NCBI GenBank assembly: GCA_013823625.1
Contig: PNMM01000001.1
Span: forward strand, 744,001-808,000
Length of the DNA stretch: 64,000 nt
Source of the DNA: Microbacterium sp.
GTDB lineage: Bacteria > Actinomycetota > Actinomycetes > Actinomycetales > Microbacteriaceae
Reading direction: 5' to 3'
A program made the position numbers and the translations under genes. The notes under the pieces were generated by a model, which did not search any database, had not been told where the DNA came from, and saw only the letters and a list, made by a program, of their open reading frames with translations. Positions within the stretch are counted from its first letter, which is position 1. Each line of letters starts with the position of its first letter. Below, piece after piece: positions 1 through 64,000 of the stretch.

Positions 1-2
1 TC

Positions 3-935
3 AGTCGGCACCGCGTCGACGGCTTGCTGTTCGACGTCGTGGGCTTTACTAACCTCACGCATGATCACCTCGACGACTACGCCGACATGTCCGAATACTT
101 TGCCGCGAAAGTGCCTCTCTTCTTCGCCGACCGGGGCAAGCGCGGGGTCGTGTCGCTCGACTCGCCGTATGGGGCCCGGGTGGTGGATGCTGCGCGCATC
201 CCCGTCGTCACGATCACCTCGCACGCCGACGTCGACGCCGACTGGCACGTCGCCATCACTGATGAGCACCCCGCGTACACGGGTTTTCGCCTGACAGGCC
301 CGGAGGGCCAGTCGATCGAGTCGCGCGTACCGCTCATCGGTGGCCACATGGCCGCGAACGCTGGCCTTGCGATCGTGATGCTTGTCGAAGCGGGTATTGC
401 GCTCCATGACATCGCCGCGGCCTTGGGCGACACGGGCATCACTGCTTACCTGCCCGGTCGCACCGAGCGCGTGTCGGGCGATCGTGGCCCGAGCGTGTAT
501 GTCGACTTCGGGCACAGTGCCGATGCCTTTGAGCACACTCTCGCCGCCGTTCGACGCTTCACGCCAGGCCGCACCATCATGGTCTTCGGCGCTGATGGCG
601 ACCGTGATGCGACGAAGCGCCACGAGATGGCGCGGGTTGCGGCCGAGGGCTGCGACGTGCTCGTCATCACCGATCACCACCCGCGGTTCGAAGACCCTGC
701 GTCGATTCGCGCGACCCTTCTCGAGGGTGCGGCGCTCGCCTCGAACAAGCCCGAGATTCACGAGGTGAGCCCGCCCGAGCAGGCGATCCGCGTTGCGGTG
801 GGTCTGGCGCGCGAGGGTGATTCGATCTTGTGGGCGGGCCCTGGCCACCAGGACTACCGCGATATCCGCGGCGTGCGCACCGAGTATTCGGCGCGCGACG
901 AAGCGCGGGCTGCCTTGCGCGAAGCCGGGTGGTGA
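3..935 (+). CDS. murE: MurE-type UDP-MurNAc-tripeptide ligase, 3' part
   Basis: The frame is open from the window edge, so the N-terminal domain and P-loop lie upstream. The 310 visible residues hold the end of the central Mur-ligase domain (FTNLTHDHLD, then YFAAKVPLF) and the whole C-terminal domain (LPGRTERV, DFGHSADAF, GPGHQDYRDIRG). MurE adds the third amino acid to UDP-MurNAc-dipeptide in the cytoplasm. The specificity motif that reads DNPR in diaminopimelate enzymes is HHPR here (675-686), and the usual GKGHE loop is GPGHQ (837-851). This fits a non-diaminopimelate wall such as the group B peptidoglycan of Microbacteriaceae (inference). It is followed after 4 bases by the murF relic. 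Confidence 0.88.
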   Translation, partial: SRHRVDGLLFDVVGFTNLTHDHLDDYADMSEYFAAKVPLFFADRGKRGVVSLDSPYGARVVDAARIPVVTITSHADVDADWHVAITDEHPAYTGFRLTGPEGQSIESRVPLIGGHMAANAGLAIVMLVEAGIALHDIAAALGDTGITAYLPGRTERVSGDRGPSVYVDFGHSADAFEHTLAAVRRFTPGRTIMVFGADGDRDATKRHEMARVAAEGCDVLVITDHHPRFEDPASIRATLLEGAALASNKPEIHEVSPPEQAIRVAVGLAREGDSILWAGPGHQDYRDIRGVRTEYSARDEARAALREAGW

Positions 936-939
936 TCGC

Positions 940-1596
940 GTGAGTCTCTCTGCCCCCGTCATTGATGACGTGATGCATCGGCGAGAAGGGTCGATCGTGA
1001 CCGTGCGCGTCGACACACAAACGGTTGACCTCGCGCTCACTGCCGTGGGCACCGCGGCCGTTGACACCGCGGTCAGCCGGCTCGCTGAGTTGCTGGACGG
1101 GGGAGTGTCGCTGACCGACGCGGTCGACAGGGTAACGCGCGAGAGCGTCGACCTGCCGGGCCACACTTCACGGCACGTTCTGCCCAACGGAGCGCTCGTG
1201 CTCGATGACACCCAGGCCAGCACCGCCCTCGAGGTGCGCGCATCGTTGCGCGTACTCGCCGACCTGACGCGCCAGCACGGCCGCTCGATTGCGGTGCTCG
1301 GTGAGCTCGCGAGTGATCCGGCCGAGTGGTTCGACGATCACGATGCACTGGGCCGCATCATCGTGCGTCTCGATGTCTCACAACTGATCGTGATTGGCGA
1401 CGGCGCCCGGCACATCCACAACGCTGCGGGGCTGGAAGGCTCGTGGGACGGAGAGTCGATTCTGGTCGAGACCCTCGAGCAGGCATACGATGTCGTGCGT
1501 GCGCAGGTCGATGAGGGCGATGTGGTGCTCGTGAGCGCAGCATCCCGAACCCCCCTTTCTTCGCTCGTTGAGCGTCTACTGGAGGCAGATCGATGA
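940..1596 (+). CDS. MurF-like protein with only the C-terminal domain
   Basis: This 218-residue protein occupies the murF slot between murE and mraY but is less than half the usual MurF length (about 450-480). No N-terminal domain and no GxxGKT/S P-loop are present. The C-terminal Mur-ligase fold is recognisable (LVLDDTQAS at about 86-94, [33 protein letters not shown]). Landmarks that bind substrate in real MurF are changed: the GRHN-type site is gone, DDSYNAN reads DDTQAST, and KGSRS reads SAASR. The GTG at 940 is the first start after the murE stop, and the end overlaps mraY by 4 bases (ATGA). The frame is intact. It could be a decayed enzyme or a non-catalytic protein kept for another role; a functional MurF would have to be elsewhere. 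Confidence 0.75.
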
Positions 1597-2690
1597 TCGC
1601 GCTGATGCTGGCCGGGGCGTTCTCGCTCGCCTTCACTCTGTTGCTCACGCCGCTCTTCATCCGGTTGTTCAACCGGCTCGAGTGGGGCCAGTTCATTCGC
1701 GACGATGGGCCCCAGTCGCACCACACGAAGCGCGGAACGCCCACGATGGGCGGCATCGTCTTCATTTTGGGCGCGGTTCTCGGCTACTTCTTCGGCCACA
1801 TCGTGAGTGGCGAGCCCGTCACGATGAGCGCCCTGCTCGTACTCGGGCTCATGGTTGGCCTGGGCCTCATCGGGTTTATCGATGACTTCACGAAGACCCG
1901 CAAGCAGCGAAGCCTTGGTCTCGGCGGCTGGGCAAAGATCGCGGGTCAAGCGGTTGTTGCCACGGTGTTTGCCGTGCTCGCCCTGTCGTTTCCCGACGAG
2001 GATGGCTTGACTCCCGCGTCGACCATGATCTCGGGCGTTCGTGACATCCATTGGCTCGACTTCGCCGTCTTCGGCTCGATCGGCGCCGTGATCGCCTTTG
2101 CGATCTGGGTCAACGTCATCGTCGTGAGCACGTCGAATGCCGTGAACGTGGCCGATGGTCTTGATGGGCTCGCGACGGGGGCATCGATTCTCTCGGTTGC
2201 CGCGTACATCTTCATCGCTTTCTGGCAGTTCAACCAGAGCTGCTTCAACGACCTCATCGACCCTGACAACGTGTATCGGTGTTATGAGGTGCGCGACTCG
2301 CTCGACCTGGCGATTGTGGCGGCAGCGATCGCCGCAAGCCTCATCGGCTTCTTGTGGTGGAACACGTCGCCCGCCCACATCTTCATGGGTGACACGGGCT
2401 CGCTCGCGATCGGCGGTGCACTTGCAGCGCTCGCGATTCTGACCCGCACCGAGCTGCTGCTGGTGCTCATCGGCGGTCTCTTCCTCATTGTGACCGGCTC
2501 GGTCATTCTTCAGCGTGTCTACTTCAAGCTCACCAAGGGCAAGCGCATCTTCTTGATGAGCCCGCTGCACCACCACTTCGAACTCAAGGGCTGGGCCGAG
2601 GTCACGGTTGTCGTGCGCTTCTGGCTGATCGGTGGCCTGTTCGTGGCCGTTGGAGTCGGCTTGTTCTATCTCGAGTGGGTCAGTCAGTAA
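1593..2690 (+). CDS. mraY: Phospho-N-acetylmuramoyl-pentapeptide transferase
   Basis: MraY transfers phospho-MurNAc-pentapeptide to undecaprenyl phosphate at the inner membrane face, forming lipid I. At 365 residues it has normal length. Conserved motifs are in order: [18 protein letters not shown] (37-54), the GFIDDF loop with the DD pair at 97-98, [12 protein letters not shown] (182-193), GDTGS (266-270) and the HHH triad at 326-328. About ten membrane segments are visible. A periplasmic-loop insertion around 211-237 carries two cysteines. The ATG overlaps the stop of the murF relic by 4 bases, so the two are probably translationally coupled. Confidence 0.96.
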
Positions 2691-2692
2691 CC

Positions 2693-4216
2693 GTGGCACG
2701 ACCCGACTCTCTGCAGAGCTGGCACGACGACTGGTCGGGCCTGCGCGTTCTCGTTCTCGGCCTGGGCGTCACGGGCTTTGCCGTCGCCGACACGCTGGCT
2801 GAGCTCGGGTGCCGAGTGCTCGTGGTGGCTGATCGGGCCGATGATGATCGTGCGCGCATCCTGCCCGTCATTGGTGTCGAGCTGGCCGTGGTTGATCCTG
2901 GCGCTGAGCTGCCCGCCGCGGCCCTCGAGCTCAACCCTGACCTCGTGATTGTCTCGCCGGGCTACCGCCCTGATCACCCGCACGTGCGCTGGGCGCTCGA
3001 GCGAGGCGCGCCCGTGTGGGGCGACATTGAACTGGCGTGGCGCGTGCGTGACAAGGTCTCTCCGCCCGCGGAGTGGGTGCTCATTACGGGCACGAACGGC
3101 AAGACCACGACGACACAATTGACCGCGACGATGCTGCAGCAAGACGGCCGCCGCGCCGCGCCCTGCGGCAACATCGGCGTACCCGTGCTCGACGCTGTGC
3201 GTGACCCTGCGGGCTTCGATGTGCTCGTCGTGGAGCTGTCGAGCTTTCAATTGCACTGGATGCCCACCGACGGCCCAGGCGCCATCACCCCGCTCGCGAG
3301 CACGTGCCTCAATATCGCCGAAGACCATTACGACTGGCACGGCGGAGCCGAGGCCTACGCTGCGGCGAAGGCCAAGGTCTACGCCAATACGCGCATCGCG
3401 TGTGTCTACAACCTCGCTGACGAGGCGACGATGCGCATGGTCGAAGACGCCGAGGTGCACGAGGGGTGCCGTGCCATTGGGTTCGGTGCGTCTGTTCCCG
3501 GCTTGAGCGACATCGGAGTGGTCGACGGCATCATCGTCGACCGGGCCTTTCTCGACGAGCGGCGCACGAGTGCTCTCGAGTTGGCGGAGCTTGCTGACGT
3601 GGCAACGGCGGGGCTTGCGACCCCTCATGGCCTCGCCAACACTCTTGCGGCAGCTGCGCTCTCACGTGCCGTTGGCGTTGCTCCCGCGTCAGTGCGCGAC
3701 GCCTTGCGCCGGTTCACGGTCGATGCACACCGCACTGAGCTCATCGAGGTTGTCGACGAGATTGCGTGGATCGACGACTCGAAAGCCACCAACCCGCACG
3801 CTGCCGCCTCAGCGCTGAGCGCCTATCGGTCGGTCGTATGGATCGTCGGCGGCTTGCTCAAGGGCGTCGATATTTCGCCCCTCGTCGAAGCCCATCGAGA
3901 CCGGCTCCGGGCGGCGATCATCATCGGGGTCGACCGGGATGCCGTGCGCGCCGCGTTCGAACGACACGCGCCCGCCCTGCCGCTGTTCGAGGTTGATGAG
4001 CGCGAGACTGGCCAGGTGATGCCTGCCGCTGTGCGGCTGGCCGCCGGTGTTGCGCTCGACGGCGACACCGTGCTGTTGGCTCCGGCAGCAGCATCCATGG
4101 ACCAGTTCATCGACTACGCCGACCGCGGCAACCGCTTCGCCGCCGCCGTGCGGCAGCACCTGAAGGGGGAGGCCCATGACGACGGTCCGTCCTCCGCGCG
4201 GTCGACCGACTCCTGA
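2693..4216 (+). CDS. murD: UDP-N-acetylmuramoylalanine--D-glutamate ligase
   Basis: MurD adds D-glutamate to UDP-MurNAc-L-Ala in the cytoplasm. The N-terminal Rossmann region (VLGLGVTGFAVADTL), the ATP-binding TGTNGKTTTTQL motif (about 132-143), the NIAEDHYDWHG segment and the C-terminal DDSKATNPHA motif are all present. The GTG at 2693 lies just behind the mraY stop and gives 507 residues; a GTG at 2675 in the same frame would overlap mraY by 16 bases and is an alternative. The 3' end overlaps ftsW by 41 bases, a larger overlap than at the other junctions of this operon. Confidence 0.94.
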   Translation: MARPDSLQSWHDDWSGLRVLVLGLGVTGFAVADTLAELGCRVLVVADRADDDRARILPVIGVELAVVDPGAELPAAALELNPDLVIVSPGYRPDHPHVRWALERGAPVWGDIELAWRVRDKVSPPAEWVLITGTNGKTTTTQLTATMLQQDGRRAAPCGNIGVPVLDAVRDPAGFDVLVVELSSFQLHWMPTDGPGAITPLASTCLNIAEDHYDWHGGAEAYAAAKAKVYANTRIACVYNLADEATMRMVEDAEVHEGCRAIGFGASVPGLSDIGVVDGIIVDRAFLDERRTSALELAELADVATAGLATPHGLANTLAAAALSRAVGVAPASVRDALRRFTVDAHRTELIEVVDEIAWIDDSKATNPHAAASALSAYRSVVWIVGGLLKGVDISPLVEAHRDRLRAAIIIGVDRDAVRAAFERHAPALPLFEVDERETGQVMPAAVRLAAGVALDGDTVLLAPAAASMDQFIDYADRGNRFAAAVRQHLKGEAHDDGPSSARSTDS

Positions 4217-5441
4217 GCCGCAGCCTCCGCATCGCTCGAGCCCGAGGGCTATCGTCGCCGTTCGGCGACTCTTCGGTGTCGAGCACCCCGACGCGCTGCT
4301 CGTCGTGGGCACGGTCATCTTTCTCGTCTTGTTCGGCCTCGTCATGGTGCTGTCGTCGTCGGCGGTGACGTCGGCGCAGAATAACGAGGGCGACTTCTTC
4401 GCGATCTTCTTGCGCCAGGGCCTCTTTGCGCTCATTGGCATTCCGCTCATGCTCATGATCGCGCGACTGCCGGCCATCTTCTGGCGGCGGTGGGCGCGCC
4501 ACGCGGTCATGGTCGGACTCGCGCTTCAGTTGCTCGTCTTCACCGGACTCGGGTATGACTACGGCGGCAACCAAAACTGGATCTCGATCGCCGGGTTCAC
4601 CGCGCAGCCCTCAGAGTTCTTGAAGCTCGCGCTCGTCGTCTGGCTCGCGACAGTTCTCGCCGATCGTGCGAACGCCTTTACTGATTGGCGCAGCGTTGTG
4701 ATCCCCGCCGTGCCTGTCTCGCTCGTTGCCGTGGTGCTCGTGCTGTTGGGGCAAGACCTTGGTACCGCATCCATCATGATCGCGATTGTGCTTGCGGCGC
4801 TGTTCTTTGCCGGCGCACCACTGCGGTATCTCGCCGGCATGGTTGCTGTCATCGCGCTCGGCGCCGTGCTCTTTGCGTTGACCTCGACCTCACGATCGAA
4901 CCGCATCGATGTCTGGCTCAACGGGTGCGCGCCCGAAGACTACGAGTTCACCTGTTGGCAGTCGGTTCATGCGCTGTGGGCGCTCGGATCAGGCGGAGTC
5001 TTCGGGGTGGGCCTCGGCAACTCCGCGACCAAGTGGAGATGGTTGCCGCACGCCGAGAGTGACTTCATTTTCGCGATCATCGGAGAAGAACTGGGGCTCA
5101 TCGGCGCCCTCGTCGTGCTCGTGATGTTTGCCGTGCTCGCGATCGGGCTCGTGAGGCTGGTGCGTCGACACCAGAACCCCTTCCACCGCATTGCGACCGG
5201 CGCAATCATGGTGTGGATCATCGGTCAAGCCATGGTCAATATCGCCGTCGTCCTCGGACTGCTTCCGGTTCTCGGCCTTCCGCTCCCGTTCATTTCTGCG
5301 GGCGGGTCTGCGCTCGTGTCGTCACTCTTGGCGATCGGGGTGGTGCTCTCGCTCGCTCGCGATCTGCCTCATGGTCAGAGCTCTGTGCCCGGCGGCACGC
5401 CCCTCACCACCGCGGCACCGCGACGGCGAGCGACCTCGTGA
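4176..5441 (+). CDS. ftsW: Septal peptidoglycan glycosyltransferase FtsW
   Basis: A SEDS-family polytopic membrane protein of 421 residues that polymerises lipid II at the division septum. The cytoplasmic N-terminus is proline- and arginine-rich. About ten membrane helices follow, beginning near residue 41 (VVGTVIFLVLFGLVMVLSSS). The C-terminal signature LGLPLPFISAGGSALVSSL is intact. A ribosome binding site (AAGGGGGAGG) sits just before the ATG, which supports this start even though it lies inside murD. Its stop overlaps the murG start. RodA is the main alternative in this family, but the position within the dcw cluster points to FtsW. Confidence 0.93.
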   Translation: MTTVRPPRGRPTPEPQPPHRSSPRAIVAVRRLFGVEHPDALLVVGTVIFLVLFGLVMVLSSSAVTSAQNNEGDFFAIFLRQGLFALIGIPLMLMIARLPAIFWRRWARHAVMVGLALQLLVFTGLGYDYGGNQNWISIAGFTAQPSEFLKLALVVWLATVLADRANAFTDWRSVVIPAVPVSLVAVVLVLLGQDLGTASIMIAIVLAALFFAGAPLRYLAGMVAVIALGAVLFALTSTSRSNRIDVWLNGCAPEDYEFTCWQSVHALWALGSGGVFGVGLGNSATKWRWLPHAESDFIFAIIGEELGLIGALVVLVMFAVLAIGLVRLVRRHQNPFHRIATGAIMVWIIGQAMVNIAVVLGLLPVLGLPLPFISAGGSALVSSLLAIGVVLSLARDLPHGQSSVPGGTPLTTAAPRRRATS

Positions 5442-6535
5442 CGACCGCTCTGCTGGCCGGGGGAGGAACCGCCGGCCACGTCAACCCCTTGCTGGCCCTC
5501 GCCGACCACTGGCGCGCGGTCGATCCGGCCATCGAGGTCATCGTTCTCGGCACGGCTGAAGGGCTCGAAGCGCGCCTCGTTCCCGATCGCGGGTACGAGC
5601 TCGCCACGATTCCGCGCGTTCCATTTCCCCGCCGACCGAACCGCGCGGCCCTGCGCTTTCCGTCGCGTTTTCGTGACGCTGTCGGTCGTTCGCGCGAGAT
5701 AATCCGCGATCGGGGGGTGGATGTTGTGGTCGGCTTTGGCGGGTACGCCTCAGCCCCTGCCTACGTCGCCGCCCGTCGCGAAGGCATTCCGTTCATCGCG
5801 CACGAGGCCAATGCTCGGCCGGGAATCGCCAATCGACTCGCCGTGCTGCTCGGAGGTCGGGCGGCCATCACGTTCGCGGGCACGCCCTTGCGGGGCGCGC
5901 GGCTCACGGGAATGCCCCTGCGGCCCGAGATCACCACCCTCGATCGCCCGGCGCGACGTGATGACGCCGTCAGCGAGTTGGGCCTCGAACCGGGCAAACC
6001 CGTGCTGCTCGTGACCGGGGGTTCGACCGGCGCGCAGCGACTCAACACCACGATGACGGCGTCAGCGGCTCGCGTGCTCGGTACCGGCTGGCAAGTGCTG
6101 CACATTACCGGCACGGGTCGCGGGGGAGACAACCCGGGTTTGCCGGGCTATCACACCATGACGTATTGCGACGCGATGCACGTGGCCTTCGCCGCGGCCG
6201 ATCTGGTGCTGTGCCGCGCGGGCTCGGCGACGGTCAGCGAACTTGCTGCGCTCGGTCTGCCGTCGGTGCTCGTGCCCTATGCCGCGGGAAACGGTGAGCA
6301 GCGGCTCAATGCGCGCGAGCTTGTCGCTGCGGGTGGTGCGGTGATCGTCCCTGACGCCGAATTCACGCCGGAGTGGGTCGCCCGCTCGCTCGTTCCGCTG
6401 CTCGGGCGGCGCGCGGAGATTGCCCGCATGGCGGCGGCCGCCCAGACCGTTGGCCGTCGCGATGGCGCCTCCGCGCTGTTGGCACTTGTTCTCGAGGCCA
6501 TGGCGGCATCCACCGGCTCGCGACCTCGCGCTTAG
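5438..6535 (+). CDS. murG: UDP-GlcNAc:undecaprenyl-PP-MurNAc-pentapeptide GlcNAc transferase
   Basis: MurG converts lipid I to lipid II on the cytoplasmic membrane face. The 365-residue protein has the GT-B fold landmarks: the first glycine loop [14 protein letters not shown] near the N-terminus, a second glycine loop [10 protein letters not shown], and the donor-binding [14 protein letters not shown] with a downstream [12 protein letters not shown] segment. The GTG start overlaps the ftsW stop (GTGA). Reading further upstream in this frame is open but has no MurG similarity, so the short start is preferred. Confidence 0.95.
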
Positions 6536-6546
6536 GCTGGACGACG

Positions 6547-7971
6547 ATGATCAAGCCTGACCCCACCCTGGTTCTTCCCGAGTCGCTCGGCCGATTGCAC
6601 TTCGTCGGCATCGGTGGCAGCGGCATGAGCGGAATTGCTCGCATGTTCCACGATCGCGGCTTTGTCGTGACGGGCAGCGACCGATCGCACTCAGACGCGG
6701 TCCAATCGCTCATCGATCTCGGTATTCCGGTCGCCATCGGTCACGACGCCGCTCACGTGGGTGACGCCGACACTCTCGTCGTGACGGGCGCGCTGTGGCT
6801 CGACAACCCTGAGTATCAAGAAGCCCTGCGCCGAGGTCTTCCGGTGTTGCACCGTTCGCAGGCTCTGGCGTGGCTCGTGCGGGGCGAGAGACTCGTCGCT
6901 GTCGCTGGTGCACACGGCAAGTCGACCTCGACGGGGATGCTCGTCACGGCCTTGCGTGCCCTCGACCGCGACCCGTCGTTCGTCAATGGTGCGGTCATCC
7001 AGGGCACCGGCACGAGCGCCGCATGGGGCTCGGGTGACCTCTTCGTGGTCGAGGCCGACGAGTCTGACGGCTCTTTTTTGCTCTACGACGTCGCGATCGC
7101 GCTCATCACCAACATCGACACCGATCACCTCGATCACTACGGCGACGAGGGTGCTCTTGAGCAAGCGTTCGACACCTTCGCCTCGGCCGTGGGCGAGCTC
7201 GTCGTGCTCTCGGCCGATGATCCGGCCACTTGGCGACTTGCCGAGCGTCGCCAGGCCGCATCGATGGGGGCGCGCACCATCACGTTTGGTGAGTCGGCCG
7301 ATGCCGACGTGCGGCTCGTCGAGATTGGTGAAACCGGTCCCGTGCGCTTTCGCCTCGCGATCGGGGGCGACGAGTTCTCGGCGGAACTGGCGATTCCCGG
7401 CCGCCACAATGCCCTCAATGCCGCTGGCGTGATCGCGGTGCTCGTGGGTCTGGGCATTCCGGCCGCCGATGCGGTGCGCACTCTGGATGGCTTTGCCGGA
7501 ACCCAGCGGCGGTTCGAGTCGCACGGGCTCGCCGATGGGGTGCGCCTCTATGACGACTATGCCCACCACCCCACCGAGGTGGGTGCGGCACTTCAGACAG
7601 CGCGGTCGGTCGCCGGCGAGGGTCGCGTGATCGCCATTCACCAGCCGCACTTGTTCAGCCGCACGCAGGCCATGGCGGCAGAGTTCGCCGAGGTCTACGA
7701 ACACGGAGCTGATCACACCGTGGTGCTCGACGTCTATGGCGCGCGCGAAGACCCTATTCCGGGCGTCACGGGTGCGCTCGTGGTCGATCGGTTCACCGAT
7801 TCGGCCGTCGTTGACTACCGGCCCGACTGGCAGGCTGCCGCCGATCGCATCGCCGAGATCGCGCGCCCCGGAGACATCGTCATGACGCTCAGTTGCGGCG
7901 ACGTGTATCGCATCATTCCCCAGGTTCGGGCGGCTCTTGAGTCGCGATCGTCAGGGGATGCGGCCCGGTGA
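6547..7971 (+). CDS. murC: UDP-N-acetylmuramate--L-alanine ligase
   Basis: MurC attaches L-alanine to UDP-MurNAc, the first peptide step of wall synthesis. The protein is 474 residues. The N-terminal domain carries the [14 protein letters not shown] dinucleotide-like loop (18-31). The ATP-binding loop reads [10 protein letters not shown] (121-130), in place of the common GTHGKTTT. The central DTDHLDHYG and C-terminal [11 protein letters not shown] motifs are intact. The ATG at 6547 is 11 bases after the murG stop. The 3' end overlaps ftsQ by 4 bases. Confidence 0.95.
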
Positions 7972-8876
7972 AGCGGCCCGAGGGCCTGGGCGGTGACCGG
8001 CCAGCACCTCCGTCGCCAGCGGCGTCTCGCGCGCCACGGGCGCCATCACCTCGAGTGTCCCGCACTGCGAAGTCAACCTCTCCGAAGTCGCCGAGCCGCG
8101 AGTCTCAGCCGGCCCGCGCGGTTCGCGCTGCATCGCGCGAGCGCCGTCGTGACGAGCGGGCCGAGGTTCGGCGATTCACTCGGCGGTCGCGGCAACGCAG
8201 GCTTGCCGTGACCGCGACGGTGGGGTCGTTCGCCCTTCTTGTCGCGGGCGTTGCCGTCGTGACGCTCTCGCCCATCATGGCTCTCGAGACGGTCACCGTG
8301 GCCGGCACGAGTCGTCTAGACGCGGCCGCCGTGAGTGCCGCGCTCGATGAGCACATTGGCACGCCCCTCGCGTTGCTCGACGATGCGACCATTCGCGACG
8401 ACCTCGCGGCCTTTCCGCTTATTCGCTCGTTCTCGACCGAAGTGATTCCGCCACACACACTCGTGGTGCGCATCGTTGAGCGCGCGCCGATTGGGGCCAT
8501 TGAGCGGGGGGCCGTCGTCGATCTCGTCGACGCGGCGGGCGTGGTCGTCGAGTCGTCGGCGGAACGCCCGGTGGGCATCCCGCTGATTGCGTCGGGGAGC
8601 ACGGATGCTGATTCGATCGCGTTTCAGAGTGTGGCTGAAGTGCTCACCGCACTCCCCGTCGAGCTTCGCGCCCAGGTCGATGTCATCAGTGCCTCCACCC
8701 GTGATGACGTGACGTTTACCATGACGGGGCTCGGCCATGTCGTCGTGTGGGGGAGTGCTGAGCGCTCGGCGCTCAAGGCTCGCGTGCTTGCCGCCGCGAT
8801 TGCGGCAACGGGGCAGGGGGCGGCCTCGGAGTTCGATGTCTCGGCCCCGGAGAGCCTCGTCGTTCGTCAGCTCTAG
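7968..8876 (+). CDS. ftsQ: Cell division protein FtsQ/DivIB
   Basis: FtsQ is a bitopic divisome protein that recruits other septal factors. The 302 residues split into a long basic, serine/proline-rich cytoplasmic tail (1-80), one membrane helix (about 82-104, [20 protein letters not shown]), a POTRA domain beginning at [14 protein letters not shown], and the FtsQ beta domain. The overlap GTGA with murC and the position directly before ftsZ agree with the assignment. The C-terminal domain is poorly conserved, as is normal for this family. Confidence 0.92.
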
Positions 8877-8946
8877 CTTTCGCCGTGCGCGCCCGTGTGG
8901 GTCGATCGACCGAGTTCGTCGTGCGCGGGAACACAGGGATTCGCGA

Positions 8947-8974
8947 CACGCGGCGCGCCTCGGCGCGCGCCGTG
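8947..8974 (+). repeat. GC-rich imperfect inverted repeat upstream of ftsZ
   Basis: Arms CACGCGGCGCGCC (8947-8959) and GGCGCGCGCCGTG (8962-8974) are near-complementary and would form a very stable hairpin with a 2-base loop. No T-tract follows, so an intrinsic terminator is possible but not clear. It separates ftsQ from the ftsZ leader and may make ftsZ transcription partly independent. Confidence 0.45.
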
Positions 8975-9023
8975 CCCATCGGCTCTAGCGTCAAGCGCAG
9001 CAGTACATACTGAGCATAACTTT

Positions 9024-9060
9024 AGCCTTCTACCTGAAGGTGAAGGTTGAGCGGAAGGCT
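9024..9060 (+). promoter_or_regulatory. ftsZ leader with RBS-pairing element
   Basis: AGCCTTC (9024-9030) is perfectly complementary to GAAGGCT (9054-9060), which contains the ftsZ ribosome binding site GGAAGG (9053-9058). Two further GAAGG copies at 9036-9040 and 9042-9046 can compete for the same CCTTC. The arrangement could hide or expose the site before the GTG at 9066. The pairing is read directly from the sequence; regulation is inference. Confidence 0.4.
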
Positions 9061-9065
9061 TCAAC

Positions 9066-10220
9066 GTGACCTCGAAACAGAACTATCTCGCCGTGATTAA
9101 GGTCGTCGGCATCGGCGGTGGCGGCGTCAATGCCGTCAACCGCATGATCGAGCTGGGGCTGCGCGGCGTCGAGTTCATCGCGATCAACACCGACGCTCAG
9201 GCTCTGCTCATGAGCGATGCCGATGTGAAGCTCGACGTGGGCCGCGAGCTCACTCGAGGTCTCGGAGCCGGCGCCGACCCCGAGGTGGGGCGACGAGCAG
9301 CTGAAGACCACGCCGAAGAGATCGAAGAGGCCCTCGCGGGCGCCGACATGGTGTTCGTGACGGCGGGCGAAGGCGGCGGAACGGGCACCGGCGGAGCACC
9401 CGTCGTTGCGCGCATTGCCAAGTCAATCGGGGCGCTCACGATTGGTGTTGTCACGAAGCCCTTCGCGTTCGAAGGTAAGCGGCGGCAGGCTCAGGCTGAT
9501 CTGGGCGTTGCGCAGCTCAAGAACGAGGTCGACACCCTCATCGTCGTGCCGAATGATCGACTGCTCGAGATCAGCGATCGCGGAATCTCGATGCTCGAAG
9601 CCTTCGCGACGGCCGACCAGGTGCTCCTCGCCGGCGTGCAAGGAATCACCGACCTCATCACGACTCCCGGTCTTATCAACCTCGACTTCGCCGACGTCAA
9701 GAGCGTCATGCAAGGCGCCGGCTCGGCCCTCATGGGCATTGGCTCGGCGCGCGGAGCAGACCGCGCTATCAAGGCAGCCGAACTCGCCGTGGCGAGCCCC
9801 CTGCTCGAAGCGAGCATCGATGGTGCGCACGGGGTGCTGCTGTCGATCCAGGGCGGCTCGAACCTCGGCATCTTCGAGATCAATGACGCTGCCCGCCTCG
9901 TGCAAGAGGCCGTGCACCCCGAAGCGAACATCATCTTCGGTGCCGTCATCGACGACACCCTGGGCGATGAGGTTCGCGTGACGGTCATTGCCGCCGGCTT
10001 TGACGGGGGAGAACCCACCGTCGTGCACCGCGATCGCCGCGCAAACTTTCAGGCTGCAGACGGCTACACCGCTGCGGCAGCGCCCGCGGCTGTCGGTGTC
10101 GACGCGGCGCTCACCGAGCGTGCGTGGGCTGACGATGGCGGCCTCGCGCCGACCGCTCCCATCGGTTCACTTGAGGCAGACTCTGACGACGATCTCGACA
10201 TCCCTGACTTTTTGCGCTGA
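9066..10220 (+). CDS. ftsZ: Cell division GTPase FtsZ
   Basis: FtsZ polymerises into the cytokinetic ring at midcell. The 384-residue protein has the GTP-binding [13 protein letters not shown] near residue 16, the tubulin signature [10 protein letters not shown] (101-110), and the T7 loop region with [12 protein letters not shown] variable linker (about 315-373) ends in the acidic tail [11 protein letters not shown], the site used by SepF and other partners. The GTG start is backed by GGAAGG 7 bases upstream and by the conserved N-terminus [14 protein letters not shown]. Confidence 0.97.
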
Positions 10221-10222
10221 GG

Positions 10223-10897
10223 ATGACAACCGAGCTCGCTGAGCGGTACGCACGCGTCGAATCCGCGGTCGCCGAGGCGTGCCGGGTGGCGTCGCGGCCA
10301 CGCGGTGACGTGACGCTCATCGTGGTCACCAAGTTTCATCCCGCATCTCTCATTCGCGATCTTGCGGCTCTCGGAGTGCGTGATGTTGGTGAGAATCGGC
10401 ATCAGGATGCTGCGCCAAAGGCAGCGCTCCTCACCGATCTCCCGCTCACGTGGCATTTCGTCGGGCAATTGCAGTCGAACAAGGCGCGCGCAGTCGCTGA
10501 GTATGCGCGCGTTATCCACTCGGTTGACCGCGACTCGCTCGTGACCGCACTCGCCCGGGTTGAGCGCCCGCTCGACGTGTTCCTTGAAGTGAATCTCACC
10601 GACGATCCCGGGCGCGGCGGGGTTGAGCCGAGTGGGCTCGTTGCTCTCGCTGAGCGCGTGCTCGAGCATCCGTCGCTCACGTTGCGGGGCGTCATGGCCG
10701 TGGCCCCTGTAGGCGAGCAGCCACGGGCTGCATTCGCACGCGTGCGTGAGCTCTCAAACCTCGTGCGCACCGTTGCTCCCACGGCAACCGACATCTCGGC
10801 GGGTATGTCGGGCGACTTCGCCGAGGCGATTGCCGAAGGAGCGACACACCTGCGCATCGGTGCCGCAATCACGGGAAATCGGCCTGTTGGCCCTTAA
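10223..10897 (+). CDS. YggS-family pyridoxal phosphate homeostasis protein
   Basis: A single-domain PLP-binding protein (224 residues) of the YggS/PROSC family, which buffers pyridoxal phosphate and has no known catalytic activity. The Schiff-base lysine is K37 in LIVVTKFHP. GVRDVGENRHQDA, WHFVGQLQSNKAR and the C-terminal MSGDFAEAIAEGATHLRIG (phosphate-binding region) are typical. It begins 2 bases after ftsZ and precedes sepF, the usual order in Gram-positive dcw clusters. Confidence 0.94.
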   Translation: MTTELAERYARVESAVAEACRVASRPRGDVTLIVVTKFHPASLIRDLAALGVRDVGENRHQDAAPKAALLTDLPLTWHFVGQLQSNKARAVAEYARVIHSVDRDSLVTALARVERPLDVFLEVNLTDDPGRGGVEPSGLVALAERVLEHPSLTLRGVMAVAPVGEQPRAAFARVRELSNLVRTVAPTATDISAGMSGDFAEAIAEGATHLRIGAAITGNRPVGP

Positions 10898-10931
10898 CCT
10901 GGCGATAGTCACGACCCGTTAGGACGATCAC

Positions 10932-11396
10932 ATGACCAATCCCTTGCGCAAGACGATGGTGTATCTCGGCCTTGCCGATGAAGAGGTTGAGTACGACCAG
11001 CACCCCACGACCGCGGTGGCGTCGTCGCCCACGACCGCGGTTGCTGCTCAGCGTGCCCCCGTGACGCCGTTGCGGCGCAGCGCCCCGGCTCGACAGGTCG
11101 CGCCCTCAGACATGAACGAGATCCTCACCGTGCACCCGCGTGCCTACAAAGACGCGCAAGTCATTGCCGAGAGCTTTCGCGAGGGCATCCCCGTGATCAT
11201 CAACCTGTCGCAGATGCCCGAGAGCGAGGCGCGTCGGCTCGTGGACTTCGCGAGCGGACTCTCGCAAGGTCTCTATGGCCGCATTGAGCGGGTTACGAGC
11301 AAGGTCTTCTTGTTGTCGCCCGCGCATGTTGCCACGAGCGGTGACGCCGCCGACATCGAGCCCGACGTCGACGCATCGTTCATCGGTCGCGACTAA
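10932..11396 (+). CDS. sepF: Cell division protein SepF
   Basis: SepF anchors FtsZ filaments to the membrane. The 154-residue protein has the short N-terminal membrane-targeting helix ([16 protein letters not shown]), a flexible alanine/threonine-rich linker (about 22-60), and the DUF552 core from [15 protein letters not shown] to [19 protein letters not shown] ribosome binding site precedes the ATG. Actinobacteria lack FtsA and ZipA, so SepF is the expected main FtsZ anchor. Confidence 0.95.
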
Positions 11397-11420
11397 ACAC
11401 GACCTCACCGTTTCGCGTTC

Positions 11421-11459
11421 GATCGTCGTGCGCGATCGTCGTGCGCGATCGTCGTGCGC
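11421..11459. repeat. Three exact 13-bp tandem repeats
   Basis: The unit GATCGTCGTGCGC occurs three times with no mismatch at 11421-11433, 11434-11446 and 11447-11459, in the 95-base gap between sepF and yggT. Each unit junction forms a GCGCGATCG block. The array is outside any gene. Confidence 0.9.
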
Positions 11460-11491
11460 GAGCACTCAGCAGAACCTGAGACAATGCACCT

Positions 11492-11785
11492 GTGACGCTC
11501 GTCTTCTCGATCATCTTGTCGGTCATTTACGTGGCCCTGCTGATCGTCTTTATTGCCATGTGGGTACGGTTCGTATTCGATTGGGTGCAAGTGCTGAACC
11601 CAGCTTTTCGCCCTCGCGGATTCGTCGTTCTCCTGGCGGAGACGAGCTACACAATTACTGATCCACCGCTCAAAGCTGTGCGTCGGGTTATCCCGCCGCT
11701 GCAGTTGGGGTCGGTTCGACTTGACTTGGCCTGGACGATTGTCTTGATCGTTTTGCTCATTCTCATGTCGCTTGTCAGCCGATAA
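11492..11785 (+). CDS. YggT-family membrane protein
   Basis: A 97-residue protein with two membrane helices (about 4-26 and 76-96) linked by a loop with TITDPPLKAVRRVIPP, the YggT signature. The family sits next to sepF in many Gram-positive bacteria and is linked to division or cell shape, but its molecular role is unknown. The start is GTG. It is separated from sepF by a short repeat array. Confidence 0.88.
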   Translation: MTLVFSIILSVIYVALLIVFIAMWVRFVFDWVQVLNPAFRPRGFVVLLAETSYTITDPPLKAVRRVIPPLQLGSVRLDLAWTIVLIVLLILMSLVSR

Positions 11786-11859
11786 TCCGGGCTGATTCCT
11801 GGCCCGAACCACTCTGTGCGGGGTACGCTTCCTGAAACGGAAGTGACGTATGTGACAAG

Positions 11860-11889
11860 TTGTTGCTAGCGTTACCCCATCGTTATTGT
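11860..11889 (+). promoter_or_regulatory. Possible divIVA promoter
   Basis: TTGTTG (11860-11865) is followed 18 bases later by TATTGT (11884-11889), a reasonable vegetative promoter about 30 bases before the divIVA start. A small hairpin CTTCC/GGAAG lies just upstream. Judged by eye only. Confidence 0.4.
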
Positions 11890-11918
11890 CCGCTCCAGAA
11901 AGTTTCGAGGTGACGCGC

Positions 11919-12710
11919 ATGGCTCTCACGCCCGAAGATGTCGTCAACAAGCGCTTCCAATCGACCAAGTTCCGCGAGGGCTACGACCAAGACGAGGTCG
12001 ATGACTTCCTCGACGAGATCGTTGTCGAGCTGCGTCGTCTCACGCAAGAGAACGACGAGTTGCGTCAGCGACTGGTTGCGGCCGATGCCCGCATGGCCGA
12101 GTTGCAACGAGGAGCCGCGTCGGCCCCGATGGCCGCTCCGGCTTCGGCACCCGCGCCCGCGGCAGCGCCTGCTCCCATGCCGTTCCCGGTCGCCGATGGT
12201 CCTTCGCTTCCCGGTGCTGAGCCCGGTGTCGACACCAACAACTTGCTCCAGCTCGCACGTCGTCTGCACGAAGAGCACGTTCGCGAGGGTCTCGCCAAGA
12301 AAGACCAGATCATCGCAGAGGGGCAGGCCGAGGCCGCTCGCATTGTGGCCGAAGCGACGAGCTCGCAGCAGGGTCAACTGCAGTCTCTCGAGCGCGAGCG
12401 CATGGCCTTGCAGCAGCGTGTTGACGAGTTGCGCACCTTCGAGCGTGAGTACCGTCAGCAGCTGCGCACCTACATTCAGGGTCAGCTCACCGAACTCGAG
12501 GGCACGGCACAGCCCGCGGCCGCACCGGCCGCGACGGTTGGCTCGGCTCCCGTCGGCAATGCCCCCAGCTATGGCTCTGCCCCCGGGTACGGCGCTGAGC
12601 AGTCCTACCCGGCCTCGGCACCCGCATACCCGGCAGCGCCCGCACCGGCGCAGGGTTATCCGGCGCCGCAGTCGGCACCTCCCGGGCAGTTTCCGGGCTA
12701 CGGCTCCTAA
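11919..12710 (+). CDS. divIVA: Polar growth/division protein DivIVA (Wag31)
   Basis: A cytoplasmic coiled-coil scaffold that marks negatively curved membrane and directs polar growth in actinobacteria. The start MALTPEDVVNKRF at 11919 matches the family; an upstream in-frame ATG at 11886 is not needed. Residues 1-60 form the membrane-binding DivIVA domain (FREGYDQDEVDDFLDEIV). A Pro/Ala linker (about 65-100) precedes a second coiled coil rich in Glu and Gln (about 108-200). The tail is low-complexity, rich in YPAP/YG repeats. The protein has 263 residues. Confidence 0.94.
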   Translation: MALTPEDVVNKRFQSTKFREGYDQDEVDDFLDEIVVELRRLTQENDELRQRLVAADARMAELQRGAASAPMAAPASAPAPAAAPAPMPFPVADGPSLPGAEPGVDTNNLLQLARRLHEEHVREGLAKKDQIIAEGQAEAARIVAEATSSQQGQLQSLERERMALQQRVDELRTFEREYRQQLRTYIQGQLTELEGTAQPAAAPAATVGSAPVGNAPSYGSAPGYGAEQSYPASAPAYPAAPAPAQGYPAPQSAPPGQFPGYGS

Positions 12711-12765
12711 TCCCCACTAGTTCTCTCGACCCCAGGGTCGGCATGGAATCCACGGGAGCGCGACG

Positions 12766-13689
12766 GTGACCGAGTCGCGCTCCCTTCCTGTGCCTCCGGG
12801 GCGCGCCGGAGAACGCGTGGATGTGGCGCTCGCCACCCTGCTCGGATTCTCGCGAACGCAGGCGGCCGAGATCGCCGACGCCGGGGGAGTGACGCTCGAC
12901 GGGCGGCCGGTCGGCAAGTCAGACCGAGTCGTGGCAGACGCCTGGCTCGAGGTGACGTGGCAGCCGCGTCGAGAGGTTCGCATTGAGCCGATCCCCGTGC
13001 GCGATCTCGGCATCGTTCACGATGACGACGACCTTGTTGTCGTCGACAAGCCTGTCGGCGTCGCCGCCCACCCGTCGGCCGGGTGGGAGGGTCCGACGGT
13101 GATCGGGGCTCTGGCGGCTGCGGGTTACCGCGTCGCAACCTCTGGCCCCGCCGAGCGCGCGGGAATCGTTCATCGACTCGACGCCGGCACAAGTGGGCTC
13201 ATGGTCGTGGCCAAGTCGGAGTCTGCGTATCGCGAACTCAAGCGCCAGTTTCATGATCGTGAGGTCGAGAAGATCTACCACGCCACGGTGCAGGGGCATC
13301 CTGATCCGCTGTCGGGAACGATCGACGCGCCCATCGGGCGGCATCCCGGCAGTGCCTGGAAGTTCGCGGTGGTGGCGGGCGGAAAGCCCTCGGTTACCCA
13401 CTACGACACGATCGAGGCCTTTGCCGGTGCCTCGTTGCTCGAGATTCACCTCGAGACGGGGCGTACCCATCAGATTCGCGTGCACATGGCGGCGCAGCGC
13501 CACCCGTGTGTCGGAGACGCCATGTACGGTGCCGACCCCACGCTGAGCGCACGTTTAGGGCTTGAGCGGCAGTGGTTGCACGCCATGCGGTTGGGATTTC
13601 GGCATCCGTCGACAGGGGAGTGGAACGAATTCTCGTCACGGTATCCGGCCGATCTTCAGCACGCTCTCGACGTCTTGGGCGGCTCGTAA
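12766..13689 (+). CDS. rluD: RluD-type 23S rRNA pseudouridine synthase
   Basis: A RluA-family pseudouridine synthase of 307 residues. An S4 RNA-binding domain occupies about 17-64 ([20 protein letters not shown]). The catalytic motif [13 protein letters not shown] carries the essential Asp139. The C-terminal [13 protein letters not shown] and [10 protein letters not shown] motifs are intact. A GGGAG ribosome binding site precedes the GTG. In many actinobacteria lspA lies immediately before this gene; here divIVA is the direct neighbour. Whether it modifies the RluD positions or others cannot be read from sequence. Confidence 0.9.
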
Positions 13690-13766
13690 CGCGCTCGTCG
13701 GGCGCACCATATCGCCCTCGTGACACGACCTAGACTGAGGGTCCGGATCGACACGTCGGAGGCCGC

Positions 13767-16700
13767 GTGACCACTCGAGCAGACTCGTTCGTGCACTTGC
13801 ACGTACACAGCGAGTACTCGATGCTCGATGGCGCCGCACGAGTGAAGCCGCTCATCACCGAGGCCGTCGCTCAAGGTATGCCGGCCATCGCCGTCACCGA
13901 CCACGGCAACATGTTCGGCGCCTTCGACTTCTGGAAAACGGCGACCGACGCCGGCATCAAGCCCATCATCGGCATCGAGGCCTATCTCACCCCCGGCACT
14001 CACCGCACCGACAAGACGCGGGTTAAGTGGGGCTCGGGTGGCGAAGACGATGTGTCGGGAGCGGGCGCCTACACGCACCTCACGATGCTCGCGGCGACGA
14101 CCACGGGCATGCACAACCTGTTTCGCATGGCCTCTCTCGCGTCAATCGAGGGCTACTACTTCAAGCCGCGCATGGACCGCGAGCTGCTCAGCCGCTACTC
14201 CGAGGGCATCATCGCGACCACCGGGTGTGTGAGCGGCGAGGTGCAGACGCGCTTGCGGCTCGGTGACTACGAGAAGGCGCGTGAGGCGGCGGCGGAGTTC
14301 CGCGACATTTTCGGGGCCGAGAACTACTTCGTCGAGATCATGGACCACGGGCTCGGTATCGAGCGCCGCACGATGACCGACCTCATTCGGCTCGCGAAAG
14401 ACCTTGGCCTGCCGCTCGTGGCCACCAACGACTTGCACTACACGCACGCGGGCGATGCCGGCTCACATGCCGCTCTGCTGTGTGTGCAATCGGGCAGCAC
14501 GCTCGATGACCCCAACCGTTTCAAGTTCGATGCCGATGAGTTTTACCTCAAGACTCCGGCGCAAATGCGCGAGCTGTTTCGCGACTATCCCGAGGCGTGC
14601 GACAACACTCTGCTGATCGCTGAGCGCGCCGATGTCACTTTCAACACCTCGGCCAACTACATGCCGCGGTATCCCGTGCCTGAGGGTGAAACCGAGAACA
14701 GCTGGTTCGTCTCAGAGGTTGAGCGCGGTTTAGCCGTGCGGTACCCCCGCGGTGTTCCGGATGCCGTGCGCGCGCGCGCCGAGTACGAGATCGGCGTCAT
14801 CACCCAAATGGGTTTCGCGGGCTACTTTCTCGTCGTCGCCGACTTCATCAACTGGTCCAAGAGCAACGGGATTCGCGTGGGCCCCGGCCGCGGTTCGGGG
14901 GCCGGCTCGATGGCTGCCTATGCCATGCGCATCACTGATCTCGACCCGCTCGAGCACGGCCTCATCTTCGAGCGCTTCCTCAACCCTGACCGCGTGTCGA
15001 TGCCCGACTTTGACGTCGACTTCGACGACCGCCGCCGCGGTGAAGTCATTCGTTATGTGACCGAGAAGTACGGCGACGAGCGCGTGGCGCAGATCGTGAC
15101 CTACGGCACGATCAAGGCGAAGCAGGCGCTCAAAGACAGCTCGCGCGTGCTCGGCTTTCCGTTTGGCATGGGCGAGAAGCTCACGAAGGCGATGCCCCCC
15201 GCGATCATGGGCAAAGACATGCCCTTGGCGGGCATCCTCGACAAAACGCACGAACGGTACAAAGAGGCCGGTGACTTTCGTGCCCTCATCGAGGTCGACG
15301 CCGAGGCGCGTACGGTCTTCGACACCGCGCTGGGGCTCGAAAACCTGAAGCGGCAGTGGGGCGTGCACGCGGCCGGCGTGATCATGTCGAGCGAACCCCT
15401 CATCGACATCATCCCGATCATGAAGCGCGAGCAAGACGGTCAGATCGTCACGCAGTTCGACTTCCCTGCGTCTGAGGCGCTGGGGCTCGTCAAGATGGAC
15501 TTCCTTGGCCTGCGCAACCTCACGATTATCGACGACGCGCTCGACAACATTGAGGCCAACCGCGGCGTTCGGCTCGTGCTCGAAGATCTCACGCTCGATG
15601 ACCTCGCGGCGTACGAGTTGCTCGCTCGCGGCGACACGCTCGGGGTCTTCCAGCTCGACGGTGGGCCCATGCGTTCGCTCTTGCGCATGATGAAGCCCGA
15701 CAACTTCGAAGACATCTCGGCCGTGCTTGCTTTGTATCGCCCCGGCCCGATGGGTGCTGACTCGCACACGAATTATGCGCTGCGCAAGAACGCTCGCCAA
15801 GAGATCACGCCGATTCACCCCGAGCTCGCTGAACCGCTCGCGGAGGTGCTCGGCGGTACGTACGGCCTCATCGTGTACCAAGAGCAAGTCATGGAGATCG
15901 CGCAGAAGCTCGCGGGCTACACGCTCGCGCAGGCCGACCTCTTGCGCCGCGCGATGGGCAAGAAGAAGAAAGAAGAGCTCGACAAGCAGTACGAAAACTT
16001 CGAGGCCGGGATGACCGCCAACGGCTACTCAGCCGCCGCCGTCAAGACGCTCTGGGACATCCTCGTGCCGTTCTCTGACTACGCCTTCAACAAGGCGCAC
16101 TCCGCGGCCTATGGCGTCGTCTCGTACTGGACCGCCTACCTCAAGGCGCACTACCCGGCCGAGTACATGGCCGCACTGCTGACGAGTGTCGGCGATTCAA
16201 AAGACAAGATGGCCGTCTACCTCAACGAGTGCCGCCGCATGGGCATTACGGTGCTGCCGCCTGATGTGAACGAGTCGATTGAGTACTTCGCCGCCGTCGG
16301 CGACGACATCCGGTTTGGGCTCGGAGCAGTGCGAAACGTGGGGCACAACGTCGTCGAGGGAATTCGCTCGTCGCGCGAGAAGAAGGGCCGATTCACGGGC
16401 TTCTTCGACTTCTTGAAGAAAGTGCCGAGCACGGTCGCCAATAAGCGCGCGATTGAGTCGTTAATCAAGGCGGGTGCCTTCGATTCGCTCGGCGCGACAC
16501 GGCGCGCTCTCATGGAGATTCACGAGGGCGCCGTCGAGGCAGCGGTGAAAGAAAAGCGCGCAGAAGAAAACGGCGATGTCGGCTTCGACTTCGACAGCCT
16601 CTTCGATGAGCCGGATCAGTCGGCGGGTCATGTGCCTGACCGCCCAGAGTGGGCGAAGAAAGACAAGCTGGCCTTCGAGCGCGAGATGCTCGGGCTCTAT

Positions 16701-17282
16701 GTGTCTGACCATCCGCTTGCCGGTCTTGAACGTGCCCTGGCCCAGCATGCCGGCACCGGAATCGCTGAGCTGAACGACAACCCGCCCGCCGACGGCGAGC
16801 AAGTGACCGTCGCCGGACTCATTACGAGTGTTCAGCACCGCGTTGCACGACAGTCGGGCAACCCCTACGGCATGGTCACCCTCGAAGACTTCGGCGGCGA
16901 GATCAGCATCATGTTCTTGGGCAAGACCTACCTCGAGTTCGGTTCGCGCCTGGCCGCCGACAGCATCGTCGTTGTGCGGGGTCGCGTCAATCATCGCGAC
17001 GACGGCATCACGCTGCAGGCCATGAGCCTCAACCAGCCCGACTTCGGTATTGCGACCGAGAGCGGCCCGCTCACCCTCACCGTGCGTGAGAGTCGCGCAA
17101 CCGTCGATGTCGTCAGCGAGCTCGATGCCGTGCTGCTGCGCCACGCTGGCTCAACAGAGGTGCGGTTGCGCTTGCTTCGCGACGACTCGGCGCGCGTATT
17201 CGAGCTGCCGCACCGCGTCGAACCGTCGGCCGGGTTCTTCGGCGAGGTCAAGAGCCTGCTCGGCCCTCGGGCCCTGAACTAA
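13767..17282 (+). CDS. dnaE: DNA polymerase III alpha subunit
   Basis: The replicative polymerase catalytic subunit, 1171 residues, a normal length for DnaE1. Order of parts: PHP domain (HLHVHSEYSMLDG, 10-22), palm with catalytic aspartates in PDFDVDFDD (413-421) and VKMDFLG (about 577-583), fingers, tandem helix-hairpin-helix, and an OB fold (about 1011-1090, VTVAGLITSVQHRV). The C-terminal tail is short. The GTG at 13767 is chosen because the PHP motif begins 9 residues later. It ends 6 bases before a convergent gene. Confidence 0.97.
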   Translation: MTTRADSFVHLHVHSEYSMLDGAARVKPLITEAVAQGMPAIAVTDHGNMFGAFDFWKTATDAGIKPIIGIEAYLTPGTHRTDKTRVKWGSGGEDDVSGAGAYTHLTMLAATTTGMHNLFRMASLASIEGYYFKPRMDRELLSRYSEGIIATTGCVSGEVQTRLRLGDYEKAREAAAEFRDIFGAENYFVEIMDHGLGIERRTMTDLIRLAKDLGLPLVATNDLHYTHAGDAGSHAALLCVQSGSTLDDPNRFKFDADEFYLKTPAQMRELFRDYPEACDNTLLIAERADVTFNTSANYMPRYPVPEGETENSWFVSEVERGLAVRYPRGVPDAVRARAEYEIGVITQMGFAGYFLVVADFINWSKSNGIRVGPGRGSGAGSMAAYAMRITDLDPLEHGLIFERFLNPDRVSMPDFDVDFDDRRRGEVIRYVTEKYGDERVAQIVTYGTIKAKQALKDSSRVLGFPFGMGEKLTKAMPPAIMGKDMPLAGILDKTHERYKEAGDFRALIEVDAEARTVFDTALGLENLKRQWGVHAAGVIMSSEPLIDIIPIMKREQDGQIVTQFDFPASEALGLVKMDFLGLRNLTIIDDALDNIEANRGVRLVLEDLTLDDLAAYELLARGDTLGVFQLDGGPMRSLLRMMKPDNFEDISAVLALYRPGPMGADSHTNYALRKNARQEITPIHPELAEPLAEVLGGTYGLIVYQEQVMEIAQKLAGYTLAQADLLRRAMGKKKKEELDKQYENFEAGMTANGYSAAAVKTLWDILVPFSDYAFNKAHSAAYGVVSYWTAYLKAHYPAEYMAALLTSVGDSKDKMAVYLNECRRMGITVLPPDVNESIEYFAAVGDDIRFGLGAVRNVGHNVVEGIRSSREKKGRFTGFFDFLKKVPSTVANKRAIESLIKAGAFDSLGATRRALMEIHEGAVEAAVKEKRAEENGDVGFDFDSLFDEPDQSAGHVPDRPEWAKKDKLAFEREMLGLYVSDHPLAGLERALAQHAGTGIAELNDNPPADGEQVTVAGLITSVQHRVARQSGNPYGMVTLEDFGGEISIMFLGKTYLEFGSRLAADSIVVVRGRVNHRDDGITLQAMSLNQPDFGIATESGPLTLTVRESRATVDVVSELDAVLLRHAGSTEVRLRLLRDDSARVFELPHRVEPSAGFFGEVKSLLGPRALN

Positions 17283-17288
17283 AGGGCG

Positions 17289-17792
17289 CTAGAGCTCGGC
17301 GCCGAGGGCACGATAGGCGCGCTCGTGGTACAGCAGCGGCTCGTCGGGCTCTCCAATACCGCCCTCGTCGATCTGCACGGCGATCATGGCGTTGCCGGCG
17401 ACGGGTGTGCGCGCGACGATCGTGCCCACCATCCACGCTGTGACGTCTTTGAGAATGGGCAGCCCGTGCGGTCCCGGCTCCCAGTGGTCGCCGTCGAAAC
17501 GGTGGGCGTTGTCGCCCGCCATGATCTTGGCCACGGCAAAGTCGTCTTGACCCATCATGTGGATGGCGACGCGGTCGGTCTGCTCGATCGCGGGCCACGA
17601 GCTCGCCGTGCGTGCCATATTGAAGGTGGCGAGCGGCGGAACAGCGGCGAGCGATGCGAGGGATGTTGCGGTGAACCCCACGGGTCGGCCATCGGGCGTC
17701 AGCGCGGTGATCACCGCGACTCCCGCCGCGTGGCGACGGAAGGCTTGCGCAAAGGCATCGAAACCGGTGGCGTCAGGAGCAGTGGTCATCAC
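17289..17792 (-). CDS. Flavin reductase-like FMN-binding protein
   Basis: A 167-residue protein of the DIM6/NTAB flavin reductase fold. The family signature runs from the N-terminus: FAQAFRRHAAGVAVITA, then PVGFTATSLASLAAVPPLATFN, which forms the FMN site, and a SWPAI segment. Members use NAD(P)H to reduce free flavin or act as partners of two-component monooxygenases; no monooxygenase is adjacent, so the partner and substrate are unknown. It is convergent with dnaE and divergent from hisD, 65 bases away. Confidence 0.82.
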   Translation of the reverse strand: MMTTAPDATGFDAFAQAFRRHAAGVAVITALTPDGRPVGFTATSLASLAAVPPLATFNMARTASSWPAIEQTDRVAIHMMGQDDFAVAKIMAGDNAHRFDGDHWEPGPHGLPILKDVTAWMVGTIVARTPVAGNAMIAVQIDEGGIGEPDEPLLYHERAYRALGAEL

Positions 17793-17857
17793 GGTCTATG
17801 CAACCGCATGTGCGCCCGGGTATTCCCGAGGCTGGCCGCGATTAGGCTGAACGCGTC

Positions 17858-19162
17858 ATGATGCGAACTCTCGACTTGCGCGGCCGCACGCTTTCTGCCG
17901 CCGACCTTCTCGCCCTTGTTCCGCGCGCGGCGAGTGATGTGGGCTCTGCGGTCGACGCCGTCGACGTTCTGATTCGGGATGTCCGCGAGCGCGGCAGCGC
18001 CGCCCTGCTCGATCAGGCCGAACGCTTCGATCGCGTGCGCCCCGCCGCGGTCCGCATGAGCGCCGAGTCGTTGCGCGAGGCCGAGGCCGCGCTTGAGCCT
18101 GCAGTTCGCTCGGCACTCGAGCTCGCGATCGACCGCGTGCGGCGCACCTCGGCGGCGCAAGTTCCGGCGCCGCAGGTAACCGAGGTGGCCCCGGGTGCAC
18201 GCATCGTGCAGCGGTGGCAGCCTGTCGCGCGCGTGGGTCTCTACGTGCCCGGGGGTAAGGCCGTGTATCCCTCGAGCGTGGTGATGAACGTGGTGGCCGC
18301 CCAAGTCGCCGGCGTGGGGTCGATTGCCCTCGCGTCGCCGCCTCAGGCTGAGTTCGGCGGCTCGGTGCATCCCACGATTTTGGGAGCCGCGAGTCTTCTG
18401 GGCGTCGACGAGGTATACGCGATGGGCGGGGCCGGCGCCATTGCGGCTCTCGCTTACGGCGTCGATGACCTGGGTCTCGAGCCCGTTCAGGTCATCACCG
18501 GGCCCGGAAACCTGTTCGTCGCGACCGCCAAGCGTGCCGTAAAGGGCGTCGTGGGCATCGATTCTGAAGCCGGCCCGACCGAGATTCTCATCATTGCTGA
18601 TGCCTCGGCCCGCGCCGACTACATCGTCGCCGATCTGATTAGTCAGGCCGAGCACGACGAGCTTGCCGGAAGCGTGCTCGTCACCGACGACTCCGATCTT
18701 GCTCAGGCCGTGCGCGATGCTCTTCCCGCCGCGGTCGCCGCGACCCGTCACCGTGAGCGAGTGGTGACGGCACTCGACGGCCCGCAGTCGGCGATCGTAC
18801 TCGTGGACGACCTCACGCAGGCCGCTCGCTTCAGCAACGCGTACGGCCCCGAACACCTCGAAGTGCACGTCGCTGATGCACCCGCCCTGCTCCCTCTGCT
18901 GGAGAGCGCGGGGGCGATCTTTGTGGGCGACCACACACCCGTGAGCCTCGGCGATTACGTCGCCGGATCGAATCACGTGTTGCCCACGGGGGGCCAGGCG
19001 CGGTTCGCCTCGGGGCTCGGGGCCTACACGTTCTTGCGACCGCAACAGATCATCGAGTACAGCCGCGAGGCCCTCGCCGAGGTCGCCGAGCACGTGGGTG
19101 CGCTCAGCGACGCCGAGCAGCTGCCCGCGCACGGCGACGCCGTGCGAGCGCGGTTCGTCTAG
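17858..19162 (+). CDS. hisD: Histidinol dehydrogenase
   Basis: HisD oxidises L-histidinol to histidine in two NAD-dependent steps. The 434-residue protein shows VPGGKAVYPSSVVMN (substrate/NAD region), MGGAGAIAALAYG, ITGPGNLFVATAKR, SEAGPTEILIIAD, SQAEHDELAG and AYGPEHLEVH, which include the zinc ligands. It is a stand-alone his gene here; the rest of the pathway is not in this window. Two adjacent ATG codons (17858 and 17861) are equally possible starts. Confidence 0.95.
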   Translation: MMRTLDLRGRTLSAADLLALVPRAASDVGSAVDAVDVLIRDVRERGSAALLDQAERFDRVRPAAVRMSAESLREAEAALEPAVRSALELAIDRVRRTSAAQVPAPQVTEVAPGARIVQRWQPVARVGLYVPGGKAVYPSSVVMNVVAAQVAGVGSIALASPPQAEFGGSVHPTILGAASLLGVDEVYAMGGAGAIAALAYGVDDLGLEPVQVITGPGNLFVATAKRAVKGVVGIDSEAGPTEILIIADASARADYIVADLISQAEHDELAGSVLVTDDSDLAQAVRDALPAAVAATRHRERVVTALDGPQSAIVLVDDLTQAARFSNAYGPEHLEVHVADAPALLPLLESAGAIFVGDHTPVSLGDYVAGSNHVLPTGGQARFASGLGAYTFLRPQQIIEYSREALAEVAEHVGALSDAEQLPAHGDAVRARFV

Positions 19163-19174
19163 GCTGGCGGGACC

Positions 19175-19651
19175 ATGCACTGCCCTTTCTGCCGGTATTC
19201 CGACAGCCGCGTGATCGACTCTCGAACGAGCGATGACGGGCTCTCGATTCGACGCCGTCGGCAGTGCCCCGAGTGTGGTCGACGCTTTAGCACGACCGAG
19301 ACGGCGAGTCTCATGGTCATCAAGCGCAGCGGAGTCGTCGAGCCCTTTTCGCGCGAAAAGATCGTGCTCGGCGTGCGCAAGGCGTGCCAGGGCCGCCCCG
19401 TGACGGATGCTGACCTGGCGCAACTGGCTCAAAAGGTCGAAGAGAACCTGCGCGCTACGGGGGCATCGCAGCTTGATGCCAACGACATTGGGTTGGCAAT
19501 TCTGCCCGAGCTGCGACAGCTCGATGAAGTCGCCTACTTGCGCTTCGCGAGCGTCTACCAAGCTTTCGAAAACCTCGACGACTTTGAGTCGGCGATCGGC
19601 CAGCTGCGCGTTGAGCGCGCCCAAGCCGCCGCCGTTCCCGACGCCGAGTAG
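19175..19651 (+). CDS. nrdR: Transcriptional repressor NrdR
   Basis: NrdR represses ribonucleotide reductase genes in response to bound (d)ATP. The 158-residue protein has the zinc ribbon C3/C6 and C31/C34 with the DNA-binding [12 protein letters not shown], then an ATP-cone domain (about 46-136, [16 protein letters not shown]). It starts 12 bases after hisD and is probably cotranscribed with hisD and pyrD. No ribonucleotide reductase gene is in the window. Confidence 0.96.
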
Positions 19652-19659
19652 CCGCCACC

Positions 19660-20688
19660 GTGTACGAGTTCTTCTTTCGCACCGTATTGCGCCGCATTGA
19701 CCCCGAGCGAGCCCATCACCTCGCGGTCGTCGTCATTCGGGCAATCCCCGCACTCGGGCTCACGCGGCTTGTGCGCCGATTCACGCGCCCCGACCCGACT
19801 CTGGCGGTCGACGCGCTCGGGCTGCACTTCGAGTCTCCCTTTGGCATGGCCGCGGGGTTCGATAAGGATGCGCGCAGCATCCGGGGCCTGTGGGCGCTCG
19901 GTTTCGGTCACGTCGAAATCGGAACCGTGACGGCGATCGCGCAAGACGGCAACCCGAAGCCGCGACTGTTTCGCTTGGTTGACGACAGAGCCGTGATCAA
20001 TCGCATGGGCTTCAACAACGGGGGAGCCGCGGCCGCCGCACAGCGCGTGGCGCGCGAGCGTCGTCGCCCGCAGCGCCCCGTGATCGGTGCGAACATCGGC
20101 AAGAGCCGCGTCGTGGCGGTTGAGGATGCTGTGGCCGACTATCGCGAGTCGGCCCGCCTTCTCGCCCCCGTCGCCGACTACCTCGCCGTGAACGTGAGCT
20201 CACCCAACACTCCGGGATTGCGCGGCTTGCAAGATGAGGCCCTCTTGCGCCCCCTGTTGCAGGCGGTTCTCGATGAGGCAGGTCAGACGCCCGTGCTCGT
20301 CAAGATCGCCCCCGACCTCGACGACAGCGCGATTGACGCGGTCTGTCAGCTAGCTGTCGAGCTCGGGCTCGCGGGAATCATCGCCACCAACACCACGATC
20401 AGTCGTGACGGCCTGGTGACCGACGCAGCCTCGGTCGAGGCCGCGGGCGCCGGCGGACTGAGCGGTGCCCCGCTGCGCGTGCGCTCGCTTGAGGTGCTGC
20501 GGAGGGTTCGCGCGTGCGTGCCCAACAACTTCTGCGTTATCGCTGTCGGAGGGATCGATACGGCTGACGACGCCGCCGAGCGACTCGCCGCCGGAGCGAC
20601 CCTCGTGCAGGGCTATACGGCGTTCTTGTACCGCGGCCCGCTGTGGGCGCGGCAGATCACCCGCGGGCTCGCGGCGCGAGCGCGCTAG
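19660..20688 (+). CDS. pyrD: Dihydroorotate dehydrogenase (quinone), class 2
   Basis: Oxidises dihydroorotate to orotate in pyrimidine synthesis and passes electrons to quinone at the membrane. The 342-residue protein has the class 2 N-terminal helical extension (FFFRTVLRRIDPERAHHLAV). FGMAAGFDKDA, NRMGFNNGG, VNVSSPNTPGLRGLQ with the catalytic serine, and GAGGLSGAPLR are intact, and the FMN-phosphate region is near the C-terminus (AVGGIDTADDA). The start is GTG, 8 bases after nrdR. Confidence 0.95.
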   Translation: MYEFFFRTVLRRIDPERAHHLAVVVIRAIPALGLTRLVRRFTRPDPTLAVDALGLHFESPFGMAAGFDKDARSIRGLWALGFGHVEIGTVTAIAQDGNPKPRLFRLVDDRAVINRMGFNNGGAAAAAQRVARERRRPQRPVIGANIGKSRVVAVEDAVADYRESARLLAPVADYLAVNVSSPNTPGLRGLQDEALLRPLLQAVLDEAGQTPVLVKIAPDLDDSAIDAVCQLAVELGLAGIIATNTTISRDGLVTDAASVEAAGAGGLSGAPLRVRSLEVLRRVRACVPNNFCVIAVGGIDTADDAAERLAAGATLVQGYTAFLYRGPLWARQITRGLAARAR

Positions 20689-20693
20689 GGAAG

Positions 20694-21293
20694 CTACTCA
20701 GGGAACTGGCCGCGCTTGACCTGCGGCTTCGGCAGTCGCAACACTCGCAACTGCAGTGAGCGCATCGCGGCATACCAGCGCACCTTTTCGACCTTGTCGG
20801 CACCGAACTTCTTGGTCAGTTTGCGGCGCACAATGAAGCCCAACAGCGTTGAGTCGAGCACGGCCACCAGGAAGAAGGCCCAGAGCGCGAGAATCGAAAT
20901 GGTCTGCGCTTCAACCGAGGGAATGAACGTCAAGATGATGACGACGAACATCACCGGAATGAGGAACTCACCGATGTTGATGCGGGCATCGACGTAGTCG
21001 CGAACCCACTTCTTTTGGGGGCCTCGGTCGCGCTGTGGAAGATACTTTTCTTCGCCGTTCGCCATGCCGATGCGGGCACGCTCACGCGCAGCATTCATCT
21101 TCTCCCGGTGCTCTTTCGCCGCTTGCTTGCGGTCGTTCGGCACCAGCGGACGCTTGCGCGCAGCCTCGCGTTCTTTGCGCGTCGGCGTGGCGCGGCCCTT
21201 TCCGGCCGCAATCGCTTCGGCAGTGGCGATGGCCTCGGCAGTCGCCTGCTCGGCGGCACTGGGAGTGGGTTTGGCGTTGTCGCGGGCGGCCAC
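20694..21293 (-). CDS. DUF3043 membrane protein
   Basis: A conserved actinobacterial protein of unknown function. The N-terminal half (about 1-110) is strongly charged and Ala-rich with a KEREAARKRPLVPNDRK stretch typical of DUF3043. Two membrane helices follow (INIGEFLIPVMFVVIILTF and ISILALWAFFLVAVLDSTLL), then a basic C-terminus. The GTG at 21293 is preferred because GGAAGGA lies at a good distance before it; an ATG 6 codons further upstream (21311) is the alternative. It is convergent with pyrD, 5 bases apart. Confidence 0.85.
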   Translation of the reverse strand: MAARDNAKPTPSAAEQATAEAIATAEAIAAGKGRATPTRKEREAARKRPLVPNDRKQAAKEHREKMNAARERARIGMANGEEKYLPQRDRGPQKKWVRDYVDARINIGEFLIPVMFVVIILTFIPSVEAQTISILALWAFFLVAVLDSTLLGFIVRRKLTKKFGADKVEKVRWYAAMRSLQLRVLRLPKPQVKRGQFPE

Positions 21294-21337
21294 GGCGGCA
21301 CATCCTTCCATTGATGCAGAGGCTTAAGATTACCGGC

Positions 21338-22756
21338 ATGACACCCCCAGAGCGCTCCGCCGCTTCGACCCTGCCGATCGACACTCTCGAAGCGCTGCGC
21401 GCAAGCGTTCAGGCGGGCCTGCCGCGGGCTATCGCAGAGCTCAGCGACCTCGTGCGCATCCCCTCGGTGTCGTGGGACGGCTTCGACGCCACCCACGTGC
21501 AGGCCTCGGCAGAGCGCACGGCTGAGCTCTTGCGTGACCTGGATGTGTTCGACACCGTCATGGTCGACCGAGCTCCCGGCCCCGACGGGGTTCTTGGCCA
21601 GCCTGCCGTGCTCGCGCGGCGTGCACCCGTTGCCGGGCATCCCACCGTCTTGCTCTATGCACACCACGATGTGCAGCCCCCCGGTGCCGACAGCGACTGG
21701 AGCTCGCCGCCCTTCGAACCAACCCTGCGCGGCGACCGCCTCTACGCCCGCGGAGTGGCCGACGACAAGGCGGGCGTCATGGCCCATGTCGCTGCCATCC
21801 GCGCTCTCGTCGACACCTCCGGGCCACCGCAACTTGGCCTCGTGGTCTTTATCGAGGGTGAAGAAGAGTTCGGCTCGCGCTCGTTTGGCGCGCTTCTTGA
21901 GCGGCACCGCGAGCTCTTGGCGGCTGACGTCATCGTGGTCGCTGACTCTGACAACTGGACGGTCGACACTCCGTCACTCACGGTCGGCCTTCGCGGAAAT
22001 GCGACCTTCAGCCTGACGGTGTCGACGCTCGAACACGCCTCGCACTCGGGCATGTACGGGGGAGCGGTGCCGGATGCGATGCTCGCGACTATCGCCCTAC
22101 TCGCTACCCTGCACGACGCCGAAGGGTCAGTCGCGGTGGCAGGACTGCGCTCGCACGAGCAAGAGGTGCCGAGCATCCCCGAGCAGCGCCTCCGCGACGA
22201 GGCAGGACTCCTCGAGGGCGTCACGCCCATCGGCCGGGGCGAGCTGTTGCACCGCTTATGGTCGCAGCCATCGATCACCGTCACGGGCATCGACGCTCCG
22301 AGCGTGCAGAACGCCTCGAACACGCTTGCTCCGTCGATCACGGTGAAGATCAGCGCTCGAGTGGCCCCTGGTCAGGCGGCGGCCGAGGCCTTTGCCGCAA
22401 TCGAGAAGCACCTTCGGGCTCATGCTCCGTTCGGGGCGCACCTCGCGTTCGGCTCGATCGACCTCGGTGAACCGTTCCTCGTCGACGCGAGTGGGTGGGC
22501 GGTCGATGAAGCCCTTGCGGCCATGACCTATGCGTGGCAGGCCGAGCCCGTACTCGCCGGAGTCGGTGGCTCGATTCCGTTCATCGCGCAGCTGGCAGAG
22601 AGCTTTCCTGACGCCCAGGTCTTGGTTACCGGGGTTGAAGACCCGCACACGCGGGCGCACAGCCCCGACGAGTCGTTGCACCTGGGTGTCTTTCGGCGGG
22701 CAATTCTCACCGAAGCCGTGCTTCTCACGCGCATTCAGCAGCACCGCGTACACTGA
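21338..22756 (+). CDS. M20-family dipeptidase
   Basis: A cytoplasmic zinc dipeptidase of the M20 family, 472 residues. Metal-site motifs are visible: LLYAHHDVQPPG (His and Asp ligands), GVADDKAGVMAH (bridging Asp), FIEGEEEFGSRS (general-base Glu and Glu ligand), VVADSDNW, and a late VTGVEDPHTRAHSPDE (His ligand). The lid domain lies between about 200 and 320. The ATG at 21338 is the first before the conserved region. Its substrate cannot be read; hydrolysis of small peptides is the family role. Confidence 0.9.
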   Translation: MTPPERSAASTLPIDTLEALRASVQAGLPRAIAELSDLVRIPSVSWDGFDATHVQASAERTAELLRDLDVFDTVMVDRAPGPDGVLGQPAVLARRAPVAGHPTVLLYAHHDVQPPGADSDWSSPPFEPTLRGDRLYARGVADDKAGVMAHVAAIRALVDTSGPPQLGLVVFIEGEEEFGSRSFGALLERHRELLAADVIVVADSDNWTVDTPSLTVGLRGNATFSLTVSTLEHASHSGMYGGAVPDAMLATIALLATLHDAEGSVAVAGLRSHEQEVPSIPEQRLRDEAGLLEGVTPIGRGELLHRLWSQPSITVTGIDAPSVQNASNTLAPSITVKISARVAPGQAAAEAFAAIEKHLRAHAPFGAHLAFGSIDLGEPFLVDASGWAVDEALAAMTYAWQAEPVLAGVGGSIPFIAQLAESFPDAQVLVTGVEDPHTRAHSPDESLHLGVFRRAILTEAVLLTRIQQHRVH

Positions 22757-22787
22757 CGCCAGACATCGATCCACGCGAGGAGTCACC

Positions 22788-23153
22788 ATGACCGACACCG
22801 CACTGACCACACCGAGCATTGACACGGCCCACGGCGTGAGCCTCACCGAGGCCGCGGCCGCCAAGGTTCGCTCGTTGCTCGAACAAGAGGGCCGCGACGA
22901 CCTTCGTTTGCGCCTTGCCGTGCAGCCCGGCGGCTGTTCGGGCCTGATCTACCAGCTCTACTTTGACGAGCGCATGCTCGACGGCGACGCCGTCAACGAT
23001 TTCGACGGTGTCGAGGTCGTCGTCGACAAGATGAGCGTGCCCTACCTCGACGGTGCGTCGATTGACTTCGAAGACACCATTCAGAAGCAGGGCTTCACGA
23101 TCGACAACCCCAACGCGGGCGGCAGCTGCGCGTGCGGAGATAGCTTCCACTAG
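22788..23153 (+). CDS. erpA: ErpA/HesB-type A-type iron-sulfur carrier
   Basis: An A-type carrier that delivers Fe-S clusters to apoproteins. The 121-residue protein has the three conserved cysteines C50 (PGGCSG), C114 and C116 (GSCACGDSF). A GCGAGGAG ribosome binding site precedes the ATG. It lies directly before the cytochrome oxidase genes, and the Rieske protein further on needs a 2Fe-2S cluster, but a terminator hairpin separates them. The precise subtype (ErpA versus IscA/SufA) is not certain. Confidence 0.9.
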   Translation: MTDTALTTPSIDTAHGVSLTEAAAAKVRSLLEQEGRDDLRLRLAVQPGGCSGLIYQLYFDERMLDGDAVNDFDGVEVVVDKMSVPYLDGASIDFEDTIQKQGFTIDNPNAGGSCACGDSFH

Positions 23154-23179
23154 CCGCCGTACTGTCGCCACGACGCTGA

Positions 23180-23207
23180 GAGGGGCTCGCCATACGGCGG
23201 GCCCCTC
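23180..23207 (+). terminator. Hairpin terminator after erpA
   Basis: Arms GAGGGGCTCGCC (23180-23191) and GGCGGGCCCCTC (23196-23207) pair over 12 positions with one T-G wobble and an ATAC loop. No clear T-tract follows, which is common in high-GC actinobacteria. Confidence 0.65.
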
Positions 23208-23241
23208 CGTCGTCTGCCACCAGGCTTCATTGAGCGAGGAT

Positions 23242-23291
23242 GCCTCGCGAGAAACATGCCGATTACCGGTGCTTTCGGAGCGTCGCGAGGC
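23242..23291. repeat. Spaced 9-bp inverted repeat upstream of ctaC
   Basis: GCCTCGCGA (23242-23250) and TCGCGAGGC (23283-23291) are perfect inverted copies 32 bases apart, 64 bases before the ctaC start. They could be two half-sites for a regulator or a long-range stem. No function can be assigned from sequence. Confidence 0.5.
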
Positions 23292-23354
23292 GGTCGGCGC
23301 CTCGACGGTGACGTAGACTGACGATGTCCACGCCCCCGCCACGAGAGGTCTCCG

Positions 23355-24224
23355 GTGCGTTCCAACCGACGTCTTCGATTGACGGCGATCCCGATCGCCC
23401 TCGTCTCCACGGTCGCCCTTGCGGGCTGCACCACACAGATGCAGCTCGGCTGGTTGCCAACCGAACCCGGCACGACCAACCAAGTTGACCGCGTCATTGG
23501 CCTGTGGGTTACGTCGTGGATCGTGTTGCTCGTCGTGGGTGTGATTACGTGGGGCCTCATCATTTGGGCCGCTATCGTCTACCGCCGTCGTAAGGGCCAG
23601 ACGGGCCTGCCGGCTCAGTTGCGCTACAACAACCCGATCGAGGTGTTCTACACGATCGTTCCGTTGATTCTTGTTCTGGGCTTCTTCGCGTTCACCGCTC
23701 GCGATCAGACCGCCATTGAAGCGCCTCTTGCCGAGCCAGACACGGTCATCGAGGTCTATGGCAAGCGCTGGGCCTGGGACTTCAACTACATCACCGACGA
23801 TGTCTACTACGCCGGAATCCAGGCGCAAGAGACCGGCCCGAACAACACGATCGACCCGGAAAGCCTGCCGACGCTCTACTTGCCGGTCGGTGACAAGGTT
23901 GAGATTCGCATCGAGTCGCGTGACGTTATCCACTCGTTCTGGATCGTCGACTTCTTGTACAAGAAAGACATGATTCCGGGCGACAACGAGACCAACTACT
24001 GGTACTTCATCCCCGAAAAAGAGGGAACGTACGCGGGCAAGTGCGCCGAGCTGTGTGGTGAGTACCACTCGCTCATGCTCTTCAACGTCGAGGTCGTTTC
24101 GCAAGAAGAGTTCGACGCTCAAATGCAGGCCCTGCGCGACGCCGGCAACGTGGGGCGTCTCGGCCCCGAGTTCAACACGAACACGAACCTGCCGGGCACC
24201 ACCGGCGTAACCGAAGAGGAGTAA
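23355..24224 (+). CDS. ctaC: Cytochrome c oxidase subunit II (aa3-type)
   Basis: Subunit II carries the CuA centre that accepts electrons from the cytochrome c domain of QcrC. The 289-residue precursor has a lipoprotein signal with lipobox LAGC (Cys25), then two membrane helices (about 50-74 and 97-114). The extracytoplasmic cupredoxin domain follows, with CuA ligands His193, Cys230, Cys234, His238 and Met241 and Glu232 in [12 protein letters not shown]. The actinobacterial insertion around 156-172 is present. The start is GTG. It leads the ctaC-ctaD-ctaF operon. Confidence 0.96.
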
Positions 24225-24231
24225 GCGGCTC

Positions 24232-25968
24232 ATGACCACGACCGCACCTCGTCCTAACGTGTCAGGCCCCGCGCCCGAGCACGTTTCGCCCACCGTTCGC
24301 CGCAAGGGCAACGTGTTTGTTGGCTGGATCACGACCACCGATCACAAAACGATCGGGTACATGTACCTGATCACGTCGTTCATCTACTTCCTCATCGGCG
24401 GCGTGATGGCTCTGGTCATCCGAGCGCAGCTCTTCGCACCGGGTCTCGAGATCGTCGCGACGAAAGAGCAGTACAACCAGCTCTTCACGATGCACGGCAC
24501 GATCATGCTGCTGATGTTCGCAACGCCTCTCTTTGCGGGTTTCGCCAACGTGCTCATGCCGCTCCAGATCGGCGCGCCTGACGTCGCCTTCCCGCGACTC
24601 AACGCGTTCGCTTACTGGCTCTATTCGTTCGGATCGCTCATTGCGGTTGCGGGCTTCCTCACGCCCCAGGGCGCCGCGTCGTTCGGATGGTTCGCTTATG
24701 CGCCACTCTCGAGTCAGACATTCACGCCGGGGTACGGCGGAAACATGTGGGTCTTTGGCCTGACGCTAAGTGGCTTCGGCACCATTCTCGGTGCCGTGAA
24801 CTTCATCACGACGATCATCACGATGCGCGCACCGGGCATGACGATGTGGCGCATGCCCATCTTCACCTGGAACACCCTCGTGACGTCGTTGCTCGTGCTC
24901 ATGGCCTTCCCGGTGCTCGCTGCGTCGCTCTTCGCGCTCGGCTCCGACCGAATGTTCGGTTCCCATGTGTTCGATGCGGCAACAGGCGGCGCCATACTCT
25001 GGCAACACTTGTTCTGGTTCTTCGGGCACCCCGAGGTGTACATCCTCGCCCTGCCGTTCTTCGGCATCGTTTCTGAGATCATCCCGGTGTTTAGCCGCAA
25101 GCCGATCTTTGGGTACAAGACGCTCGTCTACGCCACGATTGCCATTGCGGCGCTGTCGATGACGGTCTGGGCGCACCACATGTATGTGACGGGTTCGGTG
25201 CTTCTGCCGTTCTTCGCGCTCATGACAATGCTCATCGCGGTGCCTACTGGTGTGAAGATCTTCAACTGGATCGGCACGATGTGGCGTGGCTCGGTCACGT
25301 TCGAGACTCCCATGGTCTTCACGCTCGGGTTCTTGATCACGTTCGTGTTTGGTGGCCTGACGGGTGTCATTCTTGCCTCGCCGCCGCTCGACTTCGCGGT
25401 GTCTGACTCCTACTTCGTGGTCGCTCACTTCCACTACGTGGTGTTCGGCACCGTGGTGTTCGCGATGTTCGCGGGCTTCTACTTCTGGTGGCCGAAGTGG
25501 ACCGGCAAGATGCTCAACGAGCGTCTCGGCATGATCCACTTTTGGACACTCTTCATCGGCTTCCACGCAACGTTCTTGGTGCAGCACTGGCTGGGTGTCG
25601 TTGGCATGCCGCGTCGGTACGCCACGTACCTCGTTGACGACGGCTTCACGTGGATGAACCAGCTCTCGACCCTCGGATCGATCCTGCTCGCCGCGTCGAT
25701 GATTCCGTTCTTGCTGAACGTCTACATCACCGCGCGCCGTGCTCCGCTCGTGACTGTGAACGACCCGTGGGGCTACGGCCGCTCGCTCGAGTGGGCGACC
25801 TCGTGCCCGCCGCCGCGTCACAACTTCACCTCGATCCCGCGTATCCGCTCGGAGTCGCCGGCCTTTGACCTCAACCACCCTGAAGCGGCACTGCCGCTCG
25901 CAGTCGGTGCGACGAGTGGCTCATCCGCCGCTCCCGCAGGCGACCGCGCCGACGGCCACCAGAACTAG
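24232..25968 (+). CDS. ctaD: Cytochrome c oxidase subunit I (aa3-type)
   Basis: The catalytic heme-copper subunit, 578 residues with about 12 membrane helices. Visible ligands are His88 (heme a, MHGTIM), His266 with cross-linked Tyr270 (GHPEVY, CuB), His315-His316 (AHHMY, CuB), His399 (heme a3) and His401 (heme a) in VAHFHYVV. It starts 7 bases after ctaC. The C-terminal tail after the last helix is hydrophilic and contains the PPPRHNF segment seen in actinobacterial CtaD. Confidence 0.98.
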
Positions 25969-25980
25969 CAGGAGCGACCG

Positions 25981-26397
25981 ATGAAAACCAACATCAATCT
26001 CTTCTGGATTCTTGCGGCGTTCTTTGCTCTCCTTGCTGCCGTCTACGTGGTCTGGGAGATCATCGCGATCGGCCGAGTCGAGTGGGTCGGTGCCGTGGCG
26101 ATCAGCCTCTGCGCCGTGTTGTCGGTGTTCATCGCCTTCTACCTCCGGTTGGTGTACCGCAACCAGGGTGGCGAGCTCGCTGAAGACCGTCTCGACGCTG
26201 AGATCGACGATGGTGAAGCCGAACAGGGCTTCTTCTCGCCGTGGAGTTGGTGGCCTGTTGCCCTCGCGGGTGCCGCGGCGATTGCCTTCCTTGGTCTTTC
26301 GATCTCGTTCTGGATCGTTGCGTACGCGGTGCCGCTCGCTCTCATTGCGCTCGTTGGCTGGGTCTACGAGTACTACCGCGGCAACTTCGGTCGCTAA
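25981..26397 (+). CDS. ctaF: Cytochrome c oxidase subunit IV (CtaF)
   Basis: The small fourth subunit of actinobacterial aa3 oxidase in the bc1-aa3 supercomplex. The 138-residue protein has four predicted membrane helices: two N-terminal (about 4-26 and 36-56) and two C-terminal (about 84-104 and 107-126) around an acidic loop (AEDRLDAEIDDGEAEQGFF). FFSPWSWWP is the family signature. It begins 12 bases after ctaD. Confidence 0.94.
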   Translation: MKTNINLFWILAAFFALLAAVYVVWEIIAIGRVEWVGAVAISLCAVLSVFIAFYLRLVYRNQGGELAEDRLDAEIDDGEAEQGFFSPWSWWPVALAGAAAIAFLGLSISFWIVAYAVPLALIALVGWVYEYYRGNFGR

Positions 26398-26398
26398 C

Positions 26399-26827
26399 GT
26401 GAGCGGCGTACGGCGGGCTACGGCGACGGATGCGGATGCCGTGTTCGAGCTCGTGCGCCAGCTCGGCGCCGCTTTCGTGCCGGTACGGTCTGCTTTCGAT
26501 GAGAGCTTCACGGCAATCGTCACTGGCTCAAACGATGACGTGCTCTTGCTCGTCGCAGAGAACCCCGACGGTGTCGTGCAGGGCTACGCTCTGACGACCA
26601 TCGCACGCCTGCTCTCGACCAATGGTCTCTCGGCCCAACTGCAAGAGATTGCTGTTGACGAAGACGCTCGCGGGCTCGATCTCGGCACGGCGCTCGTGCA
26701 CGAGGTGGAGGCGGAGTGCATCCGTCGCGGAGTTCGGCAGTTGACGGTAGCTGCGCGCCGCGCGGGCGGGTTCTACGACCGCCTGGGCTACTCGCAGAAC
26801 GCCGAATACATGCGTCGGGTGTTCTGA
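26399..26827 (+). CDS. GNAT-family N-acetyltransferase
   Basis: A single-domain acetyltransferase of 142 residues. The GNAT core is visible: LQEIAVDEDARGLDLGTALVHE holds the acetyl-CoA pyrophosphate loop (a degenerate R/QxxGxG/A), followed by QLTVAARRAGGFYDRLGY, the usual C-terminal FYxxxGF-like motif. The GTG start is 1 base after the ctaF stop, so it is probably translated from the oxidase message. The substrate is unknown. Confidence 0.82.
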   Translation: MSGVRRATATDADAVFELVRQLGAAFVPVRSAFDESFTAIVTGSNDDVLLLVAENPDGVVQGYALTTIARLLSTNGLSAQLQEIAVDEDARGLDLGTALVHEVEAECIRRGVRQLTVAARRAGGFYDRLGYSQNAEYMRRVF

Positions 26828-26844
26828 CTCGAGTTCACGGCCCC

Positions 26845-27417
26845 ATGAGCCTGAGACTGGCAACTGAGCGGTTGGAGATCAGCCCCTTGGTGACGGCTGA
26901 CATCCCGGCTTTCGTCGCCTACCGCAGGGTTGCGGAGGTTGCCCGCTATCAGTCGTGGTCACCGGACTACTCGCTCGGCGACGCGGAGTCGCTGGTTGCT
27001 GCGCAGCCTCGGTCGGGCATCCCTGCTGCGGGGGAGTGGGTGCAACTCGCCGTGCGCGATCGGCTTGCCGCTGGCTCGGCTGAGCTCGTCGGCGATGTCG
27101 CGGTGGGGGCCGACGTCGTGCAGCCCGACACCTATGAGCTTGGTGTCACTCTTGACCCTCAGCACCAGGGCAACGGATACGCCACAGAGGCCCTGGGTGC
27201 CGTCATCCAGTGGCTCATGGCCGAGCGCAGTGCACATCGCATCGTGATGCAGGGCGATGCTCGCAACACGGCTGTTCTTGCGCTCATGCGCCGCCTCGGG
27301 CTGCGACACGAGGGCGTCATTCTCGAAGGTGACTGGCTCAAGGGCGAGTGGACAAGTCTCGAACGATTCGCCGTGTTGCGGCGCGAGTGGGTGGCCCACT
27401 CGTCCTCCACGTCATAA
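26845..27417 (+). CDS. RimJ/RimL-type GNAT acetyltransferase
   Basis: A 190-residue acetyltransferase of the Acetyltransf_3 type (RimJ/RimL-like). It begins LRLATERLEISPLVTADIPAF, contains the acetyl-CoA loop QHQGNGYATEALGAVIQWL, and ends with the NTAVLALMRRLGLRHEGV motif. It follows the other acetyltransferase by 17 bases. Family members modify ribosomal protein N-termini or small molecules; this one cannot be assigned. Confidence 0.85.
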   Translation: MSLRLATERLEISPLVTADIPAFVAYRRVAEVARYQSWSPDYSLGDAESLVAAQPRSGIPAAGEWVQLAVRDRLAAGSAELVGDVAVGADVVQPDTYELGVTLDPQHQGNGYATEALGAVIQWLMAERSAHRIVMQGDARNTAVLALMRRLGLRHEGVILEGDWLKGEWTSLERFAVLRREWVAHSSSTS

Positions 27418-27454
27418 TCCTCGCTGCAGCATTCATGGGCGTTAGCCTTCGAAG

Positions 27455-28258
27455 GTGTCGAGTGCCACTGAACCCCAGGAAGAGATGGTTAGCCTTACCG
27501 GCGGCACACTCTCGCTCAGCGACGCGCGCAGCCGAACCTCACGCGCGGTCACTCTGCAAGCCTTCACTCTCGCCCGCACCGCGGTGACCTGGAGGCAGTT
27601 CTCCACCACCCCATCGTGGGATCAGCACCGCTTGAACGACTCCTTGGTCGAGCGCGACCCGGCCGTGCCCGCGCATGGGGTCTCGTGGCAGGATGCGGTG
27701 CTCTGGTGTATCGAGGCCTCAGAGCAGCTCGGGCTCCGCCCCGCCTATCGGATTGATGGTTATCGCGTCGAATGGGATACCGGCGCCGACGGATTCCGGT
27801 TGCCGACCGAGGCCGAGTGGGAGTACGCATGCCGTGGTGGTAATGACGGCCCGCACTATGGTCCGCTCGCCGAGATCGCGTGGACGTCACTCGATGGGGT
27901 GGATGCCCCGCAACCGGTCGGCACAAAGCAAGCGAACACGTTCGGCCTCGATGGCATGTTGGGCAACGTGTGGGAGTGGGTCTGGGATCACGCCGACACG
28001 GCGCGGTACGGCGACTACCGTGTGTTGCGAGGCGGGGGATGGGCCGACCGACCATGGAGCGTTCGTGCGTCAGTGCGACGAGGCAGTGCGCCCGACGCGG
28101 TGATCGATGACGTCGGGTTTCGAGTCGCGCGCGGAGCTGTCACCGCGCACGGTGCGGATGAGTTTCAAGGATGGTCACGCAGTGCCGATGCTCAGCGCGC
28201 GAGCATCGCACAACCACGGCCCGTCGGTTGGACGCCGCTCGACCTTGCGCGTCAATGA
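27455..28258 (+). CDS. Formylglycine-generating-enzyme-like protein (SUMF1 fold)
   Basis: A 267-residue protein of the FGE-sulfatase (SUMF1) fold. FRLPTEAEWEYACRGG, NTFGLDGMLGNVWEWVWD and VLRGGGWADRPWSVRASVRR are the fold's signature segments. The copper-binding cysteine pair that catalyses formylglycine formation in true FGE, in the segment after the GGSW-like motif, is absent. It is therefore unlikely to mature sulfatases, and no sulfatase gene is nearby. The fold also occurs in EgtB-type and chaperone-like proteins. The start is GTG. It ends just before a strong terminator. Confidence 0.8.
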   Translation: MSSATEPQEEMVSLTGGTLSLSDARSRTSRAVTLQAFTLARTAVTWRQFSTTPSWDQHRLNDSLVERDPAVPAHGVSWQDAVLWCIEASEQLGLRPAYRIDGYRVEWDTGADGFRLPTEAEWEYACRGGNDGPHYGPLAEIAWTSLDGVDAPQPVGTKQANTFGLDGMLGNVWEWVWDHADTARYGDYRVLRGGGWADRPWSVRASVRRGSAPDAVIDDVGFRVARGAVTAHGADEFQGWSRSADAQRASIAQPRPVGWTPLDLARQ

Positions 28259-28260
28259 GA

Positions 28261-28295
28261 AAGGCCCCGCTCCTCCGGGGGAGGAGCGGGGCCTT
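28261..28295. terminator. Bidirectional terminator between oxidase and bc1 operons
   Basis: A perfect 16-bp inverted repeat, AAGGCCCCGCTCCTCC (28261-28276) and its complement (28280-28295), with a GGG loop. It lies between the convergent FGE-like gene and qcrB. A short T-rich stretch follows on the + side and a purine run flanks the other side, so it can stop transcription both ways. Confidence 0.92.
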
Positions 28296-28310
28296 CTTGG
28301 TGCTGAACTA

Positions 28311-29933
28311 CTAGTGCTTCTGCGACTCCAGCTCGTTCATCGTGACCGGCGCAATGCGGTCTTCGAAGAACCAGCGCGAGAGGCCAGCACGAACGCGCTG
28401 CGCCACGGTGATCTTGCCCTGATCGTTCGGGCGGATCATGAGGGGCTGGTATTCATCAAAGCTCACGAGACGCCAGCGCTCGAAGTCATCGAGCTGCTCG
28501 TGCACCTCGATGTACTCGCCGCCCGGCAAGCGAACCACACGGCCTGATTCGAACCCGTGAAGAGCGATCTCGCGGTCTTTGCGCTGTAGCGCGAGGCAGA
28601 CCCGCTTGGTGATGAAGAACGCGATGAACGGGCCCACCACGGTTGCGAACTGCAGCGCGTGAATAACGCCTTCGATCGACAACCGGAAGTGGGTCGCGAT
28701 GATGTCGGAGCTCGCAGCAGCCCACAGCGCGGCATAGAAGGTAATGCCGGCGGCGCCGATCGCGGTGCGAACAGGCGCGTTGCGCGGACGCTCGGCGATG
28801 TGGTGCTCGCGACGGTCGCCCGTCACCCACGCCTCGAAGAACGGATACAGGGCGACCGCGGCAAGGAACACCAGCAGACCAACGAGAGGAATCAGCACGC
28901 CGAACGCCCACGTGTAGCCGAGCGGGTCGACGAAGTCGAGGTTCGGCGGAATCAGTCGCAGGGCACCATCAGCGAAGCCGATGTACCAGTCAGGCTGGGT
29001 ACCGGCAGACACCGGCGACGGGTCGTACGGCCCGTAGTTCCAGATCGGGTTGATCGTGAAGAACGAAGCGATCAACACGATGACGCCGAAGACGATGAAG
29101 AAGAATCCGCCGGCCTTCGCTGCAAACGCGGGGAGCACGGGGGCACCGACGACGTTGTCGTTGGTGCGGCCAGGCGCCGCGAACTGCGTGTGCTTGTTGA
29201 CGATCAAGAGCACCATGTGAATGCCGATCAGCGCGATCGTAATCGCCGGAAGCAGCATGATGTGCAACACATACAGGCGGGGGATGATGTCGGTTCCGGG
29301 GAACTCATCACCGAACAACAGGTACGAGATCCAGGCGCCGGCCACCGGCACCGCCTTGATCATGCCGTCGATGATGCGAAGACCGTTGCCCGAGAGCAGG
29401 TCGTCGGGGAGCGAGTAGCCCGTGAAGCCGAGGGCCATGGCCATGACGAAGAGCAAGAAGCCGATGACCCAGTTGAACTCACGCGGCTTGCGGAACGCAC
29501 CGGTGAAGAACACACGCAGCATGTGCAGACCGATGGCGGCCACGAACAGCAGGGCTGCCCAGTGGTGCACCTGACGCATCAGCAGACCGCCGCGAATCTC
29601 GAACGAGATGTCGAGCGCCGAGTGGTAGGCGACCGACATCGGGATGCCCTGCAGCGGCACGTACGAGCCCGAGTACTCGACCTCTGTCATCGAGGGGTCG
29701 AAGAAGAACGTCAGGAAGGTTCCACTCAACAGGATGACGATGAAGCTGTAGAGCGCCACCTCGCCGAGCATGAACGACCAGTGGTCGGGGAAGATCTTTC
29801 GGCCAAGGGCCTTGACGGCGGTCGACGCGCTCGTGCGCTCATCGACGTAGTTGGATGCCCAACCGGTGAACCGCATACCGCGCCCCGGCGCAGTTTCGGC
29901 CGACGACGCCGGCGGGGTCACAGTGGTACTCAC
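28311..29933 (-). CDS. qcrB: Cytochrome bc1 complex cytochrome b subunit
   Basis: QcrB oxidises menaquinol within the bc1-aa3 supercomplex. The 540-residue membrane protein has the paired heme-b histidines in the second and fourth helices (HHWAALLFVAAIGLHMLR and LYVLHIMLLPAITIALIGIH). The quinol-site motif is PDWYIGF, the actinobacterial form of PEWY. An extended C-terminal cytoplasmic domain (from about 430) is typical of the phylum. The GTG start overlaps the qcrA stop by 4 bases. Confidence 0.97.
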   Translation of the reverse strand: MSTTVTPPASSAETAPGRGMRFTGWASNYVDERTSASTAVKALGRKIFPDHWSFMLGEVALYSFIVILLSGTFLTFFFDPSMTEVEYSGSYVPLQGIPMSVAYHSALDISFEIRGGLLMRQVHHWAALLFVAAIGLHMLRVFFTGAFRKPREFNWVIGFLLFVMAMALGFTGYSLPDDLLSGNGLRIIDGMIKAVPVAGAWISYLLFGDEFPGTDIIPRLYVLHIMLLPAITIALIGIHMVLLIVNKHTQFAAPGRTNDNVVGAPVLPAFAAKAGGFFFIVFGVIVLIASFFTINPIWNYGPYDPSPVSAGTQPDWYIGFADGALRLIPPNLDFVDPLGYTWAFGVLIPLVGLLVFLAAVALYPFFEAWVTGDRREHHIAERPRNAPVRTAIGAAGITFYAALWAAASSDIIATHFRLSIEGVIHALQFATVVGPFIAFFITKRVCLALQRKDREIALHGFESGRVVRLPGGEYIEVHEQLDDFERWRLVSFDEYQPLMIRPNDQGKITVAQRVRAGLSRWFFEDRIAPVTMNELESQKH

Positions 29934-31012
29934 AGTGCACGCTCCCAGAAGCTCGGACCCACAGGTTCGGTGAAGTCGCTTTGCGCGACAAGGTAACCCT
30001 CGTCATCCACAGTGATCGGGAGCTGGGGGAGGGGACGCGCCGCCGGGCCGAAGATGACCTTGCAGTGGTCTGCAACGTCAAACTGCGACTGGTGACACGG
30101 GCACAGCAGGTGGTGTGTCTGCTGCTCGTAGAGCGCGACAGGGCAACCGACGTGCGTACAAATCTTGGAGTACGCGACGATGCCGTCGTACGACCAGTCG
30201 GCCTTGGCCGGGTCTTCCTTGAGCTCGTCGACGGGAAGACGCATGAGGAGAACGGCTGCCTTGGCCTTCTCTTCCAGGCGGTGGTACTCGAGCTCGGCGA
30301 GACCCTCGGGAATGACGTGGAACGCCGACCCGATGGTGACCTCAGACGCCTTGATGGGGGTACCCGAAGGGTCGCGAGCCAGTCGAGTGCCGGCCTCCCA
30401 CATCGTGTGCTTGAGCAGAGCAACCGGGTCTTCTGCCGGCGCGAGATCGCGGAACATGGCAATGGCCGGAATCGGTGTCGCAATGACGGCACCGATCAGC
30501 GAGTTGCGCACGAGGCTGCGCCGCGTGAAGCCTGATTCGGCGTTGGCTTCGCGGAAGATCTCGACAGCACGCTCACGTGACTCGTCGCTGCCTCGCGTGG
30601 GGTGACGCTCTTCGACGAGCTCGTGCCCGTGCATGAGGGCCTTTGACCAGTGCACCGCCCCGATTCCCACGCCAAGAAGGCCCAGGGTGATGCCGATACC
30701 GAGGAACATGTTGTTCAGTCGGATCGTGCTGGGGTCGAGTTCATCGATCGGGAACATGATGTACGCCGCGACGGCGAACACACTGCCGATGACGGAGAGG
30801 AAGAACAGGGCACTAATCGTGCGCTCGGCCTGCTTCTCTTTCTTGGGGTCGAGATCGGTGACGCGCAGCCGCTCGGGCGGAAAACCCGGGTTAGGGAAGC
30901 GATCGGAGCGCACCACCGCGACGGCGGGTGCGGGAGCAGAGTGATCCTGCTGCTGGGCGACAGCCGTGCCCGGGGTCTCGCCGCCGTGTGCGCTGTCGTG
31001 TGCCTCAGCCAA
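29930..31012 (-). CDS. qcrA: Rieske iron-sulfur subunit of bc1 complex
   Basis: QcrA carries the 2Fe-2S cluster that takes electrons from menaquinol. The 360-residue protein has an actinobacterial N-terminal extension with three membrane helices, then the Rieske domain. Cluster ligands are Cys285, His287 (CTHVGC), Cys304 and His307 (CPCH), with the disulfide pair Cys290/Cys306. The start appears to be TTG: it has AAAGGA 6 bases upstream, and no better start is nearby. Confidence 0.95.
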   Translation of the reverse strand: MAEAHDSAHGGETPGTAVAQQQDHSAPAPAVAVVRSDRFPNPGFPPERLRVTDLDPKKEKQAERTISALFFLSVIGSVFAVAAYIMFPIDELDPSTIRLNNMFLGIGITLGLLGVGIGAVHWSKALMHGHELVEERHPTRGSDESRERAVEIFREANAESGFTRRSLVRNSLIGAVIATPIPAIAMFRDLAPAEDPVALLKHTMWEAGTRLARDPSGTPIKASEVTIGSAFHVIPEGLAELEYHRLEEKAKAAVLLMRLPVDELKEDPAKADWSYDGIVAYSKICTHVGCPVALYEQQTHHLLCPCHQSQFDVADHCKVIFGPAARPLPQLPITVDDEGYLVAQSDFTEPVGPSFWERAL

Positions 31013-31043
31013 TGGTGGTCCTTTCCTCGAAGTGCGTGCGGGC

Positions 31044-31871
31044 CTAGTTCGACTTCGCGGTGAGCCAGATGGTCACACCAACGAGAGCGCCGAGGCCGAA
31101 GATCCAGATGAAGAGACCCTCAGAAACGGGGCCGAGCGAGCCGAGATCCCATCCGCCAACAGAGGGGTTCTCTTGCACGTACAAGAGGTACGTAATGATG
31201 TCGTTCTTGTCTTCAGGAGTGAGGTTGAGGTCGCTGAACACCGGCATGTTCTGCGGGCCGGTGACCATTGCGCCATAGATGTGCACGGGGTCGACACCGG
31301 CGAGGCCGGGGGCCCACTTGCCCTCGGTCAGCGCGCCGCCAGCGCCGGCCACGTTGTGGCACATGGCGCAGTTGATGCGGAACAGTTCGGCGCCGTGAGC
31401 GGCGTCGCCGTCGCCAGCGATGTAGCGGTCGGGCGGCACTGCGGGGCCAGGAGCGAGGTCGGCAACCCAGGCCGCCATCGCGTCGATCTGGGCCTGCGTG
31501 AACTGAACGGGCTTGAGCTCAGCCTGCGGGCCCGAGGCCGCCATCGGCATACGACCCGTGCCGACCTGGAAGTCAACGGCGAGCGCGCCCGCACCAATCA
31601 ACGTCGGGCCAGCGGCGGTGCCCTCGGCGTTCATGCCGTGGCAGCTGGCGCAGTTGGCCGCGAAAAGCTTGCCGCCCTCATCGATGAGCTCGGCGCTGGC
31701 AGCCGTCGTCTCGGCGGTTGCGGTCGTTGTCGCAAGCGCGTACGCACCGCCCGTGGCCAGGAGGCCAACGACGAGCAGTGCGGTGGTCGCGAGCGGGTGG
31801 CGGCGACCAGCGCGGCGGGTGGATGCAGGAGTGGGTGCCATGGTGAGGTGCGTCTCGATTCTGCGGATCAT
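31044..31871 (-). CDS. qcrC: Diheme cytochrome c subunit of bc1 complex
   Basis: QcrC replaces both cytochrome c1 and soluble cytochrome c, passing electrons to CuA of CtaC. The 275-residue protein has an N-terminal membrane anchor (about 26-48), two heme-binding motifs CASCH (Cys74/Cys77/His78) and CAMCH (Cys168/Cys171/His172), and a C-terminal membrane helix ending WLTAKSN. The ATG at 31871 overlaps the ctaE stop; a second ATG at 31838 is an alternative start. Heme attachment requires export across the membrane. Confidence 0.96.
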
Positions 31872-32497
31872 TGAAGGACGTAGATGACGAGGAACAGGCC
31901 GATCCAGACCACGTCAACGAAGTGCCAGTAATAGGAGACCACGATGGCGCTCGTGGCATCCCTGTGAGTGAAGGTCTTCACGGCGTATGCGCGGCCGATC
32001 ACCAGCAGGAACGCAATCAATCCGCCGGTGACGTGCAGGCCGTGGAAGCCGGTGGTCAGGTAGAAGGCCGATCCGAACGCGTCGGAGTCGAGCGTGACGT
32101 ATTCGCTCACGAGAATCGCGTACTCGTAGATCTGGCCGACGACGAAGACCGCGCCCATGGCGTAGGTCAAGAAGAACCACTCGATCATGCCCCACTTGAC
32201 CGGGTTCCAGCCGGTGCGGCGAGCCTGCAGACGCTCGGCGGCGAAGACGCCGAACTGGCAGGTCACGCTCGAGAGCACGAGGATGATCGTGTTCACCGTG
32301 GCCAGCGGAATGTTGAAGAGTTCGGTGCCCTGTTCCCACAACTGGGGCGACGTCGACCGCAGGGTGAAGTAGATCGCGAAGAGGCCCGCGAAGAACATCA
32401 CCTCGCTTCCGAGCCAGACGATCGTGCCGACGGCGACGACGTTCGGTCGATTGATCGTGGGAGCGCTGAGAGAGCTCGAAAGCGATGTGCTGGTCAC
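31868..32497 (-). CDS. ctaE: Cytochrome c oxidase subunit III
   Basis: Subunit III of the aa3 oxidase, 209 residues with five membrane helices. [20 protein letters not shown] opens the first helix, and the C-terminal [15 protein letters not shown] and [18 protein letters not shown] are conserved. It heads the ctaE-qcrC-qcrA-qcrB operon, the standard actinobacterial order. The GTG at 32497 ([10 protein letters not shown]) is preferred over an upstream in-frame ATG at 32572, whose extra residues have no family similarity and would reach into the trpD promoter region. Confidence 0.94.
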
Positions 32498-32503
32498 CTG
32501 TTC

Positions 32504-32509
32504 ATTATG
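32504..32509 (-). promoter_or_regulatory. Possible -10 box directly before ctaE
   Basis: Read on the minus strand, CATAAT lies 6 bases before the GTG of ctaE. If it is a -10 box, transcription would begin at or next to the start codon and the mRNA would be leaderless or nearly so. No good -35 box is seen. Confidence 0.3.
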
Positions 32510-32575
32510 ACCGATGAATCTGGAGGTTCGGGCCGGGCGACACCCCGGTTTCGAGGGGGAAAGTAGCATCAAGGC

Positions 32576-33640
32576 ATGTCAACGACCCCCACGTGGCCCC
32601 GAATTCTCACTCGCATGCTCGAAGGCGATGATCTCTCGATCGCGGATGCCTCGTGGGCCATGGAACAAGTGGTCTCAGGCGAAGCAACAGAGGCGCAATT
32701 GGGCGGCTTTCTCGTGGCTCTTCGCGCCAAAGGCGAGACCGTCGATGAAATCGTCGGATTTCGGGATGCTGCGCTGCGGCATGCCCGTTCGATCGAGATC
32801 GACTCCATGGTGCTCGACATCGTCGGGACCGGGGGAGACCCGTACGGGGCTGTCGTGAACGTCTCGTCGGTGGCATCCATCGTCGTTGCTGCAGCGGGCG
32901 TGCCGGTGGCCAAGCACGGCAACCGCGCGGCGAGTTCGGCGTCGGGCGCATCTGATGTTTTGGGCGTGCTCGGCGTCAACATTGAGCTCGACCCCGAGAA
33001 CGTGGCCAAGGTGTTCGACGAGGTCGGGCTCACCTACCTCAACGCGGCCGTGTTTCACCCGGGTTTTCGGCACGCGGGGCCTCCGCGGCGCCAGCTGGGT
33101 ATTTCGACGGTGTTCAACATTCTGGGTCCGCTCTGTAACCCCGCCCGTCCCGAGGCTTCGGCGGTCGGCGTCGCGAGTCTCGACCGCGTGCCGCTCATGG
33201 TGGGCGTCTTCCGCACGCGCGGGGCAACAGCACTCGTCTACCGCGGTGACGACGGCATCGACAAGATCACGACGACGGGTCACAGCCACATTTGGGAGGT
33301 CTCTCGCGGCTTCGTGACCGAGCACGACCTCGACCCGCGTGAGCTGGGCATCGCGACCTCGCAGATTGACGACATTCTCGGGTCGAGCCCCGAGCACAAC
33401 GCGGGCCTCGCTCGCGCTGTGCTCGCGGGCGACGCTGGCCCGGTGCGCGACATCGTGTTGCTCAACGCCGCGGCCGGGCTCGTGTCGTTTCGACTGGCAC
33501 AAGACCCCGAGCAGCTGCGGCGTCCGCTCGTCGAGCGTCTTGCTGAGCAACTCGTCGTGGCCGCAGAGGCGATCGATTCGGGAGCGGCGGCCGCAAAACT
33601 CGAGGCGTGGGCCGCGGCGACCCAGCGGCACGCGAGCTAG
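32576..33640 (+). CDS. trpD: Anthranilate phosphoribosyltransferase
   Basis: TrpD transfers phosphoribose to anthranilate in tryptophan synthesis. The 354-residue protein has the PRPP-binding [14 protein letters not shown] (84-97), [17 protein letters not shown], and [21 protein letters not shown], the anthranilate-tunnel region, followed by [10 protein letters not shown]. It is divergent from ctaE with 78 bases between starts. No other trp gene is in the window; an isolated trpD is common in actinobacteria. Confidence 0.96.
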
Positions 33641-33647
33641 AGCGTCT

Positions 33648-33793
33648 GCGCAGGTGGCGCGCTTGCGCAGGGTGAGCGCTTGCCGAGAGTGGGCGCGCTT
33701 GCAATGGGTTGAGGTCTGAGAATTCGCCCAAGCCGCGAGGCACTTGCAGCCCGAGACCGTGCGATGCGGCTCACACCGTGCGGTGCGGCGCAC
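33648..33793. repeat. Short imperfect tandem repeats downstream of trpD
   Basis: The 221-base gap 33641-33861 holds no gene. It contains three imperfect copies of an approximately 18-bp unit ending GCGCTTGC (33648-33702) and a 19-bp tandem pair ACCGTGCGATGCGGCTCAC / ACCGTGCGGTGCGGCGCAC (33756-33774 and 33775-33793) with 2 mismatches. Possible structured 3' end or slippage product. Confidence 0.6.
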
Positions 33794-33861
33794 GGCCTTG
33801 GCCGAATGGCACGGTTTCGCGCGAAAAGCGGTCGACGCGCACCGTGCCGACCTGCGCGCGC

Positions 33862-34374
33862 CTAGTGGGGCGCGGAGTCGCTGCGCGGGAGCATCCCGAG
33901 GCCCTCGATGACCTCGAAGACGAGCTGGGTCTCGACGTGACGCACGTGCGGATGCGTCGTGAGGTGTTCGAGCACGAGCTCACGCAGGGCTGACGCCGAG
34001 GCGACGGCGACGTGCAGCAGGTAGTCGTCGGCTCCGGCAACGTGAAAAGCCGTGATGACGTTGGGCAGCGTGCGGGCGCGCTGCTCGAAGGCGCGCACCT
34101 GCTCGCGGCCGTGGGTGCCCAGGCGCACCGTGATGAGCGCCTGCAGACTGAGGCCGAGCGCGGCGGGGTCGATGTCGGCGCGAAAGCCGCGAATCACGCC
34201 GCGGTCGCGGAGTGACCGCAAGCGCTGGGTGCAGGTCGACTCGGCAATGCCTGCTCGCGCGGCGAGCGCCGCGTTGGTCAGGCGACCGTTGCGTTCGAGT
34301 TCGGTGAGCAGTTGCAGGTCGATGGCGTCGAGGGATGCGGGCTGCGGGTTCTGCGGGGAGGGGGCGTCGAGCAT
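33862..34374 (-). CDS. Lrp/AsnC-family transcriptional regulator
   Basis: A feast/famine regulator of 170 residues. The N-terminal helix-turn-helix is LQLLTELERNGRLTNAALAARAGIAESTCTQRLRSLRDRGVI (split here only for description; about residues 20-61). The RAM ligand-binding domain follows, with VTAFHVAGADDYLLHVAV-like core. Such proteins sense amino acids. It is divergent from a methionine/cysteine-metabolism PLP enzyme, which is its likely target. The ATG at 34374 is preferred; 34392 and 34410 are upstream alternatives. Confidence 0.88.
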   Translation of the reverse strand: MLDAPSPQNPQPASLDAIDLQLLTELERNGRLTNAALAARAGIAESTCTQRLRSLRDRGVIRGFRADIDPAALGLSLQALITVRLGTHGREQVRAFEQRARTLPNVITAFHVAGADDYLLHVAVASASALRELVLEHLTTHPHVRHVETQLVFEVIEGLGMLPRSDSAPH

Positions 34375-34399
34375 CCCGCCAGCATGAAGCATGCGCGCC

Positions 34400-34429
34400 T
34401 TGACCGTCAATCAGTGCGCGTTCTACGGC
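34400..34429 (+). promoter_or_regulatory. Candidate promoter and operator between lrp-like gene and PLP enzyme
   Basis: TTGACC (34400-34405) and TACGGC (34424-34429) are 18 bases apart and face the PLP enzyme. The -35 element is half of a perfect palindrome TTGACCGTCAA (34400-34410), a plausible binding site for the divergently encoded Lrp-type regulator. Confidence 0.4.
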
Positions 34430-34469
34430 AGAGTGCCACCGCGCCCGCAGACTGCGCCAGAATCGCGAC

Positions 34470-35669
34470 ATGTCGAGCACTGGCGCTTCTGACCCTGCAG
34501 TTGCTTTCGAGACCCTTGCGGTGCACGCGGGTCGCGATGATTTGACCGCGCTGGGGGTGCACGCGCTGCCGATCGACCTGTCAACGACGAATCCACTGCC
34601 CGACATCGAGGTTGGGGGAGGGTCGTACGAAGCGATCGCGACGGGCGGCCACCCGACCGAGGGCGGCAACGTCTACGCGCGCCTCTGGAACCCGACCGTT
34701 GCGCGCTTCGAACGCGCGCTCGCGGCTCTCGAAGGGGCCGAGGATTCGGTCGCGTTCGGCACGGGCATGGCGGCGTTCTCAGCGACACTGCTCGCCGCCC
34801 TGAACCAGGGGAGAGGCCGGCACGTCGTCGCCGTGCGGCCCATCTACGGCGGCACGGATCACTTGCTCGCCTCGGGCCTGCTCGGGGCCGAGACGACCTA
34901 CTGCGCGCCCGATGAGGTCGGCGACGCATTGCGCGACGACACGTGCCTCGTCGTGATGGAGACTCCGTGCAACCCCACGCTTGAGCTCGTCGATATCGCC
35001 GCCGTGGTCGCGGCCGCGGGGGATGTGCCCGTCATGGTCGACAACACCTTCGCCACCCCCGTGCTGCAGAACCCGCTCGCGCACGGCGCCGCGCTCGTGC
35101 TGCACAGCGCCACGAAGTACCTCGGCGGCCACGGTGATGCCATGGGCGGCGTCGTCGCGTCGAACACGGCATGGGCCGAAGCGATTCGCCCCGTGCGGGC
35201 CATCACCGGCGGGCTGCTGCACCCGCTTGGCGCATACCTTCTGCACCGCGGGCTGCCGACCTTGGCCTTGCGCGTGCGCGCTCAGCAGGCGACCGCGGGG
35301 GAGCTCGCGACCCGGTTGCTCGATCACCCCGCCGTCGCGCGGGTGCACTACCCGGGGCTGCCGGGCGCTGACCCGCGGGGAATCCTCGGCGGGCAACTGC
35401 GCGGCCCGGGCGCCATGCTGACGGTCGAACTTGCGGGTGGGTACGCCGCCGCCGAGCGGTTCATTGGCGGGCTGCAGCTCTTCACCCACGCCGTGTCGCT
35501 GGGGGGCGTGGACTCTTTGGTGCAGCATCCGGCATCGCTCACGCACCGGCCGGTGGCTCCGGATGCTCGCCCCGGCGCGGGCGTCGTGCGCTTGTCGATC
35601 GGGCTCGAGGCGGGCGTTGATCTTTGGCGCGACCTCCAGGCCGCGCTCGCTCAGGCTTCGGCGACGTAA
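34470..35669 (+). CDS. Cys/Met-metabolism PLP-dependent enzyme
   Basis: A trans-sulfuration-family enzyme of 399 residues. YARLWNPTVARFERALAALEG, FGTGMAAFSATLLA, VDNTFATPVLQNPLAHGA and SATKYLGGHGDAMGG with PLP-binding Lys216 are all family hallmarks. Cystathionine gamma-synthase, cystathionine gamma-lyase and methionine gamma-lyase cannot be told apart confidently by eye. The divergent Lrp-type regulator favours a catabolic role such as methionine gamma-lyase (inference). Its 3' end overlaps the convergent YchJ gene by 19 bases. Confidence 0.88.
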   Translation: MSSTGASDPAVAFETLAVHAGRDDLTALGVHALPIDLSTTNPLPDIEVGGGSYEAIATGGHPTEGGNVYARLWNPTVARFERALAALEGAEDSVAFGTGMAAFSATLLAALNQGRGRHVVAVRPIYGGTDHLLASGLLGAETTYCAPDEVGDALRDDTCLVVMETPCNPTLELVDIAAVVAAAGDVPVMVDNTFATPVLQNPLAHGAALVLHSATKYLGGHGDAMGGVVASNTAWAEAIRPVRAITGGLLHPLGAYLLHRGLPTLALRVRAQQATAGELATRLLDHPAVARVHYPGLPGADPRGILGGQLRGPGAMLTVELAGGYAAAERFIGGLQLFTHAVSLGGVDSLVQHPASLTHRPVAPDARPGAGVVRLSIGLEAGVDLWRDLQAALAQASAT

Positions 35670-36025
35670 AGCCAGCGCCCGCCCTCGCGCACGAACGTGC
35701 TGCGCTCGCGTTGGGAGCCGCGGGTGTCGGGGGAGCGCCAAAACGCCTCGAACTCAACCTCGCCGCGCGTGTCGAGCGGGCCGCCAGCCGAGCGGTCGAT
35801 GATGTCGAGGCGGTACCAGCGCAGTTCGGGCTCAAGCGTGAGTGTGGCCGGCCGCGTCGACGGATGCCACGTCGCGAGCAGGTAGTCGGCGTCGCTCACG
35901 GCGAAGGCGCTGAAGCGCGAACGCATGAGTTGCTCTGCCGTGGGCGCGGTGGTCACGCCGCGGTGGAGCGGCTCGCAGCACTCGGCGTAGGGGAGTCCGC
36001 TCAGGCAGGGGCAGCGCATCGTCAC
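35651..36025 (-). CDS. YchJ-family SEC-C-type zinc-binding protein
   Basis: A 124-residue protein of the YchJ (UPF0225) family. The N-terminal CPCLSGLPYAECCEPLH is a SEC-C-like zinc-binding motif. TAEQLMRSRFSAFAVSDADYLLATWHPSTRP and the C-terminal REGGRWLYV are typical. Function is unknown. The GTG at 36025 overlaps the stop of the upstream DUF2200 gene (GTGA), suggesting coupling; the ATG at 36019 is the alternative. Confidence 0.88.
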   Translation of the reverse strand: MTMRCPCLSGLPYAECCEPLHRGVTTAPTAEQLMRSRFSAFAVSDADYLLATWHPSTRPATLTLEPELRWYRLDIIDRSAGGPLDTRGEVEFEAFWRSPDTRGSQRERSTFVREGGRWLYVAEA

Positions 36026-36396
36026 GCGCTCGTGCGCAGCACCTTCTGCATCGGGCGGCCCTTCGCCAACTCGTCGACGAGCTTGTCGAGGTAGCGCACG
36101 CGCTGCATCAGAGGCTCTTCGATCTCTTCGACGCGCACGCCACAGATCACGCCCGTGATGAGGGAGGCATTGGCGTTGAGGTGCGATTGGGCAAAGAAGT
36201 CGGCGAACGGCGTCTGGTCGGCCACGTGCTGTGCAATCGCTGCGCTGTCGAACCCCGTCAGCCACGTGATGACCTCGTCGAGTTCGGCCGTCGTGCGGCC
36301 CTTGCGCTCGAGCTTGGCGATATACAGCGGGTACACCTGCCCGAACGACATGCGCGCGACGCGCTCGAGGGTTGCGGGTGCGGTAGCCATCGTCAA
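36022..36396 (-). CDS. DUF2200 family protein
   Basis: A 124-residue cytosolic protein that matches the DUF2200 pattern: MSFGQVYPLYIAKLERKGRT, DEVITWLTGF, FFAQSHLNANASLITGVICG, then RVEEIEEPLMQRVRYLDKLV. The function is not known. It sits between a glyoxalase-like gene and the YchJ gene with 4-base overlaps on both sides, so the three form a tight operon. Confidence 0.88.
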   Translation of the reverse strand: MTMATAPATLERVARMSFGQVYPLYIAKLERKGRTTAELDEVITWLTGFDSAAIAQHVADQTPFADFFAQSHLNANASLITGVICGVRVEEIEEPLMQRVRYLDKLVDELAKGRPMQKVLRTSA

Positions 36397-36752
36397 TTCT
36401 CAATCAGGCGAAGCATCGTGCCGTCTTTGTCGATCATGAAGGCTGCCCGAGCACCCCACGATTGAACCTCGATGGGAGTCAGCCGCGGAAAGCCCGTGGT
36501 CGTCAACGGAACGCCGGCAGCGGCGATGTCGCGGTGCAGGGAATCGAGGTCATCAACGCGAAGGTTCGCCTGAAAGTCGCTCGTCGCCGGGTCGAGGTGT
36601 TCGTGCGGAAAGAACTCGAGCGTGAGCGTGCCGCGGGCCATGATGAGCCAACGATCGTCTCTGTAGTGCTCGGCGAAGCCCAGAGCGCGATAGAACTGCG
36701 ACGTGGCTCCGAGGTCACGTGACGGGAGTGTCGGCACCGCGATGTCAGGCAT
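36393..36752 (-). CDS. Glyoxalase/bleomycin-resistance-fold protein
   Basis: A 119-residue vicinal-oxygen-chelate protein. It begins MPDIAVPTLPSRDLGATSQFYRALGF, contains LTLEFFPHEHLDP and ends DKDGTMLRLIEN, the pattern of bleomycin-resistance (BLMA-like) members that bind drug by sequestration instead of catalysis. The ATG at 36752 is preferred; longer forms add residues without similarity. The ligand cannot be assigned. Confidence 0.83.
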   Translation of the reverse strand: MPDIAVPTLPSRDLGATSQFYRALGFAEHYRDDRWLIMARGTLTLEFFPHEHLDPATSDFQANLRVDDLDSLHRDIAAAGVPLTTTGFPRLTPIEVQSWGARAAFMIDKDGTMLRLIEN

Positions 36753-36841
36753 GCCGGGAGCATAGCGGCACGCGTCACCCCAGTGTTCTGGCGCGATGAC
36801 GTGCATTACCGTCGATCCAACATCGTGAGAGAGGTTTGCCC

Positions 36842-37189
36842 GTGAAGTACATGATCTGCGTGATCGATGATGAAACGGGCTCGGGGTCGGGCGTCGAGAT
36901 GGCCGCGATCGACGCGTTCAACGAGCGACTGCAGAACGCGGGCCAGCTGATCATGGCGGAGGGCTTGGCATCGCCGCGAGCATCCGTCGTCGTCGACAAC
37001 CGCGGGGGAGCGATGCTCGTCACGCCGGGCCCGCTGCACGACACCGAGAGTTACGTCTCGGGGTTCTGGATCGTCGAGGCGGCGGATCGGGATGCTGCGC
37101 TCGCGCTCGCGGCCGAGGGGTCGCGCGCCTGCAACCGCGTGGTTGAGCTGCGGCCGTTCTATGGGGAGGAAACTGCTTCGAACTCGTAA
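36842..37189 (+). CDS. YciI/DGPF-domain protein
   Basis: A 115-residue YciI-like protein with the DGPF (YCII-related) fold: VKYMICVIDDE at the start, AEGLASPRASVVV, and WIVEAADRDAALALAA near the end. Family members are often encoded beside ECF sigma factors, as here. A GAGAGG ribosome binding site 8 bases before the GTG decides the start. A 70-base stretch near its 3' end (37091-37160) recurs at 38612-38681 beyond the sigma-factor gene. Confidence 0.85.
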   Translation: MKYMICVIDDETGSGSGVEMAAIDAFNERLQNAGQLIMAEGLASPRASVVVDNRGGAMLVTPGPLHDTESYVSGFWIVEAADRDAALALAAEGSRACNRVVELRPFYGEETASNS

Positions 37190-37244
37190 CGGTTCGCCGG
37201 CTGCCGGACATCAACAGGGCAAAGGATCCACGAATGGAGGACTC

Positions 37245-38024
37245 ATGAGCCCGATCGATGATGACGAAGTAGCTCTTGTGGCGTTGAGGGCCGCTGATCC
37301 GGCCGGCAACGTCGTGGCGGACGCAGCAACACGCCGATCGGCGGTTCGAGCCGCGATGGCGAGCTCGAACAATCGAAGCCGTTGGTCGAAGACCTGGGCA
37401 GTCATCATTGTGGCCATTGGCGCCGCTGTGGTGATTCCCGTTGGTGCGTCGGCAACTGGCTTCGCCGCTTTCACGGGCTGGTTCGGCTCACCAAACCCCC
37501 CGGAGACGGTGATCGAAGAGAGCGGCTCCACAAGAAGCAGCTCTGAGGCAGACAGTTCTGAGTGGCTAGACGTTCTGTCTGACGACTTCATCGAGGCAGC
37601 TACGCAACTGATGCCGCCATACATAACTTTGCCCGAGGGGACTGATCGGCAGCAGTTTGCACGAGTTGTCGCAGAGAGCATGCGCAACGCGACTGTGACG
37701 GGGCCTGACGCAGAGACTGTCGGCGAGTTCGGTGCTCTCATGCAGACCACGGGAGTTGTTGCGACCTACGAGCTTCACGCGCAATGCGCTTGGCGAGCGG
37801 AGTGGATTGACGCGTTCGACAACTCCGAACAGCAGCGAACAGAGCTGGCAACTCAAGCGCTCACTAACTCGGCCACCTGGCCTGCCACCGTTGCCACCGA
37901 TGGGGGTGGTGTGGTCGCCAACGAACAGCGACTTGCAGCGGCCGCTGAAGCTGGCGACCGAACGACGGTTGCAACCGAGGGGCTTCGCAACTGCCCCGCC
38001 GTGGCGTTTTCGGCAGGTCGATGA
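37245..38024 (+). CDS. Single-pass membrane protein paired with a sigma factor
   Basis: A 259-residue protein that I do not recognise as a named family. Residues 1-50 are cytosolic (MSPIDDDEVALVALRAADPA), one membrane helix spans about 51-75, and the rest is extracytoplasmic with three cysteines (two in the last quarter). GGAGG lies before the ATG. Its stop overlaps the start of the sigma-factor gene by 4 bases (ATGA), so the two are coupled. The layout resembles an anti-sigma or sensor partner, but no zinc-binding anti-sigma motif (HxxxCxxC) is visible. Confidence 0.75.
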   Translation: MSPIDDDEVALVALRAADPAGNVVADAATRRSAVRAAMASSNNRSRWSKTWAVIIVAIGAAVVIPVGASATGFAAFTGWFGSPNPPETVIEESGSTRSSSEADSSEWLDVLSDDFIEAATQLMPPYITLPEGTDRQQFARVVAESMRNATVTGPDAETVGEFGALMQTTGVVATYELHAQCAWRAEWIDAFDNSEQQRTELATQALTNSATWPATVATDGGGVVANEQRLAAAAEAGDRTTVATEGLRNCPAVAFSAGR

Positions 38025-38566
38025 CATTGCGGCAGGAGATCAACTTCTTTGCTGGAGACCGCTCCCAGGAGTCGGCGGAACAGGCTGGTCGATTCGAAAC
38101 GATGGTTGACCCCCTCGTTCCGCTGATTCTGCGCTACTTCGTTCGCCGACTCGACAACCGCGACGATGCGGCCGACTGCACCGCTGAGACACTGCTTGTC
38201 TTGTGGAGGCGCCGGGCCAAACTGCCGCCAGAGCCCGATGAGCTTCGCGCCTGGAGTTACGGCGTGGCTCGGCTTGTTCTGGCGAACCATCAACGCGGCA
38301 AGAGGCGGCGTGCGGCCGTCGACCACAGTCTTCGGCAGGCCCTTCGCGTTCAGAACCCGCCCCCTCCCGACGAAGCGATCCTTGCCGTGGAAGCCCTCAA
38401 GTCGCTGCGTGGAGCCGATCAGGAGTTGCTGAGGCTGGTCGTCTGGGAACAACTCAGCGTGGCCGACGCAGGCCGCGTTCTGGGAATCACCCCAGGCGCC
38501 GCTCGAACCAGATACTCGCGAGCGCTCGGAAGGCTCAGACATCGTTTCGCCGCGATCAATGAATGA
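38021..38566 (+). CDS. ECF-type RNA polymerase sigma factor
   Basis: A 181-residue sigma-70 family protein with only regions 2 and 4. Region 2 includes RYFVRRLDNRDDAADCTAET (core and -10 contacts) and SYGVARLVLANHQRGKRRR. Region 4 has DQELLRLVVWEQLSVADAG and a helix-turn-helix VLGITPGAARTRYSRALGRL. It lacks the C-terminal extension of ECF41/42 types. It is translationally coupled to the upstream membrane protein. Target promoters are unknown. Confidence 0.88.
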   Translation: MTLRQEINFFAGDRSQESAEQAGRFETMVDPLVPLILRYFVRRLDNRDDAADCTAETLLVLWRRRAKLPPEPDELRAWSYGVARLVLANHQRGKRRRAAVDHSLRQALRVQNPPPPDEAILAVEALKSLRGADQELLRLVVWEQLSVADAGRVLGITPGAARTRYSRALGRLRHRFAAINE

Positions 38567-38605
38567 CGATGTGCTGTCGGTATGGCCCACATCGCTGATT
38601 TCAGG

Positions 38606-38686
38606 CGATGGGATGCTGCACTCGCGCTCGTGGCCGACGGGTCGCGCGCTTGCAACCGCGTGGTTGAGTTGCCGCCGTTCTGCGGC
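38606..38686 (+). pseudogene. Duplicated 3' fragment of the YciI-like gene
   Basis: Bases 38612-38681 match 37091-37160 at 64 of 70 positions. Translated in the same frame, the remnant reads RWDAALALVADGSRACNRVV, then ELPPFCG, against DRDAALALAAEGSRACNRVV in the intact gene. There is no start codon and no upstream part of the gene. The intact gene and this fragment bracket the membrane protein/sigma factor pair as a direct repeat with 1521 bases offset. Confidence 0.8.
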
Positions 38687-38688
38687 GC

Positions 38689-39174
38689 TCAGGGGAGCGC
38701 TCCCGCCCGCCGGCGCAGCAGGATCGACGAGCGTACGTAGGCGACGACGACCATGGCGCTGACCGCGGAGTTCAAGATCCACACGGGCACGTCGTCAGCG
38801 GAGAGCTCGGGGCCTTGTCCCAGCCACGTCATGACGTCAGCGCTTGCCAAGAGCGCTGCGATGACGAATCCCGCCTTTGGTCGCCCAGTCAACTGCCACC
38901 ACGGGCGAGGGGGAATCGGATCCTCTCCTCGAGCCCTGAATATGCGGGCGCCAACGACAATGGCCGTCACGAAAACAGCTGATGCGATGAGTTGCGAAAG
39001 GAGAGAGGGAACCTCGAGGGCGTTAAGCACCCTGCCGAGGGTGAACCCCACGAGCAGATATGCGCCGACGTAGCCTGCCTTGAGCCACCGCGAACGGATC
39101 CGCACCGGGTCAACCATGAAGTGCGTACCCGGCGGCTTCGGGATGCGCGGCGCCCGCGGCGCAGGAATGCTCAT
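38689..39174 (-). CDS. Hypothetical four-helix membrane protein
   Basis: A 161-residue protein with a proline-rich N-terminus (SIPAPRAPRIPKPPGTHF) and about four membrane helices (roughly 32-52, 60-80, 100-118 and 130-150), ending in an arginine-rich tail. I see no family signature. The genes around it run in mixed directions. It starts 9 bases after the stop of the DUF2087 gene and may be cotranscribed with it. Confidence 0.65.
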   Translation of the reverse strand: MSIPAPRAPRIPKPPGTHFMVDPVRIRSRWLKAGYVGAYLLVGFTLGRVLNALEVPSLLSQLIASAVFVTAIVVGARIFRARGEDPIPPRPWWQLTGRPKAGFVIAALLASADVMTWLGQGPELSADDVPVWILNSAVSAMVVVAYVRSSILLRRRAGALP

Positions 39175-39183
39175 GTCGTGACT

Positions 39184-39717
39184 CTACAGAGCGAGGGAGT
39201 CGCCCGAGGCTGCGCCGCGACGATACGAACTGCCGTCGGCCTCACGACCAAGAAACCCCGCATCGACGAGATAGCGCCGAACAGTCACGGGGTCGTCGGT
39301 GAGCAGCTCGAGGCGCTCGGTGATCGTGCGCTCGTCGACGAGCTCAGCCGGCTCGGGCATCGCGCGGTCGATGAGGTACTGAAGTACCGCCATGCGGTCG
39401 TCAACGCCCGCGGGGTACTGCTCGAGCCGACCGTCGACCACGAATCGATCGATGCCCGTAGGGCGCTCGACCGGCGCCGTGGCGAGCAACTCGGCGAATC
39501 GTTCGGCGCGCAGTCGCAGCGCGTCGCCAGAGCTATCGAGCAGCCCCGCGTCGCTGAGCACGCGCACGACACGCTCGCGGCGCTTGAGGGGGAGTGAGGC
39601 GAGATACTCCGAGGCGTCGAGCTCGGCGAGCAGCAGCCCGAGCACGCGCCGACTCTCCGGGTTGGCGAGCGCCGCGATCGCGCCTCGCCACGCGTTGGGG
39701 TCACTGCTCTTCGGCAT
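39184..39717 (-). CDS. DUF2087-domain protein
   Basis: A 177-residue cytosolic protein. The N-terminal half resembles a winged-helix (LANPESRRVLGLLLAELD ... RVVRVLSDAGLLDSSG). The C-terminal half matches DUF2087: DRMAVLQYLIDRAMPEPAELVDERTITERL and VTVRRYLVDAGFLGREADGSSYRRG in two consecutive pieces. DUF2087 domains usually occur fused to regulators of the ArsR or MarR kind, so a regulatory role is likely (inference). Confidence 0.82.
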   Translation of the reverse strand: MPKSSDPNAWRGAIAALANPESRRVLGLLLAELDASEYLASLPLKRRERVVRVLSDAGLLDSSGDALRLRAERFAELLATAPVERPTGIDRFVVDGRLEQYPAGVDDRMAVLQYLIDRAMPEPAELVDERTITERLELLTDDPVTVRRYLVDAGFLGREADGSSYRRGAASGDSLAL

Positions 39718-39816
39718 GCCTAGAACCTATCGACGGGGGATGCCCGAGCCGACGCCATCCGAGACGCTCAGTGCGAGCATCCGTCGCTCACCCTCACTCG
39801 ATCTGACATAATGTGG

Positions 39817-39844
39817 ATTATCAGAGTATGGAACAAGGTGCAAA
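39817..39844 (-). promoter_or_regulatory. Candidate promoter for the DUF2087 gene
   Basis: On the minus strand, TTTGCA (39844-39839) and GATAAT (39822-39817) are 16 bases apart. A transcript would begin near 39810, about 90 bases before the start codon. The -10 box is part of a small inverted repeat ATAAT-GTGG-ATTAT. The rest of the gene-free stretch 39718-40050 shows nothing else recognisable. Confidence 0.4.
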
Positions 39845-40050
39845 ACGGTGCGGATCTGCCGAGTTGTGCGGTGAGAACCAACTCTCGTCGCGTATACGGC
39901 CATCGAGCGCGTCGCCGCACGTGACGCCTGCATTGGGCGTGAGCACCGATTTCTAGCGAAACATAAGCGCCCCGTTGGCCATTTCTGTGGACTTGCTGAG
40001 AGGTGCACATTTCGCCCACCCCGTAAACATGCAATCTGGTTCACTAGTGA

Positions 40051-40151
40051 CCGGAGGGGAGTATCCCCGCTTGCGTTGCGTCGTCACTACGATCCGGTCA
40101 CACTGATCCGGCGCCACGGGCCGACACTGTTCGGCTGGGAAAGACCTCCTG
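40051..40151 (+). ncRNA. yybP-ykoY manganese riboswitch
   Basis: The segment carries the conserved marks of the yybP-ykoY class: GGGGAGTA at the 5' side (40056-40063), TCGTCACTACG (40081-40091), the GGGCCGACACTG internal block (about 40118-40129), and AAGACCTCC at the 3' side (40141-40149). The closing stem pairs GGAGG (40053-40057) with CCTCC (40145-40149). This class binds Mn2+ and commonly precedes TerC-type and other metal exporters, as it does here. Coordinates are read by eye and may be off by a few bases at each end. Confidence 0.87.
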
Positions 40152-40176
40152 AATCGCTCTCACGACCTTTCAGGAG
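40146..40176 (+). promoter_or_regulatory. RBS-sequestering hairpin (riboswitch expression platform)
   Basis: CTCCTGAA (40146-40153) and TTCAGGAG (40169-40176) form a perfect 8-bp inverted repeat. The right arm contains the ribosome binding site AGGAG, 7 bases before the terC ATG. The left arm overlaps the strand that closes the aptamer stem. The two pairings exclude each other, so ligand binding would free the ribosome binding site. Confidence 0.75.
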
Positions 40177-40183
40177 TTCTCCC

Positions 40184-41278
40184 ATGGATGTCCCCCTCTG
40201 GCTCTGGATCGCCGTTCTCGGCGTGATCTTGCTCATGCTGGCGATCGACTTGTTCGCCCACCGAAAAGCGCACGTCATCGGCGTGCGTGAGGCCGCCATC
40301 TGGTCGGGCATCTGGGTCACGCTGGGCATCGCGTTCGGTGGCTATATCTGGTGGGAGTACGGCGCCGAGTTCGGTCAGCAGTACTACGCCGGCTACTTGA
40401 TTGAAAAGTCACTTGCCGTTGACAACGTCTTCGTGTGGGCGATCATCTTCGCCTTCTTCGGGGTCCCCCGTGAGTTCCAACACCGGGTGCTCTTCCTGGG
40501 TGTTATCGGAGCCCTCGTCTTCCGTGCGATCTTCATCGCGCTCGGCGCGGTGCTGATCGACCAGTTCTCCTGGATCCTCTACGTGTTCGCCGCGTTCTTG
40601 CTCTACACGGGCTACGTGATGATTCGTAAGCGCAACGAACACATGGATGTCGCCAACTCGAAGATTCTCAAGCTCTTCAAGCGATTCGTGCCGATGACCG
40701 ACGCGTACCACGGGCAGAAGTTCCTCATCCGCAAGGCGGGCGTGATCGTTGCCACTCCCCTGCTTGCCGTGCTCGTGCTGGTCGAGGTCACCGACATCGT
40801 GTTTGCTGTCGACTCGATCCCGGCCATCTTCGGCGTCACGAGCGAGCCGTTCATCGTGTTCACGGCTAACGCCTTCGCAATCTTGGGCCTGCGCGCCATG
40901 TACTTCTTGCTCGCTGATCTGATGCACCGCTTCATCTACCTCAAGCTGGGTCTGGCGTTCGTGCTTATCTGGGTGGGCATCAAGATGCTGCTGCTCGATG
41001 TCTACAAGATCCCGACGAGCGTCTCGCTCGGTGTCGTCGCGCTCATCATCACGATCTCGGTCGTGACCAGTCTGCGGGCGACCCGCGGCGAAGGCCGACA
41101 CGCTGTCGAGGTCAAGAACGCTCCCCCGTTCCGCATTGCGACCGAGCAAGAGATGGCCGAGGCCGAGCCCCTGTGGCGTCGCCCCGCGAGCCGTCGTCGC
41201 AACCAGGTGTCCCCCGTGCAGGGTGACGAGCCCCGTGATCCGGATGCTGCGACCGAGCGCAGCGTTCGAAACGAGTAG
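40184..41278 (+). CDS. TerC-family integral membrane protein (probable Mn2+ exporter)
   Basis: A 364-residue TerC-family transporter with about nine membrane helices. The acidic family motifs are visible: SLAVDNVFVWAIIFAFFGVP and EVTDIVFAVDSIPAIFGVT. The C-terminal cytoplasmic tail (from about 300) is charged. The ATG at 40184 is fixed by AGGAG 7 bases upstream; the frame is open further but would run through the riboswitch. A Mn2+-sensing riboswitch in the leader supports manganese export as the function. A strong hairpin follows the stop. Confidence 0.93.
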   Translation: MDVPLWLWIAVLGVILLMLAIDLFAHRKAHVIGVREAAIWSGIWVTLGIAFGGYIWWEYGAEFGQQYYAGYLIEKSLAVDNVFVWAIIFAFFGVPREFQHRVLFLGVIGALVFRAIFIALGAVLIDQFSWILYVFAAFLLYTGYVMIRKRNEHMDVANSKILKLFKRFVPMTDAYHGQKFLIRKAGVIVATPLLAVLVLVEVTDIVFAVDSIPAIFGVTSEPFIVFTANAFAILGLRAMYFLLADLMHRFIYLKLGLAFVLIWVGIKMLLLDVYKIPTSVSLGVVALIITISVVTSLRATRGEGRHAVEVKNAPPFRIATEQEMAEAEPLWRRPASRRRNQVSPVQGDEPRDPDAATERSVRNE

Positions 41279-41296
41279 TCGGGCTCACGACTCTGG

Positions 41297-41331
41297 GCCG
41301 GTGGTGCGCGCGATGAGGGCGCACCACCGGC
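41297..41331 (+). terminator. Hairpin terminator after terC
   Basis: Perfect 13-bp arms GCCGGTGGTGCGC (41297-41309) and GCGCACCACCGGC (41319-41331) around a 9-base loop, 18 bases after the terC stop and before the convergent small membrane gene. No T-tract. Confidence 0.75.
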
Positions 41332-41354
41332 TCAGCTGTCACTGGCTTCGCGGA

Positions 41355-41591
41355 TCACTGACGGCTGGGAGGCGGCGCATAGCGGTCTCGTCCAACGAAG
41401 AACCAGATCATGGTGCCGATTACTTGGGCAAAAATGACGAGTGCGTACCAACCGAGTAGCTCAACCCCGCTCATCGCCGCCGAGCGCCGCGATATGGAGA
41501 CCATGGCGGCGACCCAGAAGGCGGCAAGACCTCCCCACGTGACTGCCCAAAAGATCGGGGCCAAAATGTTTCCGGCTGCCGTGAGGTCCAT
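41355..41591 (-). CDS. Small PLDc_N-type membrane protein
   Basis: A 78-residue protein with two membrane helices (about 8-30 and 43-66). The second ends QVIGTMIWFFVGRDRY, which matches the PLDc_N pattern of a hydrophobic helix followed by a GR motif. The domain is often found alone in actinobacteria; its role is unknown. A short gene-free gap separates it from the surface-protein pair upstream. Confidence 0.75.
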   Translation of the reverse strand: MDLTAAGNILAPIFWAVTWGGLAAFWVAAMVSISRRSAAMSGVELLGWYALVIFAQVIGTMIWFFVGRDRYAPPPSRQ

Positions 41592-41650
41592 GCCGAGATT
41601 CTGTCAGATACTCGAGGATCGCCACACTTCGGCTCGATGAACGCCGAGAG

Positions 41651-42829
41651 CTACTTGATCGGCGCGTCGCTTTCAGACTCCGCGTCACCTTCGGGCTCAG
41701 CTTCGTCGTTGGGCTCAGTTTCATCGCAGGGCTCAGCGTCACCGTCGGGCTCAGCGTCACGGTCGGGCTCAGCGTCGTCGTTGGACGAGACGTCGCTTCC
41801 AGACTCGGCCTCCGCCGGCGCAACCGGTTCGGGAGCCTCGACTTCTTCTGGCGCTCCGAAGAGCTCTTCGATGTCGGCTACGTCAGTTGTCTCTGCAGTG
41901 TCGGCTGCGTCACCCTCGGTCGTTGCTCCGACCGGGCGTGGTGCGCGCCGTGCCCGAACCACGAGGGCAGTGACGAGACCTGCGACGCCGGCAGCGAGGC
42001 CGACGAGCGCGACGATGAGCGCCCAGACGGGAACGTCGATTGGTGACACCAAGAGTTCGCCGAAGCCTTTCGGTGCCGTTCGGAAGGGGATCTCCCCCGC
42101 ACCCGTCACGACGACCCCAGCCGCGTACTCCGCGACCGGCACAAACTCAGCGAGAAGCACATGGTCAACGTCAGGTCGAAGGTCGTCGGTCAGCTCGACG
42201 ACGAGGGGGTCAAGGGCCGAGGTCTGGAGAACCTGGCGGGAGTAGAGGGTCTCACTGCCTGCGGCTTCACGCACGCTCAAGTTCCACACACCCGGCGGGA
42301 GGGCGCTGAGCTCGGTCTCCCCCGCACCCACGAGCGCGACGGTAAGTCTGGGCATGCCTGCCGATGCATCGGTCACCACACTGATGTTCGCGGTGAGTTC
42401 CAGAGGAGTAATCGTGATCGCAGCCGGAATGCGCACTTGTGCCGTCTGTAGCCCAGTTTCTGGGGATGAGGGCGTGAACACAGCGCGGAGATCGTAGGTT
42501 CCCGGCGCCAGCAGCGGCTGGCCCGGCGGTTGCGTCACGAATACCCGACCATTCGACTGGACCGTCAGGTTGTCAAGAAACGTTCCGGGGACCTGTTCGA
42601 TAAACACGTCGACCGTGCCACTCGCCTCGTTGATGGGCGGCGAGTAACTGCCACCCTCAGCGTTCAAAGTCGCAGAGACCTCGAGTTCGAGCATCCATGC
42701 ATCGCCAAACGTGGCAACAGCCGGCTCAGAAGCCGGCGCGACCGTGGTGACGGCTGATGCGGGAGTGACACTTGCGAGCGAAAGGGCGAGACCTCCGACC
42801 AGAGCGAGGGCGATGGCTTTAGCTTTCAT
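41651..42829 (-). CDS. Membrane-anchored surface protein with acidic tail, second of a pair
   Basis: A 392-residue protein without a recognised family. A signal peptide spans 1-26 (ending SVTPASA). The extracytoplasmic part (about 27-260) looks all-beta, with segments such as PGTYDLRAVFTPSS and LPPGVWNLSV. One membrane helix lies at about 262-289 and is followed by RARRAPRP. The cytoplasmic tail of about 100 residues is very acidic and ends in six-residue repeats of the form DAEPDG. It shares the architecture and several segments with the upstream neighbour, whose stop it overlaps by 11 bases, so the pair looks like a tandem duplication. Confidence 0.8.
   Translation of the reverse strand: MKAKAIALALVGGLALSLASVTPASAVTTVAPASEPAVATFGDAWMLELEVSATLNAEGGSYSPPINEASGTVDVFIEQVPGTFLDNLTVQSNGRVFVTQPPGQPLLAPGTYDLRAVFTPSSPETGLQTAQVRIPAAITITPLELTANISVVTDASAGMPRLTVALVGAGETELSALPPGVWNLSVREAAGSETLYSRQVLQTSALDPLVVELTDDLRPDVDHVLLAEFVPVAEYAAGVVVTGAGEIPFRTAPKGFGELLVSPIDVPVWALIVALVGLAAGVAGLVTALVVRARRAPRPVGATTEGDAADTAETTDVADIEELFGAPEEVEAPEPVAPAEAESGSDVSSNDDAEPDRDAEPDGDAEPCDETEPNDEAEPEGDAESESDAPIK
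41693..41782. repeat. Five 18-bp tandem units in the acidic tail coding region
   Basis: GGGCTCAG recurs at 41693, 41711, 41729, 41747 and 41765, exactly 18 bases apart. On the coding (minus) strand each unit gives six residues of the type (D/E)(A/T)EPxx. Such in-frame repeats can change copy number by slippage without breaking the frame. Confidence 0.85.
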
Positions 42830-44030
42830 TCTTCGCCTCCGTGTCGTTGCCGTCAGCGTCCTTGTCTTCCAACGACGAGAGCGACCAGCCCCCAGAGTCG
42901 TCATTGAGGACGTCGGCACTGACCACACCATCATCGTTGAGGCCACCGTTGACGTCCGGGTCAGTCACGACGGGATCCGCGGAATCGATTGGGCCTGTCA
43001 GTGCCGGCGGGTCGGCGGGTTCGGCTCCCGCACCATCCTGTGGTGCAACTCCGTGACGTCCGCGCATCGCTAGTACGACACAAGCCGCTCCCGTTCCCAG
43101 GCCCAGCAGCGCCAACAGAATGAGCAGCCAGATGGCGATTCCCACTCCGCTGCGCACGTCGGTCGGCGGCGCCTCGGGAACCGAGGGCAACACGATCTCG
43201 GGTCGCGATGTTGAACCGGTGGTGAAGGTCACCGGCTCCGACTGAGTTACGGCGAAGTTGCGGGCTTCGTCTCCGGTCGGGGTGAATGTCGCCGTGACGG
43301 TAGAAAGCTCGTCGACCGGGGCTCCTCGCCAGAGATACACACTTGCCGGCATATCGCCGCGAGCGTGCTCGAACTGCTCCTCGATAACGACTTCGCCTGA
43401 CGAATTGGCTATCGTCATCGACCACGTTCCTGCTGGAGGCGCCGGAAGCGTGTCGAGATTGGCGAGCTCGTAATCTGTCCGGTACAAACAACATGCCAGA
43501 TCAGTAAGCCATGAGCCGCCGAGGCTCATCGAGATCACGGTGTTTTGCGGGTCGGCGCTGTCGGGCGTAGCGCGCACTGTGGCCGAGAGTTGCGCTGGTT
43601 CGATCACCAGGGTGTGCGGCACCGCGGTGGTCGCTCTCACAAGTGTGGCGCTCCACGAAGTTGCGGCATTCACATTAGCCCCGACGCTGTAGGTGCCGAC
43701 AGGGGTCAGTCGCGAGTCGATCGAGTTGTACAGCTGGAAGACGTTTCCGAGGGTGTCTGAGTAATAGCCGAATCCCGAGAATCCCCCCGAGGTCTCTGGA
43801 AGCCCCGTCACTTCGATGCCGAGTACGTCGTAACTCTGTAGTGACTCTGTGCTCACGAACTCCAGCGACCAGTACGACCCGTAGGGCACCGTTGTCGTGG
43901 CCGGTGGCACGGCAGAAAGTGTTGCGGCAGTGGGTGTTGCAGTGGCAGCGGGTGTCGCGAGCAGGGCCATCAACGCGGCCACTGCCGCTGCGATGGAGCC
44001 ACCGCGAGCAACCCGAGAAGTTGTCGTCAC
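42819..44030 (-). CDS. Membrane-anchored surface protein with acidic tail, first of a pair
   Basis: A 403-residue protein of unknown family, first of two tandem relatives. A signal peptide (1-32, ending TPAATA) precedes an extracytoplasmic part with beta-type segments: VPYGSYWSLEFVSTESL, GTYSVGANVNAATSW, and LVIEPAQLSATVRATPD. A CC pair (DLACCLYRTDY) stands out. One membrane helix (about 298-322) is followed by an acidic tail rich in D, E, N and G. Segments align with the downstream protein, for example PPAGTWSMTI with PPGVWNLSV and TATFTPTGDE with LLAEFVPVAE. Confidence 0.8.
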   Translation of the reverse strand: MTTTSRVARGGSIAAAVAALMALLATPAATATPTAATLSAVPPATTTVPYGSYWSLEFVSTESLQSYDVLGIEVTGLPETSGGFSGFGYYSDTLGNVFQLYNSIDSRLTPVGTYSVGANVNAATSWSATLVRATTAVPHTLVIEPAQLSATVRATPDSADPQNTVISMSLGGSWLTDLACCLYRTDYELANLDTLPAPPAGTWSMTIANSSGEVVIEEQFEHARGDMPASVYLWRGAPVDELSTVTATFTPTGDEARNFAVTQSEPVTFTTGSTSRPEIVLPSVPEAPPTDVRSGVGIAIWLLILLALLGLGTGAACVVLAMRGRHGVAPQDGAGAEPADPPALTGPIDSADPVVTDPDVNGGLNDDGVVSADVLNDDSGGWSLSSLEDKDADGNDTEAKNES

Positions 44031-44084
44031 ACGCTCAGCATAGGTGTTCTCGTTCGCGCGGAATCAATGTTGTTGGTGTGCGCG

Positions 44085-44549
44085 CTACTCGCGGTCTTGC
44101 ATGGCGGTGTGCCGCAGCAACCGTGGCAAGTCGTAGGGCTCGAACGGTTGACCTGACGCGAGCAAATCGTCTGCCGTGAACCACGCGTGCCCCGTGACGT
44201 CAATGTGTTCGTCGTCGGTCCAGTTGGTCGATACCGGTTCGAAGCGCTCGCACCGAACGATGTAGTACTCCGCGTGGCCGCGATTGTGATCCGCGTCATC
44301 CCACGCGACCTCGAAGTCGATGGAGAAGATCGACTCCCCCACCGACTCAACGACGAGTCCCGTTTCTTCGAACAGTTCGCGAATCGCGGCCTGCTCGTGG
44401 GTTTCGCCCGGGTCTACTCCCCCGCCGGGAGTAATCCATCGGCCCCAGCGGCTTGAGTCGGGCGCCGCCGTGAAGAACAGCAGGGCTGCCCCGTCGGCAT
44501 CCATCAGGATGATTCGGGATGACCGCCGCAAGCCCGGCGTCGACGCCAC
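44085..44549 (-). CDS. Nudix hydrolase
   Basis: A 154-residue Nudix protein. The Nudix box is complete: GGGVDPGETHEQAAIRELFE followed by ETGLVV, giving the metal-binding REx2EE core. The N-terminal strand RSSRIILMDADGAALLFF and a C-terminal WFTADDLL are typical of housekeeping or nucleotide-pool members. The substrate is unknown. The start is GTG, 3 bases after the stop of the SDR gene, so the two are probably cotranscribed. Confidence 0.9.
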   Translation of the reverse strand: MASTPGLRRSSRIILMDADGAALLFFTAAPDSSRWGRWITPGGGVDPGETHEQAAIRELFEETGLVVESVGESIFSIDFEVAWDDADHNRGHAEYYIVRCERFEPVSTNWTDDEHIDVTGHAWFTADDLLASGQPFEPYDLPRLLRHTAMQDRE

Positions 44550-44552
44550 GCG

Positions 44553-45326
44553 CTACTCGGCCGAGAACTCGGTGAAGTAGCTCACATCGCCCACGAGGCG
44601 CGTGTTGTCGGCCGGAACCGGGTCAACCGCGGCCTGAGCAACCTCGGCGGCGAACTCGCTCACGTTGTAGAGCTTGCCAGCGGCCTCTTTGCGGGCGTCG
44701 ATGGCGCCGGGTGCGGCGCGCTCGAGCAGCGTGGCCGTGATGGTGCCCTCGATCATGTCGCCCGAGACGACGGTGAAGCCGATTCCCTTCGCCTCGAGGG
44801 TGGGGATGAGATCGCGAAGAGCGTCTTCTCCCGCACGCTTCGAGAGGGCGACAGCTTCATACTCGGGCATCGTCGGCACAGTACGGATGAAGTGCGCCTG
44901 GTGGCTCGTGACGAACACCACACGACCGCCAGGGCCCATGAGCTCGGCGCCGTGGGTCAAGACGTTGACCTGCGCATCCCGATTGAGCTTGAGCGCGTAA
45001 TCGTCGCCCATGCCCGACTCCATGCCGCCGGAGGCGTTGAGCACGAGGATGTCGAGTGAGCCGAAGCGCTCGCGCGCGGCATCCATCATCGCCGCAACAG
45101 AGCTCGGGTCGGTGAGATCGGCGCCGACGGCGATGGCCTGGCCGCCCGCGGCTTCGATCTCGGCCACGAGCTTCTCGGCGCGCGGTGCTTTGGCGCGATA
45201 GTTGATGACGACGTTGGCCCCGGCGGCGGCGAAGTACTTCACGGTGTCGGCGCCGATGCCACGCGATGAGCCAGTAACGAGTGCGGTCTTGCCGGCGAGT
45301 GAGCCAGGCTGCAGAGGGGTGTTCAC
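44553..45326 (-). CDS. Atypical short-chain dehydrogenase/reductase
   Basis: A 257-residue SDR-fold protein. The cofactor loop TGSSRGIG, the structural NASGG (in place of NAG) and VTSHQAHF with the catalytic-type serine are present. The canonical YxxxK pair is not: the segment reads EYEAVALSKRAGEDAL, with six residues between Tyr and Lys. VSGDMIEGTITATLLER is a distinctive segment of this subgroup. It may be a binding protein or use an altered site. Substrate unknown. Confidence 0.83.
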   Translation of the reverse strand: MNTPLQPGSLAGKTALVTGSSRGIGADTVKYFAAAGANVVINYRAKAPRAEKLVAEIEAAGGQAIAVGADLTDPSSVAAMMDAARERFGSLDILVLNASGGMESGMGDDYALKLNRDAQVNVLTHGAELMGPGGRVVFVTSHQAHFIRTVPTMPEYEAVALSKRAGEDALRDLIPTLEAKGIGFTVVSGDMIEGTITATLLERAAPGAIDARKEAAGKLYNVSEFAAEVAQAAVDPVPADNTRLVGDVSYFTEFSAE

Positions 45327-45419
45327 GGTTCTCGACCCTACCGTTCGAACCCACCCGGCGCGCGGTCAACCGCCGGTGATAGCGTGAGCGAACCGCGGTT
45401 TTCATGAGGAAGGAGAGAC

Positions 45420-45896
45420 GTGGTCGACCTGACGCAATACCTCTGGATCGCGTGGCTCGTGTTTGTCATTGTGTGCGTCATCATCGAGGTTCTCACTCTT
45501 GAGTTCACGTTCATGATGGTGGCGGCGGGCTCTCTCATCGGTGGACTCGGCAGCAACCTGCTCGGGTTCGAGTGGTGGGTTCAGATTCTCGCGGCTGCCA
45601 TCGTCTCGGGGCTGTTGCTCTTCACGATTCGACCGTGGCTCTTGCACCGGCTCGATCGCGGAGTCGAACCGGCACGCACCAACGTTGACGCGCTCTACGG
45701 CATGGCCGCGCGCGTCACGACCTCGTTTGTCGATGGAGCCGGCCTCGTCAAGCTCGCCAACGGCGAGACCTGGACGGCCCGACTCGCCCCCGAGCACGAA
45801 ACTCTGACCCTCTCGCAGGGCGACCGCGTGGTCGTCACGCGCATTGATGGTGCGACCGCCGAGGTCGCGCCGACCGAACGGAGCGAATCAGCATGA
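45420..45896 (+). CDS. NfeD-like membrane protein
   Basis: A 158-residue NfeD family protein. Three membrane helices cover about 8-75. A C-terminal OB-fold domain (about 86-150: NVDALYGMAARVTTSFVDGAG, GETWTARLAPE) is cytoplasmic. NfeD proteins are encoded with SPFH/stomatin proteins and are thought to help their membrane function; the SPFH gene here overlaps by 4 bases. The start is GTG after a GGAAGGAGAG ribosome binding site. Confidence 0.92.
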   Translation: MVDLTQYLWIAWLVFVIVCVIIEVLTLEFTFMMVAAGSLIGGLGSNLLGFEWWVQILAAAIVSGLLLFTIRPWLLHRLDRGVEPARTNVDALYGMAARVTTSFVDGAGLVKLANGETWTARLAPEHETLTLSQGDRVVVTRIDGATAEVAPTERSESA

Positions 45897-46828
45897 TCTC
45901 TACCGCGGCCTTTATCGGCCAGCTCTTCGTGATCTCCCTCGTGGTGGTCGTGGCGATCTTCGTCGTCGTCGTGCTCGTGCGGTCGATCCGCATCGTGCCG
46001 CAGGCCTACGCCGGCGTTGTTGAGCGACTCGGCCGTTATCGCAAGACGCTGCAACCGGGGCTCAACATTCTCGTGCCCTTCATCGATCGCATGCGCCCCC
46101 TCGTCGACATGCGCGAGCAGGTTGTCTCGTTTCCGCCCCAGCCGGTCATCACCGAAGACAACCTCGTCGTGTCGATTGACACGGTCATTTACTTCCAGGT
46201 CACGGATGCTCGCGCCGCGACCTACGAAATCGCCAACTACCTCGCCGGCGTCGAGCAGTTGACCGTCACGACCCTGCGCAACGTCGTGGGTGGCCTCAAC
46301 CTCGAAGAAGCGCTCACGAGCCGCGACAACATCAACGGCCAGCTTCGCGTGGTTCTCGACGAAGCCACCGGCAAGTGGGGATTGCGTGTCAACCGTGTCG
46401 AGCTCAAGGCGATCGACCCGCCCCTCAGCATCCAAGACTCGATGGAAAAGCAAATGCGCGCCGAGCGTGACCGCCGCGCCGTCATTCTCACGTCGGAGGG
46501 CTCGAAGCAGTCGCAGATTCTCGAAGCCGAGGGTGCGCGTCAGTCGGCGATTCTCAAGGCAGAGGGTGAAGCGCAAGCGGTCATTCTCAAGGCTGAGGCC
46601 GAAGCGAAGGCCATCACGACGGTCTTCGAGGCCATCCACAAGGGCAATCCCGACGCTCAACTCTTGGCCTACGAGTACCTGCAGATGCTGCCCAAGATCG
46701 CGGAGGGTGATTCGAACAAGATGTGGATCATTCCGAGCGAGCTCACCGAGGCCCTCAAGGGCATTGGTCAGGGCTTCTTGCCGGGTGCAACGGGCAATTC
46801 GGGAGCTAAGGCGACGCCGAAGGCGTAA
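45893..46828 (+). CDS. SPFH/stomatin-family membrane protein
   Basis: A 311-residue stomatin-like protein. A single N-terminal membrane helix (about 9-30) precedes the SPFH domain: IVPQAYAGVVERLGRYRKTL, PGLNILVPFIDRM, VVSIDTVIYFQVTD. A long alanine/glutamate-rich coiled coil (about 185-245, with repeated ILKAEGEAQAVILKAEAEAK) drives oligomerisation. The C-terminus continues with LLAYEYLQMLPKIAEG. It works with the overlapping NfeD protein, probably in membrane microdomains. Confidence 0.95.
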   Translation: MISTAAFIGQLFVISLVVVVAIFVVVVLVRSIRIVPQAYAGVVERLGRYRKTLQPGLNILVPFIDRMRPLVDMREQVVSFPPQPVITEDNLVVSIDTVIYFQVTDARAATYEIANYLAGVEQLTVTTLRNVVGGLNLEEALTSRDNINGQLRVVLDEATGKWGLRVNRVELKAIDPPLSIQDSMEKQMRAERDRRAVILTSEGSKQSQILEAEGARQSAILKAEGEAQAVILKAEAEAKAITTVFEAIHKGNPDAQLLAYEYLQMLPKIAEGDSNKMWIIPSELTEALKGIGQGFLPGATGNSGAKATPKA

Positions 46829-47589
46829 TGCACACCGACCTGCCCTACTTTGCGACGCCCGTGCCCCGGGTGCTGGCGCACCGAGGGCTGGCTACAGCGG
46901 CACCCGAGAACACTCTGCTTGCTTTCGCGAAGGCGGTGGCCCTGGGCGTGACGCACATCGAGACCGACGTGCACGCGAGTTCCGACGGCCGGGCCATCGT
47001 CGCGCACGACCCCGACTTGAGCCGCGTTGCCGATCGTTCGCACCGAGTCTCCGAACTGACGGCTCACGAACTCGGTCTGATCGACGTGGGCCAGGGCGAG
47101 CACATGCCCACACTGCTCGAGGCTCTCGACGCGTTTCCTGACACGCGCTTCAACATCGACCTGAAGAGCCCCGACGCCGTGATTCCCACGATCGAAGCGA
47201 TTGAGCACGCGCGGGCCGCTGACCGAGTGTTGCTGACCTCGTTCAGTGAGCAACGCCGTCGCGCAGCGCTCAGACGGTTGCCGGGCGTCGCAACGAGTGC
47301 GTCGGGCCCCCGCTTTGCTGCGGCACTGCTTGCTTCCGTCGTGCGCAGCGGCCCTCTCGTGCGAGCGGCCCTTCGTGGCCTTCACGCCGTGCAGATTCCC
47401 GCACACGCGATCGGGCTCGACACCGTGACGCCGGCGCGCATCCGTGCGTTTCATGCCGCCGGTGTCGAGGTGCATGTCTGGACGATCAATGACGAGCCCG
47501 AGATGCGCCGACTTCTCGCGCTGGGAGTAGACGGAATCGTCACTGATCGTGCCGATATCGCCCTCGAGGTCGTGAACTCTCTCGGTTGA
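46828..47589 (+). CDS. Glycerophosphodiester phosphodiesterase
   Basis: A 253-residue GDPD-family enzyme that hydrolyses glycerophosphodiesters to glycerol-3-phosphate and an alcohol. Catalytic features are AHRGLATAAPENTLLAF (His, Arg, Glu, Asn), ETDVHASSDGRAIVAHDP (metal Glu/Asp and second His) and a Lys in FNIDLKSP. The C-terminal VHVWTIND and DGIVTDRADI complete the TIM barrel. No signal peptide is seen, so it is cytoplasmic. Its start overlaps the SPFH stop (TAATG). Confidence 0.93.
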   Translation: MHTDLPYFATPVPRVLAHRGLATAAPENTLLAFAKAVALGVTHIETDVHASSDGRAIVAHDPDLSRVADRSHRVSELTAHELGLIDVGQGEHMPTLLEALDAFPDTRFNIDLKSPDAVIPTIEAIEHARAADRVLLTSFSEQRRRAALRRLPGVATSASGPRFAAALLASVVRSGPLVRAALRGLHAVQIPAHAIGLDTVTPARIRAFHAAGVEVHVWTINDEPEMRRLLALGVDGIVTDRADIALEVVNSLG

Positions 47590-47726
47590 CGCTGGTAAAG
47601 CCCTGGGAAGGGTGGGGTACGTTCGGCTCGCTCTAGGTTGGCAGGTCTATACCTATTCATGAACTTGGAAATGGCCTCGCTGTCACGGCGGTGCCTTCTA
47701 CTCATGACAGGGGCAAGGGGCTCACC

Positions 47727-48095
47727 ATGGCAGATCGCACACTGCGCGGCATGCGACTGGGTGCGCAGAGCATGCAGAGCGAAGAGGGTGTTGAGTTCGC
47801 TGAGCGTCAGCGAGCGAAGTACCGCACCGACGACGGCGAGACCTTTGACGTCATCTTCGCGGCCGATGCCGACCTTCCTGACACGTGGGAGTCGCCCAAG
47901 AGCGGCCGCGAGGGCGTGCTGCTCTCGCCCGACGGCACACCGATTCCCATTGAACTGGGTGAGGCCAAGGCCGCGCGTACGCACTGGGACATGCTGCTCG
48001 AGCGTCGGAGTCGCGATGAACTCGAAGAGCTCTTGCAAGAGCGCCTCGACCTCTTGCGCGCCCGCCGCGGCGGGGGCGAGCGCCTAGGCGCCTAG
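47727..48095 (+). CDS. rbpA: RNA polymerase-binding protein RbpA
   Basis: RbpA is an actinobacterial factor that binds RNA polymerase and sigma-A and helps open-complex formation. The 122-residue protein begins MADRTLRGMRLGAQSMQSEE (N-terminal tail), has the beta-barrel core (about 28-78, EFAERQRAKYRTDDG), and a C-terminal sigma-interaction helix (THWDMLLERRSRDELEELL). GGGGCAAGGGG upstream is the ribosome binding site. The 137-base leader (47590-47726) shows no confident promoter. Confidence 0.95.
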   Translation: MADRTLRGMRLGAQSMQSEEGVEFAERQRAKYRTDDGETFDVIFAADADLPDTWESPKSGREGVLLSPDGTPIPIELGEAKAARTHWDMLLERRSRDELEELLQERLDLLRARRGGGERLGA

Positions 48096-48096
48096 G

Positions 48097-48852
48097 TCAG
48101 AGTTCTGGTGCAGCGCGCGAGACCGGCGCGGGTGCACGACCAAACCACGACGCCACGCCCCAGCCGGTAACGCGGACGAGCGCTTCGGCGACGATGCCCG
48201 CACCCATTTTCGACTCTCCATTCGCCCGTTCAACGAAGGCGATGGGGTGTTCACGCACCACTCCCCCGGCCGTTTCGATACGCCACGCAAGCTCGACCTG
48301 AAAACAGTAGCCCTGCGATGAGACGACAGCACGATCGAGACCGCGCACAGCGCTCGTTCGATAGGCCCGAAACCCCGCCGTCAGGTCGCGGATGCTCGAG
48401 CGCAACATCACGCGCGCGTAGCGGTTGCCCGCCCGCGAGATCGCGCGCCGCGCCCATGGCCAGTTCATGACCGAACCACCGGCCACCCAGCGCGAGCCGA
48501 TGACGAGATCGGCCGCCTCGTCGCGCACGATGGCAAGCATCGCGGGCAGTTCGGCGGGGTCATGCGAACCGTCAGCGTCGATCTCGACCACCACGTCGTA
48601 GCCCTGCTCGATGGCGAGTGCGAAGCCCTGCAGATAGGCCGCACCCAGTCCGGCTTTGGCGGGCCGGTGCAGCACCTCGATGTGCCCGTCGTCGGCGGCG
48701 AGCTCATCGCCGATGAGGCCCGTACCGTCGGGAGAATTGTCGTCAACGATGAGCACGTGGGCGTCGGGTACGGCCGCTCGAATGCGGGCAATGATGGGCC
48801 GGATGCTCTCGGCCTCGTTGTAGGTCGGCACGACCACGAGCGTGCGCATCAT
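48097..48852 (-). CDS. ppm1: Polyprenol monophosphomannose synthase
   Basis: A 251-residue GT2 glycosyltransferase that makes polyprenyl-phosphomannose from GDP-mannose, the mannose donor for extracytoplasmic glycosylation. VVPTYNEAESIRPII, LIVDDNSPDGTG, EIDADGSHDPAELP and IGSRWVAGGSVMNWP are the characteristic blocks. No C-terminal membrane part is present, as in other bacterial Ppm1 proteins. It overlaps lnt by 4 bases; the two activities are fused in one protein in Mycobacterium tuberculosis, which supports both calls. Confidence 0.92.
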   Translation of the reverse strand: MMRTLVVVPTYNEAESIRPIIARIRAAVPDAHVLIVDDNSPDGTGLIGDELAADDGHIEVLHRPAKAGLGAAYLQGFALAIEQGYDVVVEIDADGSHDPAELPAMLAIVRDEAADLVIGSRWVAGGSVMNWPWARRAISRAGNRYARVMLRSSIRDLTAGFRAYRTSAVRGLDRAVVSSQGYCFQVELAWRIETAGGVVREHPIAFVERANGESKMGAGIVAEALVRVTGWGVASWFGRAPAPVSRAAPEL

Positions 48853-50399
48853 GCGCGCTGCCGTCGGCTGAGCAGGGCGCCGAGGGTGAGGGTCAGCAGT
48901 GCGAACAGGATGACGCCCCACTCCACCGTGCGTCCGAGCGCGTGCGCTGGGGTCACCGTGTCGCTCAGGGGCACCTCTTGCACCATCGTTCCCTGGGTGA
49001 AGAGCGGCAGGCTGTCGAGTGTTGAGCCATCAGGAAGCACGATGGCGCTGGCGCCCACCGTCGACGCATTAACGAGCGAGCGACCCGCTTCGATGGCACG
49101 CAGTCGAGCGATCGCCAGCTGTTGCACGCTCTGATCGCTCACGCCGAAGTCGGCGTTGTTGGTGGGCGCGAGCAGCACTTGCGCGCCTTCATCGATCTGA
49201 CGAGCAAGAAGGTCGTCGTCGACAATGTCGTAACAGATCGAGATCCCCGCGATGACCCCATTGAGGTCGATGACGGTGTCGCGTTGACCAAACGAGAAGT
49301 CGCGCGGCACGAGGTCAAAGAGGCTCGGTGCCAGGGGGTAGAAGAAGTCGCGCGCGGGCAAATACTCGGCGAATGGCACGGGATGCACTTTGTCGTATTG
49401 ATCGACGGCACCCTCCCCCGCCTTCCACAGCAGCACCGAGTTGAACGACTTCTCGCCGTCGGCAGTGATCGTTCCGACAATGACCGGGGCGTCGAGTCGC
49501 GCGCTCACGAGGTCGAGCACTGACGCTGCATACTCGCTGCGCAGCGGGTCGAGGTCGCTCGCGTTCTCGGGCCACACGACGACGTCGAGCTCGAGACCCT
49601 GGTCGAAGAGCGCTCGCGTGCCGTCGTAGTGGTCTTGCAGAATCTGCCCTCGCTCGTATTCGGCGAAGAGTCCCGAGTCTGAGTTGCCCTGTACGGCGGC
49701 CACCGAGATGGTGCCCGTGACAGCGATTGGCACGGCAGGCCACACGAGCAGGGCTGCGGATGCTCCGGCGACCAGAATGCCGCGGCGCAGCATCCCGACC
49801 TCCCGTTCGATCGCGACGGCCACGAGCATGGCCGAGAACCAGGCGATCAGGAAGGTGAGGCCGGAGAAACCCACCCAGGCCGCCCAATGCGCGAGTGGCC
49901 CTTCGGCCTGGCTGTGGGCAAGGCGACCCCACGCGAAGCCACCGAACGGAAACACGCTCGCGACGGCCTCCCGCGTCGTCCACGCCGCCGCGACGACGGC
50001 GGGAGTCAGAACGAGTCGCCCCGCGACACCCGGCCATGCGCGCGGCACCCAGCGCCACGCCAGAGTGATGAGAACGCCGCCGAGTGCCGTGAAGAACACC
50101 TGGGCGAGCGTGAGTGCGAGCCACGGTACGACACCGAGGTACACGGTGAGCCACTCGATGAGCACCCCATAGTAGGCAAACCCGCTCACGGCGCCAATGA
50201 GCAGGGCTCCCCGAATGCTGCGCCCCCGCAAGCTGGCGAATACCAGGGCGGTGCCGACGATCGTGAACGGCCACCAGGCGAGGTCGGGGTAGCCGAGATC
50301 CATAAGCCAGCCGCCTGCGACAGCCATCAGCAGCGCGAGCCCGATCGGTGGGGCGCTGATTGTTGTCGCCGGCGCGAGAGATGAAGTCGGCGAGGTCAC
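48849..50399 (-). CDS. lnt: Apolipoprotein N-acyltransferase
   Basis: Lnt adds the third acyl chain to lipoproteins at the outer membrane face. The 516-residue protein has about six N-terminal membrane helices, a nitrilase domain and a last membrane helix near the C-terminus. The catalytic triad is Glu278 (VVWPENASD), Lys337 (YDKVHPVPFAEYLP) and Cys389 (GISICYDI). The GTG at 50399 is preferred because TAGGAT precedes it; a GTG at 50426 is the alternative. Lipoprotein substrates in the window include CtaC and the FKBP protein. Confidence 0.93.
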   Translation of the reverse strand: MTSPTSSLAPATTISAPPIGLALLMAVAGGWLMDLGYPDLAWWPFTIVGTALVFASLRGRSIRGALLIGAVSGFAYYGVLIEWLTVYLGVVPWLALTLAQVFFTALGGVLITLAWRWVPRAWPGVAGRLVLTPAVVAAAWTTREAVASVFPFGGFAWGRLAHSQAEGPLAHWAAWVGFSGLTFLIAWFSAMLVAVAIEREVGMLRRGILVAGASAALLVWPAVPIAVTGTISVAAVQGNSDSGLFAEYERGQILQDHYDGTRALFDQGLELDVVVWPENASDLDPLRSEYAASVLDLVSARLDAPVIVGTITADGEKSFNSVLLWKAGEGAVDQYDKVHPVPFAEYLPARDFFYPLAPSLFDLVPRDFSFGQRDTVIDLNGVIAGISICYDIVDDDLLARQIDEGAQVLLAPTNNADFGVSDQSVQQLAIARLRAIEAGRSLVNASTVGASAIVLPDGSTLDSLPLFTQGTMVQEVPLSDTVTPAHALGRTVEWGVILFALLTLTLGALLSRRQRA

Positions 50400-50436
50400 G
50401 AGCAAGAATCCTAGGCGACCGGTCACAGCGAGAGAC

Positions 50437-52869
50437 TCAGGCGACCGAGCTGTACGCCACGATGCCGCGGCGAATGGCATCGAGAGCACTGCGAGCGGTT
50501 CGCCCTTCTGGCCCGTCAGCAACGAGCGAGATCTGGTCGAGCAAGTCGATGGTCTGCTTGGTCCACCGCACGAAGTCTCCGGCCGCGAGATCAGCGTCGC
50601 GCAAGACCGCGTCGAGCGAGCCCCCGGCGGCCCAGCGGTGCATCGGCAGCGCGAGGGTCGTGGCGAGCGGTTCACTGCCCGGCAGCCGGTGTTCGCGCTC
50701 GAGGTCGTCGAGTCGGGCCCACAGCTCTTGCGTGCGCTCGAGCGCGGGCCTGAAGGCTCCGCGCGGCAGCGCGCTTTCGGGAGCCTGGCCGTCGTCGCGA
50801 CGGGCCTCAAACACGATCGCCGTGGCCATGGCGGCGAGCGAAGGAACATCGAGATCGCGCCACAGCCCGCGCCGCAAGCTCTCGGCCACGAGCAGGTCAC
50901 GCTCGCCGTAGATGCGTCGCAGTGACCTACCATGGGTGGTGAGGCCGAGGCGGCCGTGCTCGTCGTGATCGAGATACTCAAGCTCGGCAAGAATGTCGGT
51001 GATGCGGTCGAAGACCGCCGCGACGGCTCCCGTGCGGCCTGTGATCTGTCGGCTGACCTTGTCGGTCTCGCGCTTGAGACGCCACCAGCGCTCGGCCCAG
51101 CGTGCGTGCGCTTCACGATCAGCGCATCCGTGACAGGGGTGTTTGCGCATGCGGGTGCGCACGCCCTCGATCTGCTTCTGGCGGCGCAGCTTGTCGGCTT
51201 TCTGGCCGGGTTCGCCCGAGCGCCGCGCGCCGTTTTCGAGGTCGCTCAGTTCACGGCGCAGCCCCGAGTACTGCTGAAAGTCACCCAAGTGGCAGGTCAT
51301 GGCTTTCGCATAGCCCTCGAGTGCCTCGGTGTTCTTGCGCACGGTGCGAGCGAGGTCAACAACGGCACGGTCGGCCTGGAACTGCGCGAAGCTCGACTCG
51401 AGCACTTCACGCGTGCGCTCACGGCCGAACTGCTCGATGAGGTTGACCGCCATGTTGTAGGTCGGGCGAAAGCTTGAGTTGAGCGGGTAGGTGCGCCGCG
51501 AAGCAAGGGAGGCAACCGCTTGCGGGTCGAGCCCGCCTGTCCACTGGATGACCGAGTGGCCTTCGGTGTCGATGCCCCGTCGCCCGGCACGACCCGTGAG
51601 TTGCGTGTACTCGCCAGGTGTGATCGGCACCCGCGCCTCGCCATTGAACTTCTCGAGCTTCTCGAGCACGACTGTGCGGGCGGGCATGTTGATGCCGAGC
51701 GCGAGGGTTTCGGTCGCAAACACGACCCGCAGAAGCTTCTTCTGAAAGAGCTCTTCGACAACTTCTTTGAAGGCGGGCAAGAGGCCGGCGTGGTGTGCCG
51801 CGACTCCCCGCTGCAGGCCATCGAGCCACTCCCAGTAGCCGAGCACGGCGAGGTCATCGTCGCGCAGAGTGCGACACCGCTCTTCGACGATGAGGCGAAT
51901 CTCGTCGCGCTCGGCGGCATCGGTCAGCCGAATACCCGACCGCACGAGTTGCTTGACCGCTGCGTCGCAGCCCACCCGACTGAAGATGAAGAAGATCGCG
52001 GGCAAGAGATTTCGCGCGCCAAGCATCGATACGATCTCGGCGCGATCGGCCTTGCCGTCTCCCCCGGGTCGTTTTTCCCAGCGGCGAGGGTGGTGTTGCC
52101 GGCCCTGGTGCGGCACGTGGCCACCCGCTCGCGCGAGCTGCATGAGTTCGGGGTTGACGCGGTTGGTGGCCGCCTTGCCCGACGAGTCGAAAAGATCGAC
52201 GAGCTTCGATCGCACGAGCACGTGTTGGTCGAGCGGCACGGGCCTGGTCTCACTCACGATGACATCGGTGTCACCGCGCACGGCTTGCAACCAGTCGCCG
52301 AACTCTTCGGCGTTCGACACCGTCGCGCTCAGCGAGATCATGCGCACGTGCTGGGGCAAGTGAATAATCACTTCTTCCCACACGGCACCCCGAAAGCGGT
52401 CGGCGAGATAGTGCACTTCGTCCATGACGACGTAGGCGAGATCGGTCAACAGGTCGCTGTCGGCATAGAGCATGTTGCGCAGCACTTCTGTCGTCATGAC
52501 GACAATGCGTGCGCGCGCGTTGATGTTGGTGTCACCCGTGAGCAGCCCGACTTCGCTCGCGCCGTACTGCGCGACGAGCTCGGTGTACTTCTGATTGCTG
52601 AGCGCCTTCATCGGCGCGGTGTAGAAGATCTTGGCGCTTGGTTCGAACATGGCCAAGAACACCGCAAACTCGGCAACGATCGTCTTGCCGGCGCCCGTAG
52701 GGGCCGCGACGAGCACGCTTCGCCCTTGCTCGAGCGCAACACACGCCGCGTGCTGAAAAGGGTCGAGCTCGATCGTCAGCCCGTCGCGAAACGCGCGCAG
52801 GCGTGGCAAGGCTCGCAGCTCGCGCTGCGCCGCGAACCGCTCGGCGGGGCTCGGGCCGTCGTCAGTCAT
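50437..52869 (-). CDS. helY: HelY-type DEAD/DEAH RNA helicase (Ski2/Mtr4-like)
   Basis: An 810-residue superfamily 2 helicase. Motif I APTGAGKT lies at 56-63, motif II is DEVH, motif III SAT, and motif VI TGRAGRRGIDTEG. The C-terminal half resembles Mtr4/Ski2 enzymes, including a CHGCADREAHARWAERWWRL zinc-like segment. It is placed next to tatC, as in Mycobacterium where this gene is called helY. The ATG at 52869 overlaps tatC by 8 bases. Its role in RNA turnover is presumed from family. Confidence 0.93.
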   Translation of the reverse strand: MTDDGPSPAERFAAQRELRALPRLRAFRDGLTIELDPFQHAACVALEQGRSVLVAAPTGAGKTIVAEFAVFLAMFEPSAKIFYTAPMKALSNQKYTELVAQYGASEVGLLTGDTNINARARIVVMTTEVLRNMLYADSDLLTDLAYVVMDEVHYLADRFRGAVWEEVIIHLPQHVRMISLSATVSNAEEFGDWLQAVRGDTDVIVSETRPVPLDQHVLVRSKLVDLFDSSGKAATNRVNPELMQLARAGGHVPHQGRQHHPRRWEKRPGGDGKADRAEIVSMLGARNLLPAIFFIFSRVGCDAAVKQLVRSGIRLTDAAERDEIRLIVEERCRTLRDDDLAVLGYWEWLDGLQRGVAAHHAGLLPAFKEVVEELFQKKLLRVVFATETLALGINMPARTVVLEKLEKFNGEARVPITPGEYTQLTGRAGRRGIDTEGHSVIQWTGGLDPQAVASLASRRTYPLNSSFRPTYNMAVNLIEQFGRERTREVLESSFAQFQADRAVVDLARTVRKNTEALEGYAKAMTCHLGDFQQYSGLRRELSDLENGARRSGEPGQKADKLRRQKQIEGVRTRMRKHPCHGCADREAHARWAERWWRLKRETDKVSRQITGRTGAVAAVFDRITDILAELEYLDHDEHGRLGLTTHGRSLRRIYGERDLLVAESLRRGLWRDLDVPSLAAMATAIVFEARRDDGQAPESALPRGAFRPALERTQELWARLDDLEREHRLPGSEPLATTLALPMHRWAAGGSLDAVLRDADLAAGDFVRWTKQTIDLLDQISLVADGPEGRTARSALDAIRRGIVAYSSVA

Positions 52870-53668
52870 CGACGCGGATGCCGTACTCGGCGTTGAGCGC
52901 CGCTTCGCGCTTGGCGATCCGTCTGTCGTTGATGGAGGCAATTCCGGCTGCCGCGTAGTAGAGCCCGATCATCGGAATGGCGAGCAACACCATCGACAGC
53001 ACGTCGGCAGCGGGGGTGGCAATGGCGGTGAACGCGGTGATCCCCACGATGGCCCATCGCCATGCTTTGAGAATTCCGGCGCCGGTGATCACGCGCGCGA
53101 GATTGAGGGCGACGAGGACGACCGGGAAGAGGAATCCGATGCCGATCGCGAGGATGAACTTGATGGCGAAGTCGAGGTAGATGCGCGCACTGAGCAACGT
53201 GGCCGACTCGCCGAACGCAAAGCTCGTGAGCAGAATCACGATGTTGGGGAAGACGAACCATGCAGCGAGGCATCCGCCCACAAAAAGCGGAACAGACGCG
53301 GCGATGAATCCGATCGCGAACCGCTTCTCGCGCTGGTGGAGTGCCGGAACGATGAATGCCCACAGCTGGTAGAGCCAGATCGGTGACGATGCCACGATGC
53401 CGATGAGCAACATGATCAGCAATCGGGTGTCGAACGCCTCGCCAATCGTCGTATAGGCGAGGGTCGCGTCACGGTCTTGCGACTCGGCAACGGCGAGCAC
53501 CGGAGCGCTGAGGGCGGCCCACACAAAATCGACTGCCCACCACGCCGGAATCGAGAACACGACGATTGCGGCAAACGACCAGGTGATGCGTTTGCGTAAC
53601 TCGACGAGGTGTTGCCCAAGGGACATACGGCCCTCGGGATTCCGGGGCCGCGGGGCGCGGCCTGCCAC
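52862..53668 (-). CDS. tatC: Sec-independent translocase TatC
   Basis: TatC recognises twin-arginine signal peptides. The 268-residue protein has six membrane helices. MSLGQHLVELRKRITWS at the N-terminus holds the conserved receptor Glu (HLVELRKR), and FVFPNIVILL and FGFPVVLVAL-like regions (here FLFPVVLVALNL) are family marks. The GTG start gives a 15-residue extension before MSLGQHL; the ATG there (53626) is a shorter alternative. tatA lies 3 bases upstream. QcrA, a Rieske protein, is a typical Tat client. Confidence 0.95.
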   Translation of the reverse strand: MAGRAPRPRNPEGRMSLGQHLVELRKRITWSFAAIVVFSIPAWWAVDFVWAALSAPVLAVAESQDRDATLAYTTIGEAFDTRLLIMLLIGIVASSPIWLYQLWAFIVPALHQREKRFAIGFIAASVPLFVGGCLAAWFVFPNIVILLTSFAFGESATLLSARIYLDFAIKFILAIGIGFLFPVVLVALNLARVITGAGILKAWRWAIVGITAFTAIATPAADVLSMVLLAIPMIGLYYAAAGIASINDRRIAKREAALNAEYGIRVDD

Positions 53669-53671
53669 GGC

Positions 53672-53899
53672 CTACTTCGTGGCGGAGGAGTCGGTGCCCT
53701 CAGCCTTCGGCGCGGCAGCCGGCTCAGCCGTCGTCGCAGCGGGCTCATCGGCGTCTTTGTTCCTGATCTCCTTCTTGAAGATCGTCATCGACTGGCCGAG
53801 GCTGCGCGCAAGTTGCGGGAGCTTGGGTGCGGCGAAGAGAAGGATGACCACGACAAGCAAGATGAGGCCGGTCCAGCCTCCAAGATTTCCACCGAACAT
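53672..53899 (-). CDS. tatA: Sec-independent translocase TatA
   Basis: A 75-residue TatA pore subunit: one N-terminal membrane helix (WTGLILLVVVILLFAAPKLP), the hinge with the FGxxKLP-like AAPKLPQLARSLGQSM, an amphipathic helix, and an acidic/alanine-rich tail. It heads tatA-tatC-helY. The hinge glycine is replaced by alanine in the visible FAAPKLP, which is common in actinobacterial TatA. Confidence 0.94.
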   Translation of the reverse strand: MFGGNLGGWTGLILLVVVILLFAAPKLPQLARSLGQSMTIFKKEIRNKDADEPAATTAEPAAAPKAEGTDSSATK

Positions 53900-53985
53900 G
53901 GGGTCGTCCTAACGTTCACGGATGCGGTGCACCAGAGTCTAGCGCGGACTGCTGAGAGGCTCTTGACCCCGCGCGCACGATCGCG

Positions 53986-54957
53986 TTACGCGTTTGTGTG
54001 GGCCTCGAGGGCGCCTCGAGCCCACGCCACGAGGGCATCGCGTGCGCCCACCGGTTCAATGACCTCGATCGACCCGGCAACACGAGCAGCGATTCGGCCC
54101 AGGATGCCCGCGTGAGCAATGCGCACCGTGACCACCGCGCGCTCCCCCTCGATGCGCACTGGGTCGCCCGCTCCGCGGTAGTCGGCGATGAGCGGTAGGG
54201 CTGCCACGGGCACGGCCAGGGTCACACGCTCGTCGGTGTCGGCGCCCTGGAACAGTTCGTCGGTGCCCAGAGTCGCATCGTGCTGTTCAGCGGCACCGAG
54301 CACCTCGACGCTCGCCATGCGGTCGAGCAAGAACGTGCGCTCAGCATCCCGAGTCAGGCACCAGCCGCGCAGGTACCACGAGTCATCAACACCCTCGAAG
54401 CTCATCGGGTCGACGTCGCGCACCGTGCGCTCTCCGCGTGTTGTCACATAGTCGATGCGCACGCGTCGCGCCGTTGAGACCGCGTCGACGAGGGTGGCTT
54501 GAATGTCGGCGAGCTCGGCCGCGCGAACCGCGAGGGGCGCTGGCTCGCCAGTCGAGCCCCGAGCGAGCTTGGCCATGAGCGCGACGATGTCGACACGAGC
54601 GGCGAACTCGGGGCGCGCGGCAACCCGTTGAAGACCCGCGAGCAAGGCCGCGGCTTCGCGCGACGAAAAGCGCGGCTTGTCGTCCATCGGCGCTGCGCGA
54701 AAGCGGATGACATCGCGCTCGTCGAAGTCATCCCAGTCGATGTCGAAGAGCGTCTCGTGCGTGTAGGTTCCGTCGGCGCCAGGGGTGCCGCTCATGGCGA
54801 TGAGCATGACGGCTTTGCGCATCTCGTCGGGGCTCGTGCCGAAGTGGTCGGCTGCTTCGGCAACCGTCACGCGCACCTGGTCGATGAGGTAGGGAACGAG
54901 CGCGAGCAAGAAGCCCAGCTTGTCGGGGGCCGTGAGTGGCGCGGTTCGCTTAGCCAT
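53986..54957 (-). CDS. pafC: WYL-domain transcriptional regulator PafC
   Basis: PafC forms a heterodimer with PafB that activates the RecA-independent DNA-damage response in mycobacteria. The 323-residue protein has an N-terminal winged helix (FLLALVPYLIDQVRVTVAEA), a WYL domain (about 140-220, VRIDYVTTRGERTVRDVDPM, SWYLRGWCLTRDAERTFLLD) and a C-terminal WCX domain. It overlaps pafB by 8 bases. The start MAKRTAPL is conserved in position. Confidence 0.92.
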   Translation of the reverse strand: MAKRTAPLTAPDKLGFLLALVPYLIDQVRVTVAEAADHFGTSPDEMRKAVMLIAMSGTPGADGTYTHETLFDIDWDDFDERDVIRFRAAPMDDKPRFSSREAAALLAGLQRVAARPEFAARVDIVALMAKLARGSTGEPAPLAVRAAELADIQATLVDAVSTARRVRIDYVTTRGERTVRDVDPMSFEGVDDSWYLRGWCLTRDAERTFLLDRMASVEVLGAAEQHDATLGTDELFQGADTDERVTLAVPVAALPLIADYRGAGDPVRIEGERAVVTVRIAHAGILGRIAARVAGSIEVIEPVGARDALVAWARGALEAHTNA

Positions 54958-55939
54958 GAGCGCTCACCACCCGCTGCCACCGTGCAATGACACCCTCGCG
55001 CAGGGAGTCGGGAGCGAGCACGTGGATGTCAGCTCCGAACGCGGCGAGCTCGTCGGCGAGAATGTCGAGGTCGGTGGCGTGAACCTGCAAGCCTTCGGCA
55101 ACTTCTGCGCTGCCCGGGCGGTTGCGCATGACAATGTCGGCCTCGCTGCCCGGGCGCACGCGCACCGTGGCCACCGTCGACCGCCACAGGGCGTCGAGCT
55201 CAGCGAGTGCGCGTGCCGATTCATCGGCGTCGGGGCGCGTGGTGACGGGTGACCCTGAGGGCGAGACTGGGCCGACGATGCGGCGCAGCAAGAAGGTGCG
55301 GCGGGCATCCACGACATCATCGTGCGCCTGGAGGTGCCAGCGCCCCTCATGAAAGACCAGCGAGAGCGGAGACACCGTGCGCTGCTCGGCGACCGTTTGG
55401 CCTGGTTTGAGGTAGGCGAATCGAACTTGCTGGCCGCGGTCGATAGCCGTGGTGAGCGGCTCGTGGGCCGCATCACGCGTGCGGATGCTCGGGGCGAACC
55501 CAATCACGCTGTCATCGATGTGCACTCCCAACGACTGCAGCTTCGTCAGCGCGCGCCGCGAATCGGTCGACAGTGAGCCCTCGCGCCAGACCTGTGCCGC
55601 GAGCGTGAGCATCGCAAACTCTTCGGTGCTGAACTCGATGTCGTCGGGCAATTGATAGCGCGACGGCGGAATACGGTAGCGCTGCAGCTTGGTGTCGCCC
55701 TCGGCCCCCACGGCGTCGACGGTTTCGAGCGGCACGCCGAGGTCGCGCAGCTCTTCTTTGTCGCGCTCGAACTGACGCTCGAGGTTCGCGCGGTCGCTCG
55801 CGTTACCGTAGCGGCTCGAATAGCCCGTGACGGTTGAGAGGATCTCTGCCTTGGTTAGACCCTGCTCGCTCGCGAGCAACGCCAGTACGAGGCTAAAGAG
55901 TCGCTCTTCGACCGGGATTCGTCGCGACGAGGTCGACAC
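54950..55939 (-). CDS. pafB: WYL-domain transcriptional regulator PafB
   Basis: Partner of PafC. The 329-residue protein begins VEERLFSLVLALLASEQGLT, a winged-helix domain, followed by RDKEELRDLGVPLE, a WYL domain (RFAYLKPG, RWHLQAHDDVVDARRTFLLR) and a WCX domain. The GTG start lies 8 bases after the FKBP stop. In mycobacteria the pair follows pafA and the proteasome genes; here the upstream neighbour is an FKBP lipoprotein. Confidence 0.92.
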   Translation of the reverse strand: MSTSSRRIPVEERLFSLVLALLASEQGLTKAEILSTVTGYSSRYGNASDRANLERQFERDKEELRDLGVPLETVDAVGAEGDTKLQRYRIPPSRYQLPDDIEFSTEEFAMLTLAAQVWREGSLSTDSRRALTKLQSLGVHIDDSVIGFAPSIRTRDAAHEPLTTAIDRGQQVRFAYLKPGQTVAEQRTVSPLSLVFHEGRWHLQAHDDVVDARRTFLLRRIVGPVSPSGSPVTTRPDADESARALAELDALWRSTVATVRVRPGSEADIVMRNRPGSAEVAEGLQVHATDLDILADELAAFGADIHVLAPDSLREGVIARWQRVVSAHG

Positions 55940-55947
55940 GAGGCTGC

Positions 55948-56949
55948 TTAGCCTTCGATCCCCAAGAGGTCGACGACGAACACCATCGTCGAACCGTCAG
56001 GGATCGAGGCCGGGGCTTGACCAGCCGGGTAGCCGAACTCCGGCGGAATCACGACGATCACTTGCGAGCCAATCGTGCGGCCGATGAGTCCATCGGCGAG
56101 ACCCGAGACAATGCCGTTCGGGTCGTTCTCAAAGCTCGTGATCGTGAAGGTCGCGGGAGCGTCGCGTTCCCAACTCGAATCGAAGACGGTCTTTGTGCTC
56201 CAGAGCAGTCCCGTGTAGTGCAGAACAACACGGTCGCCCTCTTCGATCGTGGCGCCCTGGCCCAGTACGAGTGTGTGCGACCGCAGGTCGGTCGGCGGCT
56301 CTTCGTTGGGAATCGTGACGCCCGGCTGACCATTGGGTGCGGTCACGACGGCCGGAATGCCCGAGGCGCCGAGCTGCGGAATTCCGGTGGCTCGTGCGAG
56401 ATAGGCGGCCTGCACGTCGACGACCATGACGATGGCGTTGTCGGCCTTGAGCCCGAGCGAGCCTTCGATGTTCTCGAGCGTCTCTTCATCGAAGACGTCT
56501 TGCATGGTGGCGGTGATCGCGGTGCGCGACCCCACCTGGGCGCACTGCAGCACCTCGGCGAGCACATCGATGTCGCTCCCGGCCGTGCGACGAAGAGGGG
56601 CCTCTTCGTCGTCGTACGCACTCGCGGTGATGATTTCACCGTCGACGCCGTTGAGCAGCACCACCTGGAAGTCGACGATCTGACCCGCGGCGATCGGGTC
56701 GCCCTCGCCCTCGATGAGCACCGACTGCTGGGTACCATCGCTCGTCAGCGGAGTCGGAAAGCTGACCTCAGGCAGGGTGCCGAAGCGACCCGATGCCTCG
56801 ACGTAGCCCGCGGTCTCACCCGTGGGAACGATGGGCGCGCACGCGGCGGAGCCGAACGTGCCGGTGCAAGCAGCGAGAGAGCCCACGAGGGCACCCGTCA
56901 CGATGAGGGCAGAGGCGGAGCGCACGAAGCGCGCAGAGGTCGCAGTCAC
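55948..56949 (-). CDS. FKBP-type peptidyl-prolyl isomerase lipoprotein
   Basis: A 333-residue secreted lipoprotein. The lipobox LAAC (Cys28) follows a basic, hydrophobic signal. The C-terminal FKBP domain (about 215-330) has GDRVVLHYTGLLWSTKTVFDS, the VSGLADGLIGRTIGSQVIVVIPPEFG active-site flap and FVVDLLGI. A diverged copy of the same fold seems to fill about 60-200 (AAGQIVDFQVVLLNGVDGEI, QVGSRTAITATM, MVVDVQAAYLA). It acts outside the membrane, probably as a folding helper. The start is GTG. Confidence 0.9.
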   Translation of the reverse strand: MTATSARFVRSASALIVTGALVGSLAACTGTFGSAACAPIVPTGETAGYVEASGRFGTLPEVSFPTPLTSDGTQQSVLIEGEGDPIAAGQIVDFQVVLLNGVDGEIITASAYDDEEAPLRRTAGSDIDVLAEVLQCAQVGSRTAITATMQDVFDEETLENIEGSLGLKADNAIVMVVDVQAAYLARATGIPQLGASGIPAVVTAPNGQPGVTIPNEEPPTDLRSHTLVLGQGATIEEGDRVVLHYTGLLWSTKTVFDSSWERDAPATFTITSFENDPNGIVSGLADGLIGRTIGSQVIVVIPPEFGYPAGQAPASIPDGSTMVFVVDLLGIEG

Positions 56950-56953
56950 TAGT

Positions 56954-57940
56954 TCACTCTATCGGGCGGCGCGATGACTTGTCGGCGAGAGCCTGGGCTT
57001 CTCGCGCGGCCTTGCGCAGTCGCTTGTCACTCGCCTGGCGGTCGCCGACAGCACCCGGAGTCCAGAGCTCGACGTCGACATCGCCGTACTCGGTCTTCGA
57101 ACCCCGCTTCGCTTTCACAAAGCGACCGGCGCCATCGGCAAGTCGTCGTGCGGTGAGCAGAAAGCCCGTGTGGGCAACCATGCGGTGGTCGGGGCGCACC
57201 GATAGTCCGTCAACATTCCAGCCCCGCACCATCGTCTCGGTCGAGACGGGTTCGGTGAAGGTCTCGGTGAGCCGGATGGCCTCCGCCACCCGCGAGAGCT
57301 GCGTAGCCGTGGCGACATAGACGAGCAGCACTCCCCCGGGCGTGAGCGCCTCGGCGACGGAGTCGAGGCACTCCCAGGGCGCGAGCATGTCGAGCACGGC
57401 GCGATCGGCGGTGCCGGCGGGCACGACCTGCGGCAGGGCATCCTGCAAATCACCGAGCGTGATCGTCCAGTTCTCGGGGCGCGCGCCGACATAGGCACTG
57501 ACGTTGCCCTCGGCGATCTGCGCAAACTCTTCGCGGCGTTCGAACGAGAACAAGTGGCCGCGCTCGCCGATGGCGCGCAGCAACCACATGCTCAGCGCGC
57601 CCGAACCAACCCCGGCTTCGACAATGCGCGCGCCCGGAAAGATGTCGGCCTGAGCCAGAATCTGCGCCGCATCTTTGGGGTAGATGATCGCGGCACCGCG
57701 CGGCATCGACATGACGAAGTCGGTGAGCAAGGGCCGCAAGGCCAGGTAGGCGACGCCCTGCGAGTTTTCGACGACACTGCCGTCAGGCAAGCCGATGAGC
57801 ACCTCGTGCTGCAGCACGCCACGGTGGCTGTGAAAGGCGTTGCCCGCCTCGAGCGTGACGGTGTTGAGCCGACCCTTGGGGTCGGTCAGTTGCACCTGAT
57901 CGCCCTCGACAAAAGGGCCGCTCTGGCGTCGAGTGGTCAT
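56954..57940 (-). CDS. trmI: tRNA (adenine-58-N1)-methyltransferase TrmI
   Basis: TrmI methylates A58 in the T-loop of tRNA using SAM. The 328-residue protein has the N-terminal beta domain (VEGDQVQLTDPKGRLNTVTL), then the Rossmann methyltransferase: YPKDAAQILAQADIFPGARI, VEAGVGSGALSMWLLRAIGE (SAM loop) and DRAVLDMLAPWECL. It lies in the same place relative to the Pup-proteasome locus as Rv2118c of M. tuberculosis. It overlaps nothing and sits 4 bases before the FKBP gene. Confidence 0.95.
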   Translation of the reverse strand: MTTRRQSGPFVEGDQVQLTDPKGRLNTVTLEAGNAFHSHRGVLQHEVLIGLPDGSVVENSQGVAYLALRPLLTDFVMSMPRGAAIIYPKDAAQILAQADIFPGARIVEAGVGSGALSMWLLRAIGERGHLFSFERREEFAQIAEGNVSAYVGARPENWTITLGDLQDALPQVVPAGTADRAVLDMLAPWECLDSVAEALTPGGVLLVYVATATQLSRVAEAIRLTETFTEPVSTETMVRGWNVDGLSVRPDHRMVAHTGFLLTARRLADGAGRFVKAKRGSKTEYGDVDVELWTPGAVGDRQASDKRLRKAAREAQALADKSSRRPIE

Positions 57941-57943
57941 GGA

Positions 57944-58624
57944 TTAGGCCCCTGTCGCACGATGATGATGGCGCTCGAGCGCCGCAGAAAGATCAGCTAC
58001 GGTTCGGCCCGCGAGGGTCGGCCACAACTCATGAGTCGGGCCCTCGTGCAGCGTGACGTGCAGCGGCACGCCGATTGCAGCAGCGCCCGACGCGACCGCC
58101 GAGACAAGCCCGAACTCGCTGTCTTCGATCGCGACACAGTCATGAATCGCCACGCCGAGCCTCTCGGCTGCCAGCAGGTACGGCTGCGGGTGCGGCTTCG
58201 GGTGTTCGACGTCGTCGCCCGCGATCACCACGGCGAATACGTCATCACCGATCGCGGCGGCAACCTGCAGCGCCATGCGTCGAATCGACATCGTGACGAG
58301 GGCAATCGGGATGCCCGCCGCGCGCACTTCGTCGATCAACTCGCGCGCCCCCGGGCGCCACGGCACGCCGTGCTCGATCTGCGCCATGACTCGGTCCGTC
58401 AGCGTGTTGATGATCTCGTCCACCTCGAGCGCGACTCCCGCTTGCTGCAAAATGCGCGCGGATTGCACGAGCCCCGAGCCGACGAGTTGCATGCCCTGGG
58501 CCTCGCTCCAGGTGCCGCCGTGCTCGGCGACGAGCTCGGTTTCGGCGCTCATCCAGTAGGGCTCGGTGTCGACGATGGTGCCGTCCATGTCCCAGAGAAC
58601 GGCGGCAGGAGTCGGAGCGGTCAC
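57944..58624 (-). CDS. HAD-superfamily phosphatase
   Basis: A 226-residue HAD hydrolase, subfamily IA. The nucleophile motif is VLWDMDGTIVDTEPYW, motif II is ALVTMS, and motif IV AIEDSEFGLVSAVASGAAAIGV holds the metal-binding aspartates. A helical cap (about 25-90) is of the beta-phosphoglucomutase type. The GTG start is preferred since the nucleophile motif follows 9 residues later. It lies 3 bases before trmI. The substrate is unknown. Confidence 0.9.
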   Translation of the reverse strand: MTAPTPAAVLWDMDGTIVDTEPYWMSAETELVAEHGGTWSEAQGMQLVGSGLVQSARILQQAGVALEVDEIINTLTDRVMAQIEHGVPWRPGARELIDEVRAAGIPIALVTMSIRRMALQVAAAIGDDVFAVVIAGDDVEHPKPHPQPYLLAAERLGVAIHDCVAIEDSEFGLVSAVASGAAAIGVPLHVTLHEGPTHELWPTLAGRTVADLSAALERHHHRATGA

Positions 58625-58701
58625 GACGCACGAGTCTAGTTGCGTTCTATCCTGGGGCGACCCCTCGGCGCTCGCCGGGGGCGCTTCAGAAGGGTGCATC
58701 G

Positions 58702-59637
58702 GTGTCGCAGAGCGATCTGTTCCGCAGTGGGCGACTGCTCGTCGTCGCCTTCGAAGGCTGGAACGACGCGGGCGAAGCCGCGAGTGGCGCCGTGCGTGCG
58801 CTCAAAGAGGTGCTCGATGTCGTGCCCATTGCCGACATTGACCCCGAGGACTACTACGACTTTCAGCTCAATCGTCCGCACGTTGAATTCGACGATGACG
58901 GCAAGCGTCGACTGCGCTGGCCCAGCGTCACGCTCTATGGGCCGGCTGGCGATGACGGGATGCCCCGCTCACGTACGGCGGCGGACAACCCCATCGGCGC
59001 GGGCGCCATGAACGTCAGCGGTACCAACCACGAGAACATCTACCTGCTGCTCGGCACCGAGCCCTCGCGCGGCTGGAAGACCTTCGCCACCGAAACCATC
59101 GACCAAGCGCTGACGGCGGACATCACGGGCATCATTTTGCTCGGAGCCCTACTGGCCGACGTGCCGCACACACGCCCCATCGCGATCCACAGCTCGAGTG
59201 AGAACCCTGACGTACGCGACGAGCTCGGCGTCGAGCGCAGCAGCTACGAGGGGCCCGTCGGCATTCTCAGCGTGATTGCGACGATGGCCGAAGAAGCGGG
59301 GATTCCGACGGTGTCGCTGTGGGCATCCGTGCCCCACTACGTGCACAACGCGCCCTCTCCCAAGGCGACGCTCGCCCTGCTCGACAAGCTCGAAGAGCTC
59401 GTTGACGTCGTGATTCCGCGAGGCGACCTGCTCGACGAATCTCGGGAATGGGAAGAGGGCATCGACGCCATCGCGGGCGATGACGACGAGATGCGCTCGT
59501 ACATCGACCAGCTCGAGCGCGCGCGCGACGCCGTTGAAGCGCCTGAGGCGAGCGGTGAGGCGATCGCGCAAGAGTTCGAGCGCTACTTGCGCAAGCGCGA
59601 CGACGAGCCCCCGGCCGAGGGCCCCGGCGCCGGCTAG
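58702..59637 (+). CDS. PAC2-family protein
   Basis: A 311-residue member of the PAC2 (proteasome assembly chaperone 2) family. LLVVAFEGWNDAGEAASGAV at the start and TGIILLGALLADVPHTRP, GILSVIATMAEEAGIPTVSLW, and SVPHYVHNAPSPKATLALL are the conserved blocks. Eukaryotic PAC2 helps assemble proteasomes; the role of the actinobacterial protein is not established, and no proteasome gene is in this window. The start is GTG, divergent from the HAD gene. Confidence 0.92.
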   Translation: MSQSDLFRSGRLLVVAFEGWNDAGEAASGAVRALKEVLDVVPIADIDPEDYYDFQLNRPHVEFDDDGKRRLRWPSVTLYGPAGDDGMPRSRTAADNPIGAGAMNVSGTNHENIYLLLGTEPSRGWKTFATETIDQALTADITGIILLGALLADVPHTRPIAIHSSSENPDVRDELGVERSSYEGPVGILSVIATMAEEAGIPTVSLWASVPHYVHNAPSPKATLALLDKLEELVDVVIPRGDLLDESREWEEGIDAIAGDDDEMRSYIDQLERARDAVEAPEASGEAIAQEFERYLRKRDDEPPAEGPGAG

Positions 59638-59641
59638 GGCA

Positions 59642-60508
59642 CTAGAGCGGGTCGAGCACTCCCGTCGAGAGCAGCACGAGTAGCGTGCCGCCCAGCAGGA
59701 TGCGGTAGATCACGAAGGGCAAGAACGAGCGCTTCGAGATGTAGGCCATGAGGCCGGCGATGACCGCGAGACCAACGCCGAAGGCGACGACCGTGGCCGC
59801 CGCGATCTCGAGGCCGGTGAAAGGGCTCGATCCGGGTTCGCGAATGGCCGTGACGAGTTCATAGAACCCGCTGCCGAAGACGGCGGGCACTGCTAGCAAG
59901 AATGCAAAGCGCGCCGCAGCGGGCCGCGTGTAGCCCAACGCAAGGCCCATGGTCGTGGTGGCACCCGAGCGCGACACCCCTGGAATGAGCGCGAGCATCT
60001 GCGCCGCGCCATAGAGCAGTCCGTGCGGGTACGTGAGGTCGTTCAGTTCGCGCGTGCGCTTGCCCAGCCAGTCGGCGAGGCCCAGGATGATGCCGAAAAC
60101 GATGAGCACAATCGCCACGAGCCAGAGCGAGCGGAACGCCGAGCGAATGTACTCCTGCGCGAAATAACCCACGAGCACGATCGGAATCGTGCCGATGATG
60201 ATGAGCCAGCCCATGCGCACGTCGGGATCATTGCGCGGGATGCCCCGCTCGCCACCCTCGGAGTGCGACCCGCCGCGCGCCCCAAACGAGCGGAACCACT
60301 TGCCGATGATGCGCGAGATGTCTTTCCAAAAGTAGATGAGCACGGCGAGCTCGGTGCCCAGCTGCGTGATGGCCGTAAAGGTCGCCCCCGGGTCGGTCGC
60401 GCTGGGCAAGAACTCGCCAACGATGCGCAAGTGCGCGCTCGACGAGATCGGCAAAAACTCGGTGAGGCCTTGAATCAGGCCGAGAAAGAGTGCTTCGAGC
60501 AGAGACAC
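59642..60508 (-). CDS. uppP: Undecaprenyl-diphosphatase UppP (BacA)
   Basis: UppP dephosphorylates undecaprenyl diphosphate to recycle the wall lipid carrier and gives bacitracin tolerance. The 288-residue protein has about eight membrane helices. The catalytic region [14 protein letters not shown] is at 14-27 and the second motif [15 protein letters not shown] is near residue 172. The cytoplasmic insertion after the third helix is charged ([15 protein letters not shown]). The start is GTG. It is convergent with the PAC2 gene, 4 bases apart. Confidence 0.96.
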
Positions 60509-60539
60509 GGTAACCGTTCGATCGGGGTGGATGCGCTAC

Positions 60540-61865
60540 TCAGTATCGACCAAGCAGGTCGGTGAGCGTGGAATGGCCAAAGTCGAGCGCGTCGAGCGGC
60601 ACGCGCTCGTCAACGCCGTGGAACATCGCCGGAAAGTTGAGCTCGGGCGTCAGCTTGAGCGGGGCAAAACCGTAGCCCGTAATGCCCAGCAGGCTCAGGG
60701 CCTTGTTGTCGGTGCCGCCACTCAACAGGTACGGCAGCACCTCGGCGCCCGGATCGTGGCGTTGAAGCGTTGCGACCATCTCATCGACGAGCGCTCCGCT
60801 GAACGGGGTCTCGAGGCCCAGATCGCGGTGCATGACGACAACCTCGATCTCATCGCCCACGATCGCGCGAACCTCGGCAAGAACCGCATCTTCTTCGCCG
60901 GGCATTGTGCGAATGTCGATGAGAGCCTCGGCCCGATCGGGAATGACGTTGTGCTTGTAGCCCGCCTGCAGCAGCGTGGGGTTGCTCGTGGTGCGCACGG
61001 TGGCGGTGAGAAAACCCGCGGCCGTGCCCGTGCGCAGCAAGACCTCGTCGGGTCCGATCTCGTTGGGGTCGGTGCCGAGCAAGCGCGAGAGCTCGGCGAG
61101 CAAGTGCCGCGTGGTGTCGGTGAGGTGCAGGGGCCACTCGTGTCGCCCGAGCGCGACGACTGCCTCGGCGAGCTTCGTGACGGCGTTGTCGCGAATGACG
61201 CGAGAGCCATGGGCTGCTGTGCCGCGCGCGTTGAGCTTGATCCACACGAGCGCCTTCTCGCCGGTCTGCAGCAGGTATGCGCGGCGGCCGGCGATCTCGG
61301 CCGAGTATCCGCCGACCTCACTGATCGCTTCCGTCGCTCCAGCGAAGAGGTGCGGATGCTCGCTCACGATGTGGTGCGAGCCAAACACTCCCCCGTTCTC
61401 TTCATCAGAGAAAAACGCCACAACGAGATCGCGATTCGGGCCGCCCGTCGCGATCGTCTGCCGCAGCGCGGTCAGGATCATGGCATCCATGTTCTTCATG
61501 TCGACCGCGCCGCGGCCCCACAGCATCCCGTTACGAATCTCACCGGCAAAGGGGTCGACGCTCCAGTTCGCCGGGTCGGCAGGCACGACGTCGAGGTGGC
61601 CGTGCACGACGAGCGCGGGGCGCTCGCCGCGGGAGCGGTCAACGGGATGCTCGTATCGGCCCTCAACGCGCGCAATAACGCTCGTGCGCCCGGGTGCGGC
61701 GTCAATCAACACGGGGTCGAGCCCCATGTCGCGCAACTCGGCCTCGACGTAGTGTGCCGCCTCGGTCTCGCCGTTGCTGCGACCTTCGCCGTAGTTCGTC
61801 GTGTCGAAGCGGATGAGGTCGCGGGCGATGCGCGCGGTGTCGCTGAGCGCTGCATCGAAGGCCAT
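60540..61865 (-). CDS. M20/M25/M40-family metallopeptidase
   Basis: A 441-residue M20 peptidase. The zinc-site motifs are LVVHGHLDVVPAD (His, Asp), GRGAVDMKNMDA (bridging Asp), FFSDEENGGVFGSHHIV (catalytic Glu pair) and a C-terminal FHGVDERVPLD (His ligand). The lid domain is at about 185-320. Substrate class (acylase, dipeptidase or deacetylase) cannot be decided. The ATG at 61865 is 11 residues before the conserved IRFDTTN segment. uppP lies 31 bases downstream and is probably cotranscribed. Confidence 0.9.
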   Translation of the reverse strand: MAFDAALSDTARIARDLIRFDTTNYGEGRSNGETEAAHYVEAELRDMGLDPVLIDAAPGRTSVIARVEGRYEHPVDRSRGERPALVVHGHLDVVPADPANWSVDPFAGEIRNGMLWGRGAVDMKNMDAMILTALRQTIATGGPNRDLVVAFFSDEENGGVFGSHHIVSEHPHLFAGATEAISEVGGYSAEIAGRRAYLLQTGEKALVWIKLNARGTAAHGSRVIRDNAVTKLAEAVVALGRHEWPLHLTDTTRHLLAELSRLLGTDPNEIGPDEVLLRTGTAAGFLTATVRTTSNPTLLQAGYKHNVIPDRAEALIDIRTMPGEEDAVLAEVRAIVGDEIEVVVMHRDLGLETPFSGALVDEMVATLQRHDPGAEVLPYLLSGGTDNKALSLLGITGYGFAPLKLTPELNFPAMFHGVDERVPLDALDFGHSTLTDLLGRY

Positions 61866-61928
61866 GCCGCCAACGCTACCGGGCACACCGCTCCGGTGAC
61901 GCGGTGCGCGGAAGGCACGCGGCATCCG

Positions 61929-61937
61929 TGCTAATGT
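61929..61937 (+). promoter_or_regulatory. Possible extended -10 promoter for tRNA-Leu
   Basis: TGCTAATGT has the TGN-TAATGT form of an extended -10 box, about 43 bases before the tRNA. No clear -35 box is seen. Confidence 0.35.
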
Positions 61938-61979
61938 CGTCTCCGGTCACGCCGCTCTTGAGGGGCGCGATCACAACCA

Positions 61980-62063
61980 GCGCGGGTGGCGGAAATGGCA
62001 GACGCGCTAGCTTGAGGTGCTAGTGCCCGAAAGGGCGTGGGGGTTCAAGTCCCCCCTCGCGCA
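61980..62063 (+). tRNA. tRNA-Leu (anticodon GAG)
   Basis: An 84-base class II tRNA. The acceptor stem pairs GCGCGGG (61980-61986) with CTCGCGC (62056-62062). The anticodon stem CTAGC/GCTAG (62007-62011, 62019-62023) encloses TTGAGGT, so the anticodon is GAG at 62014-62016, reading CUC and CUU. A long variable arm (TGCCC-GAAA-GGGCG) and a T arm GGGGG-TTCAAGT-CCCCC are intact. The 3' CCA is not encoded. Confidence 0.97.
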
Positions 62064-62130
62064 CGGATCACATGATCGTGATCAAGTGTGTGACGAAGAA
62101 CTGGTTGAGACAGTGCGGCACAAGTGCCGT

Positions 62131-62163
62131 GAACGGCCCCGAGGCGAAAGCCCGGGGCCGTTC
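62131..62163 (+). terminator. Terminator hairpin after tRNA-Leu
   Basis: GAACGGCCCCG (62131-62141) pairs with CGGGGCCGTTC (62153-62163); an inner GGC-GAAA-GCC stem with a GNRA loop caps it. TCGTTTC follows. It is placed between the tRNA and the CorC-type gene. Confidence 0.88.
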
Positions 62164-62228
62164 GTCGTTTCGGTCGCCTTGCGGCTCGTCTTCAGCCAGT
62201 ACTTAGCAGACACCGACATCCTGGAGGG

Positions 62229-62258
62229 ATGGACGACTGTCACCATACGAGCCGTTGA
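62229..62258 (+). CDS. Possible nine-residue leader peptide
   Basis: ATG at 62229 opens a nine-codon frame reading MDDCHHTSR, whose TGA overlaps the next gene's ATG (TGATG). GGAGGG lies directly before it, which is closer than optimal. The Asp-Asp-Cys-His-His run could bind metal. It may be only chance; the value is that the CorC-type start has no ribosome binding site of its own. Confidence 0.3.
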   Translation: MDDCHHTSR

Positions 62259-63538
62259 TGGGCGAGATTGCCCTGATCATCGGGCTCATCGCCCTGTTCA
62301 TCGCCATCGGCGGCGTCTTCGCCGCCGCCGAGATCGCGCTCGTGTCACTGCGCGAATCGCAACTGGCGGCGCTCGAGAAGCGCAGTGCGCGGGGTGCACG
62401 CGTGGCCGCGCTCGCCCGAGACCCCAACACATTTCTGGCGGCGGTGCAGATTGGCGTGACCCTCTCGGGTTTCCTCTCGGCGGCGTACGGAGCGACGGCT
62501 CTTGCGCCCTATCTCACTCCCACGCTCGTTGACGCTGGGATCGCCGAGCCAGTGGCGGCCGCCATCGCGATCGTGACGATGACGCTCATCGTGGCGTACG
62601 CCTCGCTCGTGTTCGGCGAACTGGCCCCCAAGCGCCTTGCGTTGCAGCGTGCCGAGTCGTTCGCCCTCGTGGTGACGCCCGTTCTCGCGGGCTTCGCGGT
62701 TGCGGTCAAGCCGCTCGTGTGGCTTCTCGCTGCCTCAAGCAACCTCATCGTTCGCCTCTTTGGCGGTGACCCCCACCAGCGGGCCGAACAAATGAGCGAT
62801 GACGAGTTGCGCGAGCTCGTCGACGCCCACGATGGGCTCGGAGATGAAGAGCGCGAGATCGTCGGCGACGTGCTGCATGCTGCTGACCGCACCCTCGCTG
62901 AAGTCATGCGCCACCGCGCCGACATGGTCGCTATTCGTGGTGACCTCAGCCTTGACGAAGCGCGGCAGTGGGCTCGAGAGCAGCCGTACTCGCGGTACCC
63001 CGTGCTCCACAGCGGCGTCGACGAGATCACGACTTTTGTGCACGTGCGCGACCTTGCCTGGGCACCCGAGGGTACCGACCTTGCGAGCATCGAACGACCC
63101 CTGGCCGGCCTTCCGGCAACCGCCCGCATTCTGCCGACCCTCACGCTCATGCGTCGCGAGGGTGACCACATCGCTCTTGTCGTCGACGAGTACGGCGGCG
63201 TTGACGGCATCGTCACGCTCGAAGACATCGTCGAAGAACTCATCGGTGAGGTCTACGACGAGTACGACGACGACGCGCACGATGACCACAACGCCACCGG
63301 TTCTGCTCAATTGGTGGCCGGCTCGCTCACGATCGAAGAGTTTGCCGACCGCACAGGCTTCGTCGTCGACGATGGACCATTCGAGACCATTGCTGGCTAT
63401 GTCATTGATCGACTAGGGCGCATGCCTCTCGACGGCGACACCGTCGAGACAGCAGATGCCCGGCTGACCGTTCGCGGCGTCGAACGCCGCCGCATCGCAC
63501 AGATCGAGGTCGAGCGGCTGGCTACATCGCCGTCGTAG
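62258..63538 (+). CDS. CorC/HlyC-type CNNM-domain membrane protein
   Basis: A 426-residue membrane protein of the hemolysin C/CorC family. The N-terminal DUF21 (CNNM) domain has about four helices with EIALVSLRESQLAALE. Two CBS domains follow (about 205-325, with MVAIRGDLSLDEARQW and HIALVVDEYGGVDGIVTLED), then a CorC_HlyC domain. Homologues have been linked to Mg2+ or Co2+ efflux. The ATG is 3 bases inside a TTG alternative. Its end overlaps the convergent DUF2834 gene by 17 bases. Confidence 0.92.
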   Translation: MGEIALIIGLIALFIAIGGVFAAAEIALVSLRESQLAALEKRSARGARVAALARDPNTFLAAVQIGVTLSGFLSAAYGATALAPYLTPTLVDAGIAEPVAAAIAIVTMTLIVAYASLVFGELAPKRLALQRAESFALVVTPVLAGFAVAVKPLVWLLAASSNLIVRLFGGDPHQRAEQMSDDELRELVDAHDGLGDEEREIVGDVLHAADRTLAEVMRHRADMVAIRGDLSLDEARQWAREQPYSRYPVLHSGVDEITTFVHVRDLAWAPEGTDLASIERPLAGLPATARILPTLTLMRREGDHIALVVDEYGGVDGIVTLEDIVEELIGEVYDEYDDDAHDDHNATGSAQLVAGSLTIEEFADRTGFVVDDGPFETIAGYVIDRLGRMPLDGDTVETADARLTVRGVERRRIAQIEVERLATSPS

Positions 63539-63881
63539 TGGGGTGCTGTTCGCTCGCGAGCTGCTGCAGGCGCCGCGCGCGGTTCGCGAGAAACAGCGGA
63601 AACGTGAACGCGATGGCCGTGAGCCCGGCAAACACAATGTAGGCCCACAGGTGCTTCATGCCGAGCCGCCGACCCTCGATAACAATGAACACGCTCGCCG
63701 CGACTGCCATGATGAGCAGGTCCATCGTGAGCGAGCCGACGGCCGGGCCACTGCCGAACCAGTCGCCGAAGAAATCGCGTTGCTCGATGATGGCGATGAT
63801 GTTGTAAGTCCACGTGCCGATGAGTCCGGCGATCGCGAGAACGAGGAACACGATGGCGGGGGCGTTCCAGTGACGAGTCAT
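63522..63881 (-). CDS. DUF2834 membrane protein
   Basis: A 119-residue protein with four membrane helices, matching DUF2834: WNAPAIVFLVLAIAGLIGTW, MDLLIMAVAASVFIVIEGRR and FVFAGLTAIAFTFPLFLANR-type segments. Its function is unknown. The start MTRHW is at 63881. It is convergent with the CorC-type gene and divergent from whatever follows. Confidence 0.8.
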   Translation of the reverse strand: MTRHWNAPAIVFLVLAIAGLIGTWTYNIIAIIEQRDFFGDWFGSGPAVGSLTMDLLIMAVAASVFIVIEGRRLGMKHLWAYIVFAGLTAIAFTFPLFLANRARRLQQLASEQHPTTTAM

Positions 63882-63890
63882 GAGGCCATT

Positions 63891-64000
63891 GTGCCCCCGG
63901 TGGCTGGCTTGGGCTCTATCGAACTTGACGCGCTCGAATCCCGTACGGCGTTTCGGGAGTGGAGCTCGCGGTTGCCCGGGCAGCGAGCCGACCCGCGTCG
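63891..64000 (+). CDS. Possible 5' end of a gene at the window edge
   Basis: A frame starting at GTG 63891 is open to the window end (VPPVAGLGSIELDALESRTA and onward, 36 codons). Third-position GC is high, as in genes nearby. A frame from ATG 63880 is also open but reads as low-quality sequence. The region divergent from the DUF2834 gene is a natural place for a start. No family can be recognised from this fragment. Confidence 0.3.
   Translation, partial: MPPVAGLGSIELDALESRTAFREWSSRLPGQRADPR

Follow-up and report, generated by a model that had tools for sequence, protein, structure and literature searches.

A candidate manganese-responsive translational switch of the yybP-ykoY class in the terC leader of Microbacterium, and its relatives in Actinomycetota

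The window, that is, the whole stretch of 64,000 nucleotides from Microbacterium sp. that was analysed, contains a terC gene on its plus strand (40184..41278, 364 aa), which is assigned to the TerC family by PF03741 (E 1.3e-53). Many orthologues align with the product from residue 1, in agreement with the ATG at 40184 as the start. The organism names attached to its closest matches place the genome near Microcella (Microbacteriaceae). The AGGAG ribosome binding site (40172-40176) is separated from this ATG by 7 nt, which confirms both the gene and the site named by an earlier note on this DNA. Upstream of the terC leader lies a divergent gene for a DUF2087-domain protein (39184-39717, minus strand) and, farther upstream, a gene for a sigma-70-like factor (38021-38566, plus strand). 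The aptamer described in the following is present twice in the genome: the second copy (G000:C3:90257-90352, identical with L114:1501-1596) is located 27 nt ahead of the start codon of another terC. As −10 and −35 elements directly upstream of the aptamer, TAnnnT and TTGAC occur in at most five of 79 leaders at any single offset, and no promoter is claimed because these offsets scatter across the leaders.

For comparison, TerC homologues were taken from 60 related genomes (59 matching, with the loci of the best 30 used) and from a genome collection (80 of 97 loci). The pattern GGGGAGTA...GACC is found upstream of terC in 94 of 110 loci; the other 16 lack it, four of them being cut at contig ends. 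The 94 patterned leaders comprise 80 distinct aptamers and 79 distinct leaders, the duplicates arising from overlap between sampled genomes and public contigs, and 55 of them were aligned as A1. From A1, an aptamer-only covariance model, R1, was built, whose 88 distinct matches constitute the alignment A2.

The whole aptamer (R1 positions 1-95) spans 40053..40150 of the plus strand and reaches 81.3 bits with R1, a score that is high by construction since the model includes the window sequence among its 55 rows. It begins with the P1.1 5' strand GGAGG (strand A, 40053..40057), which is identical to the core of the ribosome binding site and forms five of five pairs with the P1.1 3' strand CCUCC (strand B, 40145..40149; CCTCC in the DNA). 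GGGGAGUA, which holds the L1 motif (40056..40063), is present in all 55 rows of A1; it is followed by the P1 5' strand UCCC (40064..40067), the partner of GGGA in the P1 3' strand (40137..40140), and all four pairs of P1 show two-sided change in relatives. The L1 motif is closed by P1.1 and P1 (40053-40067 with 40137-40149). The P3 helix with the L3 motif GUCGUCA and a terminal hairpin occupies 40076..40116, herein with two of 14 model pairs being nonstandard in the window (40077/40115 and 40095/40104), and a P4 hairpin, defined by consensus fold and covariation, occupies 40119..40136.

The consensus fold of the 55 terC leaders in A1 consists of P1.1, P1, P3 with the L3 motif, and P4, amounting to 27 pairs. 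Compensatory change, meaning at least one two-sided change per pair, is seen in 22 of the 27 pairs in A1 and in 24 of 27 in A2. In A2, which is fitted to the structure of the model and takes at least three rows from the training set of R1, 92.4% of cells are paired, as opposed to 69.3% after shuffling and 53% after sliding by one column; the covariation score is 0.583 versus 0.194 (shuffled) and at most 0.108 (slid). A P2 helix, as described for L. lactis, is absent from the consensus fold of the 55 leaders. The junction between P1 and P3 measures 5-11 nt and shows no folding in any of the 77 of 79 leaders in which it was measured (L027 and L029 being without the pattern). With no P2 between P1 and P3, the junction is a three-way junction. 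The yoaB riboswitch of L. lactis has four helices, P1-P4, and a terminator, whereas here P2 is missing and the competing partner of strand B is the ribosome binding site; hence, the RNA is termed a variant of the class, although P2 seems not to be obligatory, a three-way-junction member being described in print (PMC9495176).

In L. lactis, the described contacts of Mn2+ are the phosphates of G9, U39, C40, U44, and C45 and the N7 of the invariable A41 (PMC9190785). Transferred by motif, the equivalents in the window are 40059, 40084, 40085, 40089, 40090, and, for the adenine, 40086. The L3 letters are given as UCA41AU43UC for L. lactis (yoaB riboswitch, PDB 4Y1I) and as ACA48U49ACU52 for X. oryzae (PMC6754395); the aptamer in the window, with UCACUAC at 40084-40090, is of the L. 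lactis type and shares its UCA41nnnC letters. In A1, the equivalents of G9, U39, C40, A41, and C45 are kept in 55 of 55 rows with position 44 being variable, and GGGGAGUA is likewise kept in all of them since the rows were selected via this motif. The A1 count is slightly flattering for L3 as well because the broader set of 80 distinct aptamers shows exceptions: 74 contain UCGNCA-NNN-CG, four contain UCGNCA alone, and two contain neither, and position 39 is U in 73, A in three, and C in two. Among the A2 rows, chosen by R1, the A41 equivalent is kept in 87 of 88 (one gap), the G9 equivalent in 82 of 88, and each of the eight letters of the L1 motif in 82 to 88 of 88.

Positions 39 and 45 change jointly in A2, with U/C in 68 rows, A/U in 19, and A/C in one. 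A39 occurs in 19 of 19 leaders of GDT1 genes and in only one of 69 others, which is a Na/Ca-exchanger leader. U45 accompanies A39 in 19 of the 20 rows; U39/C45, the L. lactis combination, is found in the other 68. X. oryzae shares the A/U type, and so, by eye, does E. coli mntP (GUCAACAUACU). Hence, both L3 types are known among Mn2+ sensors, and the new point, read from the alignment, is the apparent sorting of the sub-types by gene family.

The earlier note had placed the leader in the yybP-ykoY class and had named the lack of a hit with the Rfam covariance model as speaking against it. Formally, this check went against the assignment: RF00080 (Rfam 15) gives no match in the window at the gathering score and none at E<=10 over 351 bases, which leaves the leader below the 45 bits taken for membership. 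Over 60 relatives, nothing exceeds the cut-off, and the one weak partial match is, according to R1, a copy of the motif upstream of a GDT1 gene. At E<=10, sub-threshold RF00080 matches fall on the motif in the loci of two of 14 relatives (L073 with 28.6 bits, E 5e-4, model positions 45-86; L030 with 14.5 bits, E 7.6). The proven E. coli mntP switch itself reaches 41.6 bits with RF00080 and is, thus, also below the cut-off; R1 matches it in the same place with 21.3 bits (E 0.0034, a rough value). Since both mntP and the motif matches of the relatives are sub-threshold, the miss is weak evidence, and the failure of RF00080 reflects its detection threshold, not biology. The class assignment rests not on an Rfam match but on the fold, the metal site, the cross-match between R1 and mntP, and the gene context. 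The mntP leader likewise exhibits the GGGGAGUA and GUCA motifs, the P1.1/P1/P3 layout, and a manganese gene downstream; it differs by having 29 nt before the L3 letters with a P2-like hairpin between P1 and P3 (−4.8 kcal/mol), compared with 5-11 unfolded nt here.

Of 246 genomes sampled from the phylum, 58 contain the motif according to R1 and eight give an RF00080 match, one of them over the cut-off, both counts being lower bounds due to strict filters in both searches; at least three of the 58 genomes (G000, G037, and G053) gave rows to R1, and further overlap with A1 is possible. Only one genome, G172, is common to both sets. The genomes found by RF00080 alone indicate that the phylum has the ordinary type as well, which R1 misses. 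The second copy in the Microbacterium genome, which is outside the rows of R1, scores 73.3 bits (E 4e-16). Among the 16 pattern-less terC loci, R1 detects a diverged aptamer directly upstream in L031 and copies farther upstream in L054 and L056. In these two Pseudonocardia loci (L054:1103-1217 and L056:1148-1262), the aptamer lies ~1.7-1.8 kb upstream of terC and in front of another gene; for the tested frame behind the L056 aptamer, there is no Pfam match. Neither the pattern nor R1 locates an aptamer in the Nocardia and Gordonia terC loci L087, L088, L092, L094, L096, L101, and L102. By eye, several of these carry repeated GCGAA/TTCGC-like palindromes before terC, which look like a repressor operator instead.

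The gene that follows the aptamer was picked automatically, a few choices being uncertain, and in 78 of 89 R1 matches it encodes a TerC, GDT1, P-type ATPase, or Na/Ca-exchanger protein. By BLAST, the first gene is TerC-like in 43 of 89. Three further families follow, each named after those of its members that were tested: GDT1 divalent cation/proton antiporters (PF01169) with 19 genes (three tested), P-type ATPases with 10 (two tested), and Na/Ca exchangers with six (two tested). The remainder includes two genes that are alike, the tested one being without a Pfam match, three single others, and three matches without a frame; two of the latter lie where a contig ends, and the third is followed, ~500 nt on, by a frame that resembles a P-type ATPase by eye. 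Unexpected targets are found in L171, L172, and L134: two of 89 belong to a family with one tested member, an M48 (HtpX-like) peptidase, and one of 89 is an M50 peptidase (L171 and L134 having been tested). PurC is not claimed as an unusual target in L175, where a P-type-ATPase-like frame, seen by eye, follows purC. We take MneA to be a GDT1/UPF0016 protein and yoaB to encode a P-type ATPase. In Vibrio, mneA and terC are described as adjoining a Mn-sensing switch (PMC13274385).

Strand B is common to two competing helices. The 5' arm of the second one (40146..40153, CTCCTGAA in the DNA) overlaps the P1.1 3' strand and pairs in eight of eight positions with the 3' arm at 40169..40176 (TTCAGGAG; strand C), which includes the AGGAG site at 40172-40176; the closing stem with CCTCC and the overlapping 8-bp complement put forward by the earlier note are, thus, exact in the sequence. 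In the following, this helix is referred to as the OFF hairpin. Its conservation was measured as the best uninterrupted helix that the P1.1 3' strand can form with the sequence 5' of the start codon, and was compared with the value after partners had been swapped among leaders. The 79 distinct terC leaders have a mean of −12.6 kcal/mol, compared with −6.8 kcal/mol (sd 0.37) in 60 partner-swapped shuffles. As leaders are related and non-independent, one leader per distinct 10-nt arm was kept (n=32), which is only a partial remedy, and gives −11.7 versus −6.2 kcal/mol (sd 0.53) with none of 1000 shuffles being as low. The second set of 84 leaders (the 89 R1 matches minus three known in the model and two cut short) yields −11.05 versus −6.69 kcal/mol (0/500 shuffles) and, collapsed to 49 distinct arms, −9.96 versus −5.40 kcal/mol (0/500). 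An arm strictly prefers its own partner over that of every other leader in just seven of the 32 distinct arms because the arms are related.

The pair adjoining CCUCC lies outside the binding-site core and varies in a compensatory manner across 28 arms (TA in six, GC in 13, AT in seven, and CG in two). The outermost first pair is broken in eight of 28 arms, and pairing fades from the eighth position onward. Together with the shuffles, these varying flanking pairs bear out the compensatory change that was expected for the 8-bp hairpin. In 75 of the 79 terC leaders, the OFF helix has 6 bp or more. A strict pattern places the binding-site core in its 3' arm, 3-16 nt 5' of the start, in 53 of 79; by a softer measure, this arm overlaps the best ribosome binding site hexamer by at least 3 nt in 65 of 79, with 14 of 79 failing.

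The three strands A, B, and C also change together. Their combinations were counted in the 144 of 163 leaders that have a helix of at least 6 bp. Matched combinations, in which A equals C, are GGAGG/CCUCC/GGAGG (35 leaders), GAAGG/CCUUC/GAAGG (six), CAAGG/CCUUG/CAAGG (four), CGAGG/CCUCG/CGAGG (two), and AAAGG/CCUUU/AAAGG (two); A differs from C in GGAGG/CCUCC/GGAAG (17) and GAAGG/CCUUC/GGAGG (eight). Among the 65 leaders whose P1.1 is other than GGAGG, C equals A in 15, compared with a mean of 2.9 and a maximum of eight in 1000 shuffles, and all five B-C pairs are intact in 35. The two copies of the Microbacterium genome differ in all three strands jointly, the second being CAAGG/CCUUG/CAAGG. 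This three-strand covariation, which links aptamer and binding site, is the strongest evidence for a competing-helix mechanism. Hence, the proposal that the two pairings are mutually exclusive, with an ON logic, is supported by comparison, with both the aptamer helix and the site-hiding hairpin being conserved.

Folding energies, which as nearest-neighbour values exclude metal and tertiary contacts, describe the same competition. The free fold of the leader has −59.4 kcal/mol with the binding site paired, and the aptamer-forced fold has −41.6 kcal/mol; positions 40171-40176 have an unpaired probability of 0-0.005 in the former and of 0.04-0.56 in the latter. The free fold also contains a 5' helix (40047-40055/40093-40101) that would sequester part of the aptamer; it was set aside because the letters before the aptamer differ in most of the relatives printed. 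Folds starting at P1.1 favour OFF by 12.3 kcal/mol here and by a median of 10 kcal/mol (3.0 to 18.1) in 76 of 79 leaders, three being dropped as too long or with a P1.1 of fewer than four pairs. When P1.1 is forced, the mean unpaired probability of the binding-site arm increases in 72 of 76 leaders; its median is 0.02 without and 0.465 with the constraint, the values for the window leader being 0.01 and 0.28. According to these model energies, OFF is the predicted resting state. As OFF is favoured, a switch at equilibrium would have to pay this cost, so the choice between ON and OFF is probably made during transcription, by analogy with L. lactis, where P1.1 is described to form adjacent to the polymerase (PMC11087558).

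Taken together, the terC leader (40053-40176) very probably constitutes a Mn2+-responsive translational ON switch, namely, a three-way-junction variant of the yybP-ykoY riboswitch that lacks P2. Comparison of the leaders shows the predicted aptamer fold, the putative metal-site nucleotides, the switch hairpin, and the three-strand covariation to be conserved; from them we infer that the ligand is Mn2+, mainly because of gene context and metal site, that its binding turns the switch ON, and that control acts on translation and not on termination. At low Mn2+, CUCCUGAA (40146-40153) would pair with UUCAGGAG (40169-40176) and hide the ribosome binding site. Mn2+ held between L1 (GGGGAGUA) and L3 (GUCGUCA) would close the aptamer, in which GGAGG of P1.1 (40053-40057) captures CCUCC, so that the ribosome binding site becomes free and TerC may be made. 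The P1.1 5' strand would herein act as a decoy of the ribosome binding site—two like strands competing for one complement. The earlier note had called this a complete mechanism for manganese-induced export, which is overstated on both counts, ligand and direction being conclusions from comparison, and TerC proteins also being described as metalating exported enzymes (PMC10550928).

Control could instead be exerted on transcription, with a downstream hairpin, or Rho acting on the untranslated mRNA, halting transcription at low Mn2+. Two low-GC relatives (L175:101-1693 and L142:1-1592) have the aptamer followed by U-rich hairpins that are terminator-like by eye, and Rho is reported to act at the E. 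coli mntP leader (PMC11647493). In the window, however, there is no plus-strand terminator-like site within 39720-40300, and the 3' arm of the hairpin, which includes the binding site, stops 7 nt short of the start codon and has no U run after it, so that transcriptional control is unlikely for this leader.

The same fold could also respond to another or an additional signal, such as pH or a different divalent ion, for example, Ca2+. Alkaline pH is reported to favour Mn binding to the mntP switch (PMC11647493), and the three-way aptamer of S. pneumoniae mgtA is described as having a higher affinity for Ca2+ than for Mn2+, yet Mn2+ activates it more in vitro (PMC9495176). Ca2+ stays in play since the form found here is also three-way and Na/Ca exchangers and GDT1 antiporters are among the targets. 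Against this, all 55 rows of A1 and 87 of 88 of A2 retain the Mn-coordinating adenine, and the members from L. lactis, X. oryzae, and E. coli are described as sensing Mn2+ (PMC9190785, PMC6754395, PMC11647493), which makes such a signal quite improbable.

That the downstream hairpin is a mere constitutive damper of translation, with the aptamer being decayed or independent, would agree with energies favouring OFF by ~10 kcal/mol; it is nevertheless very improbable, given that A, B, and C covary and that the structure of the aptamer is strongly constrained, neither of which is expected if the two are unlinked. Chance complementarity is refuted by the shuffle tests (0/1000 and 0/500), for although CCUCC always complements a binding-site core, partner swaps keep this core and still fall short of the observed pairing.

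The preferred reading, a P2-less manganese switch of translation, has its closest counterparts in several known systems. The class is already known, with Mn2+ as ligand and translational ON control through release of the ribosome binding site (PMC11647493), and its motif is one of those reported from >75% of the taxonomic groups surveyed (PMC3766115). For E. coli mntP, of the RF00080 class, Mn2+ is described to turn expression ON via a freed ribosome binding site (PMC11647493), a likeness by description. The yoaB riboswitch of L. lactis likewise has P1.1 as a switch helix whose 3' strand is common to the competing hairpin (PMC11087558). S. pneumoniae mgtA has a three-way-junction yybP-ykoY aptamer, as here, and targets a Mn2+/Ca2+ ATPase; it is described in terms of activated transcription, and the comparison is one by description (PMC9495176). 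An actinobacterial terC with a yybP-ykoY leader was predicted via Rfam in an RNA-seq study of C. glutamicum in 2013 (cg2157; older RF00080, 49.13 bits, 169 nt), which is likened here by description (PMC3890552). Full-text searches of open-licence papers gave no account of a ribosome-binding-site decoy or of this actinobacterial form, an absence that weighs little because the founding papers and the Streptococcus paper are outside its scope. Hence, the class, the ligand, the ON logic, and a three-way member are in print, and the lineage-wide scheme with the decoy was not found there.

On balance, it appears somewhat probable that a cation-efflux regulon across much of Actinomycetota—comprising TerC, GDT1, P-type ATPases, Na/Ca exchangers, and possibly HtpX-like and M50 proteases—is controlled by a compact three-way Mn2+ riboswitch that Rfam largely overlooks, with a decoy strand, three co-evolving strands, and L3 sub-types sorted by target. 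As a surprise, this is modest. Its worth comes from the covariation of the three strands, from a widespread form of which the standard annotation library misses most members, and from the target-sorted loop sub-types. The covariation makes the mechanism directly testable through strand swaps. The A39/U45 and U39/C45 sub-types could tune affinity or metal choice per transporter, and their sorting by target lets one ask whether a single riboswitch class tunes itself to different metal exporters. Actinobacteria would gain a readable and testable manganese switch.
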